Shown one piece after another: positions 1 through 64,000 of a DNA stretch of 64,000 nt. The translations under genes and the position numbers were made by a program. The notes beneath the pieces were generated by a model. It did no database searches, had not been told where the DNA came from, and worked only from the letters and a program-made list of their open reading frames with translations. Each line of letters begins with the position of its first letter. The first letter of the stretch is position 1. Source of the stretch: Sulfuriferula sp. (GTDB lineage: Bacteria > Pseudomonadota > Gammaproteobacteria > Burkholderiales > Sulfuriferulaceae); assembly GCA_013140765.1 (NCBI GenBank), contig JABFSE010000017.1, positions 1 to 64,000 of the forward strand, in the 5' to 3' direction.

Positions 1-926
1 CTGGTTTGGGTAAGCATCACCAGAGAAGCCAATGCCAAGGTAGTTAAACCGATTACAGCAAGAATGCCCAAGGCAACTTCTGAGTAAGATATGATAGGGC
101 TCATGCGGATAATAAGGAATGCGCCCGCGTTGACTATGCCTGCATGCAACAATGCAGACACTGGCGTAGGGGCTTCGACTACCTGTATTAACCAGCCATG
201 TAGCGGAAATTGGGCGGATTTGAGACCTGCACTCAGCACGATGAGCACGGATGCCCATTGCAATGCCAGTGGTAATGGTTCCTGCATTGACATCATGCTA
301 TGCAATATGTCGGCATACTCCAAACTATGCAGCGTCGAACCAATCAGAAAAATAGCGGTAAGGTGACTCAAGTCACTGATACGGTTAGCGATAAACTTTT
401 TATGCGCAGCCAGTACAGCGGCTGGACGTTCCCGATAAAACGTCAGCAGCTGGTGCAGACACAGACTATTGGATATCCAAGCCAACCAGAACATCAGCAT
501 GTTACCCGAGATAATCAAGGTCAAAATAGTCCCTAAAGTCAGGCTCAGCCATTTGTGAAAGCGTCCTTGATTAGGGTCGCCATCCAAATAGTTACGCGAA
601 TAACGCGTTACTATGGCACCAACAAAAGAGACTAACAACAGCATGATGACAGTCACACTGTTAATGTAAATAGAAATAGATAACGCGCCAATATCACCTG
701 GCAACTTAATAGAGTGGAGCGTCCAAGCACGATCACCATCAAAAAAATGAATTATTGCCGCCAACAGAGCACTAAAACAGGCAGCCCACGCGACAATAGC
801 ATTTAATCTCGCCATCAATTGAGGACGTTGATTTGCCCAACTAGTCGGTATTAACCCTGCAATCAACACAATGAATGGCGCTGATAGAGCCAAAATGGGC
901 GTAAGTAAGTTAGGCAGCGTGTGCAT
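1..926 (-). CDS. dabB: DabB-like membrane subunit of inorganic-carbon (DAB) transporter, partial
   Basis: The frame stays open from an ATG at 926 to the left edge, so the C-terminus is missing (about 309 residues visible). It is a hydrophobic NuoL/antiporter-like protein. The visible sequence includes SRNYLDGDPNQGRFHKWLSL and the proton-channel segment LKSAQFPLHGWL followed by VEAPTPVSALLHAGIVNAG, typical of proton-conducting subunits of complex I relatives. The position directly after cbbO in a carboxysome locus fits DabB, the cation-translocating partner of DabA (a carbonic-anhydrase-like protein) that accumulates bicarbonate. I chose ATG 926 because GGAG precedes it at good spacing; an in-frame ATG at 938 has no such site. 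dabA would be expected beyond the window. A different NuoL-like protein is possible but less likely here. Confidence 0.85.
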   Translation of the reverse strand, partial: MHTLPNLLTPILALSAPFIVLIAGLIPTSWANQRPQLMARLNAIVAWAACFSALLAAIIHFFDGDRAWTLHSIKLPGDIGALSISIYINSVTVIMLLLVSFVGAIVTRYSRNYLDGDPNQGRFHKWLSLTLGTILTLIISGNMLMFWLAWISNSLCLHQLLTFYRERPAAVLAAHKKFIANRISDLSHLTAIFLIGSTLHSLEYADILHSMMSMQEPLPLALQWASVLIVLSAGLKSAQFPLHGWLIQVVEAPTPVSALLHAGIVNAGAFLIIRMSPIISYSEVALGILAVIGLTTLALASLVMLTQT

Positions 927-959
927 GACAAGCTCCATTGACGGTTTGAATCATCTTAT

Positions 960-3314
960 TCATCGTGTCAATCCCATATAAAGCATTGGCAACTTCTCAG
1001 GCAAGCGCTGAATATTATCAACCACCATATAATTTTTCGCGCCAAAAATACGCGACACATATTGATCGGCCCTGGGGTCAAGGCTGAGACAATAGGTAGA
1101 TATGCCGTTACGCGTTAATTCCTCTACTGCTTTTTTAGCATCAAACCGCAGATATTGCGGATCGCGCACATCGTTGTCGGCTGGTTCGCCGTCAGTAATC
1201 ACCAGCAGTAGCTTTTTGTTGCTCGGTTGACGTTTCAGTATCGAACCAGCATGGCGCATCGCTGCACCCATACGCGTGGACAACTGACCACTCATGCCTG
1301 CCAAACGCGCTTTTGCCTTGTCGTTATAAGGCACGCCAAAATCTTTGTAGCGGAAGTATTCGACATCATGGCGACCATTGGAGTCAAAACCGTGAATAGC
1401 AAAAGGATCGCCTATCTTGTCGAGGGCATCAGCCAACAATACAGCTGCTTCACGCGCAAGTTCAAGTACAGTGTTTTCTGACCCAACCACGGCATCATTA
1501 GTAGATTCAGATAAATCTATTAGCAGCATCACCGAGAGGTCGCGCACTTTGCGTACATTGCGCATCATGATGCGCAGGTCTGGCTGTTCACCCATACGCA
1601 TTGCTATCATGGCATTCACGGCGGCATTCAAATCCAGCTCATCGCCGTCTTCCTGTTTACGCAGACGTTGCACACCTTGTGGCTGCATCGCCTCAATCAG
1701 AAATTTGAGTCGTGAGATTAACGGCTTGTTTTTGACCACTATGTCGTCAATAATTTTCGCGTCACTCGGTTTGGCACGCTTTTCCAGCACCGTGCACCAT
1801 TCCGGCCGATCCAGCTGCATCTGGTAATCCCACTCTGGATAATGGTAAGGGTCAGGTGGCGGCTCACGCCCCTCTTGCTCATTGATACTGGTGCTTTCCT
1901 CATCACGAAAGAACTCGCTGTTCAACACCCATATTTCATTGGCATCGTCACCCGCGCCAGGTACGTCAATCGCGTTAATCATTTCCATCACGCTGACGTA
2001 CTTGCGAATTTGCTTATTATTAGCAGTACCTGCGACGACCTGACCTGCTTCGCGAATATCCTCGAATTCCCAGATATACTGGTTATCGTCACGATACGCG
2101 ATATCTACCACGTCATTCGACTGACTATAACGAGCACCTAATATCTGCATTTCGTCCGCTAACTGTATGCCTATCGCACAGACCCATTCAGCAGCATTAT
2201 CCTGAGTCTGCCGTTCCATGAATAAACGACGACCCAACTTAACCCAGCTATGATCATCACGATAGTTCTCATCCAACAACACACGTGCCAGACGCGCCAT
2301 CAGCGCAACTGCGGTATCGCCCAATTCGACTGTTGCCGTATGCAAAGGTAGCCATATTTGCTGCAGGCCAGGAAATTGCGCCACCGCCAGTGATTCCACA
2401 CGCGCATCTTCAATCAGACCTATCATTGCAATTTGTAGTGCATTCAAGCTGGTATTGTCATACTGAACGGTGCTGTAAACCTGATGGCAAGCGGCATGTG
2501 CGGCACTCGCACGGTACAGCTCTATGCCCGACATGCGTAATTCTTCGCCGTTTTCTGCCGAGGTGACGAAATCGTCATAAGCATCTGGCAGATGGATAAT
2601 GTAGCCCTCAATTGAAGGGCGATATCCTTCACGCTTTTCAAAATCGCCGCTGGTAGGTCGCATGAAAAAATCACGCGCCCACAACGCACGCAAATACATA
2701 CCAATACGTCGCTGCACATCAATGAATAATGTGCCTTTACGTTCCTTTTGTAGCACGCCGATAGACTCGGGGCTTTCCAGACTGAAATACTTAAGCTGTC
2801 CATCAAAGTTAGTTTTGTGAGCCTGTGCACCCCACAACGCCCAGCGTCGCAAACCGCCTAATGTCAATTGCCCCAGCAATACACTGAGATGATCCAGCAT
2901 CGGGCGTACCCCGCGTGGAGCCTGTGCCAGCAAGCTATCAAGCAAGTGTAAATAGCTACGGAATAAATCCGCGTCACCTAAACGCGCAGCCGCTACTGGA
3001 CTGGAGGAAAATATCGAGGCGATGACCGACGCACTGGTTTTAGAATACATTTTGATTGCAGCGGCAAGCAGATCGCTGACTGCTTCTTCACCTAATTCGC
3101 GTGCGACAGCGGGCGCACTCTGGATAAAGGTAACCACCAGATCTGTCCCACGCCCCAGTGACTTCAGGCCAGTTGCGCCTTGCAGGTAATAGGTTTCCAG
3201 CCCGCGAGGACTGAACACCCGAGCCGCTTCGCCCCAGGAGGCACGCAATACATCACCTGCATGCTCCCCGAGCTCATCCAATATATCTTGATATTTTTCA
3301 AGTTCGATAGCCAT
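960..3314 (-). CDS. cbbO: RuBisCO activase adaptor CbbO (VWA-domain protein)
   Basis: A 784-residue protein of CbbO length. The C-terminal third is a von Willebrand factor A domain with a MIDAS motif (LLIDLSESTND, pattern DxSxS) and a later ITDGEPADN segment. The long N-terminal region is helical. In characterised systems CbbO binds inhibited RuBisCO through the VWA domain and joins the CbbQ AAA+ ring to remove tight-binding sugar phosphates. cbbQ lies immediately upstream and carboxysome genes precede it, as in other alpha-carboxysome clusters. Its stop codon precedes dabB by a short gap, which suggests one transcript. The 132-base gap upstream (3315-3446) shows no obvious gene or hairpin. 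Confidence 0.93.
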   Translation of the reverse strand: MAIELEKYQDILDELGEHAGDVLRASWGEAARVFSPRGLETYYLQGATGLKSLGRGTDLVVTFIQSAPAVARELGEEAVSDLLAAAIKMYSKTSASVIASIFSSSPVAAARLGDADLFRSYLHLLDSLLAQAPRGVRPMLDHLSVLLGQLTLGGLRRWALWGAQAHKTNFDGQLKYFSLESPESIGVLQKERKGTLFIDVQRRIGMYLRALWARDFFMRPTSGDFEKREGYRPSIEGYIIHLPDAYDDFVTSAENGEELRMSGIELYRASAAHAACHQVYSTVQYDNTSLNALQIAMIGLIEDARVESLAVAQFPGLQQIWLPLHTATVELGDTAVALMARLARVLLDENYRDDHSWVKLGRRLFMERQTQDNAAEWVCAIGIQLADEMQILGARYSQSNDVVDIAYRDDNQYIWEFEDIREAGQVVAGTANNKQIRKYVSVMEMINAIDVPGAGDDANEIWVLNSEFFRDEESTSINEQEGREPPPDPYHYPEWDYQMQLDRPEWCTVLEKRAKPSDAKIIDDIVVKNKPLISRLKFLIEAMQPQGVQRLRKQEDGDELDLNAAVNAMIAMRMGEQPDLRIMMRNVRKVRDLSVMLLIDLSESTNDAVVGSENTVLELAREAAVLLADALDKIGDPFAIHGFDSNGRHDVEYFRYKDFGVPYNDKAKARLAGMSGQLSTRMGAAMRHAGSILKRQPSNKKLLLVITDGEPADNDVRDPQYLRFDAKKAVEELTRNGISTYCLSLDPRADQYVSRIFGAKNYMVVDNIQRLPEKLPMLYMGLTR

Positions 3315-3446
3315 GACTCAACTCCTGACGCTAGCTTGTGTTTGGTTTCTGCGGAGCGTAATAAGCCAGACGCATTCCACGCCACTCAGCTCTTTACTCA
3401 AATTCAATGGATGACGTTTATAGCCTATCCATCTGGAACGATACGA

Positions 3447-4250
3447 TTAGAAGTAGGTACTCACTGCCGCATCCAGCGCATCACGCATATCTGGATCATC
3501 TGTAATCGGACGCACCAGTGTCATGTGACAAGCCGCCTTAGGATTGACGTTCTTGGCAATGAGACTTCCTGCGTAGATCAGCATACGAGTGGAAATACCT
3601 TCATCGAGACCATGCCCTTTGAGGTTGCGGGCACGTTCTGCAATAGCAATCAGCTTGCCAGCCACCTCTGCAGTGACACCCGTTTCGTGGGCGACAATCT
3701 CAGTCTCTATATCATGTGCTGGATAATTAAAGTCCAGCGCACCAAAACGCTGCTTGGTTGACTGTTTCAGATCCTTCATCAGCGACTGATAGCCAGGGTT
3801 GTAGGAAATAACCAACTGAAAATCTGGGTGCGCCTGTATCAGCTCGCCCTTTTTCTCCAGCGGCAAGACACGACGATTATCAGTCAATGGATGAATGACC
3901 ACGGTGGTATCTTGACGTGCTTCGACAACCTCATCCAGATAACAAATCGCACCGTTACGTGCAGCAATCGCCAGCGGACCATCTTGCCAGCGCGTACCAC
4001 TTGCATCCAGCAGGAAGCGTCCAACCAGATCAGATGCGGTCATGTCTTCATTACAGGCAACCGTAATTAACGGCTTGTTGAGTTTCCACGCCATGTACTC
4101 GACAAAACGACTTTTACCGCAACCAGTCGGTCCTTTTAGCATCATCGGCATACGGACTGAGTAGGCCGCTTCGTACAGCTCTACTTCATCAGCTACGTTG
4201 CGATAGTAGGGTTCTTTTTCTATTTTGTATTGATTGATAATATCGTTCAT
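3447..4250 (-). CDS. cbbQ: RuBisCO activase AAA+ ATPase CbbQ
   Basis: A 267-residue MoxR-family AAA+ ATPase. The Walker A motif GPTGCGKS is at residues 40-47. A Walker B-type segment CYLDEVVEAR follows near residue 105, and ISYNPGY marks sensor 1. Such proteins form hexamers that, with CbbO, remodel RuBisCO to release inhibitory sugar phosphates. The gene sits between mcdB and cbbO on the same strand. The C-terminal portion (GISTRMLIYAGSLI) matches the CbbQ/NirQ/NorQ group. The NorQ paralogue is excluded by the carboxysome context and the adjacent CbbO. Confidence 0.95.
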   Translation of the reverse strand: MNDIINQYKIEKEPYYRNVADEVELYEAAYSVRMPMMLKGPTGCGKSRFVEYMAWKLNKPLITVACNEDMTASDLVGRFLLDASGTRWQDGPLAIAARNGAICYLDEVVEARQDTTVVIHPLTDNRRVLPLEKKGELIQAHPDFQLVISYNPGYQSLMKDLKQSTKQRFGALDFNYPAHDIETEIVAHETGVTAEVAGKLIAIAERARNLKGHGLDEGISTRMLIYAGSLIAKNVNPKAACHMTLVRPITDDPDMRDALDAAVSTYF

Positions 4251-4337
4251 GATTATTCCTTAATTGGGTAGATGAGTTCTCTATTAACAGCAGAACATAA
4301 CCTGCCTGTTTTTAGCTATGCACTACGCCTAGTCAAC

Positions 4338-4568
4338 TCAATCTGGCCAGACACGATCTGGATGCGCTATGCTTGGCTGACTCGCCTTAGTGGGCGCAGG
4401 CTTGGCTCTAGCACGTGGGGATGCTGGCTTTGCCTCAGCAACAACGGGGGCGGGAATGGAAACTGGAGCGGGAACATTCTCCACCACCTCAGTTTCTGGA
4501 CTGTCCTGATGTTCTTTAATCTGGCGTACACCGCGTACAAGTTTAGAACCAACATTCTTCACAGACAT
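4338..4568 (-). CDS. mcdB: Carboxysome positioning adaptor McdB (alpha type)
   Basis: A small, low-complexity, Pro/Ala/Lys-rich 76-residue protein whose start overlaps the 3' end of the ParA-like gene by 10 bases. It has a short basic N-terminal region (MSVKNVGSKLVRGVRQIKEH), a disordered middle and a single Trp near the end (DRVWPD). Alpha-carboxysome McdB proteins are described as small, disordered, encoded beside mcdA and ending with an invariant tryptophan, so position, composition and the terminal Trp all fit. McdB would sit on the carboxysome surface and stimulate McdA ATPase. The assignment rests mainly on context because sequence conservation in this family is weak. Confidence 0.75.
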   Translation of the reverse strand: MSVKNVGSKLVRGVRQIKEHQDSPETEVVENVPAPVSIPAPVVAEAKPASPRARAKPAPTKASQPSIAHPDRVWPD

Positions 4569-5194
4569 ATAACCTCCTCGATAATAGCTTCAATATCAGC
4601 CACGGCATGTTGGCCGCGTTTTCCCAAACCGTAAACGCTTAAGCCTTCTACGGCAGCGGTGCGATATGCCGCACGTCGCTGTATGCCAGAAGCCAGTACG
4701 GGCACATCAAATTCTGTGACTACTTCACGCATTTCACGTGATAAGGCGTTACGTGATTCCAGCTGGTTAAGTACCAGACAGGCATACAACCCTGGGTTGT
4801 CCTGTTGCGCTTTTTTGACCGCATTAGCCATATCCACACTCGCCCATAAGTCTATAGGCGAAGGCAAAACGGGTATCAGCACCAAGTTTGCGATGCGCAT
4901 GATGGCGGCAACCGCTTCACCTTGCACCGTAGGTGGGCAATCGACCACCACATAGCGATAACTGCGTTGCAACTTAGTCAGTACAGCAGTCGGATTCCCC
5001 GCCAGTTGCGCAACACCTGGCAGTCCGGAGTTACCACCACCCATACCCACCCATTGGGTAATTGAGCGTTGCGGGTCGGCATCGACTAGATGCGTAGCAC
5101 CGCGTTTCGACAGCCCTGCCGCCAGATTCAGCGCCAGCGTGGTTTTGCCAGTTCCGCCTTTCTGGTTGATGACAGCAATAATGCGATTAGTCAT
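4559..5194 (-). CDS. mcdA: Carboxysome-positioning ParA-type ATPase McdA
   Basis: A 211-residue ParA/MinD-family ATPase. It begins with a deviant Walker A motif (NQKGGTGKTT, residues 10-19), has a second nucleotide-binding segment (LVDADPQRS) and then VVVDCPPTVQG. It lacks the N-terminal HTH of plasmid ParA proteins, as expected for a cargo-positioning ATPase. In alpha-carboxysome bacteria McdA binds the nucleoid non-specifically and, with McdB, distributes carboxysomes along the cell. Its location between acRAF and mcdB in the cso operon supports this role over chromosome or plasmid segregation, as no parB or parS is visible. Confidence 0.9.
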   Translation of the reverse strand: MTNRIIAVINQKGGTGKTTLALNLAAGLSKRGATHLVDADPQRSITQWVGMGGGNSGLPGVAQLAGNPTAVLTKLQRSYRYVVVDCPPTVQGEAVAAIMRIANLVLIPVLPSPIDLWASVDMANAVKKAQQDNPGLYACLVLNQLESRNALSREMREVVTEFDVPVLASGIQRRAAYRTAAVEGLSVYGLGKRGQHAVADIEAIIEEVICL

Positions 5195-5222
5195 GGTTAA
5201 CTCCGCTTTCTGTTGCTAATCA

Positions 5223-5504
5223 TTAAGCAACTGCAGTGGGAACCAGTGCGTGCATCTCAACGATAAAATTGGAATTGCGTTCATTCAGCACAGCCAGACC
5301 TTCACCATCAATACTGACGTTGGCGTATGTTTTGCCAAAATTTATATTGGGATAGTAATCTTCACGTTTGGATAACGCTGCCAGCTCATCCAGAAACTGC
5401 CGAGTTTCGGCATAGCTGTTAAAGTCAAAGCGTTTATTCATGGTCGGTTCAAGAACCTTGCCGACTAAAACTGTGTCCGTTTTAGCAATATTTGCTTCAC
5501 TCAT
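5223..5504 (-). CDS. acRAF: Pterin-4a-carbinolamine dehydratase-like RuBisCO assembly factor (acRAF)
   Basis: A 93-residue protein with a PCD-like fold region (FNSYAETRQFLDELAALSKREDYYPNINFGKTYANVSI). Homologues in carboxysome operons are called acRAF and assist form IA RuBisCO biogenesis; they are thought not to act as true dehydratases. The sequence lacks the canonical paired His residues expected of an active PCD (the family motif has EHHP-like residues; here that position reads REDYYPNI). The start overlaps the stop of the bacterioferritin-like gene by 4 bases (ATGA), indicating translational coupling. The in-frame Met at residue 18 is a possible alternative start. Confidence 0.82.
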   Translation of the reverse strand: MSEANIAKTDTVLVGKVLEPTMNKRFDFNSYAETRQFLDELAALSKREDYYPNINFGKTYANVSIDGEGLAVLNERNSNFIVEMHALVPTAVA

Positions 5505-5950
5505 TGCGCCACTCCTTCATGAATTTCCATCAACATACGATCCAACTCATTCAAGTGACCTAGCTCATCTTGTAAAATGGAAGTCAGCAATGCCTGAGTT
5601 TCACTATCACGTATTCGTGCACAGTAATTTGTTGCTTCTTCATACAATCGAATTGCTTCGATCTCCAGCACACGGTCAATCTGCAACATCTCTTCTACAC
5701 TACGACCAGTCCGCGCTGGGGGCAATTGCGTGGCATTGGACGGGATGCCAAGCACCAGCATCCTCGCCATCAGTCGTTCAGCATGCACCAACTCTTCTCG
5801 TACATCGGTATGCAATCGGGTACTCATGTCTGCCATACCCCACAAACCAGCAAGTGTGGCCTGCATCAGATACTGTTGCACAGCCGCTAGTTCGTGGCTA
5901 AGGGCGCGCGACAGATATCCGTTCAAACGAGGGTCAGACTGCATGGACAT
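5501..5950 (-). CDS. Bacterioferritin-like diiron protein of the carboxysome operon
   Basis: A 149-residue four-helix ferritin-like protein. The expected diiron ligands are all present: E20, E53, H56 (ExxH), E96 or E98, and E129 with H132 (DELGH). The residue equivalent to the haem-ligating Met of bacterioferritin, between the first Glu and His, is Leu54, so haem binding of the canonical kind is not expected. Such genes recur in alpha-carboxysome operons, but their function there is not established; iron handling or oxygen/peroxide protection is inference. It lies just downstream of the last csoS1 copy and is coupled to acRAF by a 4-base overlap. Confidence 0.85.
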   Translation of the reverse strand: MSMQSDPRLNGYLSRALSHELAAVQQYLMQATLAGLWGMADMSTRLHTDVREELVHAERLMARMLVLGIPSNATQLPPARTGRSVEEMLQIDRVLEIEAIRLYEEATNYCARIRDSETQALLTSILQDELGHLNELDRMLMEIHEGVAQ

Positions 5951-5970
5951 ACCTCCATTGATTCCTGGTA

Positions 5971-6297
5971 TTAGCTGATGTCGCCATCACGGCCGCCAAT
6001 ACTGGCGTCAGGTGTGCTAGGCAGAATGTTTTCTACCTCAGAGTGCACACGCGCGATAATGTGCGCGGCTACCAAGCCATCACCCACACGTTCACATGCG
6101 TCAGCACCAGCACGTACTGCTGCGTTCACCGCACCTGTTTCGCCACGTACCAATACAGTTACATAGCCACCACCCACAAACTGACGACCTACCAAGCGTA
6201 CTTCTGCCGCTTTAGTCATCGCATCTGCCGCTTCAATCGCAGGTACAAGACCACGCGTTTCTATCATGCCTAACGCTACACCGCTTACGTTTGCCAT
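5971..6297 (-). CDS. csoS1B: Carboxysome shell hexamer protein CsoS1, C-terminally extended copy
   Basis: A single BMC domain (Pfam BMC fold) of 108 residues that forms hexameric facet tiles with a central pore. The first 92 residues are the same as those of the other two copies apart from residue 5. It differs by a C-terminal extension ([15 protein letters not shown]), as in CsoS1B-type proteins of other species. A clear ribosome-binding site (AAGGAGTA) precedes the start. It is the third and last of three tandem csoS1 genes in transcription order. The B assignment follows the longer tail, not a phylogeny. Confidence 0.93.
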
Positions 6298-6351
6298 TTT
6301 TAGTACTCCTTCTTCTCTAATTCAGTTGGTTACAGACTTAATGCTGTCTTG

Positions 6352-6645
6352 TTACACAGATGCGCTAGGCAGAATGTTTTCTACCTCGGAATGCACACGC
6401 GCAATAATGTGCGCGGCTACCAAGCCATCACCCACACGCTCACACGCATCTGCACCAGCACGTACGGCTGCGTTCACCGCACCTGTTTCGCCACGTACCA
6501 ATACAGTTACATAGCCACCGCCCACAAACTGACGACCTACCAAGCGTACTTCTGCCGCTTTAGTCATCGCATCTGCCGCTTCAATCGCAGGTACCAGACC
6601 ACGCGTTTCTATCATGCCTAGTGCTACTCCAGTTACGTTTGCCAT
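6352..6645 (-). CDS. csoS1A: Carboxysome shell hexamer protein CsoS1, middle copy
   Basis: A 97-residue BMC-domain shell protein ending NILPSASV. It is almost identical to the flanking copies; residue 5 is Thr here and Ser in the others. The pore-loop region ([21 protein letters not shown]) is unchanged across all three. The gaps on both sides share a common stretch (GACTTAATGCTGTCTTGTTA in plus-strand terms), showing that the duplicated unit included the intergenic segment. Whether this copy is CsoS1A or CsoS1C cannot be told from the sequence alone. Confidence 0.93.
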
Positions 6646-6696
6646 TTTTAATACTCCTTGTTAAATTCAGTTAGTTTTAGACTTAATGCTGTCTTG

Positions 6697-6990
6697 TTAT
6701 TCGGATGCCGTTGGCAGAATGTTTTCTACCTCAGAATGCACGCGAGCGATAATGTGCGCGGCTACCAAGCCATCACCTACACGCTCACACGCATCTGCAC
6801 CAGCACGTACTGCTGCGTTCACCGCACCTGTTTCGCCACGTACCAATACAGTCACATAGCCACCACCCACAAACTGACGACCTACCAAGCGTACTTCTGC
6901 CGCTTTAGTCATCGCATCTGCCGCTTCAATCGCAGGTACAAGACCACGCGTTTCTATCATGCCTAGTGCTACTCCGCTTACGTTTGCCAT
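6697..6990 (-). CDS. csoS1C: Carboxysome shell hexamer protein CsoS1, first copy
   Basis: A 97-residue BMC-domain protein ending NILPTASE. It is the first of three tandem csoS1 genes in transcription order and follows the pentamer genes csoS4A/B. Hexamers of this family tile the facets of the shell and are thought to pass bicarbonate and RuBP but restrict CO2 and O2. The coding sequence stays close to its neighbours in most codons, so the array is either recent or kept uniform by gene conversion. A/C naming is by gene order only. Confidence 0.93.
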
Positions 6991-7023
6991 TTTTAGTACT
7001 CCTTCTCAGATTAAAAAACTTGC

Positions 7024-7281
7024 TTAATCGCCGTTTCCAGCATCCCATGAATCAATAATTCCGCAGATAGTCAAGTCGGTTAATGTCGCCTTGTCTCCTG
7101 TTGCAATTCGTGCTGCAGAACCACCTGCTGTAATTACCCATTTACCTGGTGGCACACCCACCGGATCACATGCCACGCTGATCTTGCCTTGGGCATCTTC
7201 CAACACCCTCAGTGAAGCATTCTGCAAACCCGGAACACGTCGTGTCGCCACCAAGTCTGACACCACGCGCATAATTTCCAT
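7024..7281 (-). CDS. csoS4B: Carboxysome shell vertex pentamer protein CsoS4B
   Basis: An 85-residue BMV (EutN/CcmL-fold) protein that caps shell vertices as pentamers. The start chosen is the ATG giving MEIMRVV, one base past the csoS4A stop; a longer reading would overlap csoS4A and has no family support. The core reads VPPGKWVITAGGSAAR and then DLTICGIIDSW, the paired signatures also seen in csoS4A. Adjacent paralogues csoS4A and csoS4B are standard in alpha-carboxysome operons, and loss of both makes shells leaky in other species. Confidence 0.93.
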   Translation of the reverse strand: MEIMRVVSDLVATRRVPGLQNASLRVLEDAQGKISVACDPVGVPPGKWVITAGGSAARIATGDKATLTDLTICGIIDSWDAGNGD

Positions 7282-7282
7282 A

Positions 7283-7534
7283 TCAAACCTCCGACCAGTG
7301 ATCAATGATGCCGATAATGGTCAAATCACTAGGAAATTCTTTGCTTCCAGCCGCTTCACGCGCTGCTGAAGAACCAACACATATCACCCAGTCTCCAGGA
7401 ATACAGCCCACCGCATCTACAGCAACTTGACGTGGACCCCCTATTTTTTCGCGCACTACAAGTAATGGGCGATGTCCCAGATCTTTAATTCTGTTGGTCG
7501 AAACCAGCGTTTTTTCCACTTGGCAAATCTTCAT
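7283..7534 (-). CDS. csoS4A: Carboxysome shell vertex pentamer protein CsoS4A
   Basis: An 83-residue EutN/CcmL-fold vertex protein. It starts MKICQVEKTLVSTNRI, has the IPGDWVICVGSSAAREA core and ends TIIGIIDHWSEV. It follows csoSCA by 35 bases and is tightly spaced to its paralogue csoS4B, so the pair is probably co-translated. Pentamers of this family close the twelve vertices of the icosahedral shell. Confidence 0.93.
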   Translation of the reverse strand: MKICQVEKTLVSTNRIKDLGHRPLLVVREKIGGPRQVAVDAVGCIPGDWVICVGSSAAREAAGSKEFPSDLTIIGIIDHWSEV

Positions 7535-7569
7535 TACACACTCCTAAACTGATCTATTTCACACAGCTT

Positions 7570-9132
7570 TTATATCAGTTCAATCGGACTACCTGGGCGC
7601 TTGTCTTGCACGGTCAATCCACACATAACCAAACCCTTTTGCGCCAAATCCTGATAACGTGCTTCGATTGCAGCCTTCACTCGTTGACACCGCTCAACTG
7701 TACGTTCACGACAACCCGGCACACGGCTGTCATAGCGGAAATGTATAGCGATAGGTGCTGGCAAGCCTCGTTTGATATTGAGTTTGGTAAAAACCTTAAT
7801 ACCAACATCCATATCTGGCGCACCTTCTTCCACCGTATGCAGGTGGGCGAAGTAGGCAAGGTTACGCAACTGAAATTCCTCAAAGCCATCACCGACACTG
7901 ATAAAGCGTTCAGCGTGACCTATATCTGCATAACGTCCACCCCAGTTACTACACACATATTCAATCTGCGATAAGTTGTTAATCAGCAAAGTTGCAACAA
8001 GTCGGCGCATACCTTCATGCGGCTCTCCTTGTCCTTCAGCCCAGCCAGTACCGCTGCTGGCCGACTGAATAGCCTGATAGACTTTGAGCCGCGCACCACT
8101 CGCATCATCATTAACACTGGCGCGATACAGCTCAATGTTGTCCACATACCGATATAAACTGATGTCACCGTTTGCATCAGGCACGTGCACTTTGATTGCA
8201 TCAGTATCTGTATCCACACCTATCAACAAAATATCTACCGAAGCACCACAACAAAAGCTATTTTCTATCGCCTGACGGAATTCAGTCAGACGCTGCAATC
8301 CAGCTTCCGCAGCCACGGTCACGTTGCTACAATGTGCGGCACAACCCTCATGAGTCGGGTTAGAACTACTCCAGTGATACACCACCACTTTCAAGTAGCG
8401 AGTACCTGCGTCTGCAGTCACTGGGCGACCTTCTCGGAAACGCATTAGCTCTGTTTCTACCCAGCGTTTGACGTTAGCATCAACATCAAACATAGCACCT
8501 GCGTAAGCCTTGCGACTGCGAACTGCGCCATCTGGCAAACGTAAGATATAGCGTACTAGCCCTTTCAAACGACCATCTGAACACGGTGAAATATCCACTG
8601 CGTGGTAACCACTATCGAGAAAAAACGCCACCGCTTCATCCGTACCCTGATGTGGATTTGTTAATTCTGACTGTTCAGCCATACTGCGTAATGTGCGCAA
8701 AACACACTCACCATATAACGAACGCATATCCAAATCCGCAATCCAGGCATCTGCTAACAGTTGGGCGGGCAATTCAAAACCCAGCTGTTCAAGCGCAATA
8801 GCCTGCGCACGCTCAGCAAAATCTGGCTCATGCTGTAAACCTGCGATGCGTTTTAATACGGGAACAATTGCATCAAAAGCCCCTTTTACAGTTAGCTCAT
8901 GCGCCAGTAAACGCTGATTTTCTGCTTCGTTAGTCAGCGGGTGACGGCATGGTCGCCCAGTTTCTGTAGAACACGCTGGATTAACATTAGCCAAGCTCGC
9001 ATCATCAAGTGCGAATACCGCCAGCCGAGGCCGCACCTGCAGCGCACCAGCAGGCGTGCCCAGTCCATATGGCGGACGGCTTGCTGTGGGCTGCGGGCTA
9101 ATGACTCGCCCTGGACGGTTTTTCGTATTCAT
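7570..9132 (-). CDS. csoSCA: Carboxysomal beta-type carbonic anhydrase CsoSCA
   Basis: A 520-residue carbonic anhydrase (formerly CsoS3) that turns bicarbonate into CO2 inside the shell. From ATG 9132, C184, H253 and C264 have exactly the spacing of the zinc ligands C173, H242 and C253 of the Halothiobacillus enzyme, and CSDGR supplies the Asp-Arg dyad (D186, R188). I chose ATG 9132 because GGAGAG lies just upstream; the upstream TTG at 9144 falls within or next to that site. The N-terminal stretch is disordered and basic, as expected for the segment that docks on RuBisCO. The gene lies between csoS2 and csoS4A in the usual order. Confidence 0.95.
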   Translation of the reverse strand: MNTKNRPGRVISPQPTASRPPYGLGTPAGALQVRPRLAVFALDDASLANVNPACSTETGRPCRHPLTNEAENQRLLAHELTVKGAFDAIVPVLKRIAGLQHEPDFAERAQAIALEQLGFELPAQLLADAWIADLDMRSLYGECVLRTLRSMAEQSELTNPHQGTDEAVAFFLDSGYHAVDISPCSDGRLKGLVRYILRLPDGAVRSRKAYAGAMFDVDANVKRWVETELMRFREGRPVTADAGTRYLKVVVYHWSSSNPTHEGCAAHCSNVTVAAEAGLQRLTEFRQAIENSFCCGASVDILLIGVDTDTDAIKVHVPDANGDISLYRYVDNIELYRASVNDDASGARLKVYQAIQSASSGTGWAEGQGEPHEGMRRLVATLLINNLSQIEYVCSNWGGRYADIGHAERFISVGDGFEEFQLRNLAYFAHLHTVEEGAPDMDVGIKVFTKLNIKRGLPAPIAIHFRYDSRVPGCRERTVERCQRVKAAIEARYQDLAQKGLVMCGLTVQDKRPGSPIELI

Positions 9133-9179
9133 CACACTCTCCAATTAGCTTTTCTATTTACTCAATTACTACACTTACA

Positions 9180-11537
9180 TTAACCGCGCGCACCACCAGA
9201 ATAGGTAATAGCCGAGCCTTTAGCATCGCTACCACTGCTACCTGTAACTTTGCTCATCGGCAATGCTGGCTTGTCCCTCTCTTTCATTTGCGATGCACCT
9301 ATCAGCACACCTCGCTGATCCCCACGTATAGTAGGATTGCGACGGCTTGAATTACCTTCAGTACCTGTCACGCTTTCATTACGACGCCATGCTGCGCCAG
9401 TGATTGCGAAACCACCTTCACGACCATCACCCGTCAAACGGCTACGAATTTCTTCAACTGTGGGGGTCAGCACCGTAGCGACTGCTGCCACACCCTCCTG
9501 ATAACGGAACTCTGGCGTACCTGATACCAGACCTGCCGCCATGTTTATTGGTCCAGTAATTCGGCCAATTGCGCCATATGCAGTGCCAGTGATACGGTTT
9601 AAGCTACTGTCCTGCGCACTGCGGGCTGGCGTAGCTATACTAAAATCCCCTTGCGCCCTCTGCTGTTGCAATACAGGCACTATTTCACGTGGCGCATTCA
9701 GTGGACTGCGACTAAGTGGATGCGGGTTATTATTAGTACCACGCTGCGAAACACGCTGATGTGTGCCAGAATAAGGCGTACCACTCAATACTTGACCTTC
9801 ACCACGTTCCGCACCCGTTACCTTACCAGCAGATTCGGCATTATCGTTACGCAGTGCGATACCTGCACGTGCACCACGACTGCTCATCAATGCGCGAGAC
9901 GCTGCCTGTTGCTCAGGGGCACAAAATGCGGTGTACTGATCTGGTCCTATGTACTCAGTGCCAGAGATTTGCTGACAGCCGCCGAATTCATCGCCAGTTA
10001 CTTTTTGGCTATGCTCAAGTGCCGTTCCTGAAACCGACTGTTCATTCCAGGTACGCATCATGTTCACTTTTTCTGGCACAGCCACTGGTTCACGGTTACA
10101 TGCCTGATATTGCGCAAGGCCATTCGATTCAGTACCCGTAACACTAGCGCAAGCACCACGCTCTGCACCCGTTACTAAATCGCTGCTTGCTACATCAGTG
10201 CCTGTCACCGTTTTATCCTGCAACGTACTCATGACGCTCACTTTACGCGGCGCACTCGCACCATTGCGACTCGCACTGGTTGATTCATTCTGTACATACT
10301 GGCTACCAGTCAATTTTGCACTAGCACCCGTTTCATCACCTGTTACTTTATTGGTGCGACCGATAGCGCCACCACTTACACTCTGACCCGCAGCTGTCCG
10401 CATGACGCTCACTTTCGCTGGACCAGGTTTAGGTTTGCTGTCGCAAAAAGTAACAAACTGCTCTGCGCCAAGATACTCAGTACCCGTCACACTCGTGCAT
10501 AGCCCGTTATCGTCACCAGTCACTTTCATGCTTTGACCGACTTCAGTGCCACTTACGCGCTGACCGCGACTTGTCGTGCCAACACTTACTTTTGCTGGCG
10601 CGGGTTCAGGCGTTACGCCACACAATTGTGTGTATTGCTCCATACCGATATATTCCGTACCCGTAATAGCGCGACAGCTGCCTGGCTCTATGCCAGTTAC
10701 TTTGCCATTACGTTCCACCTGAGTACCTGTTACACCTGTACCACTAAGGGTAGTGCCAGCCTCCACTTTTGCTGGAGCAGACGGTTTGGGACGAACCCGA
10801 CCGCTAGGTCGGCATGCAGGGTCACGCCCACGCCCTTGCTGACACATTTCTTCACGGCGAATTTTCGCTATTTCGCGACCGCTCAAGCCACTCATCGCAC
10901 CATTTCTCGCGCCAGCGCGTCGCGCTATCGCTGAGTTTTTAACGGCGGTCTTTCCTTGACTAGAAAGCGCACGACGGCGTTCTTGACACAATTGACGAAC
11001 TGCCGAAGCCACTGAACCAGTCACAGCCAAGGGCTCTTCGTTGACGATTGCGCATACTTCCTCAATGACTTGCTCGAATTCAACTGAGTCAGCAACTTTT
11101 TTATCTTTACAACCACATCCACAATCTGCAGATGGTGACGCTACCGTTACAGATTTGGGCGCTTCCACCTCGCTAATCAAATTTGATGCAGAGGCGATTG
11201 CCGCTTTAGCTTTTACCAAAACTGATTTACCACCATGAGACAGCGCTTCTCGCCGCGCTCTTGATAGTGCCTTTCCCGATAATCCAGCCATCGGGTTAGG
11301 TGTAGCTATTTGCGTTGGCAACGCGGCAGATGCCGAATTTGCCAATGCTGACGTAATTTGAGGTTGAACAGCGAGTGCTGTAGATTTCACTGCAGGTGCA
11401 GTCACTGCCAAGGCTGGCTGAGCCGCTTTTACGCCCAGTGCTGTGCGCCCATTCTGGGACAATGCACGCCGTCTCTCCAACCCTGCGGCTCTTGCCGAGC
11501 GTGGAGTTACTGTATTATTTTGCATAGCGTCGTTCAT
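9180..11537 (-). CDS. csoS2: Carboxysome assembly scaffold CsoS2
   Basis: A 785-residue intrinsically disordered scaffold linking RuBisCO to the shell. Four basic N-repeats that bind RuBisCO are visible near residues 21-34, 93-107, 187-200 and 226-240 (e.g. ERRRALSQNGRTAL). Five M-repeats start near residue 257, each with KV..VTG...ITGTEY spacing and usually paired Cys; the third has lost both Cys. The C-terminal region has further ITGT/VSGT motifs and a conserved final peptide (AITYSGG) that anchors to the shell. A Cys-rich CGCGC patch lies at 139-143. In some species a -1 ribosomal frameshift yields a short form; I could not identify a convincing slippery site by eye. Confidence 0.95.
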   Translation of the reverse strand: MNDAMQNNTVTPRSARAAGLERRRALSQNGRTALGVKAAQPALAVTAPAVKSTALAVQPQITSALANSASAALPTQIATPNPMAGLSGKALSRARREALSHGGKSVLVKAKAAIASASNLISEVEAPKSVTVASPSADCGCGCKDKKVADSVEFEQVIEEVCAIVNEEPLAVTGSVASAVRQLCQERRRALSSQGKTAVKNSAIARRAGARNGAMSGLSGREIAKIRREEMCQQGRGRDPACRPSGRVRPKPSAPAKVEAGTTLSGTGVTGTQVERNGKVTGIEPGSCRAITGTEYIGMEQYTQLCGVTPEPAPAKVSVGTTSRGQRVSGTEVGQSMKVTGDDNGLCTSVTGTEYLGAEQFVTFCDSKPKPGPAKVSVMRTAAGQSVSGGAIGRTNKVTGDETGASAKLTGSQYVQNESTSASRNGASAPRKVSVMSTLQDKTVTGTDVASSDLVTGAERGACASVTGTESNGLAQYQACNREPVAVPEKVNMMRTWNEQSVSGTALEHSQKVTGDEFGGCQQISGTEYIGPDQYTAFCAPEQQAASRALMSSRGARAGIALRNDNAESAGKVTGAERGEGQVLSGTPYSGTHQRVSQRGTNNNPHPLSRSPLNAPREIVPVLQQQRAQGDFSIATPARSAQDSSLNRITGTAYGAIGRITGPINMAAGLVSGTPEFRYQEGVAAVATVLTPTVEEIRSRLTGDGREGGFAITGAAWRRNESVTGTEGNSSRRNPTIRGDQRGVLIGASQMKERDKPALPMSKVTGSSGSDAKGSAITYSGGARG

Positions 11538-11633
11538 GCTCTTATCCTTCTGTATTCAACAGACCCTTACACGGGTCATTAGCTGCAAGGGTCATGCTGG
11601 ATAGTCTGTTTCAAACCTACCTGGCCAATCTAA
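11538..11633 (-). promoter_or_regulatory. cbbS-csoS2 intercistronic hairpins (candidate attenuator or processing site)
   Basis: The 96-base gap has overlapping inverted repeats: AACAGAC (11558-11564) with GTCTGTT (11604-11610), GACCCTT (11562-11568) with AAGGGTC (11587-11593), and a short GACCC/GGGTC hairpin sharing the left arm (11562-11577). The alternatives are mutually exclusive. Hairpins here could lower transcript levels of scaffold and shell genes relative to RuBisCO; that role is inference. Confidence 0.5.
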
Positions 11634-11966
11634 TTAACGACCGCGAAACACCACAAAGGAGCTACCCTGACTCTGAGAATAATTATCGTACCCAATCAAG
11701 CGCACGTGATTATTTGGATGCGCGCGATGACACGCTTCCAGTTCAGCAATAACGACATCAACAGATTGTTCACCAAACATTGGCAACTTCCACATGTACC
11801 AGTAGTACACGTCAGCACGCGCTGGTTCGACGTGTTCTATGCCAGGGTTCCACCCTTGGCTTATCAAGTAAGCGATCTGACGGCGCATTTTATCTGGCGT
11901 CATCGCCGGTAAATACGAGAAGGTTTCGTATTTGGGAGTTGATTTGTAATCTTGAATTTCAGCCAT
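11634..11966 (-). CDS. cbbS: RuBisCO small subunit, form IA
   Basis: A 110-residue small subunit starting [20 protein letters not shown], with the conserved [19 protein letters not shown] and [12 protein letters not shown] segments and the C-terminal FVVFRGR. It pairs with CbbL as L8S8. The short loop between strands A and B is typical of carboxysomal form IA enzymes. It is 94 bases downstream of cbbL and upstream of csoS2, the order of carboxysomal rather than cytosolic RuBisCO operons. Confidence 0.98.
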
Positions 11967-12035
11967 TTCCGTTCCTTTCCTTTAGCCACTGCACAAGCTA
12001 TTTCAGCCAGTACAGTGCAAGTTTTAATTTACATA

Positions 12036-12059
12036 TTTAAGGTTAAATTTGACCTTAAA
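12036..12059 (-). promoter_or_regulatory. Hairpin in the cbbL-cbbS gap
   Basis: An 8-bp perfect stem (TTTAAGGT with ACCTTAAA) and 8-base loop starts two bases after the cbbL stop. It is AT-rich with no clear T-tract on the minus strand, so it is more likely an mRNA stabiliser or processing site than a full terminator. Confidence 0.4.
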
Positions 12060-12060
12060 A

Positions 12061-13482
12061 TTAACGGTTCACCACGTCTAGCTTGTCCACGGTATCGAAT
12101 TCAAACTTGATTTCTTTCCATGTTTCCATAGCGATTTTCAGTTCTGGACTATCTTTGGCTGCATTGGTAAGAATCTCTTTACCTTCGCGTTCCAGTTCAC
12201 GACCTTCGTTACGCGCTTCCACACAAGCTTCCAACGCTACACGGTTCGCTGCAGCACCAGCCGCATTGCCCCATGGGTGACCTAATGTACCGCCACCGAA
12301 TTGCAACACTGAATCATCACCAAAGATGTTAACCAGTGCTGGCATATGCCAAACGTGGATACCACCAGAAGCAACTGGAATCACACCAGGCATAGAACCC
12401 CAGTCTTGATCAAACATAATGCCGCGTGAACGGTCTTCAGGTATGAATGACTCACGCATCAAGTCAATCCAGCCCAAGGTCGCAGCACGGTCGCCTTCCA
12501 ACTTACCAACCACCGTACCTGAGTGCAGGTGATCACCACCCGACAAACGTAGAATCTTAGTCAGTACGCGGAAGTGAATACCGTGGTGCGGGTTACGATC
12601 AAGCACAGCGTGCATAGCACGGTGAATGTGCAACAACATACCGTTCTTACGACACCAGTTAGCCAGACCTGTATTAGCAGTCAAACCACCAGTCAAGTAA
12701 TCGTGCATGATGATAGGTGCGCCGATTTCTTTAGCGAATTCAGCACGTTCGTACATCATTTCTGGTGTTGGTGCAGTCACGTTCAGATAGTGACCTTTAC
12801 GCTCACCTGTTTCAGCTTGAGCCGCCAAAGTTGCATCTTGCACAAACAAGAAACGATCACGCCAGCGCATGAATGGTTGGCTGTTGACGTTTTCATCATC
12901 TTTAGTGAAATCCAAACCACCACGCAAGCACTCGTAAACAGCACGACCGTAGTTTTTAGCAGACAAACCTAATTTAGGCTTGATGGTGCAACCCAGCATC
13001 GGACGACCATACTTGTTCATGATGTCGCGTTCAACTTGGATACCTTGAGGAGGACCGCCACAAGATTTCACGTAGGCGAGCGAGAAGCGAATATCCTCAA
13101 GACGCAAGGCACGAATAGCCTTAAAGCCGAATACGTTACCAACCAGCGAGGTCAAGATATTAACAACCGAACCCTCTTCAAATAAATCGATAGGGTAGGC
13201 GATGAAGGCATAGAAACAAGTGTCATCACCAGGCACGTCTTCTATACGATATGCGCGACCCTTGTAGTAATCCAGATCGGTCAACAGATCGGTCCAAACC
13301 GTAGTCCAAGTTCCGGTGGAAGATTCAGCGGCTACCGCTGCTGCTGCTTCTTCACGATCCACACCTGCTTGAGGGGTGATCTTGAAGCAAGCAAGAATGT
13401 CTGTATCCAAAGGTACGTACTCCGGCATCCAGTAGGTCTGCCGATATTCTTTAACACCTGCCTCATACTTTTTTGCGGCCAT
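12061..13482 (-). CDS. cbbL: RuBisCO large subunit, form IA
   Basis: A 473-residue large subunit, the usual form IA length. Active-site features include TIKPKLG (K168 and K170) and [10 protein letters not shown] with the carbamylated lysine at K194 and Mg ligands D196 and E197. Others are [23 protein letters not shown] (loop 6) and [10 protein letters not shown]. The start [10 protein letters not shown] at 13482 follows a strong AGGAGA site; a 30-residue upstream extension has no family support. It heads the carboxysome operon and is read away from a 400-base regulatory gap. A divergent cbbR is not present: the neighbouring genes are the hsd island. Confidence 0.98.
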
Positions 13483-13691
13483 GTTTACTCTCCTAGCACT
13501 ATTGTTGAAAAATGATGTTGGAACCGCCATTTTGGTTCCGACGGTTGAAACCATTGTGCAAGAGACACCCACTTAATAAAAGTTAAACATATTTACCATA
13601 TAGATTTACGATTGTTTATTATCTACATACATCATCACTTTGTGAGCCTATGTAGGTATAGTTGACACAACATAAAAGCATTCCCTAGACG

Positions 13692-13730
13692 AAAAACCCC
13701 CATTAACTAAATCAGTTAATGGGGGTTTTT
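13692..13730. terminator. Bidirectional rho-independent terminator between cbbL and hsdR
   Basis: A perfect 17-bp stem with a 5-base loop; the arms are 13692-13708 and 13714-13730. The C5/G5 core is flanked by A5 on one side and a T run on the other, so it can work on both strands. It should stop hsd-operon transcription before the carboxysome promoter. Confidence 0.9.
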
Positions 13731-13788
13731 TACAAATTTAAGCTAACTACATCTCAGGACGATTGTGCATATCAATAGATATGTAAAC

Positions 13789-13835
13789 GAGACCTTTGCA
13801 CGATGCAGCAAGAGCAATAATCATACAAAGGTCTC
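13789..13835. repeat. Short inverted-repeat element, possible IS5-type end remnant
   Basis: Perfect 10-bp inverted repeats GAGACCTTTG (13789-13798) and CAAAGGTCTC (13826-13835) bound a 27-base interior. The GAGACCTTTGCA-like end resembles terminal inverted repeats of some IS5-family elements, from memory. It has no T-tract and no transposase, so it may be a relic or a minimal hairpin. Confidence 0.4.
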
Positions 13836-13878
13836 TACGTGTTTTATCGCATTACTCACTACAAATCACATACCCCCA

Positions 13879-16800
13879 TTAGAGCTGTCCACCCACGCCT
13901 TTGAACTTCTCCACAAAGGCTGCAATTTTCTGGAACACGCTTTGCTTTTTGCTCAGGTATTGCGGGTTAAGTGGGCTCATCTTGGGCAAAACGGCGTTAA
14001 GCTCAGTGCCATTGTCACTGGCAAATTCGCGTTTCAGCGAGGTAGTGATGTAGCGTCTGGCCGCCTCTGCATTCAGGTTCTCGGTGTTAATCAGCTCTTG
14101 TGCCTCACGCTGTTGTTCTGCTTGTGCAAAGGTGAAGAAGGCATCAATCACACTGGCCTTATCGCCAATCTGATCCAGGTCGGTTTGGTTAATAAAATCG
14201 ACCAGTAGCCCCTCTTTGGCGCGGTTACCCAAGCTGGTACGAATCACCCGACGTACATCTTCAACCAGCGTGGCTTTGTCCTTGACCTTTTTATTGTTCT
14301 CAAAAATCAATTCCAGAATGTAGTCCAGGTTGATCTCTTGCGATTTGAGCAAATCCACCTCAAACACCACGTCATCCCAATCAACGGTGGATTTATCTTT
14401 TTCAGCGGAAGATTTTTCCCGACGCAACCAATCGCGAATATCGTTGTAGCTGGAGCGGTAGTCCTGAATTTTGCGTATCGAGGGTATCTTAATCGCTTGC
14501 AACTCAGCCAGTGCTTCATCGCCTAAATAATGCTGTACCTTAAATGCCTCAACCGCCGCCAAGTCATTCATATCAAGGTTTTGCAAGGCGTGTAGCGCGG
14601 CAAACTCATCGTAGTTTTGCAGTACGTTCTCAACGCGCAAATACTCGCCGAACAGTTTCGCAAAGGCTTTTTTGTCGGCCTCTTTTTCTATGGCGGTGGG
14701 GTCAGGAAAGCGTTGCTCCAACTCAGCGACCACATCCACAAAGCCACGCCGCGCTTCACCTGTCACCAAATCGGCAAAGCCTTCCATGTATTCTTTGTAG
14801 CTTTTTTCCAGTACCACGTTCTTGGTGTTTTTATCGCCAAACAGGGTAATGGCATCAATTGTGGCTTGTTCCAGATCGCGGAAGGTGACGATATTGCCGA
14901 ATGTTTTAGTCGCATCATAAATACGGTTGGTGCGCGAATAGGCCTGCATCAAACCATGATAACGCAAGTTTTTATCGACAAACAAGGTGTTCAGCGTCGG
15001 CGCATCAAAGCCTGTTAAAAACATGCCGACCACGATGAGCAGGTCAATTTCTTTGGCTTTAACGCGTAACGCCAGATCGCGGTAATAGTTCTGAAAGCCT
15101 TGGCTATCCACGCCAAAATTGGTTTTGAACAGCGCGTTATAGTCAGCAATGGCCGCGCTCAAAAACTCTTTTGCGCTGCTGTTCATAGCGGAAACATCAA
15201 AGCTCTCGTCCTGAATGTCGCCTATCGCCTCCTGATCCTCGTTGGCGGCGAACGAGAAGATAGTGGCGACTTTCAACGGCTTATCACTGGCTTTTTGCAA
15301 ATCCTTGAACGACTCATAATACAGCTTGGCGGCATCCACGCTGCTCACGGCAAACATGGCATTAAAACCTTTCGCCCCCGCGTGTAGGCGATGGGTTTTT
15401 TGCCGAAAGTTATTCAGAATATACTGGCTAATCTCCCGAATACGGTCGGGGTGCAACAAGGCTTGCTTGTTCTCCGCCGCGCTGAGCTTTTTCTCGTCCT
15501 GCTCGGTTTCAATGGCTTTGAACTGCGGGCGCACATCGTTGTAATCGACCTTGAACTTGAGCACCTTTTCATCACGAATGGCATCGGTAATCACATACGA
15601 ATGCAATTCACGCCCAAACACGCTGGCGGTGGTATCGCTACCCAGCGCGTTCTGCGGAAAGATGGGCGTACCCGTAAAGCCAAACTGATAAAACTTCTTG
15701 AATTTTTTCTTCAGATTTTTCTGTGCTTCGCCAAACTGGCTGCGGTGGCACTCATCAAAAATAAACACCACCTGCTTGCCGTAGATGGGCAAGTCGGCCT
15801 CGCCTTTCATCAGGTTGTTCAGCTTTTGAATAGTGGTAACGATAATCTTGTTGTCGTCCTTATCTATATTCTCCTTGAGGCCGGCGGTGCTGTTGGAGCC
15901 ATTGACGCTATCGGATGAAAAACGCTGATATTCCTTCATGGTCTGGTAATCCAGGTCTTTCCTATCCACTACAAAAAATACCTTATCGACAAATTCCAGC
16001 CCTGTCGCCAAACGCGCCACTTTGAAACTGGTTAGCGTCTTGCCCGAACCTGTGGTGTGCCAAATAAAACCGCCTGCCTCAAGAGCACTCCAGCTTTTGG
16101 CTTGATAGGCACATTTTATTTTCCACAAAATTCGCTCGGTGGCGGCAATCTGGTAGGGGCGCATCACCAGCAAAGTATCGCTCACATCAAACACCGAGTA
16201 ATGCAGTAGCACATTGAGTAAGGTGTGTTTTTGAAAGAAGGTGGCAGTAAAGTCTTTCAGGTCGCGGATTAAGCTGTTATCCGCCTGCGCCCAGTTCATG
16301 GTGAAATCAAAGCTATTTTTGTTGCGCTGGGCGGTGTTGGCAAAATAACGGCTATCCGTACCGTTGGAAATGACAAACAGTTGCAAATACTTGAACAGGG
16401 AATGGGTGCTGTTAAAGCTCTCTTTGCTGTAGCGGTGCACCTGATTAAAGGCTTCACGAATCGCCACGCCGCGCTTTTTTAACTCCACTTGCACCAGCGG
16501 CAAGCCATTAACCAGAATAGTCACATCGTAGCGGTTGGCATGGCTGCCCGTCTGCTCAAACTGCTTGATCACCTGCACTTTATTGCGAGCAATATTCTTT
16601 TTTTCCAGCAGGTAAATGTTTTGGATGCGACCATCATCGAAGGTAAAGTCGTGGATGTAGTCGTCATGAATCTTGCGGGTTTTTTCGATAATGCCATCGC
16701 TGGGTTTGTCTAAATAGGTTTCGACAAAACGCCGCCATTCGCCGTCAAGAAACTGCACGTTATTGAGTATTTGCAGTTGCACACGCACATTGGCGAGCAA

Positions 16801-16977
16801 CTTCTCGGGCGTATTCAAATCGGGCACATAGTCATAGCCCTGATTCTGCAAATCCTGAATAAACTCGCGCTCCAGCGCATCTTCGCTTTGGTAGGTTTCG
16901 CTCACCTGCCATGCCTTGGCGTATTTATCCAGCACAATGAAATTGTTTGATTCGGCAATGGTTGTGTAGTCAGTCAT
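13879..16977 (-). CDS. hsdR: Type IC restriction enzyme subunit R
   Basis: A 1032-residue motor-nuclease of the EcoR124I type. Nuclease residues D151, E165 and K167 (RYDVTILV ... VQVELKK) and Walker A TTGSGKT with K313 fall at the same numbers as in EcoR124I. The DEAD-box equivalent is DECH, and helicase motifs continue through [19 protein letters not shown]. It would translocate DNA and cut unmethylated DNA when assembled with HsdM and HsdS. Its start overlaps the stop of the Fic gene by 8 bases, so hsdR is translationally coupled to an AMP-transferase rather than following hsdS directly. Confidence 0.97.
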
Positions 16978-17962
16978 TGATAATTTCCCAGTGGCCAGTT
17001 TTATCCGAGCCTATGCGTTTGATAGTGTCCATGCGCTGTAATTTAGCGATAGCGCGACCAATGGTGCGCAAGTCTTTGCCTAAGGTATCGGCTAGTTGCT
17101 GGCGCGTCAGCTGTGGGTTAGCGGTCAGTAAAGCGACGAGTGCATCCGCTGTTTTCAGCCCTGTAACATCCACCAGCGCGTTTACAGGGGCGTTTACAGG
17201 GGCGTTTACAGGGGCGTTTTGTGCCAAGGTTTCGGCTATGACTGAGAGCATAAAATGCACAAACGGCGTGCTATCGGCCTGCTGGTCAGCCTGCTCCAAG
17301 GCTTGGTAATACTGCGCTTGATAATCTTTAATCACGCTCTCCAGCGGCAAGGACAAAAACAGCGGATGCCACTTCGATAAAATCAAGGTTTGCCATAAGC
17401 GCCCCATACGACCATTGCCATCGCTAAATGGGTGGATAAACTCAAATTCATAATGAAACACACTGCTGGTGATTAACGGATGATCGCGTGATTGCGTCAA
17501 CCACTGCATCAGCTCAGCCATCAAGCCCGACACCTGATGCGCTGGCGGGGCAACATGATGCACCACATTGCCTTTATGAATGCCGACAGCTTGGCTACGA
17601 AACGCACCCGCATTCATCAAAATGCCCGACATCATGAACCCGTGGGCGGCAAGCAAGTCACCGATATTGTCAGGCTTCAAGCTAGGCAAAGCCTCATAAG
17701 CCGCAATCGCGCCTTGCACCTCGGCCAGCTCGCGTACATCCCCCAACACCGCTTTACCCTCCACAATCGCCGTAATCTGCGCCTCGGTTAAGGTATTGCC
17801 TTCAATTGCCAGCGTGCCAGTGATGGTTTTAATGCGGTTTTGTTTGCGCAACTGCGGCGAGCTATTTAACGCACTGGCATCCAGCCTGCCCACCTGCTGG
17901 CTAATGTCGGCGACCAGATTGACGATCTCGCTGGTAATGTTAAAAGGCGGTGTATAAGCCAC
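16970..17962 (-). CDS. Fic AMP-transferase, class II autoinhibited, with C-terminal winged helix
   Basis: About 330 residues. I chose the GTG start at 17962 (giving MAYTPPF), preceded by AGAGG; a TTG at 17971 is the alternative. The Fic active-site motif [12 protein letters not shown] is at 177-188 and complete (catalytic His, Asp and both Arg). Upstream, T50-LAI-E54-G55 fits the (S/T)xxxE(G/N) inhibitory motif, placing it in class II, where the protein's own N-terminal helix blocks ATP. A 12-bp DNA repeat encodes NAPV units in the linker before a C-terminal DNA-binding-like domain ([20 protein letters not shown]). Its target is unknown. It is coupled to hsdR. Confidence 0.88.
17178..17219. 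repeat. 12-bp tandem repeat in the Fic linker
   Basis: Three exact copies of GCGTTTACAGGG (17178-17213) plus half a copy encode a NAPV/APVN repeat between the Fic and winged-helix domains. The unit is a multiple of three, so copy changes alter linker length without a frameshift. Confidence 0.9.
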
Positions 17963-17963
17963 G

Positions 17964-18029
17964 TTAAACAACCTCTTGTGGCTTAGGGAAGCGGAGCAAC
18001 AAATCGGCGATGGGGGTGTAGTTAGTCAT
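17964..18029 (-). pseudogene. 21-residue micro-ORF ahead of the fic gene, probable gene remnant
   Basis: An ATG at 18029 opens a 21-codon frame (MTNYTPIADLLLRFPKPQEV then V and stop). It ends one base before the GTG chosen for the Fic protein. The MTNYTPIA start resembles the HsdR start ([10 protein letters not shown]), and DLLLRFPK resembles the HsdS end (DLLFAFPK). It may be a scar of rearranged hsd sequence that now serves as a coupling leader; this is inference from very short matches. AAGGAA lies upstream of the ATG. Confidence 0.35.
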
Positions 18030-18041
18030 TTATTTCCTTTT

Positions 18042-18165
18042 TTAACCACAGATGATTGATGAGCAAACCTATTTTAATTTAACCACAGATGAACACGGAT
18101 ACACACAGATTTGATGGGCAAACCTATTTTAATTTAACCACAGATGAACACGGATACACACAGAT
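18042..18165. repeat. Composite tandem repeat related to the GxxExxY gene
   Basis: Two copies of a roughly 54-base unit (18058-18110 and 18111-18165) plus a partial copy fill the gap between the fic and GxxExxY genes. Each unit joins TGATG(A/G)GCAAACCTATTT to AACCACAGATGAACACGGAT. The first part matches the 3' coding end of the GxxExxY gene (LGLLINF, same strand as in the gene). The second matches its 5' end (MNADEHRF) but inverted. It is not a CRISPR, as there are no unique spacers. Confidence 0.8.
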
Positions 18166-18182
18166 GGGGTTAGGATTGGTCA

Positions 18183-18575
18183 TTATTTACTATTTAACAT
18201 TCTTTTGATTTGAACTTTAGGGGTGCCAAAATTGATGAGCAAACCTAGGGGTAGCTGGGTGGCTTTCAGATAGTTTAATAGTTGCGCCTGGTGTATTTCA
18301 TTGAGGGACTGTACTGCTTTGGTTTCGATGATTATTTCCCTATTGACTAAAATGTCGGCGAAATACTCACCGACTATGCTTCCTTTGTAAGTAATCGTAA
18401 TCGCCTTTTCTTTTTCTACCTCAAGCCCTGTGTTCAATAGCTCTATTACCAAAGCGTTTTGGTACACTTTTTCAAGAAAACCCGCACCAAGTAAGTTTGA
18501 TACAGTAAACGCACAGCCAATAATTTTTTCCGAAATCAAATTTAACGAATCGAATCTGTGTTCATCTGCGTTCAT
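18183..18575 (-). CDS. GxxExxY protein (PD-(D/E)XK-like)
   Basis: A 130-residue protein with the signature GFLEKVY (GxxExxY) near residue 37 and a PD-(D/E)XK-like pattern DILVNREIIIETKA (D, then ExK). It ends with the family's LGLLINFG segment. I chose ATG 18575 (MNADEHRF) because AAGGA sits 7 bases upstream; ATG 18590 is also possible. The first codons lie in a dispersed repeat that also encodes the last residues of HsdS. Members of this family are widespread as lone genes and their function is unknown. A nuclease role is suggested only by the fold and the restriction context. Confidence 0.85.
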   Translation of the reverse strand: MNADEHRFDSLNLISEKIIGCAFTVSNLLGAGFLEKVYQNALVIELLNTGLEVEKEKAITITYKGSIVGEYFADILVNREIIIETKAVQSLNEIHQAQLLNYLKATQLPLGLLINFGTPKVQIKRMLNSK

Positions 18576-19686
18576 CTGTGGTTCCTTCATCTTTCGGAAA
18601 TGCAAACAGCAAATCGCGGTAATAAGCATACTGCTGTTGGCGCAAGGCAATCTCACGCGGCAAACCTTCGGTGAGAGAGTTAGTCAGCGCGTCAAATTTG
18701 TCGAGGATGGCAACGATGCGGGCTTGTTCATCAGGGGGAGGAGTCGGTACTGGAAATCCGACTAATTCCTTTTTATTTAATGCCGGAACTCCTGTCATAT
18801 TTGCAAGCCCCACTATGTCCTTCGTGGCATTGGCCATGACATGGTATAGAAAGCGAGTTGTAATTATTTCAGTCGTACTGCGGATTCTGTAGCAAAGCGG
18901 TCCACACCAGAAACGAGATGTTTGATAACCCACATATCCAATACCGCCCTGTCCACGCGAAGGCGTTGTAATTGTGTCCGGCTCCGTATTGTAGGCAGGA
19001 ACATAACCTGATGGCGTTGTTCCTGCATTCACAAATGGATATTCGCCTATTTCATTACCGGCTGGTGCTTGCCCTACGTTAATACTGCATAGCTCCCCCA
19101 ACGTCTTCCACTCCACTCCCCCATCTTCAAAACTGAGCAACTGGTCGCGGTAGTCGTTGTATTGTTTTTTGCGGGCGGTCAGCTCGGCGGTCAGCTCGGC
19201 AGTCAGCTCAGTGAAGGTGTCCAAAATGCGAACGATTTCGGCTTGGATTGTTAGCGATTTTTCTGGGTTTTCAGGGCATGGGATGGGGATTAGGATTTTG
19301 TTCAAAATCGCTTGAGTCAGGCTAGGTCTTCCCGATCCCGCATCTAAAGACATTAGATCAATGGTTTTAATAAAATGATAAAGATATTTTGGAATAATCT
19401 TCGAAGTATCGATTTCCGTGTAGAAAATGGTGTCAACATTCCAAAACGGCTTTTCGACGTAGAAAATATTTGTAATAGAGCCTTTACGAGGAATCAAAAC
19501 CGTTGGCTTGTTGTATGAATATGTATCAACATATTCCATGATGCCACCCGAGCCATAAACTGGGACGTCGCCTGCATCTAAACCTTTCCAGTCTTTTCCA
19601 TGTTTTATTTTTGCCACTTGATCTAAAGGTTTCCATTCCACCTCAACGCCATCCAGCAGCTTTTCGATGAAGTTCATGTTGCTCAT
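18562..19686 (-). CDS. hsdS: Type IC specificity subunit HsdS
   Basis: A 374-residue specificity subunit with two target-recognition domains separated by conserved helices. The first conserved spacer (ILDTFTELTAELTAELTA) contains the tandem TAEL unit known from EcoR124I, and the second (LDKFDALTNSLTEGLPREI) closely resembles the same family. It would set the bipartite methylation and cleavage site; the site itself cannot be read from sequence. The final residues (GTTDERR) are encoded by the dispersed repeat at the start of the GxxExxY gene, with 14 bases of overlap, so the natural C-terminus appears to have been replaced. It follows the Fic gene by 2 bases. Confidence 0.95.
   Translation of the reverse strand: MSNMNFIEKLLDGVEVEWKPLDQVAKIKHGKDWKGLDAGDVPVYGSGGIMEYVDTYSYNKPTVLIPRKGSITNIFYVEKPFWNVDTIFYTEIDTSKIIPKYLYHFIKTIDLMSLDAGSGRPSLTQAILNKILIPIPCPENPEKSLTIQAEIVRILDTFTELTAELTAELTARKKQYNDYRDQLLSFEDGGVEWKTLGELCSINVGQAPAGNEIGEYPFVNAGTTPSGYVPAYNTEPDTITTPSRGQGGIGYVGYQTSRFWCGPLCYRIRSTTEIITTRFLYHVMANATKDIVGLANMTGVPALNKKELVGFPVPTPPPDEQARIVAILDKFDALTNSLTEGLPREIALRQQQYAYYRDLLFAFPKDEGTTDERR
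19174..19209. repeat. 12-bp tandem repeat encoding the HsdS TAEL spacer
   Basis: Three 12-bp units (GGCGGTCAGCTC twice, then GGCAGTCAGCTC, plus-strand reading) encode the TEL-TAEL-TAEL-TA spacer. In the EcoR124 family, changing the number of such repeats by one shifts the spacing between the two half-sites recognised. Confidence 0.93.
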
Positions 19687-19688
19687 GC

Positions 19689-20294
19689 CTACAGCTCCTC
19701 AGTCTTGAATTCGCTATAGCCTTCGTAGTAATAGCTGACATCAATGCCCTTCATAAACAATGCACGGTCTTCAATCTGGTCGGTGAGGGCTAGGTTGAGC
19801 AGGGCTTTGATTTCAAGGTCTTTCGCCACACTGCGTTGCATGGCAGATAGATAGTCCTCTTTATCGACCTGGTTCCAATCCACTACCTGTTGAATTTCTT
19901 TTTTCAACATCAGATCCAGCCAAATGCGGGTGGCGCGGCCATTGCCTTCGCGGAACGGATGTGCAACATTCATCTCGACATATTTTTCGATGATTTTATC
20001 AAAAGTGCTTTGGGGCATGGTGTCGATATGTTTTAGCGATGTTTCAAGATACATTACCCGCGCAAAAGCGGTTGTACCTTTGGCAATATTCACGTCGCGA
20101 ATTTTGCCTGCAAAGTCATATATATCTTCAAACAAATAGGCATGAATAAACGCAAGTCCGGCGAATTTCCCCACCTCTACCTTGTGAATATCGCCAGAAT
20201 CAAAAAGTTGTTTGGCTTTTTGTTTGCTGATTTTTTCCTCAAAGCGGGCGAGTTCGATTTGATCGGTGATGCCTAGTTTGTTTTCTAAAATCAT
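19689..20294 (-). CDS. fic: Fic AMP-transferase, class III (NmFic-like)
   Basis: A 201-residue single-domain Fic protein. The active-site motif [12 protein letters not shown] is at 112-123. The C-terminus carries S187-YYY-E191-G192, the (S/T)xxxE(G/N) inhibitory helix at the position seen in Neisseria NmFic. The sequence around it ([11 protein letters not shown]) and [10 protein letters not shown] are strikingly NmFic-like. In that family, oligomer dissociation and tyrosine auto-AMPylation relieve inhibition, and GyrB has been reported as a target; the target here is unknown. Its start overlaps hsdM by 4 bases (ATGA), and hsdS follows after 2 bases, so it is embedded in the modification module. 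Confidence 0.92.
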
Positions 20295-21898
20295 GCGTTT
20301 TCCCCTTCGTTTTGAACTGTCAACTGATGGTTGATAGTTGCTGTTTCGTTCAGCTCCTCGCCTTCAATCTCCGCCACGATGGCATCAATATCTCTTCGAA
20401 GCTGGTCGATTCTGGCGACGGTGATTTTCAGTTCGGCATTCAGTGCAGTTATATCGGTGACTTCGCGGTTGTCTTTGGCTTCGACGTAGCTGCTCACAGA
20501 GAGGTTGTAATCGTTGGCGGCAACAGCATCAAAGCTCACCGATTTGGCAAAGTGCTCAACATCCGCTTTGTTATCGAACACGTGCATGATGTGTTCGATG
20601 TGCGCGTTGGTGAGGGTGTTGTTATTGGTTTCTTTTTTGAACAGGGCACTGGCATCAATAAACTGGGTGGTGGTGTCGGTTTTGTGTTTGGAGAGCACCA
20701 GTATCGTCACGGCAATGCTGGTGCCAAAAAACAAGTTGGGCGCGAGTGAGATGATGGTTTCGACGTAGTTGTTATCGACCAGATACTGGCGGATTTTTTG
20801 CTCGGCACCGCCACGGTAAAAAATACCGGGAAAGCAAACGATGGCGGCGCGACCTTTGGCGGATAAGTAACTCAAGGCATGCAGCACAAAGGCAAAGTCG
20901 GCTTTGGATTTGGGTGCTAACACGCCGGCGGGGGCAAAGCGTTCGTCGTTGATTAAGGTGGGGTCGTCTGAGCCTATCCACTTCACTGAATACGGCGGGT
21001 TGGAGACGATGGCGTCAAAGGGTTTGGCATCAAGAAAGTGCGGGGCTATCAGGGTGTTGCCGAGCTGGACGTTGAACTTGTCGTAGTTGATGTTGTGCAA
21101 GAACATGTTCATCCGCGCCAAATTATAGGTGGTGTGGTTGATTTCTTGCCCGAAAAAACCGTCTTCAATAATGTGCGCGTCAAAGTGCTTTTTGGCTTGC
21201 AGCAACAGCGAGCCCGAGCCACAGGCCGGGTCATAAATTTTGTTGACGCTGGTTTGCTTGTGCATGGCCAGTTGGGCAATGAGCTTGGAAACGTGTTGCG
21301 GGGTGAAAAATTCGCCACCCGATTTGCCGGCGTTGGCGGCGTAGTTGGAGATGAGAAATTCGTAGGCATCGCCAAACAGGTCGATGTGGTTGCCTTCAAA
21401 GTCGCCAAATTCCAGCCCTGCCACGCCTTTGAGCACGGCGGCTAGGCGGGTGTTTTTGTCGATTACGGTGTTGCCTAAGCGGTTGCTGGTGGTGTCAAAA
21501 TCGGCAAACAGACCTTTGATGTCGCGCTCTGACGGGTAGCCGTTGGCGGAGCTTTCAATGGCGGCAAAGACGGCGGCGAGATCGGTGTTTAGGTGCTCAT
21601 TGGTGTTGGCACTGGCGGCGATAGTGGCAAACAACTGGCTGGGGTAGATGAAATAGCCCTTGGTTTTAATGGCATCGTCTTTGATTTCGGGCGTAATCAC
21701 GCTATCAGGCAGCTCGGCGTAGCTAATGCTGTCGTCACCGCCTTCTATGTAGCTGGCGAAGTTTTCACTGATAAAGCGATAAAATAGTGTGCCGAGTACA
21801 TACTGCTTGAAATCCCAGCCATCGACTGCGCCTCGGACATCGTTGGCGATTTTCCATATCTGGCTTTGTAGTGCGGCGCGTTGCTGGGTGCTGGTCAT
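20291..21898 (-). CDS. hsdM: Type I DNA methyltransferase subunit HsdM
   Basis: A 535-residue N6-adenine methyltransferase. The HsdM N-terminal helical domain ([20 protein letters not shown]) comes first. It is followed by the SAM-binding motif region ([14 protein letters not shown]) and catalytic motif NPPY ([10 protein letters not shown]). The start [13 protein letters not shown] at 21898 is preferred over a 14-residue upstream extension because it begins at the family's usual point. It is the first gene of the island in transcription order and is coupled to the class III fic gene by a 4-base overlap. Confidence 0.97.
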
Positions 21899-21948
21899 GG
21901 TGTTTTTCCTGATTTTATCTGCTTTACAAGTTACAACCATTCAACCTA

Positions 21949-21980
21949 AAAACCTCTATGTCAAAAGGCATAGAGGTTTT
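21949..21980. terminator. Terminator between ssb and hsdM
   Basis: A 12-bp perfect stem, AAAACCTCTATG (21949-21960) with CATAGAGGTTTT (21969-21980), and an 8-base loop. A and T runs on both sides allow action on either strand; on the minus strand it would end the MFS-ssb transcript before hsdM. Confidence 0.8.
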
Positions 21981-21996
21981 GAGTTTACACTTTTAA

Positions 21997-22073
21997 CTTA
22001 GGGAAACACTGATTTATTTGTCATCCCCGCGAAGGTGGGAAAGACGAAACCGAATAAATCAGCGCGTCCTTAG
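21997..22073. repeat. MITE-like inverted-repeat element downstream of ssb
   Basis: A 77-bp element with imperfect ends: CTTAGGGAAACACTGATTTA on the left and its near-reverse complement on the right. The perfect 10-bp core is CTGATTTATT (22009-22018) with AATAAATCAG (22053-22062). The interior holds GTCATCCCCGCGAAGG, similar to a common dispersed bacterial repeat. There is no coding capacity. It sits 8 bases past the ssb stop. Confidence 0.6.
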
Positions 22074-22080
22074 GTATGCG

Positions 22081-22554
22081 TCAGAACGGAATATCATCAT
22101 CCATATCTTCAAAGCTAGGGCTGTTGGATTTAGCGGGTGCGTTGTTTTGTGCGGCCGGGGCTGGGCGTGCTGGGCGGCTTTCTGGATAGCCGCCATCGTC
22201 CATGCTGGTTGAGCTTGCGCCGCTACGTCCGCCTAGCATTTGCATTTTGTCGGCGATGATTTCGGTGGTGTATTGGTCGTGACCTTCTTTATTCGTCCAT
22301 TTGCGGGTTTTTAGGCTACCTTCAAAATAAACTTGTGAGCCTTTTTTCAAATACTGTCCTGCAATTTCTGCGAGCTTACCGAATATCGCAACACGATGCC
22401 ATTCGGTGCGTTCTTGTTTTTCGCCGTTTTTATCTTTCCAGTTATCGGTTGTGGCTAAAGTCAGATTCACCATTGCGTCACCGCTGGGCATGTAGCGGAT
22501 TTCTGGGTCTTTGCCAATGTTGCCTACTAAAATTACTTTATTTACTGATGCCAT
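22081..22554 (-). CDS. ssb: Single-stranded DNA-binding protein
   Basis: A 157-residue SSB. The OB-fold begins [25 protein letters not shown] and continues through [29 protein letters not shown] Gly/Pro/Ser-rich linker leads to the acidic tip DMDDDIPF, which recruits repair and replication partners. Its start overlaps the end of the MFS gene by 17 bases. The uvrA-MFS-ssb neighbourhood is common in beta- and gammaproteobacteria, and links SSB with excision repair. Confidence 0.98.
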
Positions 22555-23944
22555 GTTTGCTCTCCTTTATCAATTTGGTCGCAGTCGCTTCATCCCAACC
22601 TTTTTGGGCGACTTTCATAATGGCGATGCCTTCTGCGGCAACCACCGTGGATTCATATACGCCTTGAATAGCGCGTAATTTTTGATGCAATAATTCAGCT
22701 TGGGGTGCTGATATTGTGCCTATGTGGAATAAGCGGGTTTTCACTGCAGGCGGTGGGCGCATACCTAATGCGGCGATTAGCCACAATACCATTAGACCTG
22801 CGCTAAATACAAAAACGGCAGAATAGCCGTAGTGTTGCGATAACCAGCCGCCCAGCAATCCACCTACAAACAAGCCTATAGACTGCGAGGTATTATAAAC
22901 GCCTATGGCTGTTCCTTTCGAACCAACTGGCGCGATTTTTGAAATTAACGATGGCAAGGTTGCTTCCAACACATTAAACGCAATAAAATAAGCCAATAAT
23001 GCGGCAACGATGCCCCAAAAGTGGGCAATACTCGCCGCCATGCCTAACTGCGCCGCCAGCATTAAGCCGACTGCGGCAACAAAAACCTGTTTGAGTTTGG
23101 CTTTTTTCTCGCCATAGATAATAGCAGGTATCATGACGGCAAAAGCAATGACGACCACGGGTAAATACACTTCCCAATGATGGTTAATATCTAAATTACC
23201 CGTCGTGCTCAAGGCAAATGGTATCACGACAAACATCGCCATTTGCGCGGCGTGGAGGGCAAATATGCCGAAATTCAAACGTAACAATTGGGTATTGCGC
23301 AATACTTCGCCTAATTTAGCAGGGCTGGCTTCGGCATCTAAATGGAATTGGCTATGTATAGGGTCGGGAATATACCATTTCACCACTGCCATTGCCGTTA
23401 ATGATAAGACGGCGGTGAGCAGAAAAATACCGTGCATCCCGATGTATTGGTATAACGCAGGTCCCAGTACCAATGATGCGGCAAAGGTCACGCCTATCGT
23501 GCCGCCTATCATCGCCATGGCATGGGTGCGGTGCTCTTCGCGGGTGGAGTCGGCTAATAATGCGGTCACTGCAGCAGATATAGCCCCAGCACCTTGTATC
23601 ACGCGACCGATGATGATGGTTTCTATGCTGGTGGCACTGGCGGCAACAAAGCTACCGATGGCGAATAATATCAAGCCTATGTAAATCACGCGCTTGCGAC
23701 CGTATTTGTCGGATGCCATGCCAAAAGGCAATTGCAACATGGCTTGCGTTAAGCCGTAAGCACCGAGTGCCAGCCCTATCATGGTATGGTTATCGCCGCC
23801 TGGCAGGTGTTGTGCGTACAAAGCGAAGACGGGCAAAATCAGAAACATGCCCAGCATACGTAAACCAAAAATACTTGCCAAACCTACGCTGGCACGGATT
23901 TCGCTGGCATTCATCTTGTCAGTATTACTCTCTGCGTTATTCAT
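22538..23944 (-). CDS. yajR: MFS transporter, YajR-like, with C-terminal ferredoxin-like domain
   Basis: A 468-residue 12-helix major facilitator protein. Motif A is [12 protein letters not shown] between helices 2 and 3. After the last helix (about residue 395) comes a soluble tail of about 65 residues ([23 protein letters not shown]) resembling the YAM/HMA-like ferredoxin-fold domain of E. coli YajR. The substrate is not known. The gene is divergent from uvrA and overlaps ssb. The start is uncertain: no strong ribosome site is seen at 23944 or at the in-frame Met 11. Confidence 0.85.
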
Positions 23945-23947
23945 TGC

Positions 23948-23976
23948 TTGGGAACATGAGTAAAAAAAGGTATATT
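23948..23976 (+). promoter_or_regulatory. uvrA promoter
   Basis: TTGGGA (23948-23953), a 17-base spacer, then TATATT (23971-23976), in the 55-base divergent gap between the MFS gene and uvrA. The start codon follows about 24 bases later. No CTGT-N8-ACAG LexA box overlaps it. Confidence 0.65.
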
Positions 23977-23999
23977 AACAGGTTAGCCCTTTCTAGAGT

Positions 24000-26816
24000 A
24001 TGACAGGCATGGATAATATCCGCATACGCGGCGCACGAACGCATAATCTGAAGAATATACAACTCGATTTACCGCGCAATCAATTGGTGGTGATTACGGG
24101 TTTATCGGGCTCAGGTAAGTCTTCATTGGCTTTTGATACGCTATACGCTGAGGGTCAGCGTCGGTATGTCGAATCATTGTCGGCTTACGCGCGACAATTT
24201 TTGCAGTTGATGGAAAAACCCGATGTGGATTCTATTGAGGGTTTATCACCTGCGATTTCGATAGAACAAAAAGCCACTAGCCATAATCCACGCTCGACCG
24301 TGGGCACGGTGACGGAAATTCACGATTATCTACGCCTGCTGTTTGCCCGTGTGGGCGAGCCGCACTGCCCTGACCACCATATTCCGCTGACCGCGCAAAC
24401 GGTATCGCAAATGGTGGATCATGTATTAGCCTTGCCTGAAGATACTAAGCTGATGATACTCGCACCGATTATCAACGACAGGAAAGGTGAGCACGTCGAT
24501 TTACTGAATGAACTGCGGGCGCAAGGTTTTGTACGGGTGCGTATTGATGGCAATGTTTATGAGATGGACGAACTGCCGAAGCTGGATAAAAATAAAAAAC
24601 ATACCCTGGCGGTGGTGGTCGATAGGCTCAAAGTTCGCGCTGATATTAAACAACGTTTAGCCGAATCATTTGAAACCGCATTACGTCACGCAGAAGGTCG
24701 GGCGTTGGTGGTGGATATGGACACGAGTGCAGAAACTTTGTTTTCTGCGCGTTACGCCTGCCCTGTTTGCGATTACTCATTAACTGAATTGGAGCCGCGT
24801 TTATTTTCCTTCAACAATCCAGCAGGCGCGTGCCCTAAGTGTGATGGTTTAGGCGTGATACAGTTTTTTGATGCCAAGCGCGTGGTGGCTTTTCCGCATT
24901 TGTCTTTAGCCGCAGGGGCAATCAAGGGTTGGGATAAGCGCAATCCGTTTTACTTTCAGATGCTACAAAGCCTCGCGTTGCATTATGGCTTTGATTTGGA
25001 TACGCCATTTGAACAACTGCCTGATGCGGTTAAAAGCATTATTCTTTCAGGTAGCGGTAAAGAACAAATCGCATTTACCTATCCTGGCGAGCGTCGCCCC
25101 AAATTGCACGCGTTTGAGGGCATATTAAACACCTTGGCACGCCGTTACAAGGAAACCGATTCGCAAACGATACGTGAGGAATTGGCTAAGTATTTGAATA
25201 ACCAACCTTGCCCCAGTTGCAATGGCACACGACTACGACGTGAAGCACGGTATGTGTATGTTGCAGACAAAACACTATACGAATTATCAGCCTTGCCGCT
25301 AAAGCAAGCACTCACATTTTTCACTCATCTACAATTAGCGGGCAATAAACAAGCGATTGCCGAACGCATCATTCAAGAAATCGCCGCGCGTTTACAGTTT
25401 TTGAATAACGTTGGGCTAGAGTATCTGTCATTAGACCGTTCCGCCGAAACCTTATCAGGCGGCGAGGCGCAACGCATACGTTTGGCTTCGCAGATAGGTT
25501 CTGGGCTAACGGGGGTAATGTACGTACTCGATGAGCCGTCCATAGGCTTGCACCAGCGCGATAATGATAGATTATTAGCGACCTTGCGGCGCTTACGTGA
25601 TTTAGGCAACAGCGTCATTGTGGTTGAGCATGACGAAGATGCCATACGCATGGCGGATTACGTCGTCGATATGGGACCAGGTGCGGGCGTACACGGCGGG
25701 TATGTGGTTGCCAGCGGCACGCCAGCGCAACTGATGCAGCATCCCGATTCACTCACTGCGGCTTATTTATCTGGGCGACGCTGTATTGCCTTGCCGACAC
25801 AACGCCGCGCGGTTGATAGCACACGTCAGTTAGTGCTTACTAACGCTACGGGAAACAATCTCAAAAACGTGACGCTCACTTTACCTGCAGGTTTGTTAGT
25901 GTGCGTCACGGGTGTATCAGGTTCGGGCAAATCCACTTTGATTAACGACACGCTGTACGCGGCTATGGCGCGGCATTTATATGGCTCGTCAGCCGAACCT
26001 GCGCCGCATGATCATATCGACGGGCTGGCTTTATTTGATAAAGTAATTAACGTTGATCAAAGCCCTATCGGTCGCACACCGCGCTCTAATCCTGCGACTT
26101 ATACGGGGCTGTTTACGCCTATCCGCGAGCTATTCGCAGGCGTACCTACAGCACGCGAACGCGGCTATGGTCCTGGGCGATTTTCGTTTAACGTCAAAGG
26201 TGGGCGTTGCGAGGCGTGCCAAGGTGACGGCGTGATTAAGGTTGAAATGCACTTTTTGCCCGATGTCTATGTACCTTGCGACGTGTGCCACGGTAAGCGT
26301 TATAACCGCGAAACGCTGGAAGTCAATTACAAAGGCAAGACTATCGCCGACGTGCTGGCTATGACGGTGGAAGATGCGCATGAATTTTTCCATGCTGTGC
26401 CCGTGGTTGCGCGTAAATTAAGCACCTTGCTGGATGTCGGTTTAGGCTATATCCAACTGGGACAAGCCGCTACCACGCTCTCAGGCGGCGAGGCGCAACG
26501 CGTTAAATTGTCACTAGAGCTATCTAAACGTGACACAGGGCGCACTTTATATATTCTGGACGAGCCAACCACTGGGCTACATTTCGCCGATATAGATTTG
26601 CTGCTCAAAGTGATACACAAACTCGCCAATCAAGGTAATACGGTGGTTATTATCGAACATAATTTAGATGTCATTAAAACCGCTGACTGGGTCATAGACA
26701 TCGGCCCGGAAGGCGGTGACGGCGGTGGTTATATCGTCGCCAGCGGCACGCCAGAACACATTGCTCATCACCCTGATAGCCACACAGGTCGCTATCTCCT
26801 ACCCTTACTTAGTTAA
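24000..26816 (+). CDS. uvrA: Excinuclease ABC subunit A
   Basis: A 938-residue damage-recognition ATPase of nucleotide excision repair. Two ABC cassettes are clear: Walker [11 protein letters not shown] near residue 36 with signature [12 protein letters not shown], and [12 protein letters not shown] near residue 643 with [11 protein letters not shown]. Zinc modules are visible as CPVC...CPKC in the first insertion and CEAC...CDVC in the second. The length is standard. The start may be the ATG at 24000 or the one at 24009 ([14 protein letters not shown]), the more common family start. The SNF2 gene follows after 7 bases. Confidence 0.98.
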
Positions 26817-26823
26817 TTTACCA

Positions 26824-29800
26824 ATGCACATTCAATATACACTTGCCGATATTAAAAAAACCTTCCCGAGTATCTTTTTTGATCGCGGACTGAGCATTTA
26901 TGAGCAACGCAATGTTTTGCACGCAAGTTTTGACGGCAACACCAATTTGCTCCTCGCCGAAGTTCAAGGTAGCCAAGCGTTACCGTACCATCAGCGCATC
27001 AGCTTACAAATGCGCAATGGCAAACTGGTTATCGACGGCGCATGTGATTGCCCAATAGGACGTAATTGCAAGCACGTTATCGCTGTGCTCATACATGCAC
27101 TACACACGCCGCCCAAGCAAGCGCAGACGGAAACTAATCCACAGCTGGTCAAGACTTTAATGCCCAGCAAAAAACCCACACACACTGCACAAAGTTGGTT
27201 GGCGCAAATTGATGATGTACTAGCCGAAATCGCCGCACCAGAATATCCGCCTAGCGAAGCATATCGGCTAATTTACGTGCTCTCCCCTGCGCTTTACGGT
27301 AGCGGATTAACGGTGCGTTTAATGCGTTCGCGCTTGAAAAAAGATGGTGGCTTTGGCAAAGCCATGCGCTATACGCAGTTTTTAGAAGTCGCATTGGGGC
27401 GTGGCGGTAGTGTCGCCAGTGAATTAGACCGTAAGCTCTGCGCACGTATATTCCAAGCCAATCCGCTATCGCAGTCAGACCCTAAAATCATGGGTGCAAA
27501 CAGCGGCGATCTACTCCAAGACCTCATAGCCAGTGCCCGTGCCTGCTGGCAAGATAGCGAAGCACCTGTATTAACACTGGGTGAAACGCGGGTATGCGAA
27601 CTAAGCTGGATTGCCGATGAAGACGGTAATCAGCAATTAAGCGTGCCGCTAGATGCTGACGAAATAGTATTACCGACCACCCCGCCTTGGTGGTTAAACA
27701 CGCAAACGATGCAATGCGGCGCATTAGTGACGGGCATACCTGACCATTTGGCCAGCATCTTAGTCAATTCTCCCGCGATACCTAGCGAAATTATGACTGA
27801 GGTTACCGAAACGCTGAAGCAACGTTTACCTGAGGTGAGCTTACCTGAGCCGCAATCGCTAACGACACAGTATTTAGATAGAGTACCGCCTAATCCGATT
27901 TTAATACTGCAAGAAATCGCAGTTAATCTCAATGATCACTGGAAACGACGTGACGATGCCAGCGTGAGTTTACTGGCATCGGCTCAAATTGCGTTTGAAT
28001 ATCACGGTATCCGTGTGCTTGATTACGTGACCAACCTGAGCATCAGCCGCCGCAAAGATAATACCCGCTACACCACACAACGTGACTTGCAGCAAGAGGC
28101 GGATTTTATCAACACCATCATGACGCATACTGACTTATCCCGCGTTGAATTGCTCTTCCCCGCCCTCGCTTTGACCAAAGATCAATCCACAGCATTGAGT
28201 TTACGCCAGCCGTCTGACTGGCTGGATTTTATGATAGAAGACGTGCCGCGCTTACGTGAGCTAGGCTGGACGATAGAGGTCACAGATGAATTTCCTTACA
28301 GCGTGGCGGAGGTCGGCGATGAGTTTAGCGCAGATATTGAGGAGTCATCGGGTAATGATTGGTTTAGCCTAGATTTAGGTATAGATGTCGATGGCGAGCG
28401 TATCAGCTTGTTACCTATATTGGCGCAAACATTTCAGCAATATAGCCCAGAACAAATACGCGAATTAACTAACCCAAATTGCGATCCTAAGCGTAAATTA
28501 GTCTGCATGTTGCCAGATAAGCGCATGTTGGCACTCCCATTACAACGCTTGCAAGGCATATTGTCGGTGTTAGTAGAGCTATTTGACGGTAAGCACGGCT
28601 TAACCAACGATGGCAAGCTAGAGCTCAACGCGCTACATGCAACGCGCTTGGCAGAGCTAGAAGCCAATGCGCGCCCACGTTGGCTAGGTGGCGAGCGATT
28701 ATTAGCCTTAGGTCAAAAACTAAAAGACTTCACTGGCATTACTGCCGTGCCCTTACCAACGGGGCTTAATGCAACTTTGCGCGGCTACCAGCAAGAAGGC
28801 TTAAACTGGTTGCAGTTTTTGCGTGAGTACAATCTAGGTGGCGTATTAGCTGACGATATGGGACTAGGCAAAACGCTGCAAACGCTGGCGCATATTCTAG
28901 TCGAAAAACAGTCTGGACGTGCTGACCGCCCATGCTTAGTCATCGCACCAACGAGCTTAATGTTTAACTGGCAGGCTGAGGCCGCTAAATTCACCCCTGA
29001 TTTGAAAGTGCTGTTACTACATGGGCAAGACCGTAAACAGCATTTTGAATCCATTACACAATATGACATTGTACTAACAACTTACCCACTATTAGCGCGT
29101 GACAAAGCATTTTTAACCGCACAACCGTTCCATTTACTCATATTAGATGAAGCCCACGCGATTAAAAATCCTAAAGCACTTTCTACTCAAATCGTCCATC
29201 AGATTCAAGCGCGGCATCGTCTAGCGCTCACAGGCACGCCTATGGAAAACCACTTAGGTGAGCTATGGTCGCTATTCCACTTTTTACTACCTGGCTTATT
29301 AGGTAGCGCAGATACATTCAAACGCCAATTCCGTAATCCAATTGAGAAGCACGAGGATAAGCAACGCAGTATTGCGTTAGCACAACGCGTTAAACCGTTC
29401 ATGCTCAGACGTACTAAACAGCAAGTAGTGACTGAATTACCACCGAAAACTGACATTATCCGCAGCTGCGAATTAGTCGGTGCGCAACGTGATTTATATG
29501 AATCCGTCCGCGCAGTCATGCAAGATAAAATACGCCGCGAAATCGACAGCAAAGGCTTCAAAAAGAGCCAGATTGTTATTCTCGATGCGTTGCTGAAACT
29601 ACGCCAAGTATGCTGTGATCCTAGGCTATTAAAACTACCCACAGCCCATCGCGTACAGCAATCAGCCAAGCTGGAAATGCTCACTTCATTATTGCCTGAC
29701 ATGGTCGAAGAAGGGCGGCGCATATTGCTATTCTCGCAATTCACCTCCATGCTAGATTTAATCGAACCTGAACTCAACAGCTTAAAAATTCCATTTGTAC

Positions 29801-30171
29801 GCCTGACAGGCGACACCCAAGACCGTGCGACACCCGTACAACAGTTTCAAAATGGTGAAGTACCCGTCTTTCTGATTAGCCTAAAAGCGGGCGGCGTGGG
29901 ACTCAATTTAACCACCGCAGACACGGTTATTCATTATGACCCTTGGTGGAACCCAGCCGTAGAAGATCAAGCCACAGGTCGTGCCCATCGTATCGGTCAG
30001 CTCAATCCTGTGTTTGCTTACAAGCTCACAACGGTGGGTACGGTAGAAGAAAAAATCATCAAAATGCAGGATAAGAAACGCGCCTTAGCACAAGGCATAC
30101 TCGGTGACGAAGGTATCGGTGTCGGCGCATTCAGCCCCGACGAACTGATTAGCCTGTTTGAACCACTATAA
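26824..30171 (+). CDS. SWIM zinc-finger SNF2-family helicase
   Basis: A 1115-residue protein. The N-terminus has a SWIM zinc finger (CDCPIGRNCKH). A long middle region follows, then a SNF2 ATPase with DDMGLGKTLQTL (Walker A), DEAHAIKN (Walker B) and LTGTPMENHLGELWSLF. The C-terminal helicase half has GGVGLNLTTADTVIHYDPWWNP and RAHRIGQ. The start is ATG 26824, seven bases past uvrA; a longer reading inside uvrA is unsupported. Bacterial SWIM-SNF2 proteins are ATP-driven DNA translocases of uncertain role; the uvrA linkage suggests repair or transcription recycling, which is inference. Confidence 0.93.
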   Translation: MHIQYTLADIKKTFPSIFFDRGLSIYEQRNVLHASFDGNTNLLLAEVQGSQALPYHQRISLQMRNGKLVIDGACDCPIGRNCKHVIAVLIHALHTPPKQAQTETNPQLVKTLMPSKKPTHTAQSWLAQIDDVLAEIAAPEYPPSEAYRLIYVLSPALYGSGLTVRLMRSRLKKDGGFGKAMRYTQFLEVALGRGGSVASELDRKLCARIFQANPLSQSDPKIMGANSGDLLQDLIASARACWQDSEAPVLTLGETRVCELSWIADEDGNQQLSVPLDADEIVLPTTPPWWLNTQTMQCGALVTGIPDHLASILVNSPAIPSEIMTEVTETLKQRLPEVSLPEPQSLTTQYLDRVPPNPILILQEIAVNLNDHWKRRDDASVSLLASAQIAFEYHGIRVLDYVTNLSISRRKDNTRYTTQRDLQQEADFINTIMTHTDLSRVELLFPALALTKDQSTALSLRQPSDWLDFMIEDVPRLRELGWTIEVTDEFPYSVAEVGDEFSADIEESSGNDWFSLDLGIDVDGERISLLPILAQTFQQYSPEQIRELTNPNCDPKRKLVCMLPDKRMLALPLQRLQGILSVLVELFDGKHGLTNDGKLELNALHATRLAELEANARPRWLGGERLLALGQKLKDFTGITAVPLPTGLNATLRGYQQEGLNWLQFLREYNLGGVLADDMGLGKTLQTLAHILVEKQSGRADRPCLVIAPTSLMFNWQAEAAKFTPDLKVLLLHGQDRKQHFESITQYDIVLTTYPLLARDKAFLTAQPFHLLILDEAHAIKNPKALSTQIVHQIQARHRLALTGTPMENHLGELWSLFHFLLPGLLGSADTFKRQFRNPIEKHEDKQRSIALAQRVKPFMLRRTKQQVVTELPPKTDIIRSCELVGAQRDLYESVRAVMQDKIRREIDSKGFKKSQIVILDALLKLRQVCCDPRLLKLPTAHRVQQSAKLEMLTSLLPDMVEEGRRILLFSQFTSMLDLIEPELNSLKIPFVRLTGDTQDRATPVQQFQNGEVPVFLISLKAGGVGLNLTTADTVIHYDPWWNPAVEDQATGRAHRIGQLNPVFAYKLTTVGTVEEKIIKMQDKKRALAQGILGDEGIGVGAFSPDELISLFEPL

Positions 30172-30181
30172 TCAACTATTC

Positions 30182-30218
30182 ATTATCGACTAAAACTAAC
30201 ACAGCTTTAGTCGATAAT
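30182..30218. repeat. 13-bp inverted repeat after the SNF2 gene
   Basis: ATTATCGACTAAA (30182-30194) pairs perfectly with TTTAGTCGATAAT (30206-30218) around an 11-base loop, just past the SNF2 stop. No T-run follows, so it is more likely an mRNA 3'-end stabiliser than a terminator alone. Confidence 0.5.
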
Positions 30219-30235
30219 ACCCCTGATTTTAGACG

Positions 30236-30266
30236 AAAAAAAAAGCCGATAAAATCGGCTTTTTTC
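30236..30266. terminator. Bidirectional terminator between converging SNF2 and rplQ
   Basis: A GCCGAT/ATCGGC stem with a 3-base loop, flanked by an A9 run and a T6 run, lies between the plus-strand SNF2 gene and the end of the minus-strand alpha operon. It can stop both. Confidence 0.9.
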
Positions 30267-30283
30267 ATGATACAAATGCAAAC

Positions 30284-30676
30284 TTAAGCAGTCGTATCTT
30301 CAACTAACTCAGCATCAGGCGCGCGGTCAACCATTTCAATTAACGCCATAGGTGCATTATCACCATTGCGGAAACCAAATTTCATGATACGCAAGTAACC
30401 ACCATTACGAGTAGCAAAACGTGGACCTAGCTCATCAAATAGCTTCACAACCATTTCACGGTCACGTAAGCGATTGAAGGCTAAACGACGATTAGCTAAA
30501 CTAGGTTTTTTACCTAAAGTGATAAATGGTTCAGCAAAACGACGTAACTCTTTTGCTTTAGGCAAAGTCGTTTTGATAACTTCATGACGCAATAAAGCAT
30601 TGGTCAAGTTACGCAACAAAGCAGCACGGTGACTGCTAGTACGATTTAATTTACGATTGGCGAGACGGTGACGCAT
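30284..30676 (-). CDS. rplQ: 50S ribosomal protein L17
   Basis: A 130-residue L17 beginning [20 protein letters not shown], a core large-subunit protein at the exit-tunnel side. It is the last gene of the alpha operon, 21 bases after rpoA, and is followed by a bidirectional terminator. The C-terminal tail is acidic and variable, as in other beta L17 proteins. Confidence 0.98.
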
Positions 30677-30697
30677 CGTTATATTCCTTATCCTTAA

Positions 30698-31681
30698 TTA
30701 TGGCTTCTCAAGCCCAACTGGTGGCCAGTTTTCGAGTTTCATACCCAAGCTGAGACCCTTGGAAGCCAAAACATCTTTAATTTCATTCAAAGATTTACGG
30801 CCTAAATTTGGCGTTTTCAACAATTCATTTTCACTACGCTGAATTAAATCACCGATGTAAAAAATATTTTCAGCTTTCAAGCAATTGGCTGAACGAACAG
30901 TCAACTCTAAATCATCTACTGGACGCAATAAAGTTGGATCAACCTGCGGTACTTTAGGTGCTTCAGCAGCAACAGGTGTACCTTTCAAGTCAGCAAACAA
31001 TGCCAATTGCTCAACCAGAATACGCGCTGCATAACGCACGGCTTCTTCTGGATCGATAGTGCCATTGGTTTCAACGTCCAATATCAACTTATCCAAGTCA
31101 GTACGCTGTTCTACACGCGCACTCTCAACAGCGTATGCAACACGACGAACTGGACTAAATGAAGAGTCAACTTTAATCGAACCAACTGTTTGACCATCAT
31201 CAGCATGACGACGAGCAGACACCGGTTGATAACCACGACCTTGCTGAACTTTAATTTCCATCTCCAGCTTGCCACCTTTGGTAAGGTGAGCAATAACATG
31301 ATCAGGATTCACAATTTCAACATCATGTGGCACTTCGATGTCAGCCGCTGTCACTAAACCTTGCTCAGACTTACTGAGTTTAAGTATAACTTCACTTCTG
31401 TCATTTAATTTTAGTGCGATACCTTTCAAATTCAAAAGAATATCGACCACATCTTCTTGCACGCCTTCCAATGTGGAATACTCATGCAAAACACCAGTGA
31501 TAGCAACTTCAGTTGGTGCTGCACCAGGCATAGACGATAATAAAATACGTCTTAAAGAATTGCCTAAAGTATGACCATAACCACGCTCAAACGGCTCCAT
31601 AATAACGCGAGCGCGAGTAGGGGTTACAGCTTCCACATCAATAATGCGTGGCTTTAATAAATCCGCAGTACTACTTTGCAT
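30698..31681 (-). CDS. rpoA: RNA polymerase alpha subunit
   Basis: A 327-residue alpha subunit. The N-terminal dimerisation domain carries [24 protein letters not shown] linker near residue 235 leads to the C-terminal domain ([20 protein letters not shown] ... [14 protein letters not shown]) that contacts UP elements and activators. It lies between rpsD and rplQ, the standard alpha-operon order. Confidence 0.99.
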
Positions 31682-31710
31682 AAACGGTTTCCCTCTTCAA
31701 TGCTTCGGGA

Positions 31711-32340
31711 TTATTTAGAATACAATTCAACAATAAGTTGCTCATTGATAGTTGCAGGTAATTCAGCACGTTGCGGACGCGCTTTATAAGTACCCTTCAT
31801 ATCTTTTGCATTAACTTCTATCCACTCAGGGAAACCACGTTGTTCAGCAGCTGCTAAAGCCGCTTTAATACGCAATTGTTGTTTAGATTTCTCAGCAACT
31901 TCTATCACATCACCAGGCTGTACAGCATAGGATGGAATGTTGACACGCTTACCGTTCACCAAAATACTGTTATGGCGAACAACTTGGCGTGATTCAGCAC
32001 GTGAGCCGCCGAAACCCATACGATAAGTCACTGTATCAAGACGACCTTCTAGCAACTGCAACAGGGTTTCACCTGTTACACCGCGTTGACGATCCGCTTC
32101 TTTATACAAATCACGGAATTGACGTTCTAACACACCATATGTGCGACGCAATTTTTGTTTTTCACGCAACTGAACACCATAATCAGATAAACGTGTATTT
32201 TTCTTTTGACCGTGCTGACCTGGTGGAAAAGGACGACGCTCAATAGCACATTTATCGGTAAAGCATTTTTCTGCTTTCAAGAACAGTTTTTCGCCTTCAC
32301 GACGACACTGGCGGCATTTTGGATCTAAATTTCTGGCCAC
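31711..32340 (-). CDS. rpsD: 30S ribosomal protein S4, zinc-binding form
   Basis: A 209-residue S4. Four cysteines near the N-terminus (C9-x2-C12 and C26, C31) make it the zinc-containing C+ form, unlike E. coli S4. The S4 RNA-binding domain ([19 protein letters not shown]) follows. In E. coli S4 represses the alpha operon; whether this form does so is not visible. Confidence 0.98.
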
Positions 32341-32354
32341 TTTACAACTCCTGC

Positions 32355-32744
32355 TTAGATACGACGTTTCTTAGGCGGACGGCAACCGTTGTGCGGTACT
32401 GGCGTCACGTCAGAGATGCTGGTGATTTTGAAACCAGCGTTATTTAATGCACGAACCGCAGATTCACGGCCAGGGCCAGGACCTTTAATACGCACTTCCA
32501 AGTTTTTAACACCACACTCTTGTGCTAATTTACCTGCATTTTCAGCGGCAATCTGTGCAGCAAAAGGCGTGCTCTTACGGGAGCCTTTGAAACCAGCACC
32601 ACCCGAAGTTGCCCAAGACAAGGCATTGCCTTGACGGTCAGTAATCGTCACGATAGTGTTATTGAAAGAAGCGTGAACGTGTGCGATACCTTCAGCAACG
32701 TTCTTCTTAACTTTCTTACGCACTCTTATATTAGCTTTAGCCAT
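32355..32744 (-). CDS. rpsK: 30S ribosomal protein S11
   Basis: A 129-residue S11 ([20 protein letters not shown], ending RPPKKRRI), part of the platform near the mRNA exit. It sits between rpsM and rpsD with 10-14 base gaps. Confidence 0.99.
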
Positions 32745-32755
32745 TTACTTATCCT

Positions 32756-33118
32756 TTATTTCGATGCACGAACGGCTTTTTTAGGACCTTTACGTGTACG
32801 CGCATTGGTACGAGTGCGCTGACCACGCAATGGCAAGCCACGGCGATGACGCAGACCACGGTAGCAACCCATGTCCATCAGGCGTTTGATGTTCATCGTA
32901 ACTTCACGACGCAAATCACCTTCTACCGTATGTTTAGCGACACCTTCACGGAGCGTTTCCATCTCAGCATCAGTAAGATCTTTAATCTTAGTCGTTGTAT
33001 TTACACCCGCATTCGCACAAATCATGCGCGCTGTGGTGCGACCTATACCGTAAATTGCAGTTAATGCAATTTCAGCATGTTGGTGGTTCGGGATGTTTAC
33101 CCCAGCAATACGGGCCAT
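32756..33118 (-). CDS. rpsM: 30S ribosomal protein S13
   Basis: A 120-residue S13 ([20 protein letters not shown], basic tail ending [12 protein letters not shown]) of the small-subunit head, contacting the P-site tRNA through its tail. It opens the alpha-operon gene set, 57 bases after rpmJ. Confidence 0.99.
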
Positions 33119-33175
33119 CTACTTACTCCAGAATCAAAACGTTAAATTTTAACACACAATGCGTCATCAAAACAA

Positions 33176-33289
33176 TTACCCTTGACGTTGCTTGTGACGT
33201 GGGTCTTCACAGATCACACGAACAACACCTTTACGGCGAACTACTTTACATTTACGGCAAATTTTCTTTACCGATGCCTGTACTCTCAT
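33176..33289 (-). CDS. rpmJ: 50S ribosomal protein L36, zinc-binding form
   Basis: A 37-residue L36 too short for routine ORF calling. It reads [17 protein letters not shown]... and ends DPRHKQRQG. Zinc ligands C11, C14, C27 and H32 are all present, so this is the zinc-dependent C+ form. It lies between infA and rpsM, the standard spot at the end of the spc operon. An AAGGAG-type site precedes the ATG. Confidence 0.97.
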
Positions 33290-33328
33290 GACAACTCCTT
33301 AACAAAACTGCCTAAACGGGTTGAAACC

Positions 33329-33547
33329 TTACTTGGCTCGGAATGTAATCCTAGCTTTGGTTAAATCGTAAGGTGTAAGCTCAACCGTTACTTTATCACC
33401 TGGCAATATACGTATGTAGTGCATACGCATCTTGCCAGAAATATGACCTAGCACTACGTGCCCATTTTCAAGTTTTACCCTGAAAGTTGCATTGGGCAAC
33501 GTTTCCAAAATTTCACCCTGCATCTGGATGGTATCTTCTTTTGACAT
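33329..33547 (-). CDS. infA: Translation initiation factor IF-1
   Basis: A 72-residue S1-like OB-fold factor ([20 protein letters not shown] ... [18 protein letters not shown]). It binds the A site during initiation. Placement between secY and rpmJ is common in betaproteobacteria, unlike E. coli where infA is elsewhere. Confidence 0.98.
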
Positions 33548-33565
33548 CCTTAAGCCACCATACGA

Positions 33566-34891
33566 TTAACGTGAACCAAAACCATTGCCTTTGAAATTTG
33601 CTTTTTTGAGCAAACCTTCATATTGTTGCGACATCACATATGCTTGTACTTGCGCCATGAAATCCATGGTAACAACAACAATAATCAACAGTGATGTACC
33701 ACCAAAATAAAATGGCACATTAAACTTAACAATCAAAAACTCAGGTAACAAACAAACCAAAGTGATATAAATTGCACCAATCAGCGTTAAACGCGTCATG
33801 ATTTTATCTATGTATTTCGAGGTTTGCTCACCAGGACGAATACCTGGTACAAACGCGCCACTTTTCTTCAAATTATCAGCAGTTTCTTTTGGATTAAATA
33901 CCAAAGCGGTATAGAAAAAACAAAAGAATATAATCGCTGTTGCATAAAGCATCACATAAATAGGCTGACCAGGGGACAATGCCGCGCCCACATCTTTCAA
34001 CCAACTCATGCTTTCATGACTACCGAACCAACCAGCCAACGTCGCAGGAAACAAAATAATACTAGAAGCAAATATTGGTGGTATGACACCAGCCATATTC
34101 AGCTTCAATGGCAAATGCGAGCTTTGACCACCGTAAACTTTATTACCTACCTGACGCTTAGCATAATTCACTAGCACTTTACGCTGACCACGCTCAACAA
34201 ATACAACCAATGCCGTTACCAGTATCACCGCAACAAACAACATCAGTACCAACGGTATTGAGAATGCCCCTGTGCTAGTCAATTCCAAAGTACCGCCTAT
34301 CGCATGTGGCAAACCCGCAACAATACCCGCAAAAATTATCATCGATATGCCGTTACCAATACCACGCTCAGTAATTTGTTCACCTAGCCACATTAAGAAC
34401 ATGGTGCCAGCAACCAGCGTCATTACCGCTGTAACGCGAAACAACATACCAGGATCTATCACTAAACCCGCTTGAGATTCCAATGCAACCGCAATCCCCA
34501 ATGCCTGAAACAGTGCCAAAGCAACCGTACCATAGCGCGTATATTGAGTAATTTTCTTACGCCCAGCATCACCTTCTTTTTTCAATGCCTCTAACTGCGG
34601 GGATACCACCGTTAGCAACTGCATAATAATAGAAGCTGATATGTACGGCATAATACCTAAAGCAAATACCGTAAATCGAGACAAGGCACCACCCGAGAAC
34701 ATGTTGAACATGCCTAGAATACCACCTTGCTGCGCACGGAAAAGCTGCTCCAATGCAACTGGATCAATACCAGGCACGGGGATATGTGCGCCAATACGAT
34801 AAACAATCAGCGCACCGATCAAAAACAATAGTCTTTGCTTCAAATCACCGAATTTGTTGGCATTGCCAACTTTTGCTTGATTGGCAGCCAA
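33566..34891 (-). CDS. secY: Protein translocase subunit SecY
   Basis: A 441-residue, ten-helix inner-membrane channel. Landmarks are [20 protein letters not shown] in helix 1, [20 protein letters not shown] in the plug region, and the cytosolic loop [22 protein letters not shown] that binds SecA and the ribosome. It follows rplO by 3 bases in the spc operon. Its partner secE lies at 60005-60355. Confidence 0.99.
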
Positions 34892-34894
34892 AAT

Positions 34895-35329
34895 TTATTC
34901 CTGAAAACTGCCACCAGCTGCTTCAATAGCAGCACGCGCAGCTTTAGTAGCAGTAATGCCTTGCAGTTTAACTGCACGACTAATAGAACCAGTCATGATA
35001 ACTTTAGCTGTTTTTGCACGTGCTGAAATCAAACCAGCTTGCTTCAACACTAAAATATCAATTTGATCAACAGGCAATTTAGCGATTACGCTCAATAACA
35101 CTTCAGCAGTATCACCCGCTGTCAGTGAAACGAAACCACGCTTAGGCAAGCGGCGTTGTATAGGCATTTGACCGCCTTCAAAACCAACTTTATGGAAACC
35201 GCCAGTACGTGATTTTTGACCCTTGTGACCACGACCTGCAGTTTTACCAAGACCACTACCGATGCCGCGACCAACACGGCGACATGGTTTATTGCTACCT
35301 GGTGCAGGCTGTAAATTATTTAATTCCAT
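34895..35329 (-). CDS. rplO: 50S ribosomal protein L15
   Basis: A 144-residue L15 ([20 protein letters not shown] and [18 protein letters not shown]) with the usual Gly/Arg/Lys-rich N-terminal extension that threads into 23S rRNA. It is packed between rpmD and secY with gaps of 1 and 3 bases. Confidence 0.99.
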
Positions 35330-35330
35330 A

Positions 35331-35522
35331 TCAACCCTCGCACTTAACGAGATAAAAAACTTTGTTGATCATGCCGCGATTTGAAGGAGTATCCAACACT
35401 TCAACGGTATGATTTAAGCGACGCAAACCCAAGCCTTTAACACAAGCACGGTGATCTTGCTTCGTACCAATAACGCTTTTTACTAACGTTACTTTAATTT
35501 TTTTAGCAGTAGCAGTCATCAC
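35331..35522 (-). CDS. rpmD: 50S ribosomal protein L30
   Basis: A 63-residue L30 ([20 protein letters not shown] ... [12 protein letters not shown]). Two consecutive ATG codons begin the frame; either may be used. It abuts rpsE directly (the rpsE stop ends at 35523), so the pair is probably translationally coupled. Confidence 0.97.
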
Positions 35523-36032
35523 TTACTCCGTAATTTCGGCAACAGATTTGCCACGTTTAGCAGCAATTTCTGATGGTGTATTAACTTGCATCAAGCCATT
35601 GATAGTCGCACGAACCACATTATATGGGTTAGTTGAGCCTATACATTTAGCGAGGATGTTATGTACACCCATCACTTCAAATACTGCACGCATAGGACCA
35701 CCAGCGATAATACCAGTACCTTCAGAAGCAGGCTGCATGTAAACAACTGCCGCGCCATGACGACCGATAACAGCGTGATGCAAAGTACCGTTTTTCAAAT
35801 TGACTTTAGCCATCTTACGACGCGCTTCGTCCATCGCTTTTTGCACAGCAACAGGCACTTCACGTGACTTGCCTTTGCCCATACCAATACTACCGTCACC
35901 ATCACCAACTACTGTCAGTGCGGCGAAACCCAAAATACGACCACCTTTAACAACCTTGGTAACGCGATTTACTGCGACCATCTTTTCGCGTAAACCGTCA
36001 CTACTCTCTTGGTTAGTTTCTATCTTTGCCAT
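35523..36032 (-). CDS. rpsE: 30S ribosomal protein S5
   Basis: A 169-residue S5. An N-terminal double-stranded-RNA-binding fold ([20 protein letters not shown]) precedes the C-terminal domain ([19 protein letters not shown]). It shapes the mRNA entry and decoding fidelity. The spectinomycin-loop region looks intact. The gene lies between rplR and rpmD. Confidence 0.99.
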
Positions 36033-36045
36033 TTGTACACCCCAA

Positions 36046-36399
36046 TTAGAAGTTCAGACCGTTTTCACGCGCTGCGTCAGCCAAGGCTTTAACGCGACCA
36101 TGATAACGGAAACCAGAACGGTCGAAAGCAACTTCAACGATACCAGCTTGTTTAGCTTTTTCAGCAATACGCTTGCCGACTAAAGTTGCCGCAGCAACGT
36201 TACCGCCATTCGCCAATTCTTTACGCACCTCAACTTCTACGCTGGACGCACTAGCCAAAACCTTACCACCAGTCGCATCAATAATTTGTGCGTAAATGTT
36301 GCAATTCGAACGGTAAACAACCAAACGAGTAGCCTTTTGATCTGCAATGCGGGCACGGGTTTTGCGTGCTCTGCGCAGACGCGCTGTATTCTTATCCAT
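36046..36399 (-). CDS. rplR: 50S ribosomal protein L18
   Basis: A 117-residue L18 ([18 protein letters not shown] ... [20 protein letters not shown]), the 5S rRNA-binding protein of the central protuberance. It has spc-operon position between rplF and rpsE. Confidence 0.99.
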
Positions 36400-36408
36400 G
36401 ATTCAACC

Positions 36409-36942
36409 TTATTTTTTCTTGGTTTCTTTAATCACAACCACTTCATCGGAATAACGCACACCCTTGCCTTTATATGGCTCTGGTTTACGATATGCGCGAA
36501 CGTCAGCAGCAACTTGACCTACTTTTTGTCTATCCATCCCTTTAATCAGGATTTCTGTCTGGGTAGGCGTTTCAACTTTGATACCTTCAGGCATTTTATG
36601 TGCGATAGGATGTGAGTAGCCCAAAGTCAGGTTCAGTGTATCGCCAGCAGCTTGCGCACGATAACCAACACCAACCAACTGGAGCTTACGCTCAAAGCCT
36701 TTAGTAACGCCCTGAACCATGTTCGCTAATAAAGCGCGCATCGTACCTGACATCGCATTTGCACGGATAGAATCATCAGCAGGGGCAAATGTTAACGTGT
36801 CGCCTTCTTGGGCAATAATCACATTAGCATTAGCAGCTTGCTCAAGCATACCCAATGGACCTTTAACTACCAACATAGCGGCGTTAATTGTTACTTCTAC
36901 ACCAGCAGGCAAAGCTACTGGATTTTTAGCTACACGAGACAT
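36409..36942 (-). CDS. rplF: 50S ribosomal protein L6
   Basis: A 177-residue L6 of two repeated domains ([56 protein letters not shown]). It sits at the base of the L7/L12 stalk. The gene follows rpsH by 12 bases. Confidence 0.99.
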
Positions 36943-36954
36943 TGCATTTCCTCA

Positions 36955-37350
36955 TCAAGCTACGATGCAAAGAACTTCGCCACCCACACCATTGGCGCGA
37001 GCTTTGCGGTCTGTCATTAACCCACCAGAGGTGGAAATAATGGCGATACCAAGTCCATTCATCACTTTTGGAAGTTCCTGGCTGCTTTTATAAATACGCA
37101 ACCCGGGACGGCTCACCCGCTCAATTTTCTCTATGACGGGACGACCTGCATAATACTTCAAACCTAATTGCAACTCAGGCTTGCCATTATTAGCATCTAC
37201 AGCGAAGTCGTCTATATAACCTTCGTCTTTCAAAACTGCAGCAATAGCCAATTTGACTTTAGAGCTAGGCATTTTAACGGTAGATTTCTCTACACTTTGG
37301 GCATTGCGGATACGCGTTAGCATATCTGCAATTGGATCACTCATACTCAT
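36955..37350 (-). CDS. rpsH: 30S ribosomal protein S8
   Basis: A 131-residue S8 ([21 protein letters not shown]-terminal [20 protein letters not shown]). It binds the central domain of 16S rRNA. In E. coli it represses the spc operon by binding mRNA near rplE; no such site was verified here. Confidence 0.99.
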
Positions 37351-37365
37351 TCGATACTCTCCCGC

Positions 37366-37671
37366 TTACCAGCTGGCCTTAACCATACCTGGCACTTCAC
37401 CACGCATAGCGTGTTCACGCAATTTAATGCGACCCAGACCAAATTTGCTGAATACGCCACGTGGACGACCCGTCAATTCACAACGGTTACGCAAACGCAC
37501 AGGACTTGCGTCACGCGGCAGTTTTTGTAATTTCAGACGCGCTTCAAAACGCACATCATCGGATAATTCAGCATTCGCAATAGTAGCCATCAGTTCAGCA
37601 CGTTTAGCAGCAAATTTTGCTACCGTAGCACGACGCTTTTTATCGCGGTTAATCAGAGCAAGTTTTGCCAT
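37366..37671 (-). CDS. rpsN: 30S ribosomal protein S14, zinc-free long form
   Basis: A 101-residue S14 from [20 protein letters not shown]; a longer reading frame starting upstream is rejected on family length. It lacks the paired CxxC zinc motif of short S14 proteins. Only one Cys ([12 protein letters not shown]) remains. S14 of the small-subunit head is encoded here between rplE and rpsH. Confidence 0.98.
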
Positions 37672-37678
37672 GATATCC

Positions 37679-38218
37679 TCAGTTCTTAAATGGAAACTTA
37701 AATGCAGCAAGCAAAGCACGCGCTTCAGCATCCGTTTTCGCAGTTGTAGTAATGGTAATGTTCATACCACGCAAAGCGTCGATTTTGTCATATTCGATTT
37801 CAGGGAATATGATTTGCTCGCGCACACCCATGTTGTAGTTACCGCGACCATCAAATGACTTACCAGACAAACCACGGAAGTCACGAATACGCGGAATCGC
37901 AACAGTTACCAAACGATCGAGAAACTCGAACATACGCTCACGGCGCAAAGTAACCATACAACCAACAGGATAATCATCACGAATTTTGAAACCCGCGATT
38001 GATTTCTTAGATTTGGTCACAACAGGTTTTTGACCAGCAATCTTCTGCATATCACCAACAGCATGATCCATCACTTTTTTATCAGCAACCGCTTCACCCA
38101 CACCCATATTCAGCGTGATTTTATCAATAGCGGGCACTTCCATCACAGACTTATAACCGAACTGCTTAACCAGCTCAGGCACTACCGTGTTGACATAAAA
38201 CTCTTGTAAACGAGCCAT
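37679..38218 (-). CDS. rplE: 50S ribosomal protein L5
   Basis: A 179-residue L5 ([54 protein letters not shown]). It binds 5S rRNA and contacts P-site tRNA and S13. The gene lies between rplX and rpsN. Confidence 0.99.
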
Positions 38219-38227
38219 TATAATTCC

Positions 38228-38545
38228 TTAAATATCGACGACTTCGTTGGTAGATTTGAAAATACGGACTTTACGACCATCTTCCAAAAACTTAAAACCA
38301 ACGCGATCAGCACGCTGAGTAGCGGAATTAAATAACGCGATGTTAGAAATTTGGATAGGCATTTCCTTAACCAAAATACCACCCGCATCACCTTTAACTG
38401 GATTAGGTTTAACGTGTTTCTTGACTGTATTTACACCCTCAACCATGAGATGAGTAGCACTCTTTACAGCCAATACAGCACCGCGCCTACCTTTATCTTT
38501 ACCTGCAATAACAATCACGTTATCGCCTTTACGTATTTTGTTCAC
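38228..38545 (-). CDS. rplX: 50S ribosomal protein L24
   Basis: A 105-residue L24 with a KOW motif ([19 protein letters not shown]), an early assembly protein near the tunnel exit. It follows rplN by 9 bases. Confidence 0.99.
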
Positions 38546-38554
38546 GCAACCCCC

Positions 38555-38923
38555 TTATAGCACTTCTGGCGCTAATGAAACGATTTTCATAAACCGTTCA
38601 GTACGCAATTCGCGGGTGACTGGTCCAAAAATGCGCGTACCAATTGGCTCTAATTTGTTATTCAACAATACCGCAGCATTGCCATCAAACTTAACTAAAG
38701 AACCATCAGGACGACGAACACCTTTAGCCGTACGCACCACAACAGCATTATAAACGTCACCTTTTTTAACGCGCCCGCGAGGAGCAGCGTCTTTAATAGC
38801 AACTTTAATAATGTCACCGATGCCTGCATAGCGACGCTTAGAGCCACCCAATACTTTGATGCACATCACAGAACGCGCACCAGTATTGTCAGCCACATCT
38901 AATCTAGACTGCATTTGTATCAT
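38555..38923 (-). CDS. rplN: 50S ribosomal protein L14
   Basis: A 122-residue L14 ([40 protein letters not shown]) at the subunit interface. It is the first gene of the spc operon; the 135-base gap ahead of it contains a strong promoter. Confidence 0.99.
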
Positions 38924-39026
38924 TTAATAAATCTCCAACTTAACCCGTCGAGCCAGTTTCCTGTCAAGACAGTTAGTTTTGGACCCGTACGGGCAGATGC
39001 TGTTTCCAGCAGGACGAAAGCAAAAG

Positions 39027-39055
39027 AGTATAACAGCACTTATCTAAAAGCGCAA
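39027..39055 (-). promoter_or_regulatory. spc-operon promoter ahead of rplN
   Basis: On the minus strand TTGCGC (39050-39055) is followed by a 17-base spacer and TATACT (39027-39032). The -35 box starts just past the rpsQ stop, and about 104 bases of leader precede rplN. This matches the location of the spc promoter in E. coli. Confidence 0.8.
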
Positions 39056-39058
39056 CTA

Positions 39059-39328
39059 TTATACGCCAGCAGCTTTAGATATAAGTTTAGTAACCAACCA
39101 AGTTTTGGTTTTTGACAACGGTTTACTTTCTTCTATCACCACCATATCGCCTTCATGGTAATCATTGTTTTGATCATGCGCATGATATTTCTTTGAACGA
39201 CGAATAACTTTACCCAATACTGGGTGTTTTACTTTACGCTCAACCAAAACGGTAACAGTCTTGTCCATTTTGTCACTGACAACACGACCCATCATGCTGC
39301 GAACAACTTTATTTTCAGTCATGCTCAT
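39059..39328 (-). CDS. rpsQ: 30S ribosomal protein S17
   Basis: An 89-residue S17 OB-fold protein ([40 protein letters not shown]). It is the last gene of the S10 operon and overlaps rpmC by 4 bases (ATGA). Its stop is adjacent to the spc promoter. Confidence 0.99.
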
Positions 39329-39531
39329 TTGCTCACCGCTTTCAGTTCATTTTGGCGCAACACAGTACGGGCACGCGCAATACTTTTACGCAACTTGCCC
39401 AATTCACTGGTTTTATTGGTTTGCTGAGTTGCAACTTGCATACGCAAGCCGAACTGAGCACGCAATAATTCAATCAATTCCAATTTAACTTCTGCCGTGG
39501 ATTTAGCACGCAATTCGCTAGCTTTCATCAT
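39325..39531 (-). CDS. rpmC: 50S ribosomal protein L29
   Basis: A 68-residue L29 ([20 protein letters not shown]), a two-helix protein at the tunnel exit near the SRP docking site. Its start overlaps the rplP stop by one base; the second ATG is an equally possible start. Confidence 0.98.
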
Positions 39532-39947
39532 TAGCCACCTATCATTCTAGTTACAAAAGTAGTTTGAATTGGCAATTTAGCAGCGGCAAGACGGAAAGCC
39601 TCACGTGCAATTACTTCATCAACACCATCCATCTCGTAAAGCATTTTACCAGGCTGAATTTCAGCTACGTAATACTCTGGATTACCTTTACCGTTACCCA
39701 TACGTACTTCAGCAGGCTTTTCCGAGATAGGTTTATCTGGGAAAATGCGTATCCAAATACGACCACCACGTTTGATATAACGTGTCATCGCACGGCGAGC
39801 CGCTTCAATTTGACGCGCTGTCAAACGACCGCGCCCCAAAGCCTTCAAACCGAAATCGCCAAAGCTGACTTTGTTACCACGGGTAGCGATACCCGTGTTA
39901 CGACCTTTTTGTTCTTTGCGGTATTTTCTTCTAGCTGGCTGTAGCAT
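39531..39947 (-). CDS. rplP: 50S ribosomal protein L16
   Basis: A 138-residue L16 ([40 protein letters not shown]-x-FR near the C-terminus). It organises the A-site region of 23S rRNA. Its first 17 bases overlap the end of rpsC. Confidence 0.99.
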
Positions 39948-40641
39948 GTTTTGCTCCTGGCTTTCTTACGCGTTTCTCTGGTTCGCTAGGCGCAACAACA
40001 GCTTGTTCGCCATGAGCCAACATATCACCTTTATAAACCCAAACTTTAACGCCAATAATGCCGTAAGTAGTAAGTGCTTCATAAAACCCATAATCAATAT
40101 CAGCACGCAATGTATGCAAAGGCACACGACCTTCACGATACCATTCTGTACGCGCGATTTCAGCACCATTCAAACGACCAGAGCTCATGATTTTGATACC
40201 TTGAGCACCAAGACGCATTGCGTTTTGCATAGCACGTTTCATCGCACGACGGAACATGATGCGCTTTTCTAACTGACCAGCAATGTTAGCTGCGATCAAT
40301 TGCGCATCAATTTCAGGCTTACGCACTTCTTCAATGTTGACGTGCACAGGCACGGCCATCATTTTTTGCAACTGCGCTTTTAAGATTTCGATATCTTCGC
40401 CTTTTTTACCAATCACGATGCCTGGACGGGCACTGTGTATGGTAATACGTGCGTTCTTAGCTGGACGCTCAATCACAATTTTGCTGACTGATGCGTTAGC
40501 CAATTTCTTTTTCAGAAATGTGCGAACTTTAATGTCTTCGTTTAACGTAGCTGCAAAGTCGTGGCTATTAGCAAACCATTTGGAACTCCAGTTACGCGTA
40601 ACGCAAAGACGAAAACCTATTGGATGTATCTTCTGTCCCAT
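39931..40641 (-). CDS. rpsC: 30S ribosomal protein S3
   Basis: A 236-residue S3 ([20 protein letters not shown]) with a KH domain ([18 protein letters not shown]) and the C-terminal S3 domain. It forms part of the mRNA entry helicase. It has S10-operon order after rplV. Confidence 0.99.
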
Positions 40642-40650
40642 TACCGTTCC

Positions 40651-40986
40651 TTATTCGTCGCCGACTGTCACAGCAATATGACAAGTCTGTTTAATAATAC
40701 GATTACCACGACCCTTAGCACGAGCCATGAAACGCTTCATAGAAGGACCTTCATCCACTGTGATAGTCGCGACTTTTAATTCGTCAATATCAGCACCTTC
40801 ATTATGCTCAGCATTCGCAATAGCAGAATTCAAGACTTTCTTGATAACAACCGCACCTTTTTTAGGGCTAAAAGCCAAAAGATTTAGTGCTTGATCAACA
40901 GGCAAGCCACGAATTTGATCAGCCACTAAGCGTGCTTTTTGTGCTGATAAATGCGTGCCGCGTAAAATAGCAGAAACTTTCATCAT
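40651..40986 (-). CDS. rplV: 50S ribosomal protein L22
   Basis: A 111-residue L22 ([39 protein letters not shown]) whose hairpin lines the exit tunnel. The frame starts with two ATG codons. The hairpin tip shows no deletion, so no macrolide-resistance signature is apparent. Confidence 0.99.
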
Positions 40987-40992
40987 AGGCTC

Positions 40993-41268
40993 CTATTTTT
41001 TCGCTTTCTTATCAGCCACATGGCCTCTAAAAGTACGGGTCAAAGAAAACTCACCTAATTTATGACCTACCATGTTTTCAGAAACAAAAACAGGTATGTG
41101 CATCTTACCGTTATGAACTGCAATGGTAAGACCAATAAAGTCAGGTAAAACTGTTGAACGACGTGACCAAGTTTTAATTGGACGCTTGTCGTTGATTGCG
41201 CGTGCAGCCTCAACCTTTTTTTGCAGGTGCGCGTCAACAAACGGACCTTTTTTAATCGAACGTGGCAT
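40993..41268 (-). CDS. rpsS: 30S ribosomal protein S19
   Basis: A 91-residue S19 ([38 protein letters not shown]) of the small-subunit head, partner of S13. It lies between rplB and rplV. Confidence 0.99.
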
Positions 41269-41281
41269 AGCTTATGACCTT

Positions 41282-42109
41282 TTAACGTTTATGACGACTA
41301 CGCACAATCATACCGCTAGTGCGTTTGTTGTTACGGGTACGGTAGCCCTTAGCAGGCACACCCCATGGACTAACAGGATGACGACCCGCTGCGGTTTTAC
41401 CTTCACCACCACCGTGTGGGTGATCAACTGGGTTCATAACCACACCACGAACGGTAGGTCTGATACCACGCCAACGATTTGCACCCGCTTTACCGATAGA
41501 ACGCAATGAATGCTCTTCATTACCCACTTCACCGATAGTTGCGCGGCAATCCACGTGCACCTTGCGAATTTCACCAGAGCGTAAACGCAGTTGCGCGTAG
41601 ATGCCTTCACGCGCTAATAATTGCGCTGAAGTACCTGCAGAACGCGCAATTTGCGCACCCTTGCCAGGCATCATCTCGATGCAGTGCACCGTGCTACCGA
41701 CTGGAATGTTACGCAACGGCAAAGCATTACCTGCTTTAATCGGCGCGTCAGAACCATTCATCACTTGCATACCAGCCACTATGCCTTTAGGGGCAATAAT
41801 GTAAGCACGCTCACCATCGGCATAGCACAACAACGCTAAGTTTGCAGAACGGTTAGGATCATATTCCAGACGCTCAACTTTAGCAGGCACGCCGTCTTTA
41901 TTGCGACGGAAATCTACTAAGCGATAATGCTGTTTATGTCCACCACCCATATGACGGGTAGTGATATGACCATTGTTATTACGACCAGCCGTTTTGGTTT
42001 TACGTGCAAGTAATGAAGCAACTGGCTTGCCTTTATGCAAACCTGGTGTCACTACTTTCACTAACGAACGGCGGCCAGGGGATGTTGGTTTTACTTTAAT
42101 AAGTGCCAT
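41282..42109 (-). CDS. rplB: 50S ribosomal protein L2
   Basis: A 275-residue L2 ([40 protein letters not shown]). The conserved histidine of the [12 protein letters not shown] loop near the peptidyl-transferase centre is present. The gene follows rplW. Confidence 0.99.
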
Positions 42110-42118
42110 GTTTTACTC

Positions 42119-42430
42119 CTACTGACCCGCCGCAAAGTTAATCTCTTGCCCAGGTTTCAGGCACACAAATGCTTTTTTCCAATCGCTACGACGACCCATG
42201 AAACGACCGAAACGCTTTTGTTTACCTTTAACAACAAGCATGTTTACGCTACTAACTTCGACCTTGAAAAGCATTTCTACAGCAGCTTTAACTTCAGGCT
42301 TAGTTGCATCTGGGCAAACGCGAAATATCACTTGCTCGTGCTTGTCAGCAACGTAGGTGCTTTTTTCGGAAATTTGCGGCGCAAGGATGACTTGCAATAA
42401 ACGCGCATCGCTAAACTTTAATGTACTCAT
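42119..42430 (-). CDS. rplW: 50S ribosomal protein L23
   Basis: A 103-residue L23 ([39 protein letters not shown]), docking site for trigger factor and SRP. Its start overlaps rplD by 4 bases. Confidence 0.99.
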
Positions 42431-43050
42431 GCCAACATCTCCTCTACTGCTTTTACAGCCGCACTAGTCATCAAAACACGACCAAAGCGAACCATGCTAA
42501 CAGGATCTATATGACGCGGCTCAACTATCATTACGTTAGGTAAATTGCGTGAAGCCATCCACAAATCGTCACTTAAGTCATCTGTCACTATCAGAACACG
42601 CTTATCAAAACCCATGGCTTTTAATTTAGCAGCCAGCAATTTTGTTTTAGGTGCTTCAACAGTTAAAGACTCAATCACGCTCAAACTACCTTCACTAACT
42701 AGCTTGGAGAAAATCGAAGCCAAACCAGCGCGGTACATTTTACGGTTTACTTTTTGTGAGAAATTCTCATCAGGACTATTAGGGAAAGCACGACCACCCC
42801 CACGCCAGATAGGACTAGAAGTCATACCAGAACGGGCACGACCTGTACCTTTTTGGTTCCAAGGCTTCTTAGTACTATGATGCACAGTACGACGATCTTT
42901 TTGTGCACGATCACCACTGCGGGCATTTGCCATATACGCAGTAACAACCTGATGCACCAAAGCCTCATTATATTCACGACCGAACAAAGCATCCGAAGCA
43001 ACCAATGCAGCTGCGTCTTGACCTTTATCGTTAATCATTTTAAGTTCCAT
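42427..43050 (-). CDS. rplD: 50S ribosomal protein L4
   Basis: A 207-residue L4 ([37 protein letters not shown]). The tunnel loop is complete. In E. coli L4 is the autogenous regulator of the S10 operon. It shares one base with the rplC stop. Confidence 0.99.
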
Positions 43051-43694
43051 TACGCACCTACCTTCACGCTAGGGCGAACAACTACGTGACCGCCTTTAGA
43101 ACCAGGAACAGCACCTTTCACCAATATCAATTGGCGTTCGGTATCAATACGCACCACTTCCAGCTTTTGCACAGTACGTTGCACCGCACCCAACTGACCC
43201 GCCATGCGCTTACCTGGGAAAACACGACCAGGATCTTGTGCTTGACCGATAGAGCCAGGCGTATTATGTGAACGTGAGTTACCATGACTGGCACGGTTAG
43301 AAGAGAAGTGATGACGTTTAATTACGCCTGCGAAACCTTTACCCAAGGTCGTACCAGTTACATCAACTAACTGACCAGCTTGGAAAATTTCTACGCTCAC
43401 TACGTTACCAGCCACTAGCGCAGGTGCTTCAGTTGCAGGCAAACGAAATTCTTTTAACAAACGACCCGCTTCAACACCCGCTTTCGCTAAATGCCCAGCA
43501 GCCGCTTTAGTAACACGACTTGCGCGACGCACACCAAAAGCAACCTGAACTGCGTTATAACCATCAGTTTCAGTTGTTTTGATTTGGGTCACGCGGTTAT
43601 TCGACACGTCCAGCACCGTCACAGGGATAGTAGTACCATCCTCTGCAAACAGGCGAGTCATGCCAATCTTACGACCGACGAGTCCTAAACTCAT
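43050..43694 (-). CDS. rplC: 50S ribosomal protein L3
   Basis: A 214-residue L3 ([56 protein letters not shown]). The conserved Gln-containing segment modified by PrmB in enterobacteria is present. A 91-base gap to rpsJ contains a small CCAAGA/TCTTGG hairpin near 43746-43763. Confidence 0.99.
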
Positions 43695-43785
43695 TTTTCT
43701 ATCCTTAACAAAAAGGCGCTGATTACAATTGACCAGCTTATATCACCAAGAAAACCGTCTTGGCGCGGAATTACTAAACCGAATA

Positions 43786-44094
43786 CTAAACTTTAATTTC
43801 CACTTCAACACCAGCTGGCAAATCCAGCTTCATCAACGCATCCACTGTTTTATCAGTAGGGTCGATAATATCCATCAAACGCAAATGCGTGCGGATTTCA
43901 AACTGATCGCGAGATGTTTTGTTAACGTGAGGTGAACGCAATACGTCAAAACGTTCAATTGATGTAGGTAAAGGTACTGGACCTTTAACAACCGCGCCAG
44001 TGCGCTTTGCTGTTTCGACTATCTCTAACGCTGACTGATCGATCAAACGATAGTCAAAAGCCTTGAGACGAATGCGAATTTTTTGATTTTTCAT
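43786..44094 (-). CDS. rpsJ: 30S ribosomal protein S10 / NusE
   Basis: A 102-residue S10 ([40 protein letters not shown]), also the NusE partner of NusB and NusG in antitermination. It is the first gene of the S10 operon, 78 bases after tufA, with a promoter-like sequence in that gap. Confidence 0.99.
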
Positions 44095-44127
44095 AACTAC
44101 ACCTTAAAGAGCAGAACATCAAATACG

Positions 44128-44152
44128 AAAGGGCGGAATTATACCGCCCTTT
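44128..44152. terminator. Hairpin between tufA and rpsJ, possible attenuator
   Basis: A 9-bp perfect stem, AAAGGGCGG (44128-44136) with CCGCCCTTT (44144-44152), and a 7-base loop. Only three T residues follow on the minus strand, so termination is probably partial. Its loop contains the -10 box of the rpsJ promoter candidate. Confidence 0.6.
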
Positions 44153-44166
44153 ATCAATTACGGCAA
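44138..44166 (-). promoter_or_regulatory. S10-operon promoter between tufA and rpsJ
   Basis: On the minus strand TTGCCG (44161-44166), a 17-base spacer and a perfect TATAAT (44138-44143) lie about 45 bases before the rpsJ start. The -10 box lies in the loop of a hairpin in the tufA tail. Confidence 0.75.
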
Positions 44167-44172
44167 CACTAT

Positions 44173-45363
44173 TTATTCAATAACTTTAGCGACCACACCT
44201 GCACCGACAGTACGACCACCTTCACGGATAGCGAAGCGTAAGCCTTCTTCCATCGCGATTGGAGCGATTAGGGCAACTGATACGGATACGTTGTCGCCTG
44301 GCATGACCATTTCTGTGCCTTCTGGCAAGTCAACTGCACCCGTTACGTCGGTGGTGCGGAAGTAGAATTGTGGACGGTAGCCATTGAAGAATGGGGTATG
44401 ACGACCACCTTCGTCTTTTGATAAGACGTAGATTTCTGCGCTGAATTTGGTGTGTGGTTTGATTGAACCTGGCTTTGCCAAGACTTGACCACGCTCTACG
44501 TCTTCACGTTTGGTACCGCGTAGCAGTAAGCCGACGTTGTCGCCTGCTTGACCTTGGTCTAGCAGTTTGCGGAACATTTCTACGCCTGTGCAGGTGGTTT
44601 TGACGGTTGCTTTTAAGCCGATGATTTCAACTTCTTCACCTACTTTGACGATGCCGCGTTCAATACGTCCTGTTACGACGGTGCCACGACCTGAGATGGA
44701 GAATACGTCTTCTACTGGCATGAGGAATGCGCCGTCTATTGCGCGTTCTGGTTCTGGGATGTAGCTGTCGAGTGCATCGGCTAAGCGGAAGATGGAGGCT
44801 TCGCCGATTTCGGTTTGGTCGCCTTCCAAGGCTTTTAGTGCTGAGCCTGTGATGACTGGGGTGTCGTCACCCGGGAAGTCGTATTTGACTAGCAGTTCGC
44901 GTATTTCCATTTCTACTAGTTCTAGCAGTTCTGCGTCGTCAACCATGTCGGCTTTGTTCATGTAAACGATGATGTAGGGTACGCCTACTTGACGCGCTAA
45001 CAGGATGTGTTCGCGTGTCTGTGGCATAGGACCATCAGCGGCGGATACAACTAAAATTGCGCCGTCCATTTGCGCCGCACCAGTAATCATGTTTTTGATG
45101 TAATCAGCATGGCCTGGGCAGTCTACGTGGGCGTAGTGGCGCTTTTCTGTTTCGTATTCGACGTGCGAGGTGTTGATGGTGATACCACGTGCTTTTTCTT
45201 CTGGCGCTGAGTCAATATCTGCGTAGTTCTTGGCTTCTCCACCGAATTTCTTCGATAAGATGGTCGCAATCGCCGCCGTTAATGTGGTTTTACCGTGATC
45301 AACGTGACCTATCGTGCCTACGTTGACGTGTGGCTTGGTACGCTCAAACTTGCCTTTTGCCAT
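44173..45363 (-). CDS. tufA: Elongation factor Tu, copy A (str operon)
   Basis: A 396-residue EF-Tu with GTPase motifs [14 protein letters not shown] and NKAD, identical in protein sequence to the copy at 60542-61732. It delivers aminoacyl-tRNA to the ribosome. It follows fusA by 25 bases. I count seven silent base differences from the other copy, all in the first 300 and last few bases of the gene. Confidence 0.99.
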
Positions 45364-45388
45364 GATCTAATTCCTTTAATAAATAAGT

Positions 45389-47479
45389 TTATTTCTTGTT
45401 AATAATTGATTCGGTAACGTTTTTAGGTGCTTCAGCGTAATGCTTGAATTCCATGCTGTAAGTTGCACGACCTTGGCTCATAGAGCGCACTGTCGTTGAG
45501 TAACCAAACATCTCTGCCAATGGCACTTCTGCTTTAATTACTTTACCGCTAGGCGTATCGTCCATACCTTGAATGATACCGCGACGAGATGACAAATCAC
45601 CCATCACATCACCCATGTAGTCTTCAGGCGTTTCTACTTCAACTGCCATCATAGGCTCTAACAACACTGGATTTGCTTTACGCATACCATCTTTGAAACC
45701 CATAGAAGCCGCCATTTTGAAAGCGTTTTCATTGGAGTCAACGTCATGATATGAACCATCAAACAGCGTAACTTTAACGTCAACAACAGGGAAACCTGCC
45801 AACACGCCATTAGGCAATGTTTCACGCAAACCTTTTTCAACTGCAGGGATAAATTCACGCGGCACTGTACCACCTTTAATCGCGTCAACGAATTCAAAGC
45901 CTTTACCTTGTTCGTTTGGTTCCATTTTCAACCAAACATGACCGTATTGACCTTTACCACCAGACTGCTTAACGAACTTACCTTCAACTTCAACCGCTTT
46001 ACGTATCGCTTCACGGTAAGCTACTTGAGGCGCACCCACGTTAGCCTCAACGTTAAATTCACGACGCATACGATCAACCAGAATTTCTAAGTGCAACTCG
46101 CCCATACCAGAAATAATAGTTTGACCTGTTTCTTCGTCAGTACGGACACGGAAAGATGGGTCTTCTTGCGCCAAACGATTCAACGCCATACCCATTTTTT
46201 CTTGGTCAGCTTTAGTTTTTGGCTCAACAGCAACGTGAATAACTGGCTCTGGGAATATCATACGTTCCAAGATAATCGTTTTATTCAAGTCACACAATGT
46301 ATCGCCTGTGGTTGCCTCTTTCAGACCAACCGCAGCAGCAATATCACCTGCCAATACCTCTTTAATTTCAGCACGTTGATTCGCGTGCATTTGCAAAATA
46401 CGACCGATGCGTTCTTTTTTGCCCTTAATTGGGTTATATACAGACTCACCCGAATTAAGCTTGCCCGAATACACGCGGAAGAATATCAATTGACCCACAA
46501 ATGGATCGGTCATGATTTTGAACGCCAACGCCGCAAATGGCTCATTGTCGTCAGCCTTACGCAAACCTTGCGTACCATCTTCCAATTCACCTGAAACAGG
46601 TGGGATGTCGATAGGCGAAGGCAAGTAATCGATAACAGCATCCAACATAGCCTGCACGCCTTTATTCTTAAAGGCTGAACCACACATCATCGGCATGATT
46701 TCGCTAGCAATGGTACGTGTGCGCAGTGCCGATTTAATTTCAGCTTCTGACAAATCACCTTCTTCTAGGTATTTATCCATCAACTCTTCAGTTGCTTCAG
46801 CCGCCGCTTCAACCATTTTTTCGCGCCATGAAACACATTCATCCAACAAGTCTGCTGGAATTGGGCGCTCTTCAAATTTCATACCCTGAGTACTGTCGTC
46901 CCAGAAAATGGCTTTCATTTTCACCAAATCAACCACACCTGCGAAATTCTCTTCAGCGCCGATAGGGATTTGTATAGGAATCACATTTGCCTTCAAACGG
47001 GTACGCATTTGCTCGTACACCTTCATGAAGTTCGCACCAGTCCGGTCCATTTTATTAACAAACGCCAAACGCGGAACGCCGTACTTGTTAGCTTGACGCC
47101 ATACGGTTTCAGACTGAGGCTGTACACCACCTACCGCGCAGTAAACCATACATGCGCCATCCAACACACGCATAGAACGCTCAACTTCAATGGTGAAGTC
47201 AACGTGCCCTGGGGTATCAATAATGTTGATATGGTGCTCTGGGTAGTTATTATCCATGCCTTTCCAGAAACAAGTTGTTGCCGCTGAGGTGATAGTGATA
47301 CCACGCTCCTGCTCTTGTTCCATCCAGTCCATGGTTGCCGCACCATCATGCACCTCACCAATTTTGTGAGATACACCTGTGTAATACAGGATGCGTTCAG
47401 TAGTCGTTGTTTTACCAGCGTCAATATGTGCGCTGATACCAATGTTACGATAACGTTCTATAGGAGTTTTACGTGCCAC
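45389..47479 (-). CDS. fusA: Elongation factor G
   Basis: A 696-residue translocase ([32 protein letters not shown]), with the five-domain layout and the C-terminal segment [11 protein letters not shown]. Its place between rpsG and tufA is that of the str operon. No fusidic-acid-resistance feature was assessed. Confidence 0.99.
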
Positions 47480-47526
47480 TTTTTTGCTACCCAGTTAATA
47501 CTGCCAGCATCAAGCTGGCAGTGATA

Positions 47527-47997
47527 TTAAAAACGGAAATGTGAGAATGCTTTGTTAGCTTCAGCCATACGGTGAACTTCATCACGCTTCTTCATTGCGC
47601 CGCCACGACCTTCTGAGGCATCCATCAACTCGCCAGCTAAACGCATACCCATGGATTTTTCACCACGTTTACGTGCCGCTTCTTTAAGCCAACGCATAGC
47701 CAATGCTGAACGGCGTGCTGGACGCACTTCCACAGGAACTTGATAGTTAGCACCACCCACACGGCGGCTCTTAACCTCAACCACAGGACGGACGTTATTC
47801 AACGCCAACAAAAACATTTCAACTGGATCTTTGCCGCTCTTGGTGCTCATTTGTTCAAAAGCACCATAAATAATGCGTTCTGCAACTGATTTTTTACCAC
47901 TAGACATCAACACATTTACAAATTTTGCAACATCTTGGCTACCGAATTTAGGATCTGGCAACACATCGCGCTTGGGAACTTCTCTACGTCTTGGCAT
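47527..47997 (-). CDS. rpsG: 30S ribosomal protein S7
   Basis: A 156-residue S7 ([57 protein letters not shown]). It nucleates head assembly and, in E. coli, represses the str operon. It lies between rpsL and fusA. Confidence 0.99.
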
Positions 47998-48075
47998 AAC
48001 TACCTCTCAAATACTATCAATGCTGGATTATGGCGGGCGTCGCGCTCACCGCAACCCTACACCTATTAAAACGGA

Positions 48076-48453
48076 TTAAGCCTTCTTAGGACGCTTAGTA
48101 CCGTATTTAGAACGACTTTGTTTACGGTCTTTAACACCTGCCGTGTCCAAGCTACCGCGCACGGTATGGTAACGCACACCTGGCAAATCCTTAACACGAC
48201 CACCACGAATCAAGACCACTGAGTGTTCTTGCAAGTTGTGGCCTTCACCACCGATATAACTACTGACTTCAAAGCCATTCGTTAAACGCACACGCGCTAC
48301 TTTACGCAACGCTGAGTTAGGTTTTTTAGGTGTAGTAGTGTAAACACGTGTACAAACACCACGTTTTTGTGGACAAGCCTCTAGGGCTGGCACTTTGCTC
48401 TTGACGCGCTTAGCAGCACGCGGCTTGCGCACTAACTGATTAACTGTAGGCAT
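48076..48453 (-). CDS. rpsL: 30S ribosomal protein S12
   Basis: A 125-residue S12 ([20 protein letters not shown]) of the decoding centre. The streptomycin loops [10 protein letters not shown] and [12 protein letters not shown] are wild type, so target-site resistance is not expected. It opens the str operon after a 157-base gap. Confidence 0.99.
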
Positions 48454-48551
48454 ACTATCTCGATTCCAAAATAATTACGCAAACCCATAAATTACGGGGT
48501 GCGGGATAGCGCATTGGCTCCCGCCGATACGCAAATTTATTAAATATTTAC

Positions 48552-48594
48552 CTATAAAATTCATAATCGGTAAAAAAGACGATGAATTTTATAG
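48552..48594. repeat. 13-bp AT-rich inverted repeat between rpoC and rpsL
   Basis: CTATAAAATTCAT (48552-48564) pairs perfectly with ATGAATTTTATAG (48582-48594), spaced by 17 bases. It lies in the 157-base rpoC-rpsL gap just past the rpoC stop. It could be the rpoBC transcript 3' end or a protein-binding palindrome; no clean T-tract is present. Confidence 0.5.
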
Positions 48595-48610
48595 ACTTAC
48601 TTCGTTAGTG

Positions 48611-52807
<4,197 letters not shown>

Positions 52808-52864
52808 AGTTCTCTCCAATGAGGCGCGTACAACAGAGGGGCGCGCCCATCACCCCTCATTGCA

Positions 52865-55800
52865 TCAATAACGCTCGAGATCAATATCAATTGCCAAGGA
52901 ACGGATTTCTTTCACTAGCACGTTGAAAGATTCAGGCATACCTGCATCTATCTTGTGTTCACCTTTAACGATGTTTTCGTACACTTTAGTACGACCATTC
53001 ACGTCATCGGATTTGACTGTCAACATCTCTTGCAAGATATATGACGCGCCGTAGGCTTCTAGTGCCCACACTTCCATCTCACCAAAACGCTGACCACCAA
53101 ATTGCGCTTTACCGCCCAGAGGCTGTTGCGTAACCAAGCTGTAAGGTCCTGTTGAACGTGCGTGCATTTTGTCATCGACCAAGTGATGCAGTTTCAGTAC
53201 GTGCATGTAACCCACAGTCACTTTACGGTCAAAGGCTTCGCCAGTACGACCGTCAAACAAAGTAATCTGACCACTACGTGGCAAATCGGCCAACTCCAGC
53301 ATGTTTTTGATTTCTTCTTCCGAAGCACCATCAAACACTGGCGTTGCAAACGGCACACCTGCACGCAGGTTTTTCGCCAATTCTACGATTTCGCCGTCAC
53401 TAAAGCTGGCGATGTCTTCTTGCTGACCTGTAGAGTTGTAGATTTTGCCTATAAATTCACGCAACTCAGATACCGCTTTTTGCGCTTCCAACATGTCGGC
53501 AATTTTCTTGCCCAAGCCTTTAGCAGCCCAACCCAAATGCGTTTCCAGAATCTGTCCAACGTTCATCCGTGAAGGCACGCCCAGCGGGTTCAACACGATA
53601 TCCATCGGCGTACCATCGGCAGTAAACGGCATATCTTCGATAGGCACTATCTTGGAAACCACACCCTTGTTACCGTGACGACCCGCCATTTTGTCACCAG
53701 GCTGCAAACGACGTTTAACCGCAACGTAAACCTTAACCATTTTCTGCACACCCGCTTGCAATTCATCACCAGCGGTTAATTTCTTTTTCTTCTCTTCAAA
53801 CATCGCATCAAATTCTATGCGTTTTTGATCGAGACTGTCTTTCAATGATTCCATTTGACGACTGGCTTCGTCATCCGCCAAGCGAATATCAAACCAATCA
53901 TAACGGCTGATACTTTCTAAATAAGCCGCATCAACTACAGTATCCTTAGCCAGTTTTTTCGGGCCACCTTTAGCTACTTTACCGTTAATGAGTCGTTGCA
54001 AACGCGCAAAGGTATCGTTTTCCACAATACGCATACGGTCGGCCATATCTTTCTTATATCCAGCCAAATGGTCGTCAATAATCTGCTTGGCACGCGCGTC
54101 ACGCTCTATACCTTCACGCGTAAACACTTGCACGTCTATCACCGTACCTGCCATACCTGAAGGCACGCGCAACGAGGTGTCTTTTACGTCAGACGCTTTT
54201 TCACCGAAAATAGCACGTAATAATTTTTCTTCAGGCGTAAGCTGGGTTTCACCTTTAGGGGTTACTTTACCAACCAGCACATCACCCGCTTCGACTTCAG
54301 CACCGATAAAGCAAATACCCGAATCGTCCAGACGATTCAACATACGCTCTGACAGATTAGAAATATCACGCGTAATTTCTTCAGGTCCGAGCTTGGTATC
54401 ACGGGCAACGACGGTCAATTCTTCGATATGAATAGAGGTATAGCGATCATCCGCTACCACTTTTTCAGAAATCAAGATTGAATCTTCGTAGTTAAAACCG
54501 TTCCATGGCATAAATGCCACCAGCAGGTTTTGACCTAATGCCAACTCGCCCATATCGGTCGAAGCACCATCGGCTATCACATCGCCACGGGCTAATTTAT
54601 CGCCGATATTGACCAACGGACGTTGGTTGATATTAGTATTTTGGTTAGAACGCGTGTATTTAATCAGTGTGTAAATATCCACACCGACTTCACCCGCCTT
54701 GGTTTCATCATCATTCACACGCACAACGATACGACCCGCATCGACGTAATCAACGATACCGCCACGCTTCGCTTGCACTGTTGTGCCTGAATCGACTGCG
54801 GCAGTACGTTCTATCCCTGTACCCACTAATGATTTTTCAGCACGCACGCACGGCACTGCCTGACGCTGCATGTTAGAACCCATCAACGCACGGTTCGCAT
54901 CATCGTGTTCTAAGAACGGAATCAACGAAGCCGCAACCGACACAATTTGAGACGGCGCAACGTCCATGTATTCAATGGTGTCAGGTGTCGCTAATTCAAA
55001 TTCATTCTTAGAGCGGCATGAAACGATTTCACTGGTAAAGCGACCTTCAGCATCCATTTCCGCGTTCGCCTGAGCGATAACGAATTTACCTTCTTCGATA
55101 GCTGATAAATAATCAATTTGATCGGTTACTTGCGAATTGATCACTTTGCGATATGGCGTTTCTAAGAAGCCGTACTCATTGGTCTTGGCATACAAAGCCA
55201 AGGAGTTAATCAAACCAATGTTTGGACCTTCAGGCGTTTCAATCGGGCAAACACGACCATAATGCGTAGGATGCACATCTCGCACTTCAAAACCAGCGCG
55301 TTCACGCGTCAAACCACCAGGTCCTAATGCAGATACGCGACGTTTATGCGTAATTTCAGACAATGGATTGGTTTGATCCATAAACTGAGATAATTGGCTA
55401 GAGCCGAAAAACTCTTTAATCGCTGCTGAAACAGGCTTGGCGTTAATCAAATCATGCGGCATCAAATTATCAGATTCAGCTTGAGACAAACGTTCTTTAA
55501 CAGCACGTTCAACGCGCACCAAACCAGCGCGGAATTGATTTTCAGCCAATTCACCTACGCTACGAATACGACGATTACCTAAGTGATCAATATCATCAAT
55601 CTCACCGCGACCATTGCGCAATTCAACTAAAATTTTGATAACCGCAACAATATCTTCAGTTGATAATACGCCACTGCCTTCGCGCTCTTCACGACCAATA
55701 CGGCTATTAAACTTCATACGACCGACAGCCGATAAATCGTACCTGTCTTCGCTAAAGAATAATGAATTAAACAAGGCTTCAACAGAATCTTCAGTTGGCG

Positions 55801-56938
55801 GTTCACCAGGACGCATCATGCGATAAATTGCCACACGTGCGGCATACTGATCAGGCGTTTCATCCGTGCGTAATGTCGCAGAAATATATGCACCTTGATC
55901 AAGCTCGTTCACGTACAGCGTTTTAATCGCGGCGATATTCGCTTCTTGCAATTTAGCCAACAACGCATCGGTAATTTCATCGTTCGCATTTGCGACCACT
56001 TCACCTGTGGCAGTATCAATCACATTATTAGCAATAATGCGCCCTAATACAAAATCAACAGGTACGGCAATTTGCTTCAAACCCGCTTCTTCCATTATGC
56101 GGATATGCTTAACGGTGATGCGCTTATCTTTAGCAACGATCACTGCACCGTCTTTAGCAACGATGTCAAAACGTGCGATTTCGCCACGCAGACGATCAGG
56201 CACTAATTCAAAACGGATAACTTGCTCGCCCAATTGGAAACCGTCTGTCGTAAAGAACTCAGACAAAATTTGCTCATTGTTATAACCCAAAGATTTTAAC
56301 AATGTCGTCACTGGCATTTTACGGCGACGATCAATACGGAAATAGAGATAGTCTTTAGCGTCAAACTCAAAATCCAACCATGAACCACGGTAAGGAATGA
56401 TACGCGCTGAGAACAGCAATTTACCCGAGCTATGCGTTTTACCACGATCATGCTCAAAGAATACGCCTGGCGAACGATGTAATTGCGAAACAATCACCCG
56501 TTCAGTACCATTGATAATAAAGGAGCCAGTCGGTGTCATCAAAGGCATTTCGCCCATATACACTTCCTGCTCTTTAACTTCTTTAATGGTAGGTTTAGAC
56601 GCTTCCCTGTCCATGATCGTCAAACGCACTTTAGCGCGCAATGGCGACGCATAAGTCAAGCCGCGTTGTTGACATTCAACCATGTCAAAAGCAGGCTCGC
56701 CCAAGACATAGCTGACGAAGTCTAATTTAGCGTTGCCAGAATGGCTGACGATAGGGAAAATAGAGGTAAATGCTGCTTGTAAACCATCATTAGCGCGTAT
56801 TGCTGGATCTATATCCTCTTGCAAAAAAGCACGGAATGATTCTAGTTGTGTTGCCAACAAGAAAGGTACCTGTAATATGTTTGCACGTTTAGCAAAACTT
56901 TTACGGATACGTTTTTTCTCGGTGAAAGAGTAGCTCAT
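52865..56938 (-). CDS. rpoB: RNA polymerase beta subunit
   Basis: A 1357-residue beta subunit. The start [15 protein letters not shown] at 56938 follows AGGAGA; an 11-residue upstream extension covers that site and is rejected. The rifampicin pocket ([20 protein letters not shown] and [10 protein letters not shown]) is wild type. The C-terminal clamp region ([18 protein letters not shown]) is intact. It lies downstream of rplL with a hairpin in the gap. Confidence 0.99.
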
Positions 56939-56980
56939 GGAATCTCCTAGAGAGGCTTGCGCAGAAGACAAAAGACAACA

Positions 56981-56997
56981 GACAGCACTATGCTGTC
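56981..56997. promoter_or_regulatory. Hairpin in the rplL-rpoB gap (candidate attenuator)
   Basis: GACAGCA (56981-56987) and TGCTGTC (56991-56997) form a 7-bp stem with a 3-base loop in the 119-base gap. On the minus strand a T-rich stretch (TGTTGTCTTTTGTCTTC) follows. In E. coli a partial attenuator sits in the same gap and lowers rpoBC relative to rplJL. Confidence 0.6.
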
Positions 56998-57057
56998 TTG
57001 CTGTCTTATGTTTTCTGCATCACTCAAGACGCGCTTAAGTGACGCAAAAAAATGGTA

Positions 57058-57432
57058 TTACTTAACTTCGCAAGTTGCGCCAGCTTCAATCAGTTGTTTT
57101 GCAACTGCATCAGCATCAGCTTTTGACACGCCTTCTTTAACAGCTTTAGGTGCGCCATCAACTAAGTCTTTAGCTTCTTTCAAGCCCAAACCAGTGATAG
57201 TACGAACTACTTTAATTGTGTTAACTTTGTTTTCGCCTGCGCCAGTCAAGATCACATCGAATTCAGTTTTTTCTTCAACTGCAGCAGCACCAGCCGCAGC
57301 AGGAGCAGCAACTGCAACAGCAGCAGCAGCAGAAACGCCAAATTTTTCTTCCATTTCTTTGATCAGATCTGAAAGATCTAAAACAGTCATGTTAGCAATT
57401 GCATCTAAAATATCAGCCTTGGATAAAGCCAT
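57058..57432 (-). CDS. rplL: 50S ribosomal protein L7/L12
   Basis: A 124-residue stalk protein. The N-terminal dimerisation helices come first, then an Ala-rich hinge (residues about 36-52). The C-terminal factor-binding domain is [20 protein letters not shown] and [16 protein letters not shown]. It follows rplJ by 44 bases. Confidence 0.99.
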
Positions 57433-57476
57433 GGTAAATCTCCTGATTAAAAGGGTAAATCTTAAATAATGTTGTA

Positions 57477-57998
57477 TTAAGCCGCTTGCTTATCGCGTAC
57501 TGCAGCCAAACCACGAACAAACTTAGTCGGTACTTCATTAAGGGTACGAACAAATTTGGCAATCGGTGCTTGCATAGTGCCCAACAGTTTCGCCAACAAT
57601 TCATCACGGCTAGGCATATTAGCCAAGTTCGCAACGTCTGCAGCAGACATAACGAAATTAGGCATAGCACCCGCTTTAATGATCAATTTGTCATTGGTTT
57701 TAGCGAAATCAGCCAGCACTTTAGCGGCCGCCACAGGATCTTTGGATACTGCATAAAGCAAAGGACCTACCATTGCATCAGACAGACCTTCAAACGCAGT
57801 ACCAGCAACCGCACGACGCACCAATGTGTTTTTCAACACGCGCAGGAACACGCCATTTTGACGCGCTTTAGCACGTAAAACGGTCATCCCTACCACACCC
57901 ATGCCGCGATATTCTGCAACAACGATGGTTTGTGCACCAACCAGTTCATCACCTAATTCGGCAACAACGGCTTTCTTTTCCTCTAGATTCAGACTCAA
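57477..57998 (-). CDS. rplJ: 50S ribosomal protein L10, TTG start
   Basis: A 173-residue L10 ([40 protein letters not shown]) that anchors the L7/L12 stalk. The start codon is TTG, with a strong AAGGAGG site 7 bases upstream. In E. coli the L10-L7/L12 complex represses this operon by binding the leader; a weak start codon with a strong ribosome site and a 258-base leader fit such control. Confidence 0.97.
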
Positions 57999-58256
57999 GG
58001 TCTTACCTCCTTCTTAAAAACACCGATAATCATCAGGGGAGAAACCCTGACAAACATCGAGAGTCGGCGACCTATCATCAGGAGTTACCATTGCACTGCA
58101 AAAGTGTATCCTGTTTCAGGGAGCGCCATCTACGTTGGGAGCAGTCATACTGCATATTAAATGATTAAACTAATCAACCCTACGGTCTTTGACAACCTGC
58201 CAGCGAAATCACCAGCAGCCCAAAGTACTTATTATTCGTTACAACCGAATAAATAT
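57999..58256 (-). promoter_or_regulatory. rplJ leader (candidate L10 autoregulatory RNA)
   Basis: This gene-free gap between rplA and rplJ contains several short stem-forming segments and ends in the AAGGAGG ribosome site. Position and length match the L10 leader of other proteobacteria. A poor promoter-like sequence (TTGTCA, 17 bases, TAGTTT) lies near the rplA end. The structure was not folded. Confidence 0.5.
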
Positions 58257-58952
58257 TTATTGTGCGATGCTATTAGCGTCAACACGTACACCCACACCCA
58301 TCGTGCTGGATACGGATACTTTTTTCATGTACACGCCTTTAGCTGACGCAGGACGCGCTTTAACCAACGCATCTACCAACGCAGCTAAGTTTTCAGCCAA
58401 TGCAGCCACTTCAAACGAAGCGCGACCGATAGTGCACTGCACGATACCGCCTTTGTCAGTACGATACTGAACTTGACCAGCACGTGCATTACGTACCGCG
58501 CCAGCAACGTCAGGGGTAACTGTACCTACCTTAGGGTTAGGCATTAAACCACGCGGGCCCAATACTTGACCTAATTGACCAACCACACGCATCGCGTCTG
58601 GGCTTGCAATTACCACGTCAAAATCCATACGACCCGCTTTAATTTCAGCCGCTAAATCATCGAAACCGACAATATCAGCACCCGCTTCAATAGCCGCTTT
58701 AGCCGCATCACCTTGTGCAAACACAGCAACGCGAACTGTCTTACCAGTACCACGTGGCAACACAACTGAACCACGAACTAATTGGTCAGATTTACGTGCG
58801 TCAATACCTAGATTAACAGCGATATCAACAGACTCATCAAATTTTGCAGTCGCTGTTTCTTTAATCAAAGTCAACGCATCTGTTACCGCATAACTTTTAG
58901 TGCGATCAATTTTTGCAGCTATCGCTTGTTGGCGCTTAGACATTTTAGCCAT
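58257..58952 (-). CDS. rplA: 50S ribosomal protein L1
   Basis: A 231-residue L1 ([55 protein letters not shown]) of the E-site stalk. The start at 58952 follows GGAGG located in the rplK tail; a GTG three codons upstream is rejected. In E. coli L1 represses the L11 operon. Confidence 0.99.
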
Positions 58953-58953
58953 T

Positions 58954-59385
58954 TTATGCACCCTCCACTTCTATACCCATACTACGTGCACTACCTGCGA
59001 TTGTTTTAACTGCAGCATCCATATCCGCTGCTGTTAAATCAGGCATTTTAGCTTTAGCAATTTCTTCAGCTTGTGCACGTGTTAATTTACCCACTTTGTC
59101 TGTGTGTGGCTTAGGACTGCCCTTAGTAATACCAGCCGCTTTCTTAATCAAGATAGTCGCAGGCGGTGTCTTCATCACAAAAGTGAAGCTCTTATCCGCG
59201 TAAGCTGTAATTACAACAGGAATAGGTAAACCAGGCTCCAGACCTTGAGTCTGTGCGTTGAATGCCTTACAGAACTCCATAATGTTCAAACCGCGTTGAC
59301 CTAACGCTGGTCCAATAGGAGGACTAGGATTTGCTTTACCCGCAGGTACTTGCAGCTTAACGTAGCCAACGATTTTTTTTGCCAC
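58954..59385 (-). CDS. rplK: 50S ribosomal protein L11
   Basis: A 143-residue L11 ([38 protein letters not shown]). The proline-rich N-terminal segment that contacts thiostrepton-binding rRNA and RelA is present. It ends one base before the rplA start and follows nusG after an 89-base gap. Confidence 0.99.
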
Positions 59386-59474
59386 TTTGACGACTCCTAA
59401 AAATGGGTCTAACGATTGATTAAAACCAATCTCCCCAACTTCACAAACGAACAGCGATTAGCTATTCTTTACTA

Positions 59475-60008
59475 TCAGGCTTTTTCTACCTGATCAAAAT
59501 CCAATTCCACAGGGGTTGCACGACCGAATATCAATACAGATACGCGCAACTTGTTTTTCTCGTAATTAACCTCTTCAACGTTACCGTTAAAGTCATTAAA
59601 CGGACCATCAATAACACGTACCGATTCACCAATTTCAAACAGCGTTTTCGGTCTAGGCTTCTCAACCCCTTCTTGCACTTGGTGCAAGATAATATCCACT
59701 TCTTTTTGGCTAATAGGCGTAGGCTTCATCGCCGTACCACCCACGAAACCAGTTACTTTAGGCGTGTCTTTAATCAAATGCCAAGTTTCGTCATTCATTT
59801 CCATTTCGACTAACACATAGCCAGGAAAGAACTTACGCTCGCTAATAGATTTTTGACCCGCCTTCATTTCGATGACTTCTTCTACAGGCACCAAAATCTG
59901 ACCAAACATATCTTGCATACCTGTACGCTCTATACGCTCTAAAAAAGAACGTTGTACAGTTTTTTCAAAGCCAGAATAGGCGTGTACTACATACCAACGT
60001 TTACTCAT
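59475..60008 (-). CDS. nusG: Transcription termination/antitermination protein NusG
   Basis: A 177-residue NusG. The NGN domain ([34 protein letters not shown]) precedes a KOW domain ([20 protein letters not shown]). It contacts RNA polymerase, Rho and S10. Its start overlaps secE by 4 bases. Confidence 0.99.
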
Positions 60009-60355
60009 GTATCACTCCGCCCCATCAGCATTTTTACAGCCCACATCAACCCAGCATCAACCAGCCACAAAAAAATCGCCATGACGATTACAAACAGGAA
60101 AACTATCCCTGTTGTTTGCACTGTTTCCTTACGACTAGGCCAGACAACTTTTTTAGCCTCTTGCACAGAATCTTGTGCGAACACAAAAAAATGCTTGCCA
60201 GGTTGCGTCTGCCACATTACCGCAACAGCAGCAATGACACCCGCCAACACAGACAGTATGCGCACAATGGCCGCACCCTCTGATAAATAGTAATAGCCAG
60301 CTATACCTGCAATCAAAAGAATTGCAGCAGCTAGCATTTTAATTTTGTCGGTCAT
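60005..60355 (-). CDS. secE: Protein translocase subunit SecE, three-helix form
   Basis: A 116-residue SecE with three hydrophobic segments (about residues 7-23, 29-47 and 84-106). The conserved amphipathic hinge [17 protein letters not shown] precedes the last helix. Three helices is the E. coli-like form. It lies between tRNA-Trp and nusG. Confidence 0.98.
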
Positions 60356-60401
60356 CTGAAACTTGTGAGCCTGCGTTAGGCGTTCACACTCCCGTTAAAT
60401 T

Positions 60402-60477
60402 TGGCAGGCCAGGAGGGCCTCGAACCCCCAACCCTCGGTTTTGGAGACCGATACTCTGCCAATTGAGCTACTGGCCT
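60402..60477 (-). tRNA. trnW: tRNA-Trp (CCA)
   Basis: A 76-base cloverleaf including encoded CCA. The anticodon loop CTCCAAA gives CCA; the T-arm is GGGGGTTCGAGGCCC and the acceptor AGGCCAG pairs with CTGGCCT. It lies between tufB and secE, the usual position. Confidence 0.97.
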
Positions 60478-60490
60478 ATAAAAACAAAAT

Positions 60491-60530
60491 GGGTTTAGTC
60501 CTTTTGACAAAAATCAAAAGCACCAAACCC
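60491..60530 (-). terminator. Terminator-like hairpin after tufB
   Basis: A long stem, GGGTTT...AAACCC with inner CTTTTGA...TCAAAAG, lies just downstream of the tufB stop. On the minus strand it is followed by ATTTTGTTTTTA. tRNA-Trp and secE-nusG lie beyond, so read-through or a new promoter would be needed. Confidence 0.7.
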
Positions 60531-60541
60531 TTTTAAGAGAT

Positions 60542-61732
60542 TTACTCTATAACTTTAGCGACCACACCTGCACCGACAGTACGACCACCTTCACGGATAG
60601 CGAAGCGTAAGCCTTCTTCCATCGCGATTGGAGCGATTAGGGCAACTGATACGGATACGTTGTCGCCTGGCATGACCATTTCTGTGCCTTCTGGCAAGTC
60701 AACTGCACCCGTTACGTCGGTGGTGCGGAAGTAGAATTGTGGACGGTAGCCATTGAAGAATGGGGTATGACGACCACCTTCGTCTTTTGATAAGACGTAG
60801 ATTTCTGCGCTGAATTTGGTGTGTGGTTTGATTGAACCTGGCTTTGCCAAGACTTGACCACGCTCTACGTCTTCACGTTTGGTACCGCGTAGCAGTAAGC
60901 CGACGTTGTCGCCTGCTTGACCTTGGTCTAGCAGTTTGCGGAACATTTCTACGCCTGTGCAGGTGGTTTTGACGGTTGCTTTTAAGCCGATGATTTCAAC
61001 TTCTTCACCTACTTTGACGATGCCGCGTTCAATACGTCCTGTTACGACGGTGCCACGACCTGAGATGGAGAATACGTCTTCTACTGGCATGAGGAATGCG
61101 CCGTCTATTGCGCGTTCTGGTTCTGGGATGTAGCTGTCGAGTGCATCGGCTAAGCGGAAGATGGAGGCTTCGCCGATTTCGGTTTGGTCGCCTTCCAAGG
61201 CTTTTAGTGCTGAGCCTGTGATGACTGGGGTGTCGTCACCCGGGAAGTCGTATTTGACTAGCAGTTCGCGTATTTCCATTTCTACTAGTTCTAGCAGTTC
61301 TGCGTCGTCAACCATGTCGGCTTTGTTCATGTAAACGATGATGTAGGGTACGCCTACTTGACGCGCTAACAGGATGTGTTCGCGTGTCTGTGGCATAGGA
61401 CCATCAGCGGCGGATACAACTAAAATTGCGCCGTCCATTTGTGCCGCACCAGTAATCATGTTTTTGATGTAATCAGCATGGCCTGGGCAGTCTACGTGGG
61501 CGTAGTGGCGCTTTTCTGTTTCGTATTCGACGTGCGAGGTGTTAATGGTGATACCACGTGCTTTTTCTTCTGGCGCTGAGTCAATATCTGCGTAGTTCTT
61601 GGCTTCTCCACCGAATTTCTTCGATAAGATGGTCGCAATCGCTGCCGTTAATGTGGTTTTACCGTGATCAACGTGACCTATCGTGCCTACGTTGACGTGC
61701 GGCTTGGTACGTTCAAACTTGCCTTTTGCCAT
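60542..61732 (-). CDS. tufB: Elongation factor Tu, copy B (tRNA-tuf operon)
   Basis: A 396-residue EF-Tu, identical in protein to the copy at 44173-45363. It lies in the tRNA-Tyr, -Gly, -Thr, tuf, tRNA-Trp, secE arrangement found in many proteobacteria. It follows tRNA-Thr by 42 bases. Silent differences from tufA are confined to the two ends, leaving about 890 bases apparently identical. Confidence 0.99.
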
Positions 61733-61774
61733 GATTTAATTCCTCTTAATCTAACAATGACTACAACATTAATG

Positions 61775-61850
<76 letters not shown>

Positions 61851-61897
61851 TTAATCCATACCAAACTACATTACTTAACCCATACAAGCACAACGAT

Positions 61898-61971
61898 TGG
61901 AGCGGGTGAAGGGAATCGAACCCTCGTCATAAGTTTGGAAAACTTCTGCTCTGCCATTGAGCTACACCCGC
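61898..61971 (-). tRNA. trnG: tRNA-Gly (TCC)
   Basis: A 74-base tRNA including CCA. The loop TTCCAAA gives anticodon TCC; acceptor GCGGGTG pairs with CACCCGC. T-arm AGGGTTCGATTCCCT. Confidence 0.97.
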
Positions 61972-62062
61972 GCACTGGTGATATACCATAATTGCGATAT
62001 ACCGCTGAAATACTGCGCGACTTGACGCATGGCTTGCAATACTTACTAATTACTGCGAAATC

Positions 62063-62147
62063 TGGTGGAGAGGGAAGGATTCGAACCTTCGTACTCTGAG
62101 AGAACGGATTTACAGTCCGTCGCCTTTAACCACTCGGCCACCTCTCC
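62063..62147 (-). tRNA. trnY: tRNA-Tyr (GTA)
   Basis: An 85-base class II tRNA including CCA, with a long variable arm. Anticodon GTA in CGGACTGTAAATCCG; acceptor GGAGAGG pairs with CCTCTCC. It is the first tRNA of the tRNA-tuf operon. Confidence 0.97.
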
Positions 62148-62161
62148 AAATTAAGCCAACT

Positions 62162-62190
62162 ATTATCTAACAGCTATCTAACTTTGTCAA
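62162..62190 (-). promoter_or_regulatory. Promoter of the tRNA-Tyr-Gly-Thr-tufB operon
   Basis: On the minus strand a perfect TTGACA (62185-62190), a 17-base spacer and GATAAT (62162-62167) lie 15 bases before tRNA-Tyr. The -35 box overlaps the ychF stop codon. Confidence 0.88.
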
Positions 62191-63278
62191 ACATTAAATC
62201 TAAAATGCATCACATCGCCGTCTTTGACGATGTACTCCTTGCCTTCTAGGCGCATTTTTCCCACTTCTTTCGCGCCAGCCTCGCCTTTATAAGTGATGAA
62301 ATCCTGATAAGAAATCACTTCAGCACGGATAAAGCCACGCTCAAAATCAGTATGTATCACACCTGCCGCCTGCGGTGCGGTGCTACCCTTATGCACAGTC
62401 CAAGCACGCACTTCTTTTACGCCCGCTGTAAAATAAGTTTCCAAACCCAGCAAACTATAACCAGCATGAATCAAACGGTTTAAGCCTGGCTCGGTTTGTC
62501 CGAGGTCAGCCAGAAAAGCCGCCTTATCTTCCTCTTCCATATCGACTATTTCAGCCTCCAGTGCCGCACAAACCACCACGACTGGCGCACCTTCTTGAGC
62601 CGCAAACGCACGCACTTTGTCCAGCAAGGGGTTATTCTCAAATCCCGCATCATCAACGTTAGCCGCATAAAGCACAGGTTTAGCGGTCAACAAACATAAA
62701 GGCTTAATTAAGGCTTGCTGGTCAGCATCCAAGCCCATTGCATACACAGGCTTGCCTTGATCCAGATGCGCACGCACCAAATCCAGCAGTGCCGTCATCA
62801 CAATGGCATCTTTATCACCTGAACGCGCTGTTTTTTGGTAGCGCACAGCGGTTTTTTCTAATGTTGCCAAATCAGCCAAAGCCAATTCAGTTTGTATTGT
62901 TTCTATATCAGAAATAGGGTCAACCTTACCTGCTACGTGGATAACATTATCGTCCTGAAAGCAACGCACCACGTGGGTAATCGCATCGGTTTCACGGATA
63001 TTGGCTAAAAATTGATTACCCAAGCCTTCGCCTTTAGACGCACCTGCCACAATACCCGCAATATCAACAAACTCGACTATCGCAGGCTGCATACGTTCAG
63101 GCTTGACGATAGCCGCCAACGCCGTCATCCGCGCATCGGGCACTTCCACTATGCCTGTATTGGGTTCTATAGTGCAAAACGGATAGTTTTCAGCCGCGAT
63201 ACCTGCTCGCGTCAATGCGTTAAATAAGGTAGATTTGCCGACGTTGGGCAAGCCAACTATGCCACATTTAAGACTCAT
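62187..63278 (-). CDS. ychF: Redox-regulated/ribosome-binding ATPase YchF
   Basis: A 363-residue Obg-family P-loop protein ([40 protein letters not shown]) with a C-terminal TGS domain ([20 protein letters not shown]). YchF prefers ATP because the G4 motif is altered; here it reads ANVDD. It follows pth by 5 bases, a widely conserved pairing. Confidence 0.98.
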
Positions 63279-63283
63279 GATAT

Positions 63284-63859
63284 TTACACTTTAGTATGAA
63301 GTTTTAACATTGCGGCAGATAAATCGCCGCGCAGAATTTCGGGCAATACATGCAAACTACGCATAATTGCCGACTCAATCTCACCCATTTCATCTGATTT
63401 GGGTGCATTTAATACATAATTAGATACCTCGCTTTTGTGCCCAGGATGCCCCACCCCTAGACGCAAACGCCAAAAATCTAATGTACCCAACTGTGCAGCA
63501 ATGTCTTTTAGGCCATTATGCCCGCCATGACCGCCGCCTTTTTTTAAGCGTGCATCACCTGGCGACAAATCCAGCTCATCGTGCACCACCAAAATAGCCT
63601 CTACAGGTATTTTGTAGAATCGCATCAATGCCGCGACTGACTTACCACTCAAGTTCATAAAAGTTTGCGGCAATAATAGATGTAGCCCATCATCACCCGT
63701 TATACGCCCTGCAATTGCAAAAAAGCGGGGCTCTGGTTTCAGCGCAACATGCCTAATATCCGCACATTGCACCACCCACCAGAACCCCGCATTATGGCGC
63801 GTATTTGCATACTCACGCCCAGGATTACCCAAACCTACGATAAGTTGTATCGCTTGCAT
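63284..63859 (-). CDS. pth: Peptidyl-tRNA hydrolase
   Basis: A 191-residue hydrolase that recycles peptidyl-tRNA ([50 protein letters not shown]). The catalytic His of NTRHN and the Asp of HDELD are present. It lies between rplY and ychF. Confidence 0.98.
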
Positions 63860-63884
63860 GGCTAACCTGTTTAAGCTGCGCTAA

Positions 63885-64000
63885 TTAAGCAGCACTTTCT
63901 TCGGTTGCCGCACCGCGTGGCACAGTAATCGTTGCCACAACAGGATTATCACCTTTGTGCAAAACAGCTTCTACGCCTGCTGGCAATGCGATATCAGCCA
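63885..64000 (-). CDS. rplY: 50S ribosomal protein L25 (Ctc family), 3' end only
   Basis: The last 38 codons before a TAA at 63885-63887 read ADIALPAGVEAVLHKGDNPV and end TVPRGAATEESAA. This matches the C-terminal TL5-type domain of long L25/Ctc proteins, which bind 5S rRNA. The 5' part lies beyond the right edge. pth follows after 25 bases. Confidence 0.88.
   Translation of the reverse strand, partial: ADIALPAGVEAVLHKGDNPVVATITVPRGAATEESAA

Follow-up and report, generated by a model that had tools for sequence, protein, structure and literature searches.

Two described systems come closest to the arrangement studied here. In the REPIN-RAYT (TnpA-REP) systems, short palindromic extragenic repeats are tied to one small gene (PMC3116915, PMC8266576), and in the intervening sequences (IVS) of 23S rRNA, which are cut by RNase III, a small open reading frame is located between inverted repeats (PMC4990558). 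Direct repeats of the heptamer TAACTGA in Beggiatoaceae and cyanobacteria are unexplained (PMC4679880). The window, that is, the whole stretch of 64,000 nucleotides of Sulfuriferula DNA that was analysed, contains a GxxExxY gene with repeats at both of its ends, located between hsdS and a Fic gene in a type I restriction operon, with all of these genes on the minus strand. This copy is not an IVS, as it lies between hsdS and fic and not in a 23S rRNA gene, and its protein belongs to PF13366, not PF05635. GxxExxY proteins form a widespread, uncharacterised family, and no explanation is known to us for the repeats in the style of ACCACAGATGAACACAGATG that are scattered in many genomes. In the literature within our coverage, outside of which lay most subscription papers and all bioRxiv preprints, we found no report linking GxxExxY, PF13366, or TIGR04256 to repeats.

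The hsdS-fic locus of Sulfuriferula

Two tandem units (18047-18101 and 18102-18156, plus strand) adjoin the gene, with 91% identity and a period of 55 bp, not the 54 bp given in the preliminary description. Both units contain the arm AACCACAGATGAACACGGATACACACAGAT, which over 30-35 bp shows 86-87% complementarity to the region of the GxxExxY start (18549-18583, MNADEHR). Unit 1 further carries a piece, ATTGATGAGCAAACCTA, that has 17 exact bases in common with the 3' end of the gene (18231-18247, LGLLIN) in direct orientation, and unit 2 carries a close copy of it. When the gene was shuffled 3000 times, the longest match was 13 bases (mean 7.3), indicating that the 3' match is not due to chance. 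The units had been described as made of a direct 3' piece and an inverted 5' piece of the gene, with the gene itself starting inside the same motif. The start inside the motif and the 3' piece were confirmed, but the inverted "5' piece" is, judging from the sequences, better described as an iteron-built terminal inverted repeat (TIR) overlapping the start codon. In relatives, arms of this style border the gene irrespective of the coding sequence there, and assembly of the repeats from gene pieces was therefore rejected for the 5' part. The 17-bp match alone derives from the gene, and it was probably left behind by a second copy with an internal deletion. The features of the locus are listed in Table 1.

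Table 1. Positions of the element and its neighbours within the window (5' and 3' are relative to the GxxExxY gene)
Feature	Position	Strand	Basis or remark
GxxExxY gene (TIGR04256 / PF13366)	18183-18590	-	Profile matches and fold model; start ATG at 18590 (MKEPQMNADEHR...) or at 18575 (MNADEHR...), the latter within the 5' TIR
5' TIR	18554-18583	-	Three iterons, AACCACAGATGAACGCAGATGAACACAGAT; family-wide test
3' TIR, arm R1, beside gene end	18136-18165	+	Inverted match
Arm R2, second 3' arm copy, within tandem array	18081-18110	+	Inverted and direct matches
Arm R3, third 3' arm, truncated to 12 bp	18044-18055	+	
17-bp piece of gene 3' coding end (LGLLIN), tandem unit 1	18055-18071	-	Exact identity
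Gene-3'-like piece, tandem unit 2, diverged	18110-18126	-	Direct match
hsdS	18562-19686	-	Reading frame enters the 5' TIR and stops inside
Mini-ORF in element/fic interval	17964-18029	-	End (LLLRFPKPQEVV) resembles the usual hsdS C-terminus; aligned to the uninterrupted junction of genome G413
Fic/DOC gene downstream of element	16970-17962	-	Probable GTG start at 17962, based on the G413 homologue

A search of the whole Sulfuriferula genome found one GxxExxY gene, and the repeat motif at up to two mismatches was found at this locus only; two matches with three mismatches elsewhere in the genome were unconvincing, and dispersal of the repeat inside the genome was looked for and not found. The hsdS-fic junction of G413, whose fic is 81% identical to that of the window, is uninterrupted (GCCTGATATGAG), and in three plasmid relatives the hsdS-fic gap is only 88-153 bp, with no annotated gene inside. 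On balance, we regard 18044-18583 as a single copy of a compact mobile element, in which GxxExxY lies between TIRs of about 30 bp. Two further features were observed in the same restriction operon: a second Fic/DOC gene between hsdM and hsdS (19689-20294), and three 12-bp repeats (GCGTTTACAGGG; 17178-17219) within the Fic gene downstream of the element, which encode a short NAPV repeat.

The protein matched the TIGR04256 profile with 150.7 bits (cut-off, 35) and the PF13366 (PDDEXK_3) profile with 145 (cut-off, 22). Its AlphaFold2 model had a pLDDT of 94.7, and the best Foldseek matches of the model were 4ic1 (SSO0001), which we take to be a Cas4-family protein, and lambda-type exonucleases. 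In 28 sequences, D81, E91, K93, and Y109 were invariant and Q105 was nearly so, which is the D, E-x-K, QxxxY pattern of the RecB/Cas4 type. The dN/dS values of GxxExxY, where computable, were 0.03-0.29, indicating purifying selection. The fold, the kept catalytic-type residues, and the low dN/dS together point to a predicted minimal Cas4/RecB-like PD-(D/E)XK nuclease of about 120 residues that is probably active and under selection. As for a transposase or recombinase, GxxExxY is the sole gene inside the element, and no Pfam or NCBIfam transposase match was obtained. We know of no Cas4-like nuclease that mobilises DNA by itself.

Repeats and iterons across the GxxExxY family

GxxExxY loci were drawn from relatives, from named genomes of many phyla, and from paralogues, and the 300-bp stretches on the upstream and downstream sides of each gene were compared; a locus was taken as positive when their best local inverted match scored at least 14. 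Inverted repeats across the gene were found in 83% of 121 loci and again in 83% of an enlarged set of 157. In the 121-locus set, the corresponding values were 7% for mismatched flank pairs and 0.5% for shifted pseudo-genes in the same loci, and none of 20 ParE toxin genes reached the threshold; chance inverted repeats were rejected by these three controls. The earlier suggestion that similar repeats recur near such genes elsewhere was thus borne out for the style, which flanks GxxExxY across phyla, but not for the spelling AACCACAGATGAACAC, which is not general; likewise, the genome search yielded no other copies, whereas the association with GxxExxY elsewhere was very strong. At the genome level, the motif was present in 16 of 57 genomes with the gene and in 9 of 242 without it (p = 2e-7). 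Within one family this association was absent (15/45 vs. 7/29, p = 0.45), and the genome-level association was therefore not used as evidence of linkage.

An arm starts on its outer side with ACC and continues with about three iterons that have a period of 8-10 bp, e.g., AACCACGAATTAACACGAATGAACACGAAT or AACCGCCAAGACGCCAAGACGCCAAGGA. One universal repeat sequence was rejected, since each element has a private spelling; in one Botrimarina genome, seven paralogous elements all differ in spelling, and each spelling recurs throughout the two arms of its own element. The spelling followed the type of protein. RAT-ending iterons were accompanied by an FLEKVYE-type protein in 35 of 42 cases and never by an LLESxYE protein, and RAG-ending iterons by an LLESxYE protein in 42 of 53 cases and by the FLEKVYE type in 2; the window element, with an FLEKVYQ protein and CAGAT/CGGAT iterons, fits this rule. 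The nearest protein neighbour shared the iteron class in 79 of 104 cases, compared with 23% expected, and the Mantel correlation between protein and iteron was 0.34, above all 2000 permutations. On the protein tree, many forks of which are unresolved, no more than 2 changes are required for the last iteron base, and 18 for the A/G base. Inheritance within clades accounts for part of the match, and shared inheritance could be its cause; the association across many phyla fits recognition of the iterons by the protein. That the end spelling follows the enzyme type inside suggested that each enzyme probably recognises the ends of its own element.

The same loci could also be read with GxxExxY as a passenger. 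The repeat-bounded unit would then, like MITEs, be mobilised in trans by a different enzyme, and the gene would have a role such as defence or repair. The existence of gene-less palindromes and single arms, the position of the window copy in a restriction operon, the type I restriction genes that also adjoin loci L025 and L138, and a protein without shown mobilising chemistry are all in line with this reading. However, it would not lead one to expect iterons and GxxExxY proteins to correspond in type across phyla, nor does it sit well with repeats flanking GxxExxY in 83% of the loci or with the trpD-trpC and ribF-ileS sites, which are unconnected with defence. We consider a passenger role unlikely, and recognition of the iterons by the GxxExxY protein itself the better account.

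The two arms of an element were also found to resemble each other. In the trpD-trpC elements, the arms within a locus were 83% identical, and the similarity between loci was 0.643 for the same arm and the opposite arm alike, indicating that the arms evolve as one. Some solitary elements have unlike arms, a point against the favoured reading. Four short elements (L284, L287, L288, and L309) have unlike arms with CAGAT on one side and CAGAG on the other, a pattern suggestive of an exchange of arms between types of element. In 54 loci, ACCRC served as an anchor for the outer end; the upstream stop codon abutted the arm (TGA directly followed by ACC) in 10 cases and lay 7 bases before it in 7, these being the commonest spacings, and the next start codon lay mostly 6-28 bases past the opposite arm. 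Among 132 loci with clear neighbours, which were called by the longest open frame, both neighbours ran in the same direction as the gene in 108 and both were opposed in 5. This sense bias may arise because stop/start junctions are chosen as targets or because selection removes antisense insertions. As far as the sequences tell, the element is a unit of roughly half a kilobase between operon genes in many bacteria and some archaea.

The long complementary arms, the site between operon genes, and the sense orientation (108 vs. 5) would equally suit an element acting at the RNA level, in which the arms pair in the operon mRNA, RNase III cuts the stem, and the insert is removed, with a precedent in the IVS, where a small ORF between inverted repeats is cut in this way (PMC4990558). 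Among the arm-arm mismatches of 130 loci, however, wobble-type mismatches numbered 184 and non-wobble transitions 179 (p = 0.83). This lack of a G.U bias indicated that the constraint is on DNA and not on RNA pairing, which was therefore rejected as the main cause of arm matching. Neither the 8-10 bp period nor the match to nuclease type is needed for an RNA stem. We thus regard an RNA-level element as quite improbable, although RNA processing of the arms may occur as a side effect.

Sites, relics, and a proposed mechanism

Most close relatives have common flanks, indicating that the elements persist in place. Several pairs with 70-85% protein identity have no common flanks, and in these the DNA ceases to be homologous at the inverted repeats or close to them. 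Between L173 (a Methanoperedens MAG) and L039 (a Brocadiaceae MAG), the alignment starts at the 5' arm and breaks off just beyond the outer limit of the 3' arm; the limits were much the same for L231/L061 and L064/L090, and in L041/L048 homology stops exactly at the 3' arm. The genomes of these pairs are metagenome bins, in which binning errors are possible, and the case for bacteria and archaea rests on such bins. Because homology in unrelated contexts ends at the outer repeats, gene and repeats behave as one unit; the moving cassette of the preliminary description is upheld in this respect, but not in its dispersal within the Sulfuriferula genome.

Within one genus, the trpD-trpC and ribF-ileS junctions were empty in some species and occupied in others, and in still others they held frameshifted genes, short gene relics, or gene-less palindromes. 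This genus appears to lie near Mariprofundus, to judge from L035, which has flanks in common with members of its family and is 72-73% identical to them in protein sequence. At trpD-trpC, ATGA-like stop/start motifs were seen on both sides, with no clean target duplication. Two genomes (G185 and G220) contain dispersed CAGAT-type sequences, both solitary arms and short palindromes. The same two junctions hold GxxExxY elements in distant taxa (trpD-trpC, L144-L164; ribF-ileS, L293-L312), and at trpD-trpC of genome G277 (L164) several gene-less CAGAG-type palindromes lie in series upstream of trpC. Against mobility, no recent transposition was caught: flanks are common to most close relatives, and none of the genomes read had near-identical copies at different places. 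Carriage of the elements by phages was looked for and none was found. That the gene is host-domesticated at conserved operon junctions (e.g., for trpC or ileS expression), with the repeats as regulatory sites, would agree with the occupation of the same junctions in many species and the common flanks of most close relatives, but it is the least likely of the readings in view of the patchy presence within one genus, where some sites are empty and others hold frameshifted genes or relics, the related elements in unrelated sites, and neighbours without a common function.

We favour, with a probability of roughly 0.6, a compact mobile element whose own nuclease recognises and cuts the iterons, and whose copying and arm homogenisation occur through break repair. 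The GxxExxY nuclease would recognise the iterons of its own element and cut there, repair of the break would place copies of the element, or of its arms, at further operon junctions, and gene conversion during repair would keep both arms alike. In the window, the element would have entered the type I restriction operon at its hsdS-fic junction, and the tandem units of 55 bp would represent extra 3' ends from an internally deleted copy. If arms or arm-like sites are cut and then repaired from another arm or element, then movement, internal deletions, single-arm copies, and concerted arms would all be accounted for at once. That the protein binds and cuts, that repair does the copying, and that the element moves itself is what we infer from these comparisons.

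PF05635 (S23p-like four-helix-bundle) genes (L195-L224) also had inverted iteron arms, in which the iterons recur every 7 bp (AGTAGGC, for example), and 16 of 25 such loci scored at least 14, compared with 7.5% of mismatched pairs; these genes may constitute a parallel element class. The TAACTGA heptamers have a 7-bp period equal to that of the PF05635 arms, and a link between the two is a guess. More tentatively, and at somewhat less than even odds in our estimation, the GxxExxY elements might be a not-yet-described class of mobile element driven by a minimal Cas4-like nuclease reading its own iterons, with the enzyme-iteron pairs of each lineage forming a natural protein-DNA recognition code and with a parallel S23p-like class having 7-bp iterons. 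If so, the rRNA intervening sequences would, through that parallel class, become a single case of something more general, and the hundreds of GxxExxY genes in databases would embody the recognition code, the enzyme-iteron pairs being a natural set for working it out. The tie between repeat and gene would provide a testable function for GxxExxY and an origin for many dispersed repeats. At about half a kilobase, the element would rank among the smallest gene-carrying mobile units, and it would do so within operons of conserved genes.

Comparison with known systems

The Cas4/RecB nucleases provide the best structural matches and share the conserved D, ExK, and QxxxY residues, whereas GxxExxY has only about 120 residues, has no tie to a CRISPR locus in the window, and lies inside a repeat-bounded unit. 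Free-standing homing endonucleases are similar in that a small nuclease gene lies between conserved genes and recurs at the same sites (trpD-trpC, ribF-ileS) across distant taxa; iterated TIRs with a private iteron spelling are, to our knowledge, not features of homing endonuclease genes. With IS elements and MITEs, the element shares a TIR-bounded unit in unrelated contexts and gene-less derivatives, but it differs in being without a known transposase, near-identical copies at different places in the genomes read, or a clear target duplication, and in lying almost only in sense in operons. The 23S rRNA IVS with S23p (PF05635) have a similar size (about 0.4-0.6 kb), an ORF of about 120 aa between inverted repeats, and a position inside a transcription unit; GxxExxY differs in belonging to PF13366, in residing in protein-coding operons, and in having 8-10 bp iterons without a sign of RNA-pairing constraint. 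The REPIN-RAYT systems differ in their enzyme, RAYT being an HUH tyrosine transposase and GxxExxY a predicted PD-(D/E)XK Cas4-like protein, and in their REP hairpins, in place of which we found 8-10-bp iterated units in low copy numbers and in sense orientation between operon genes. With these systems, the GxxExxY elements have in common a gene that usually stays put, solitary derivatives, and a repeat type matched to the enzyme type.
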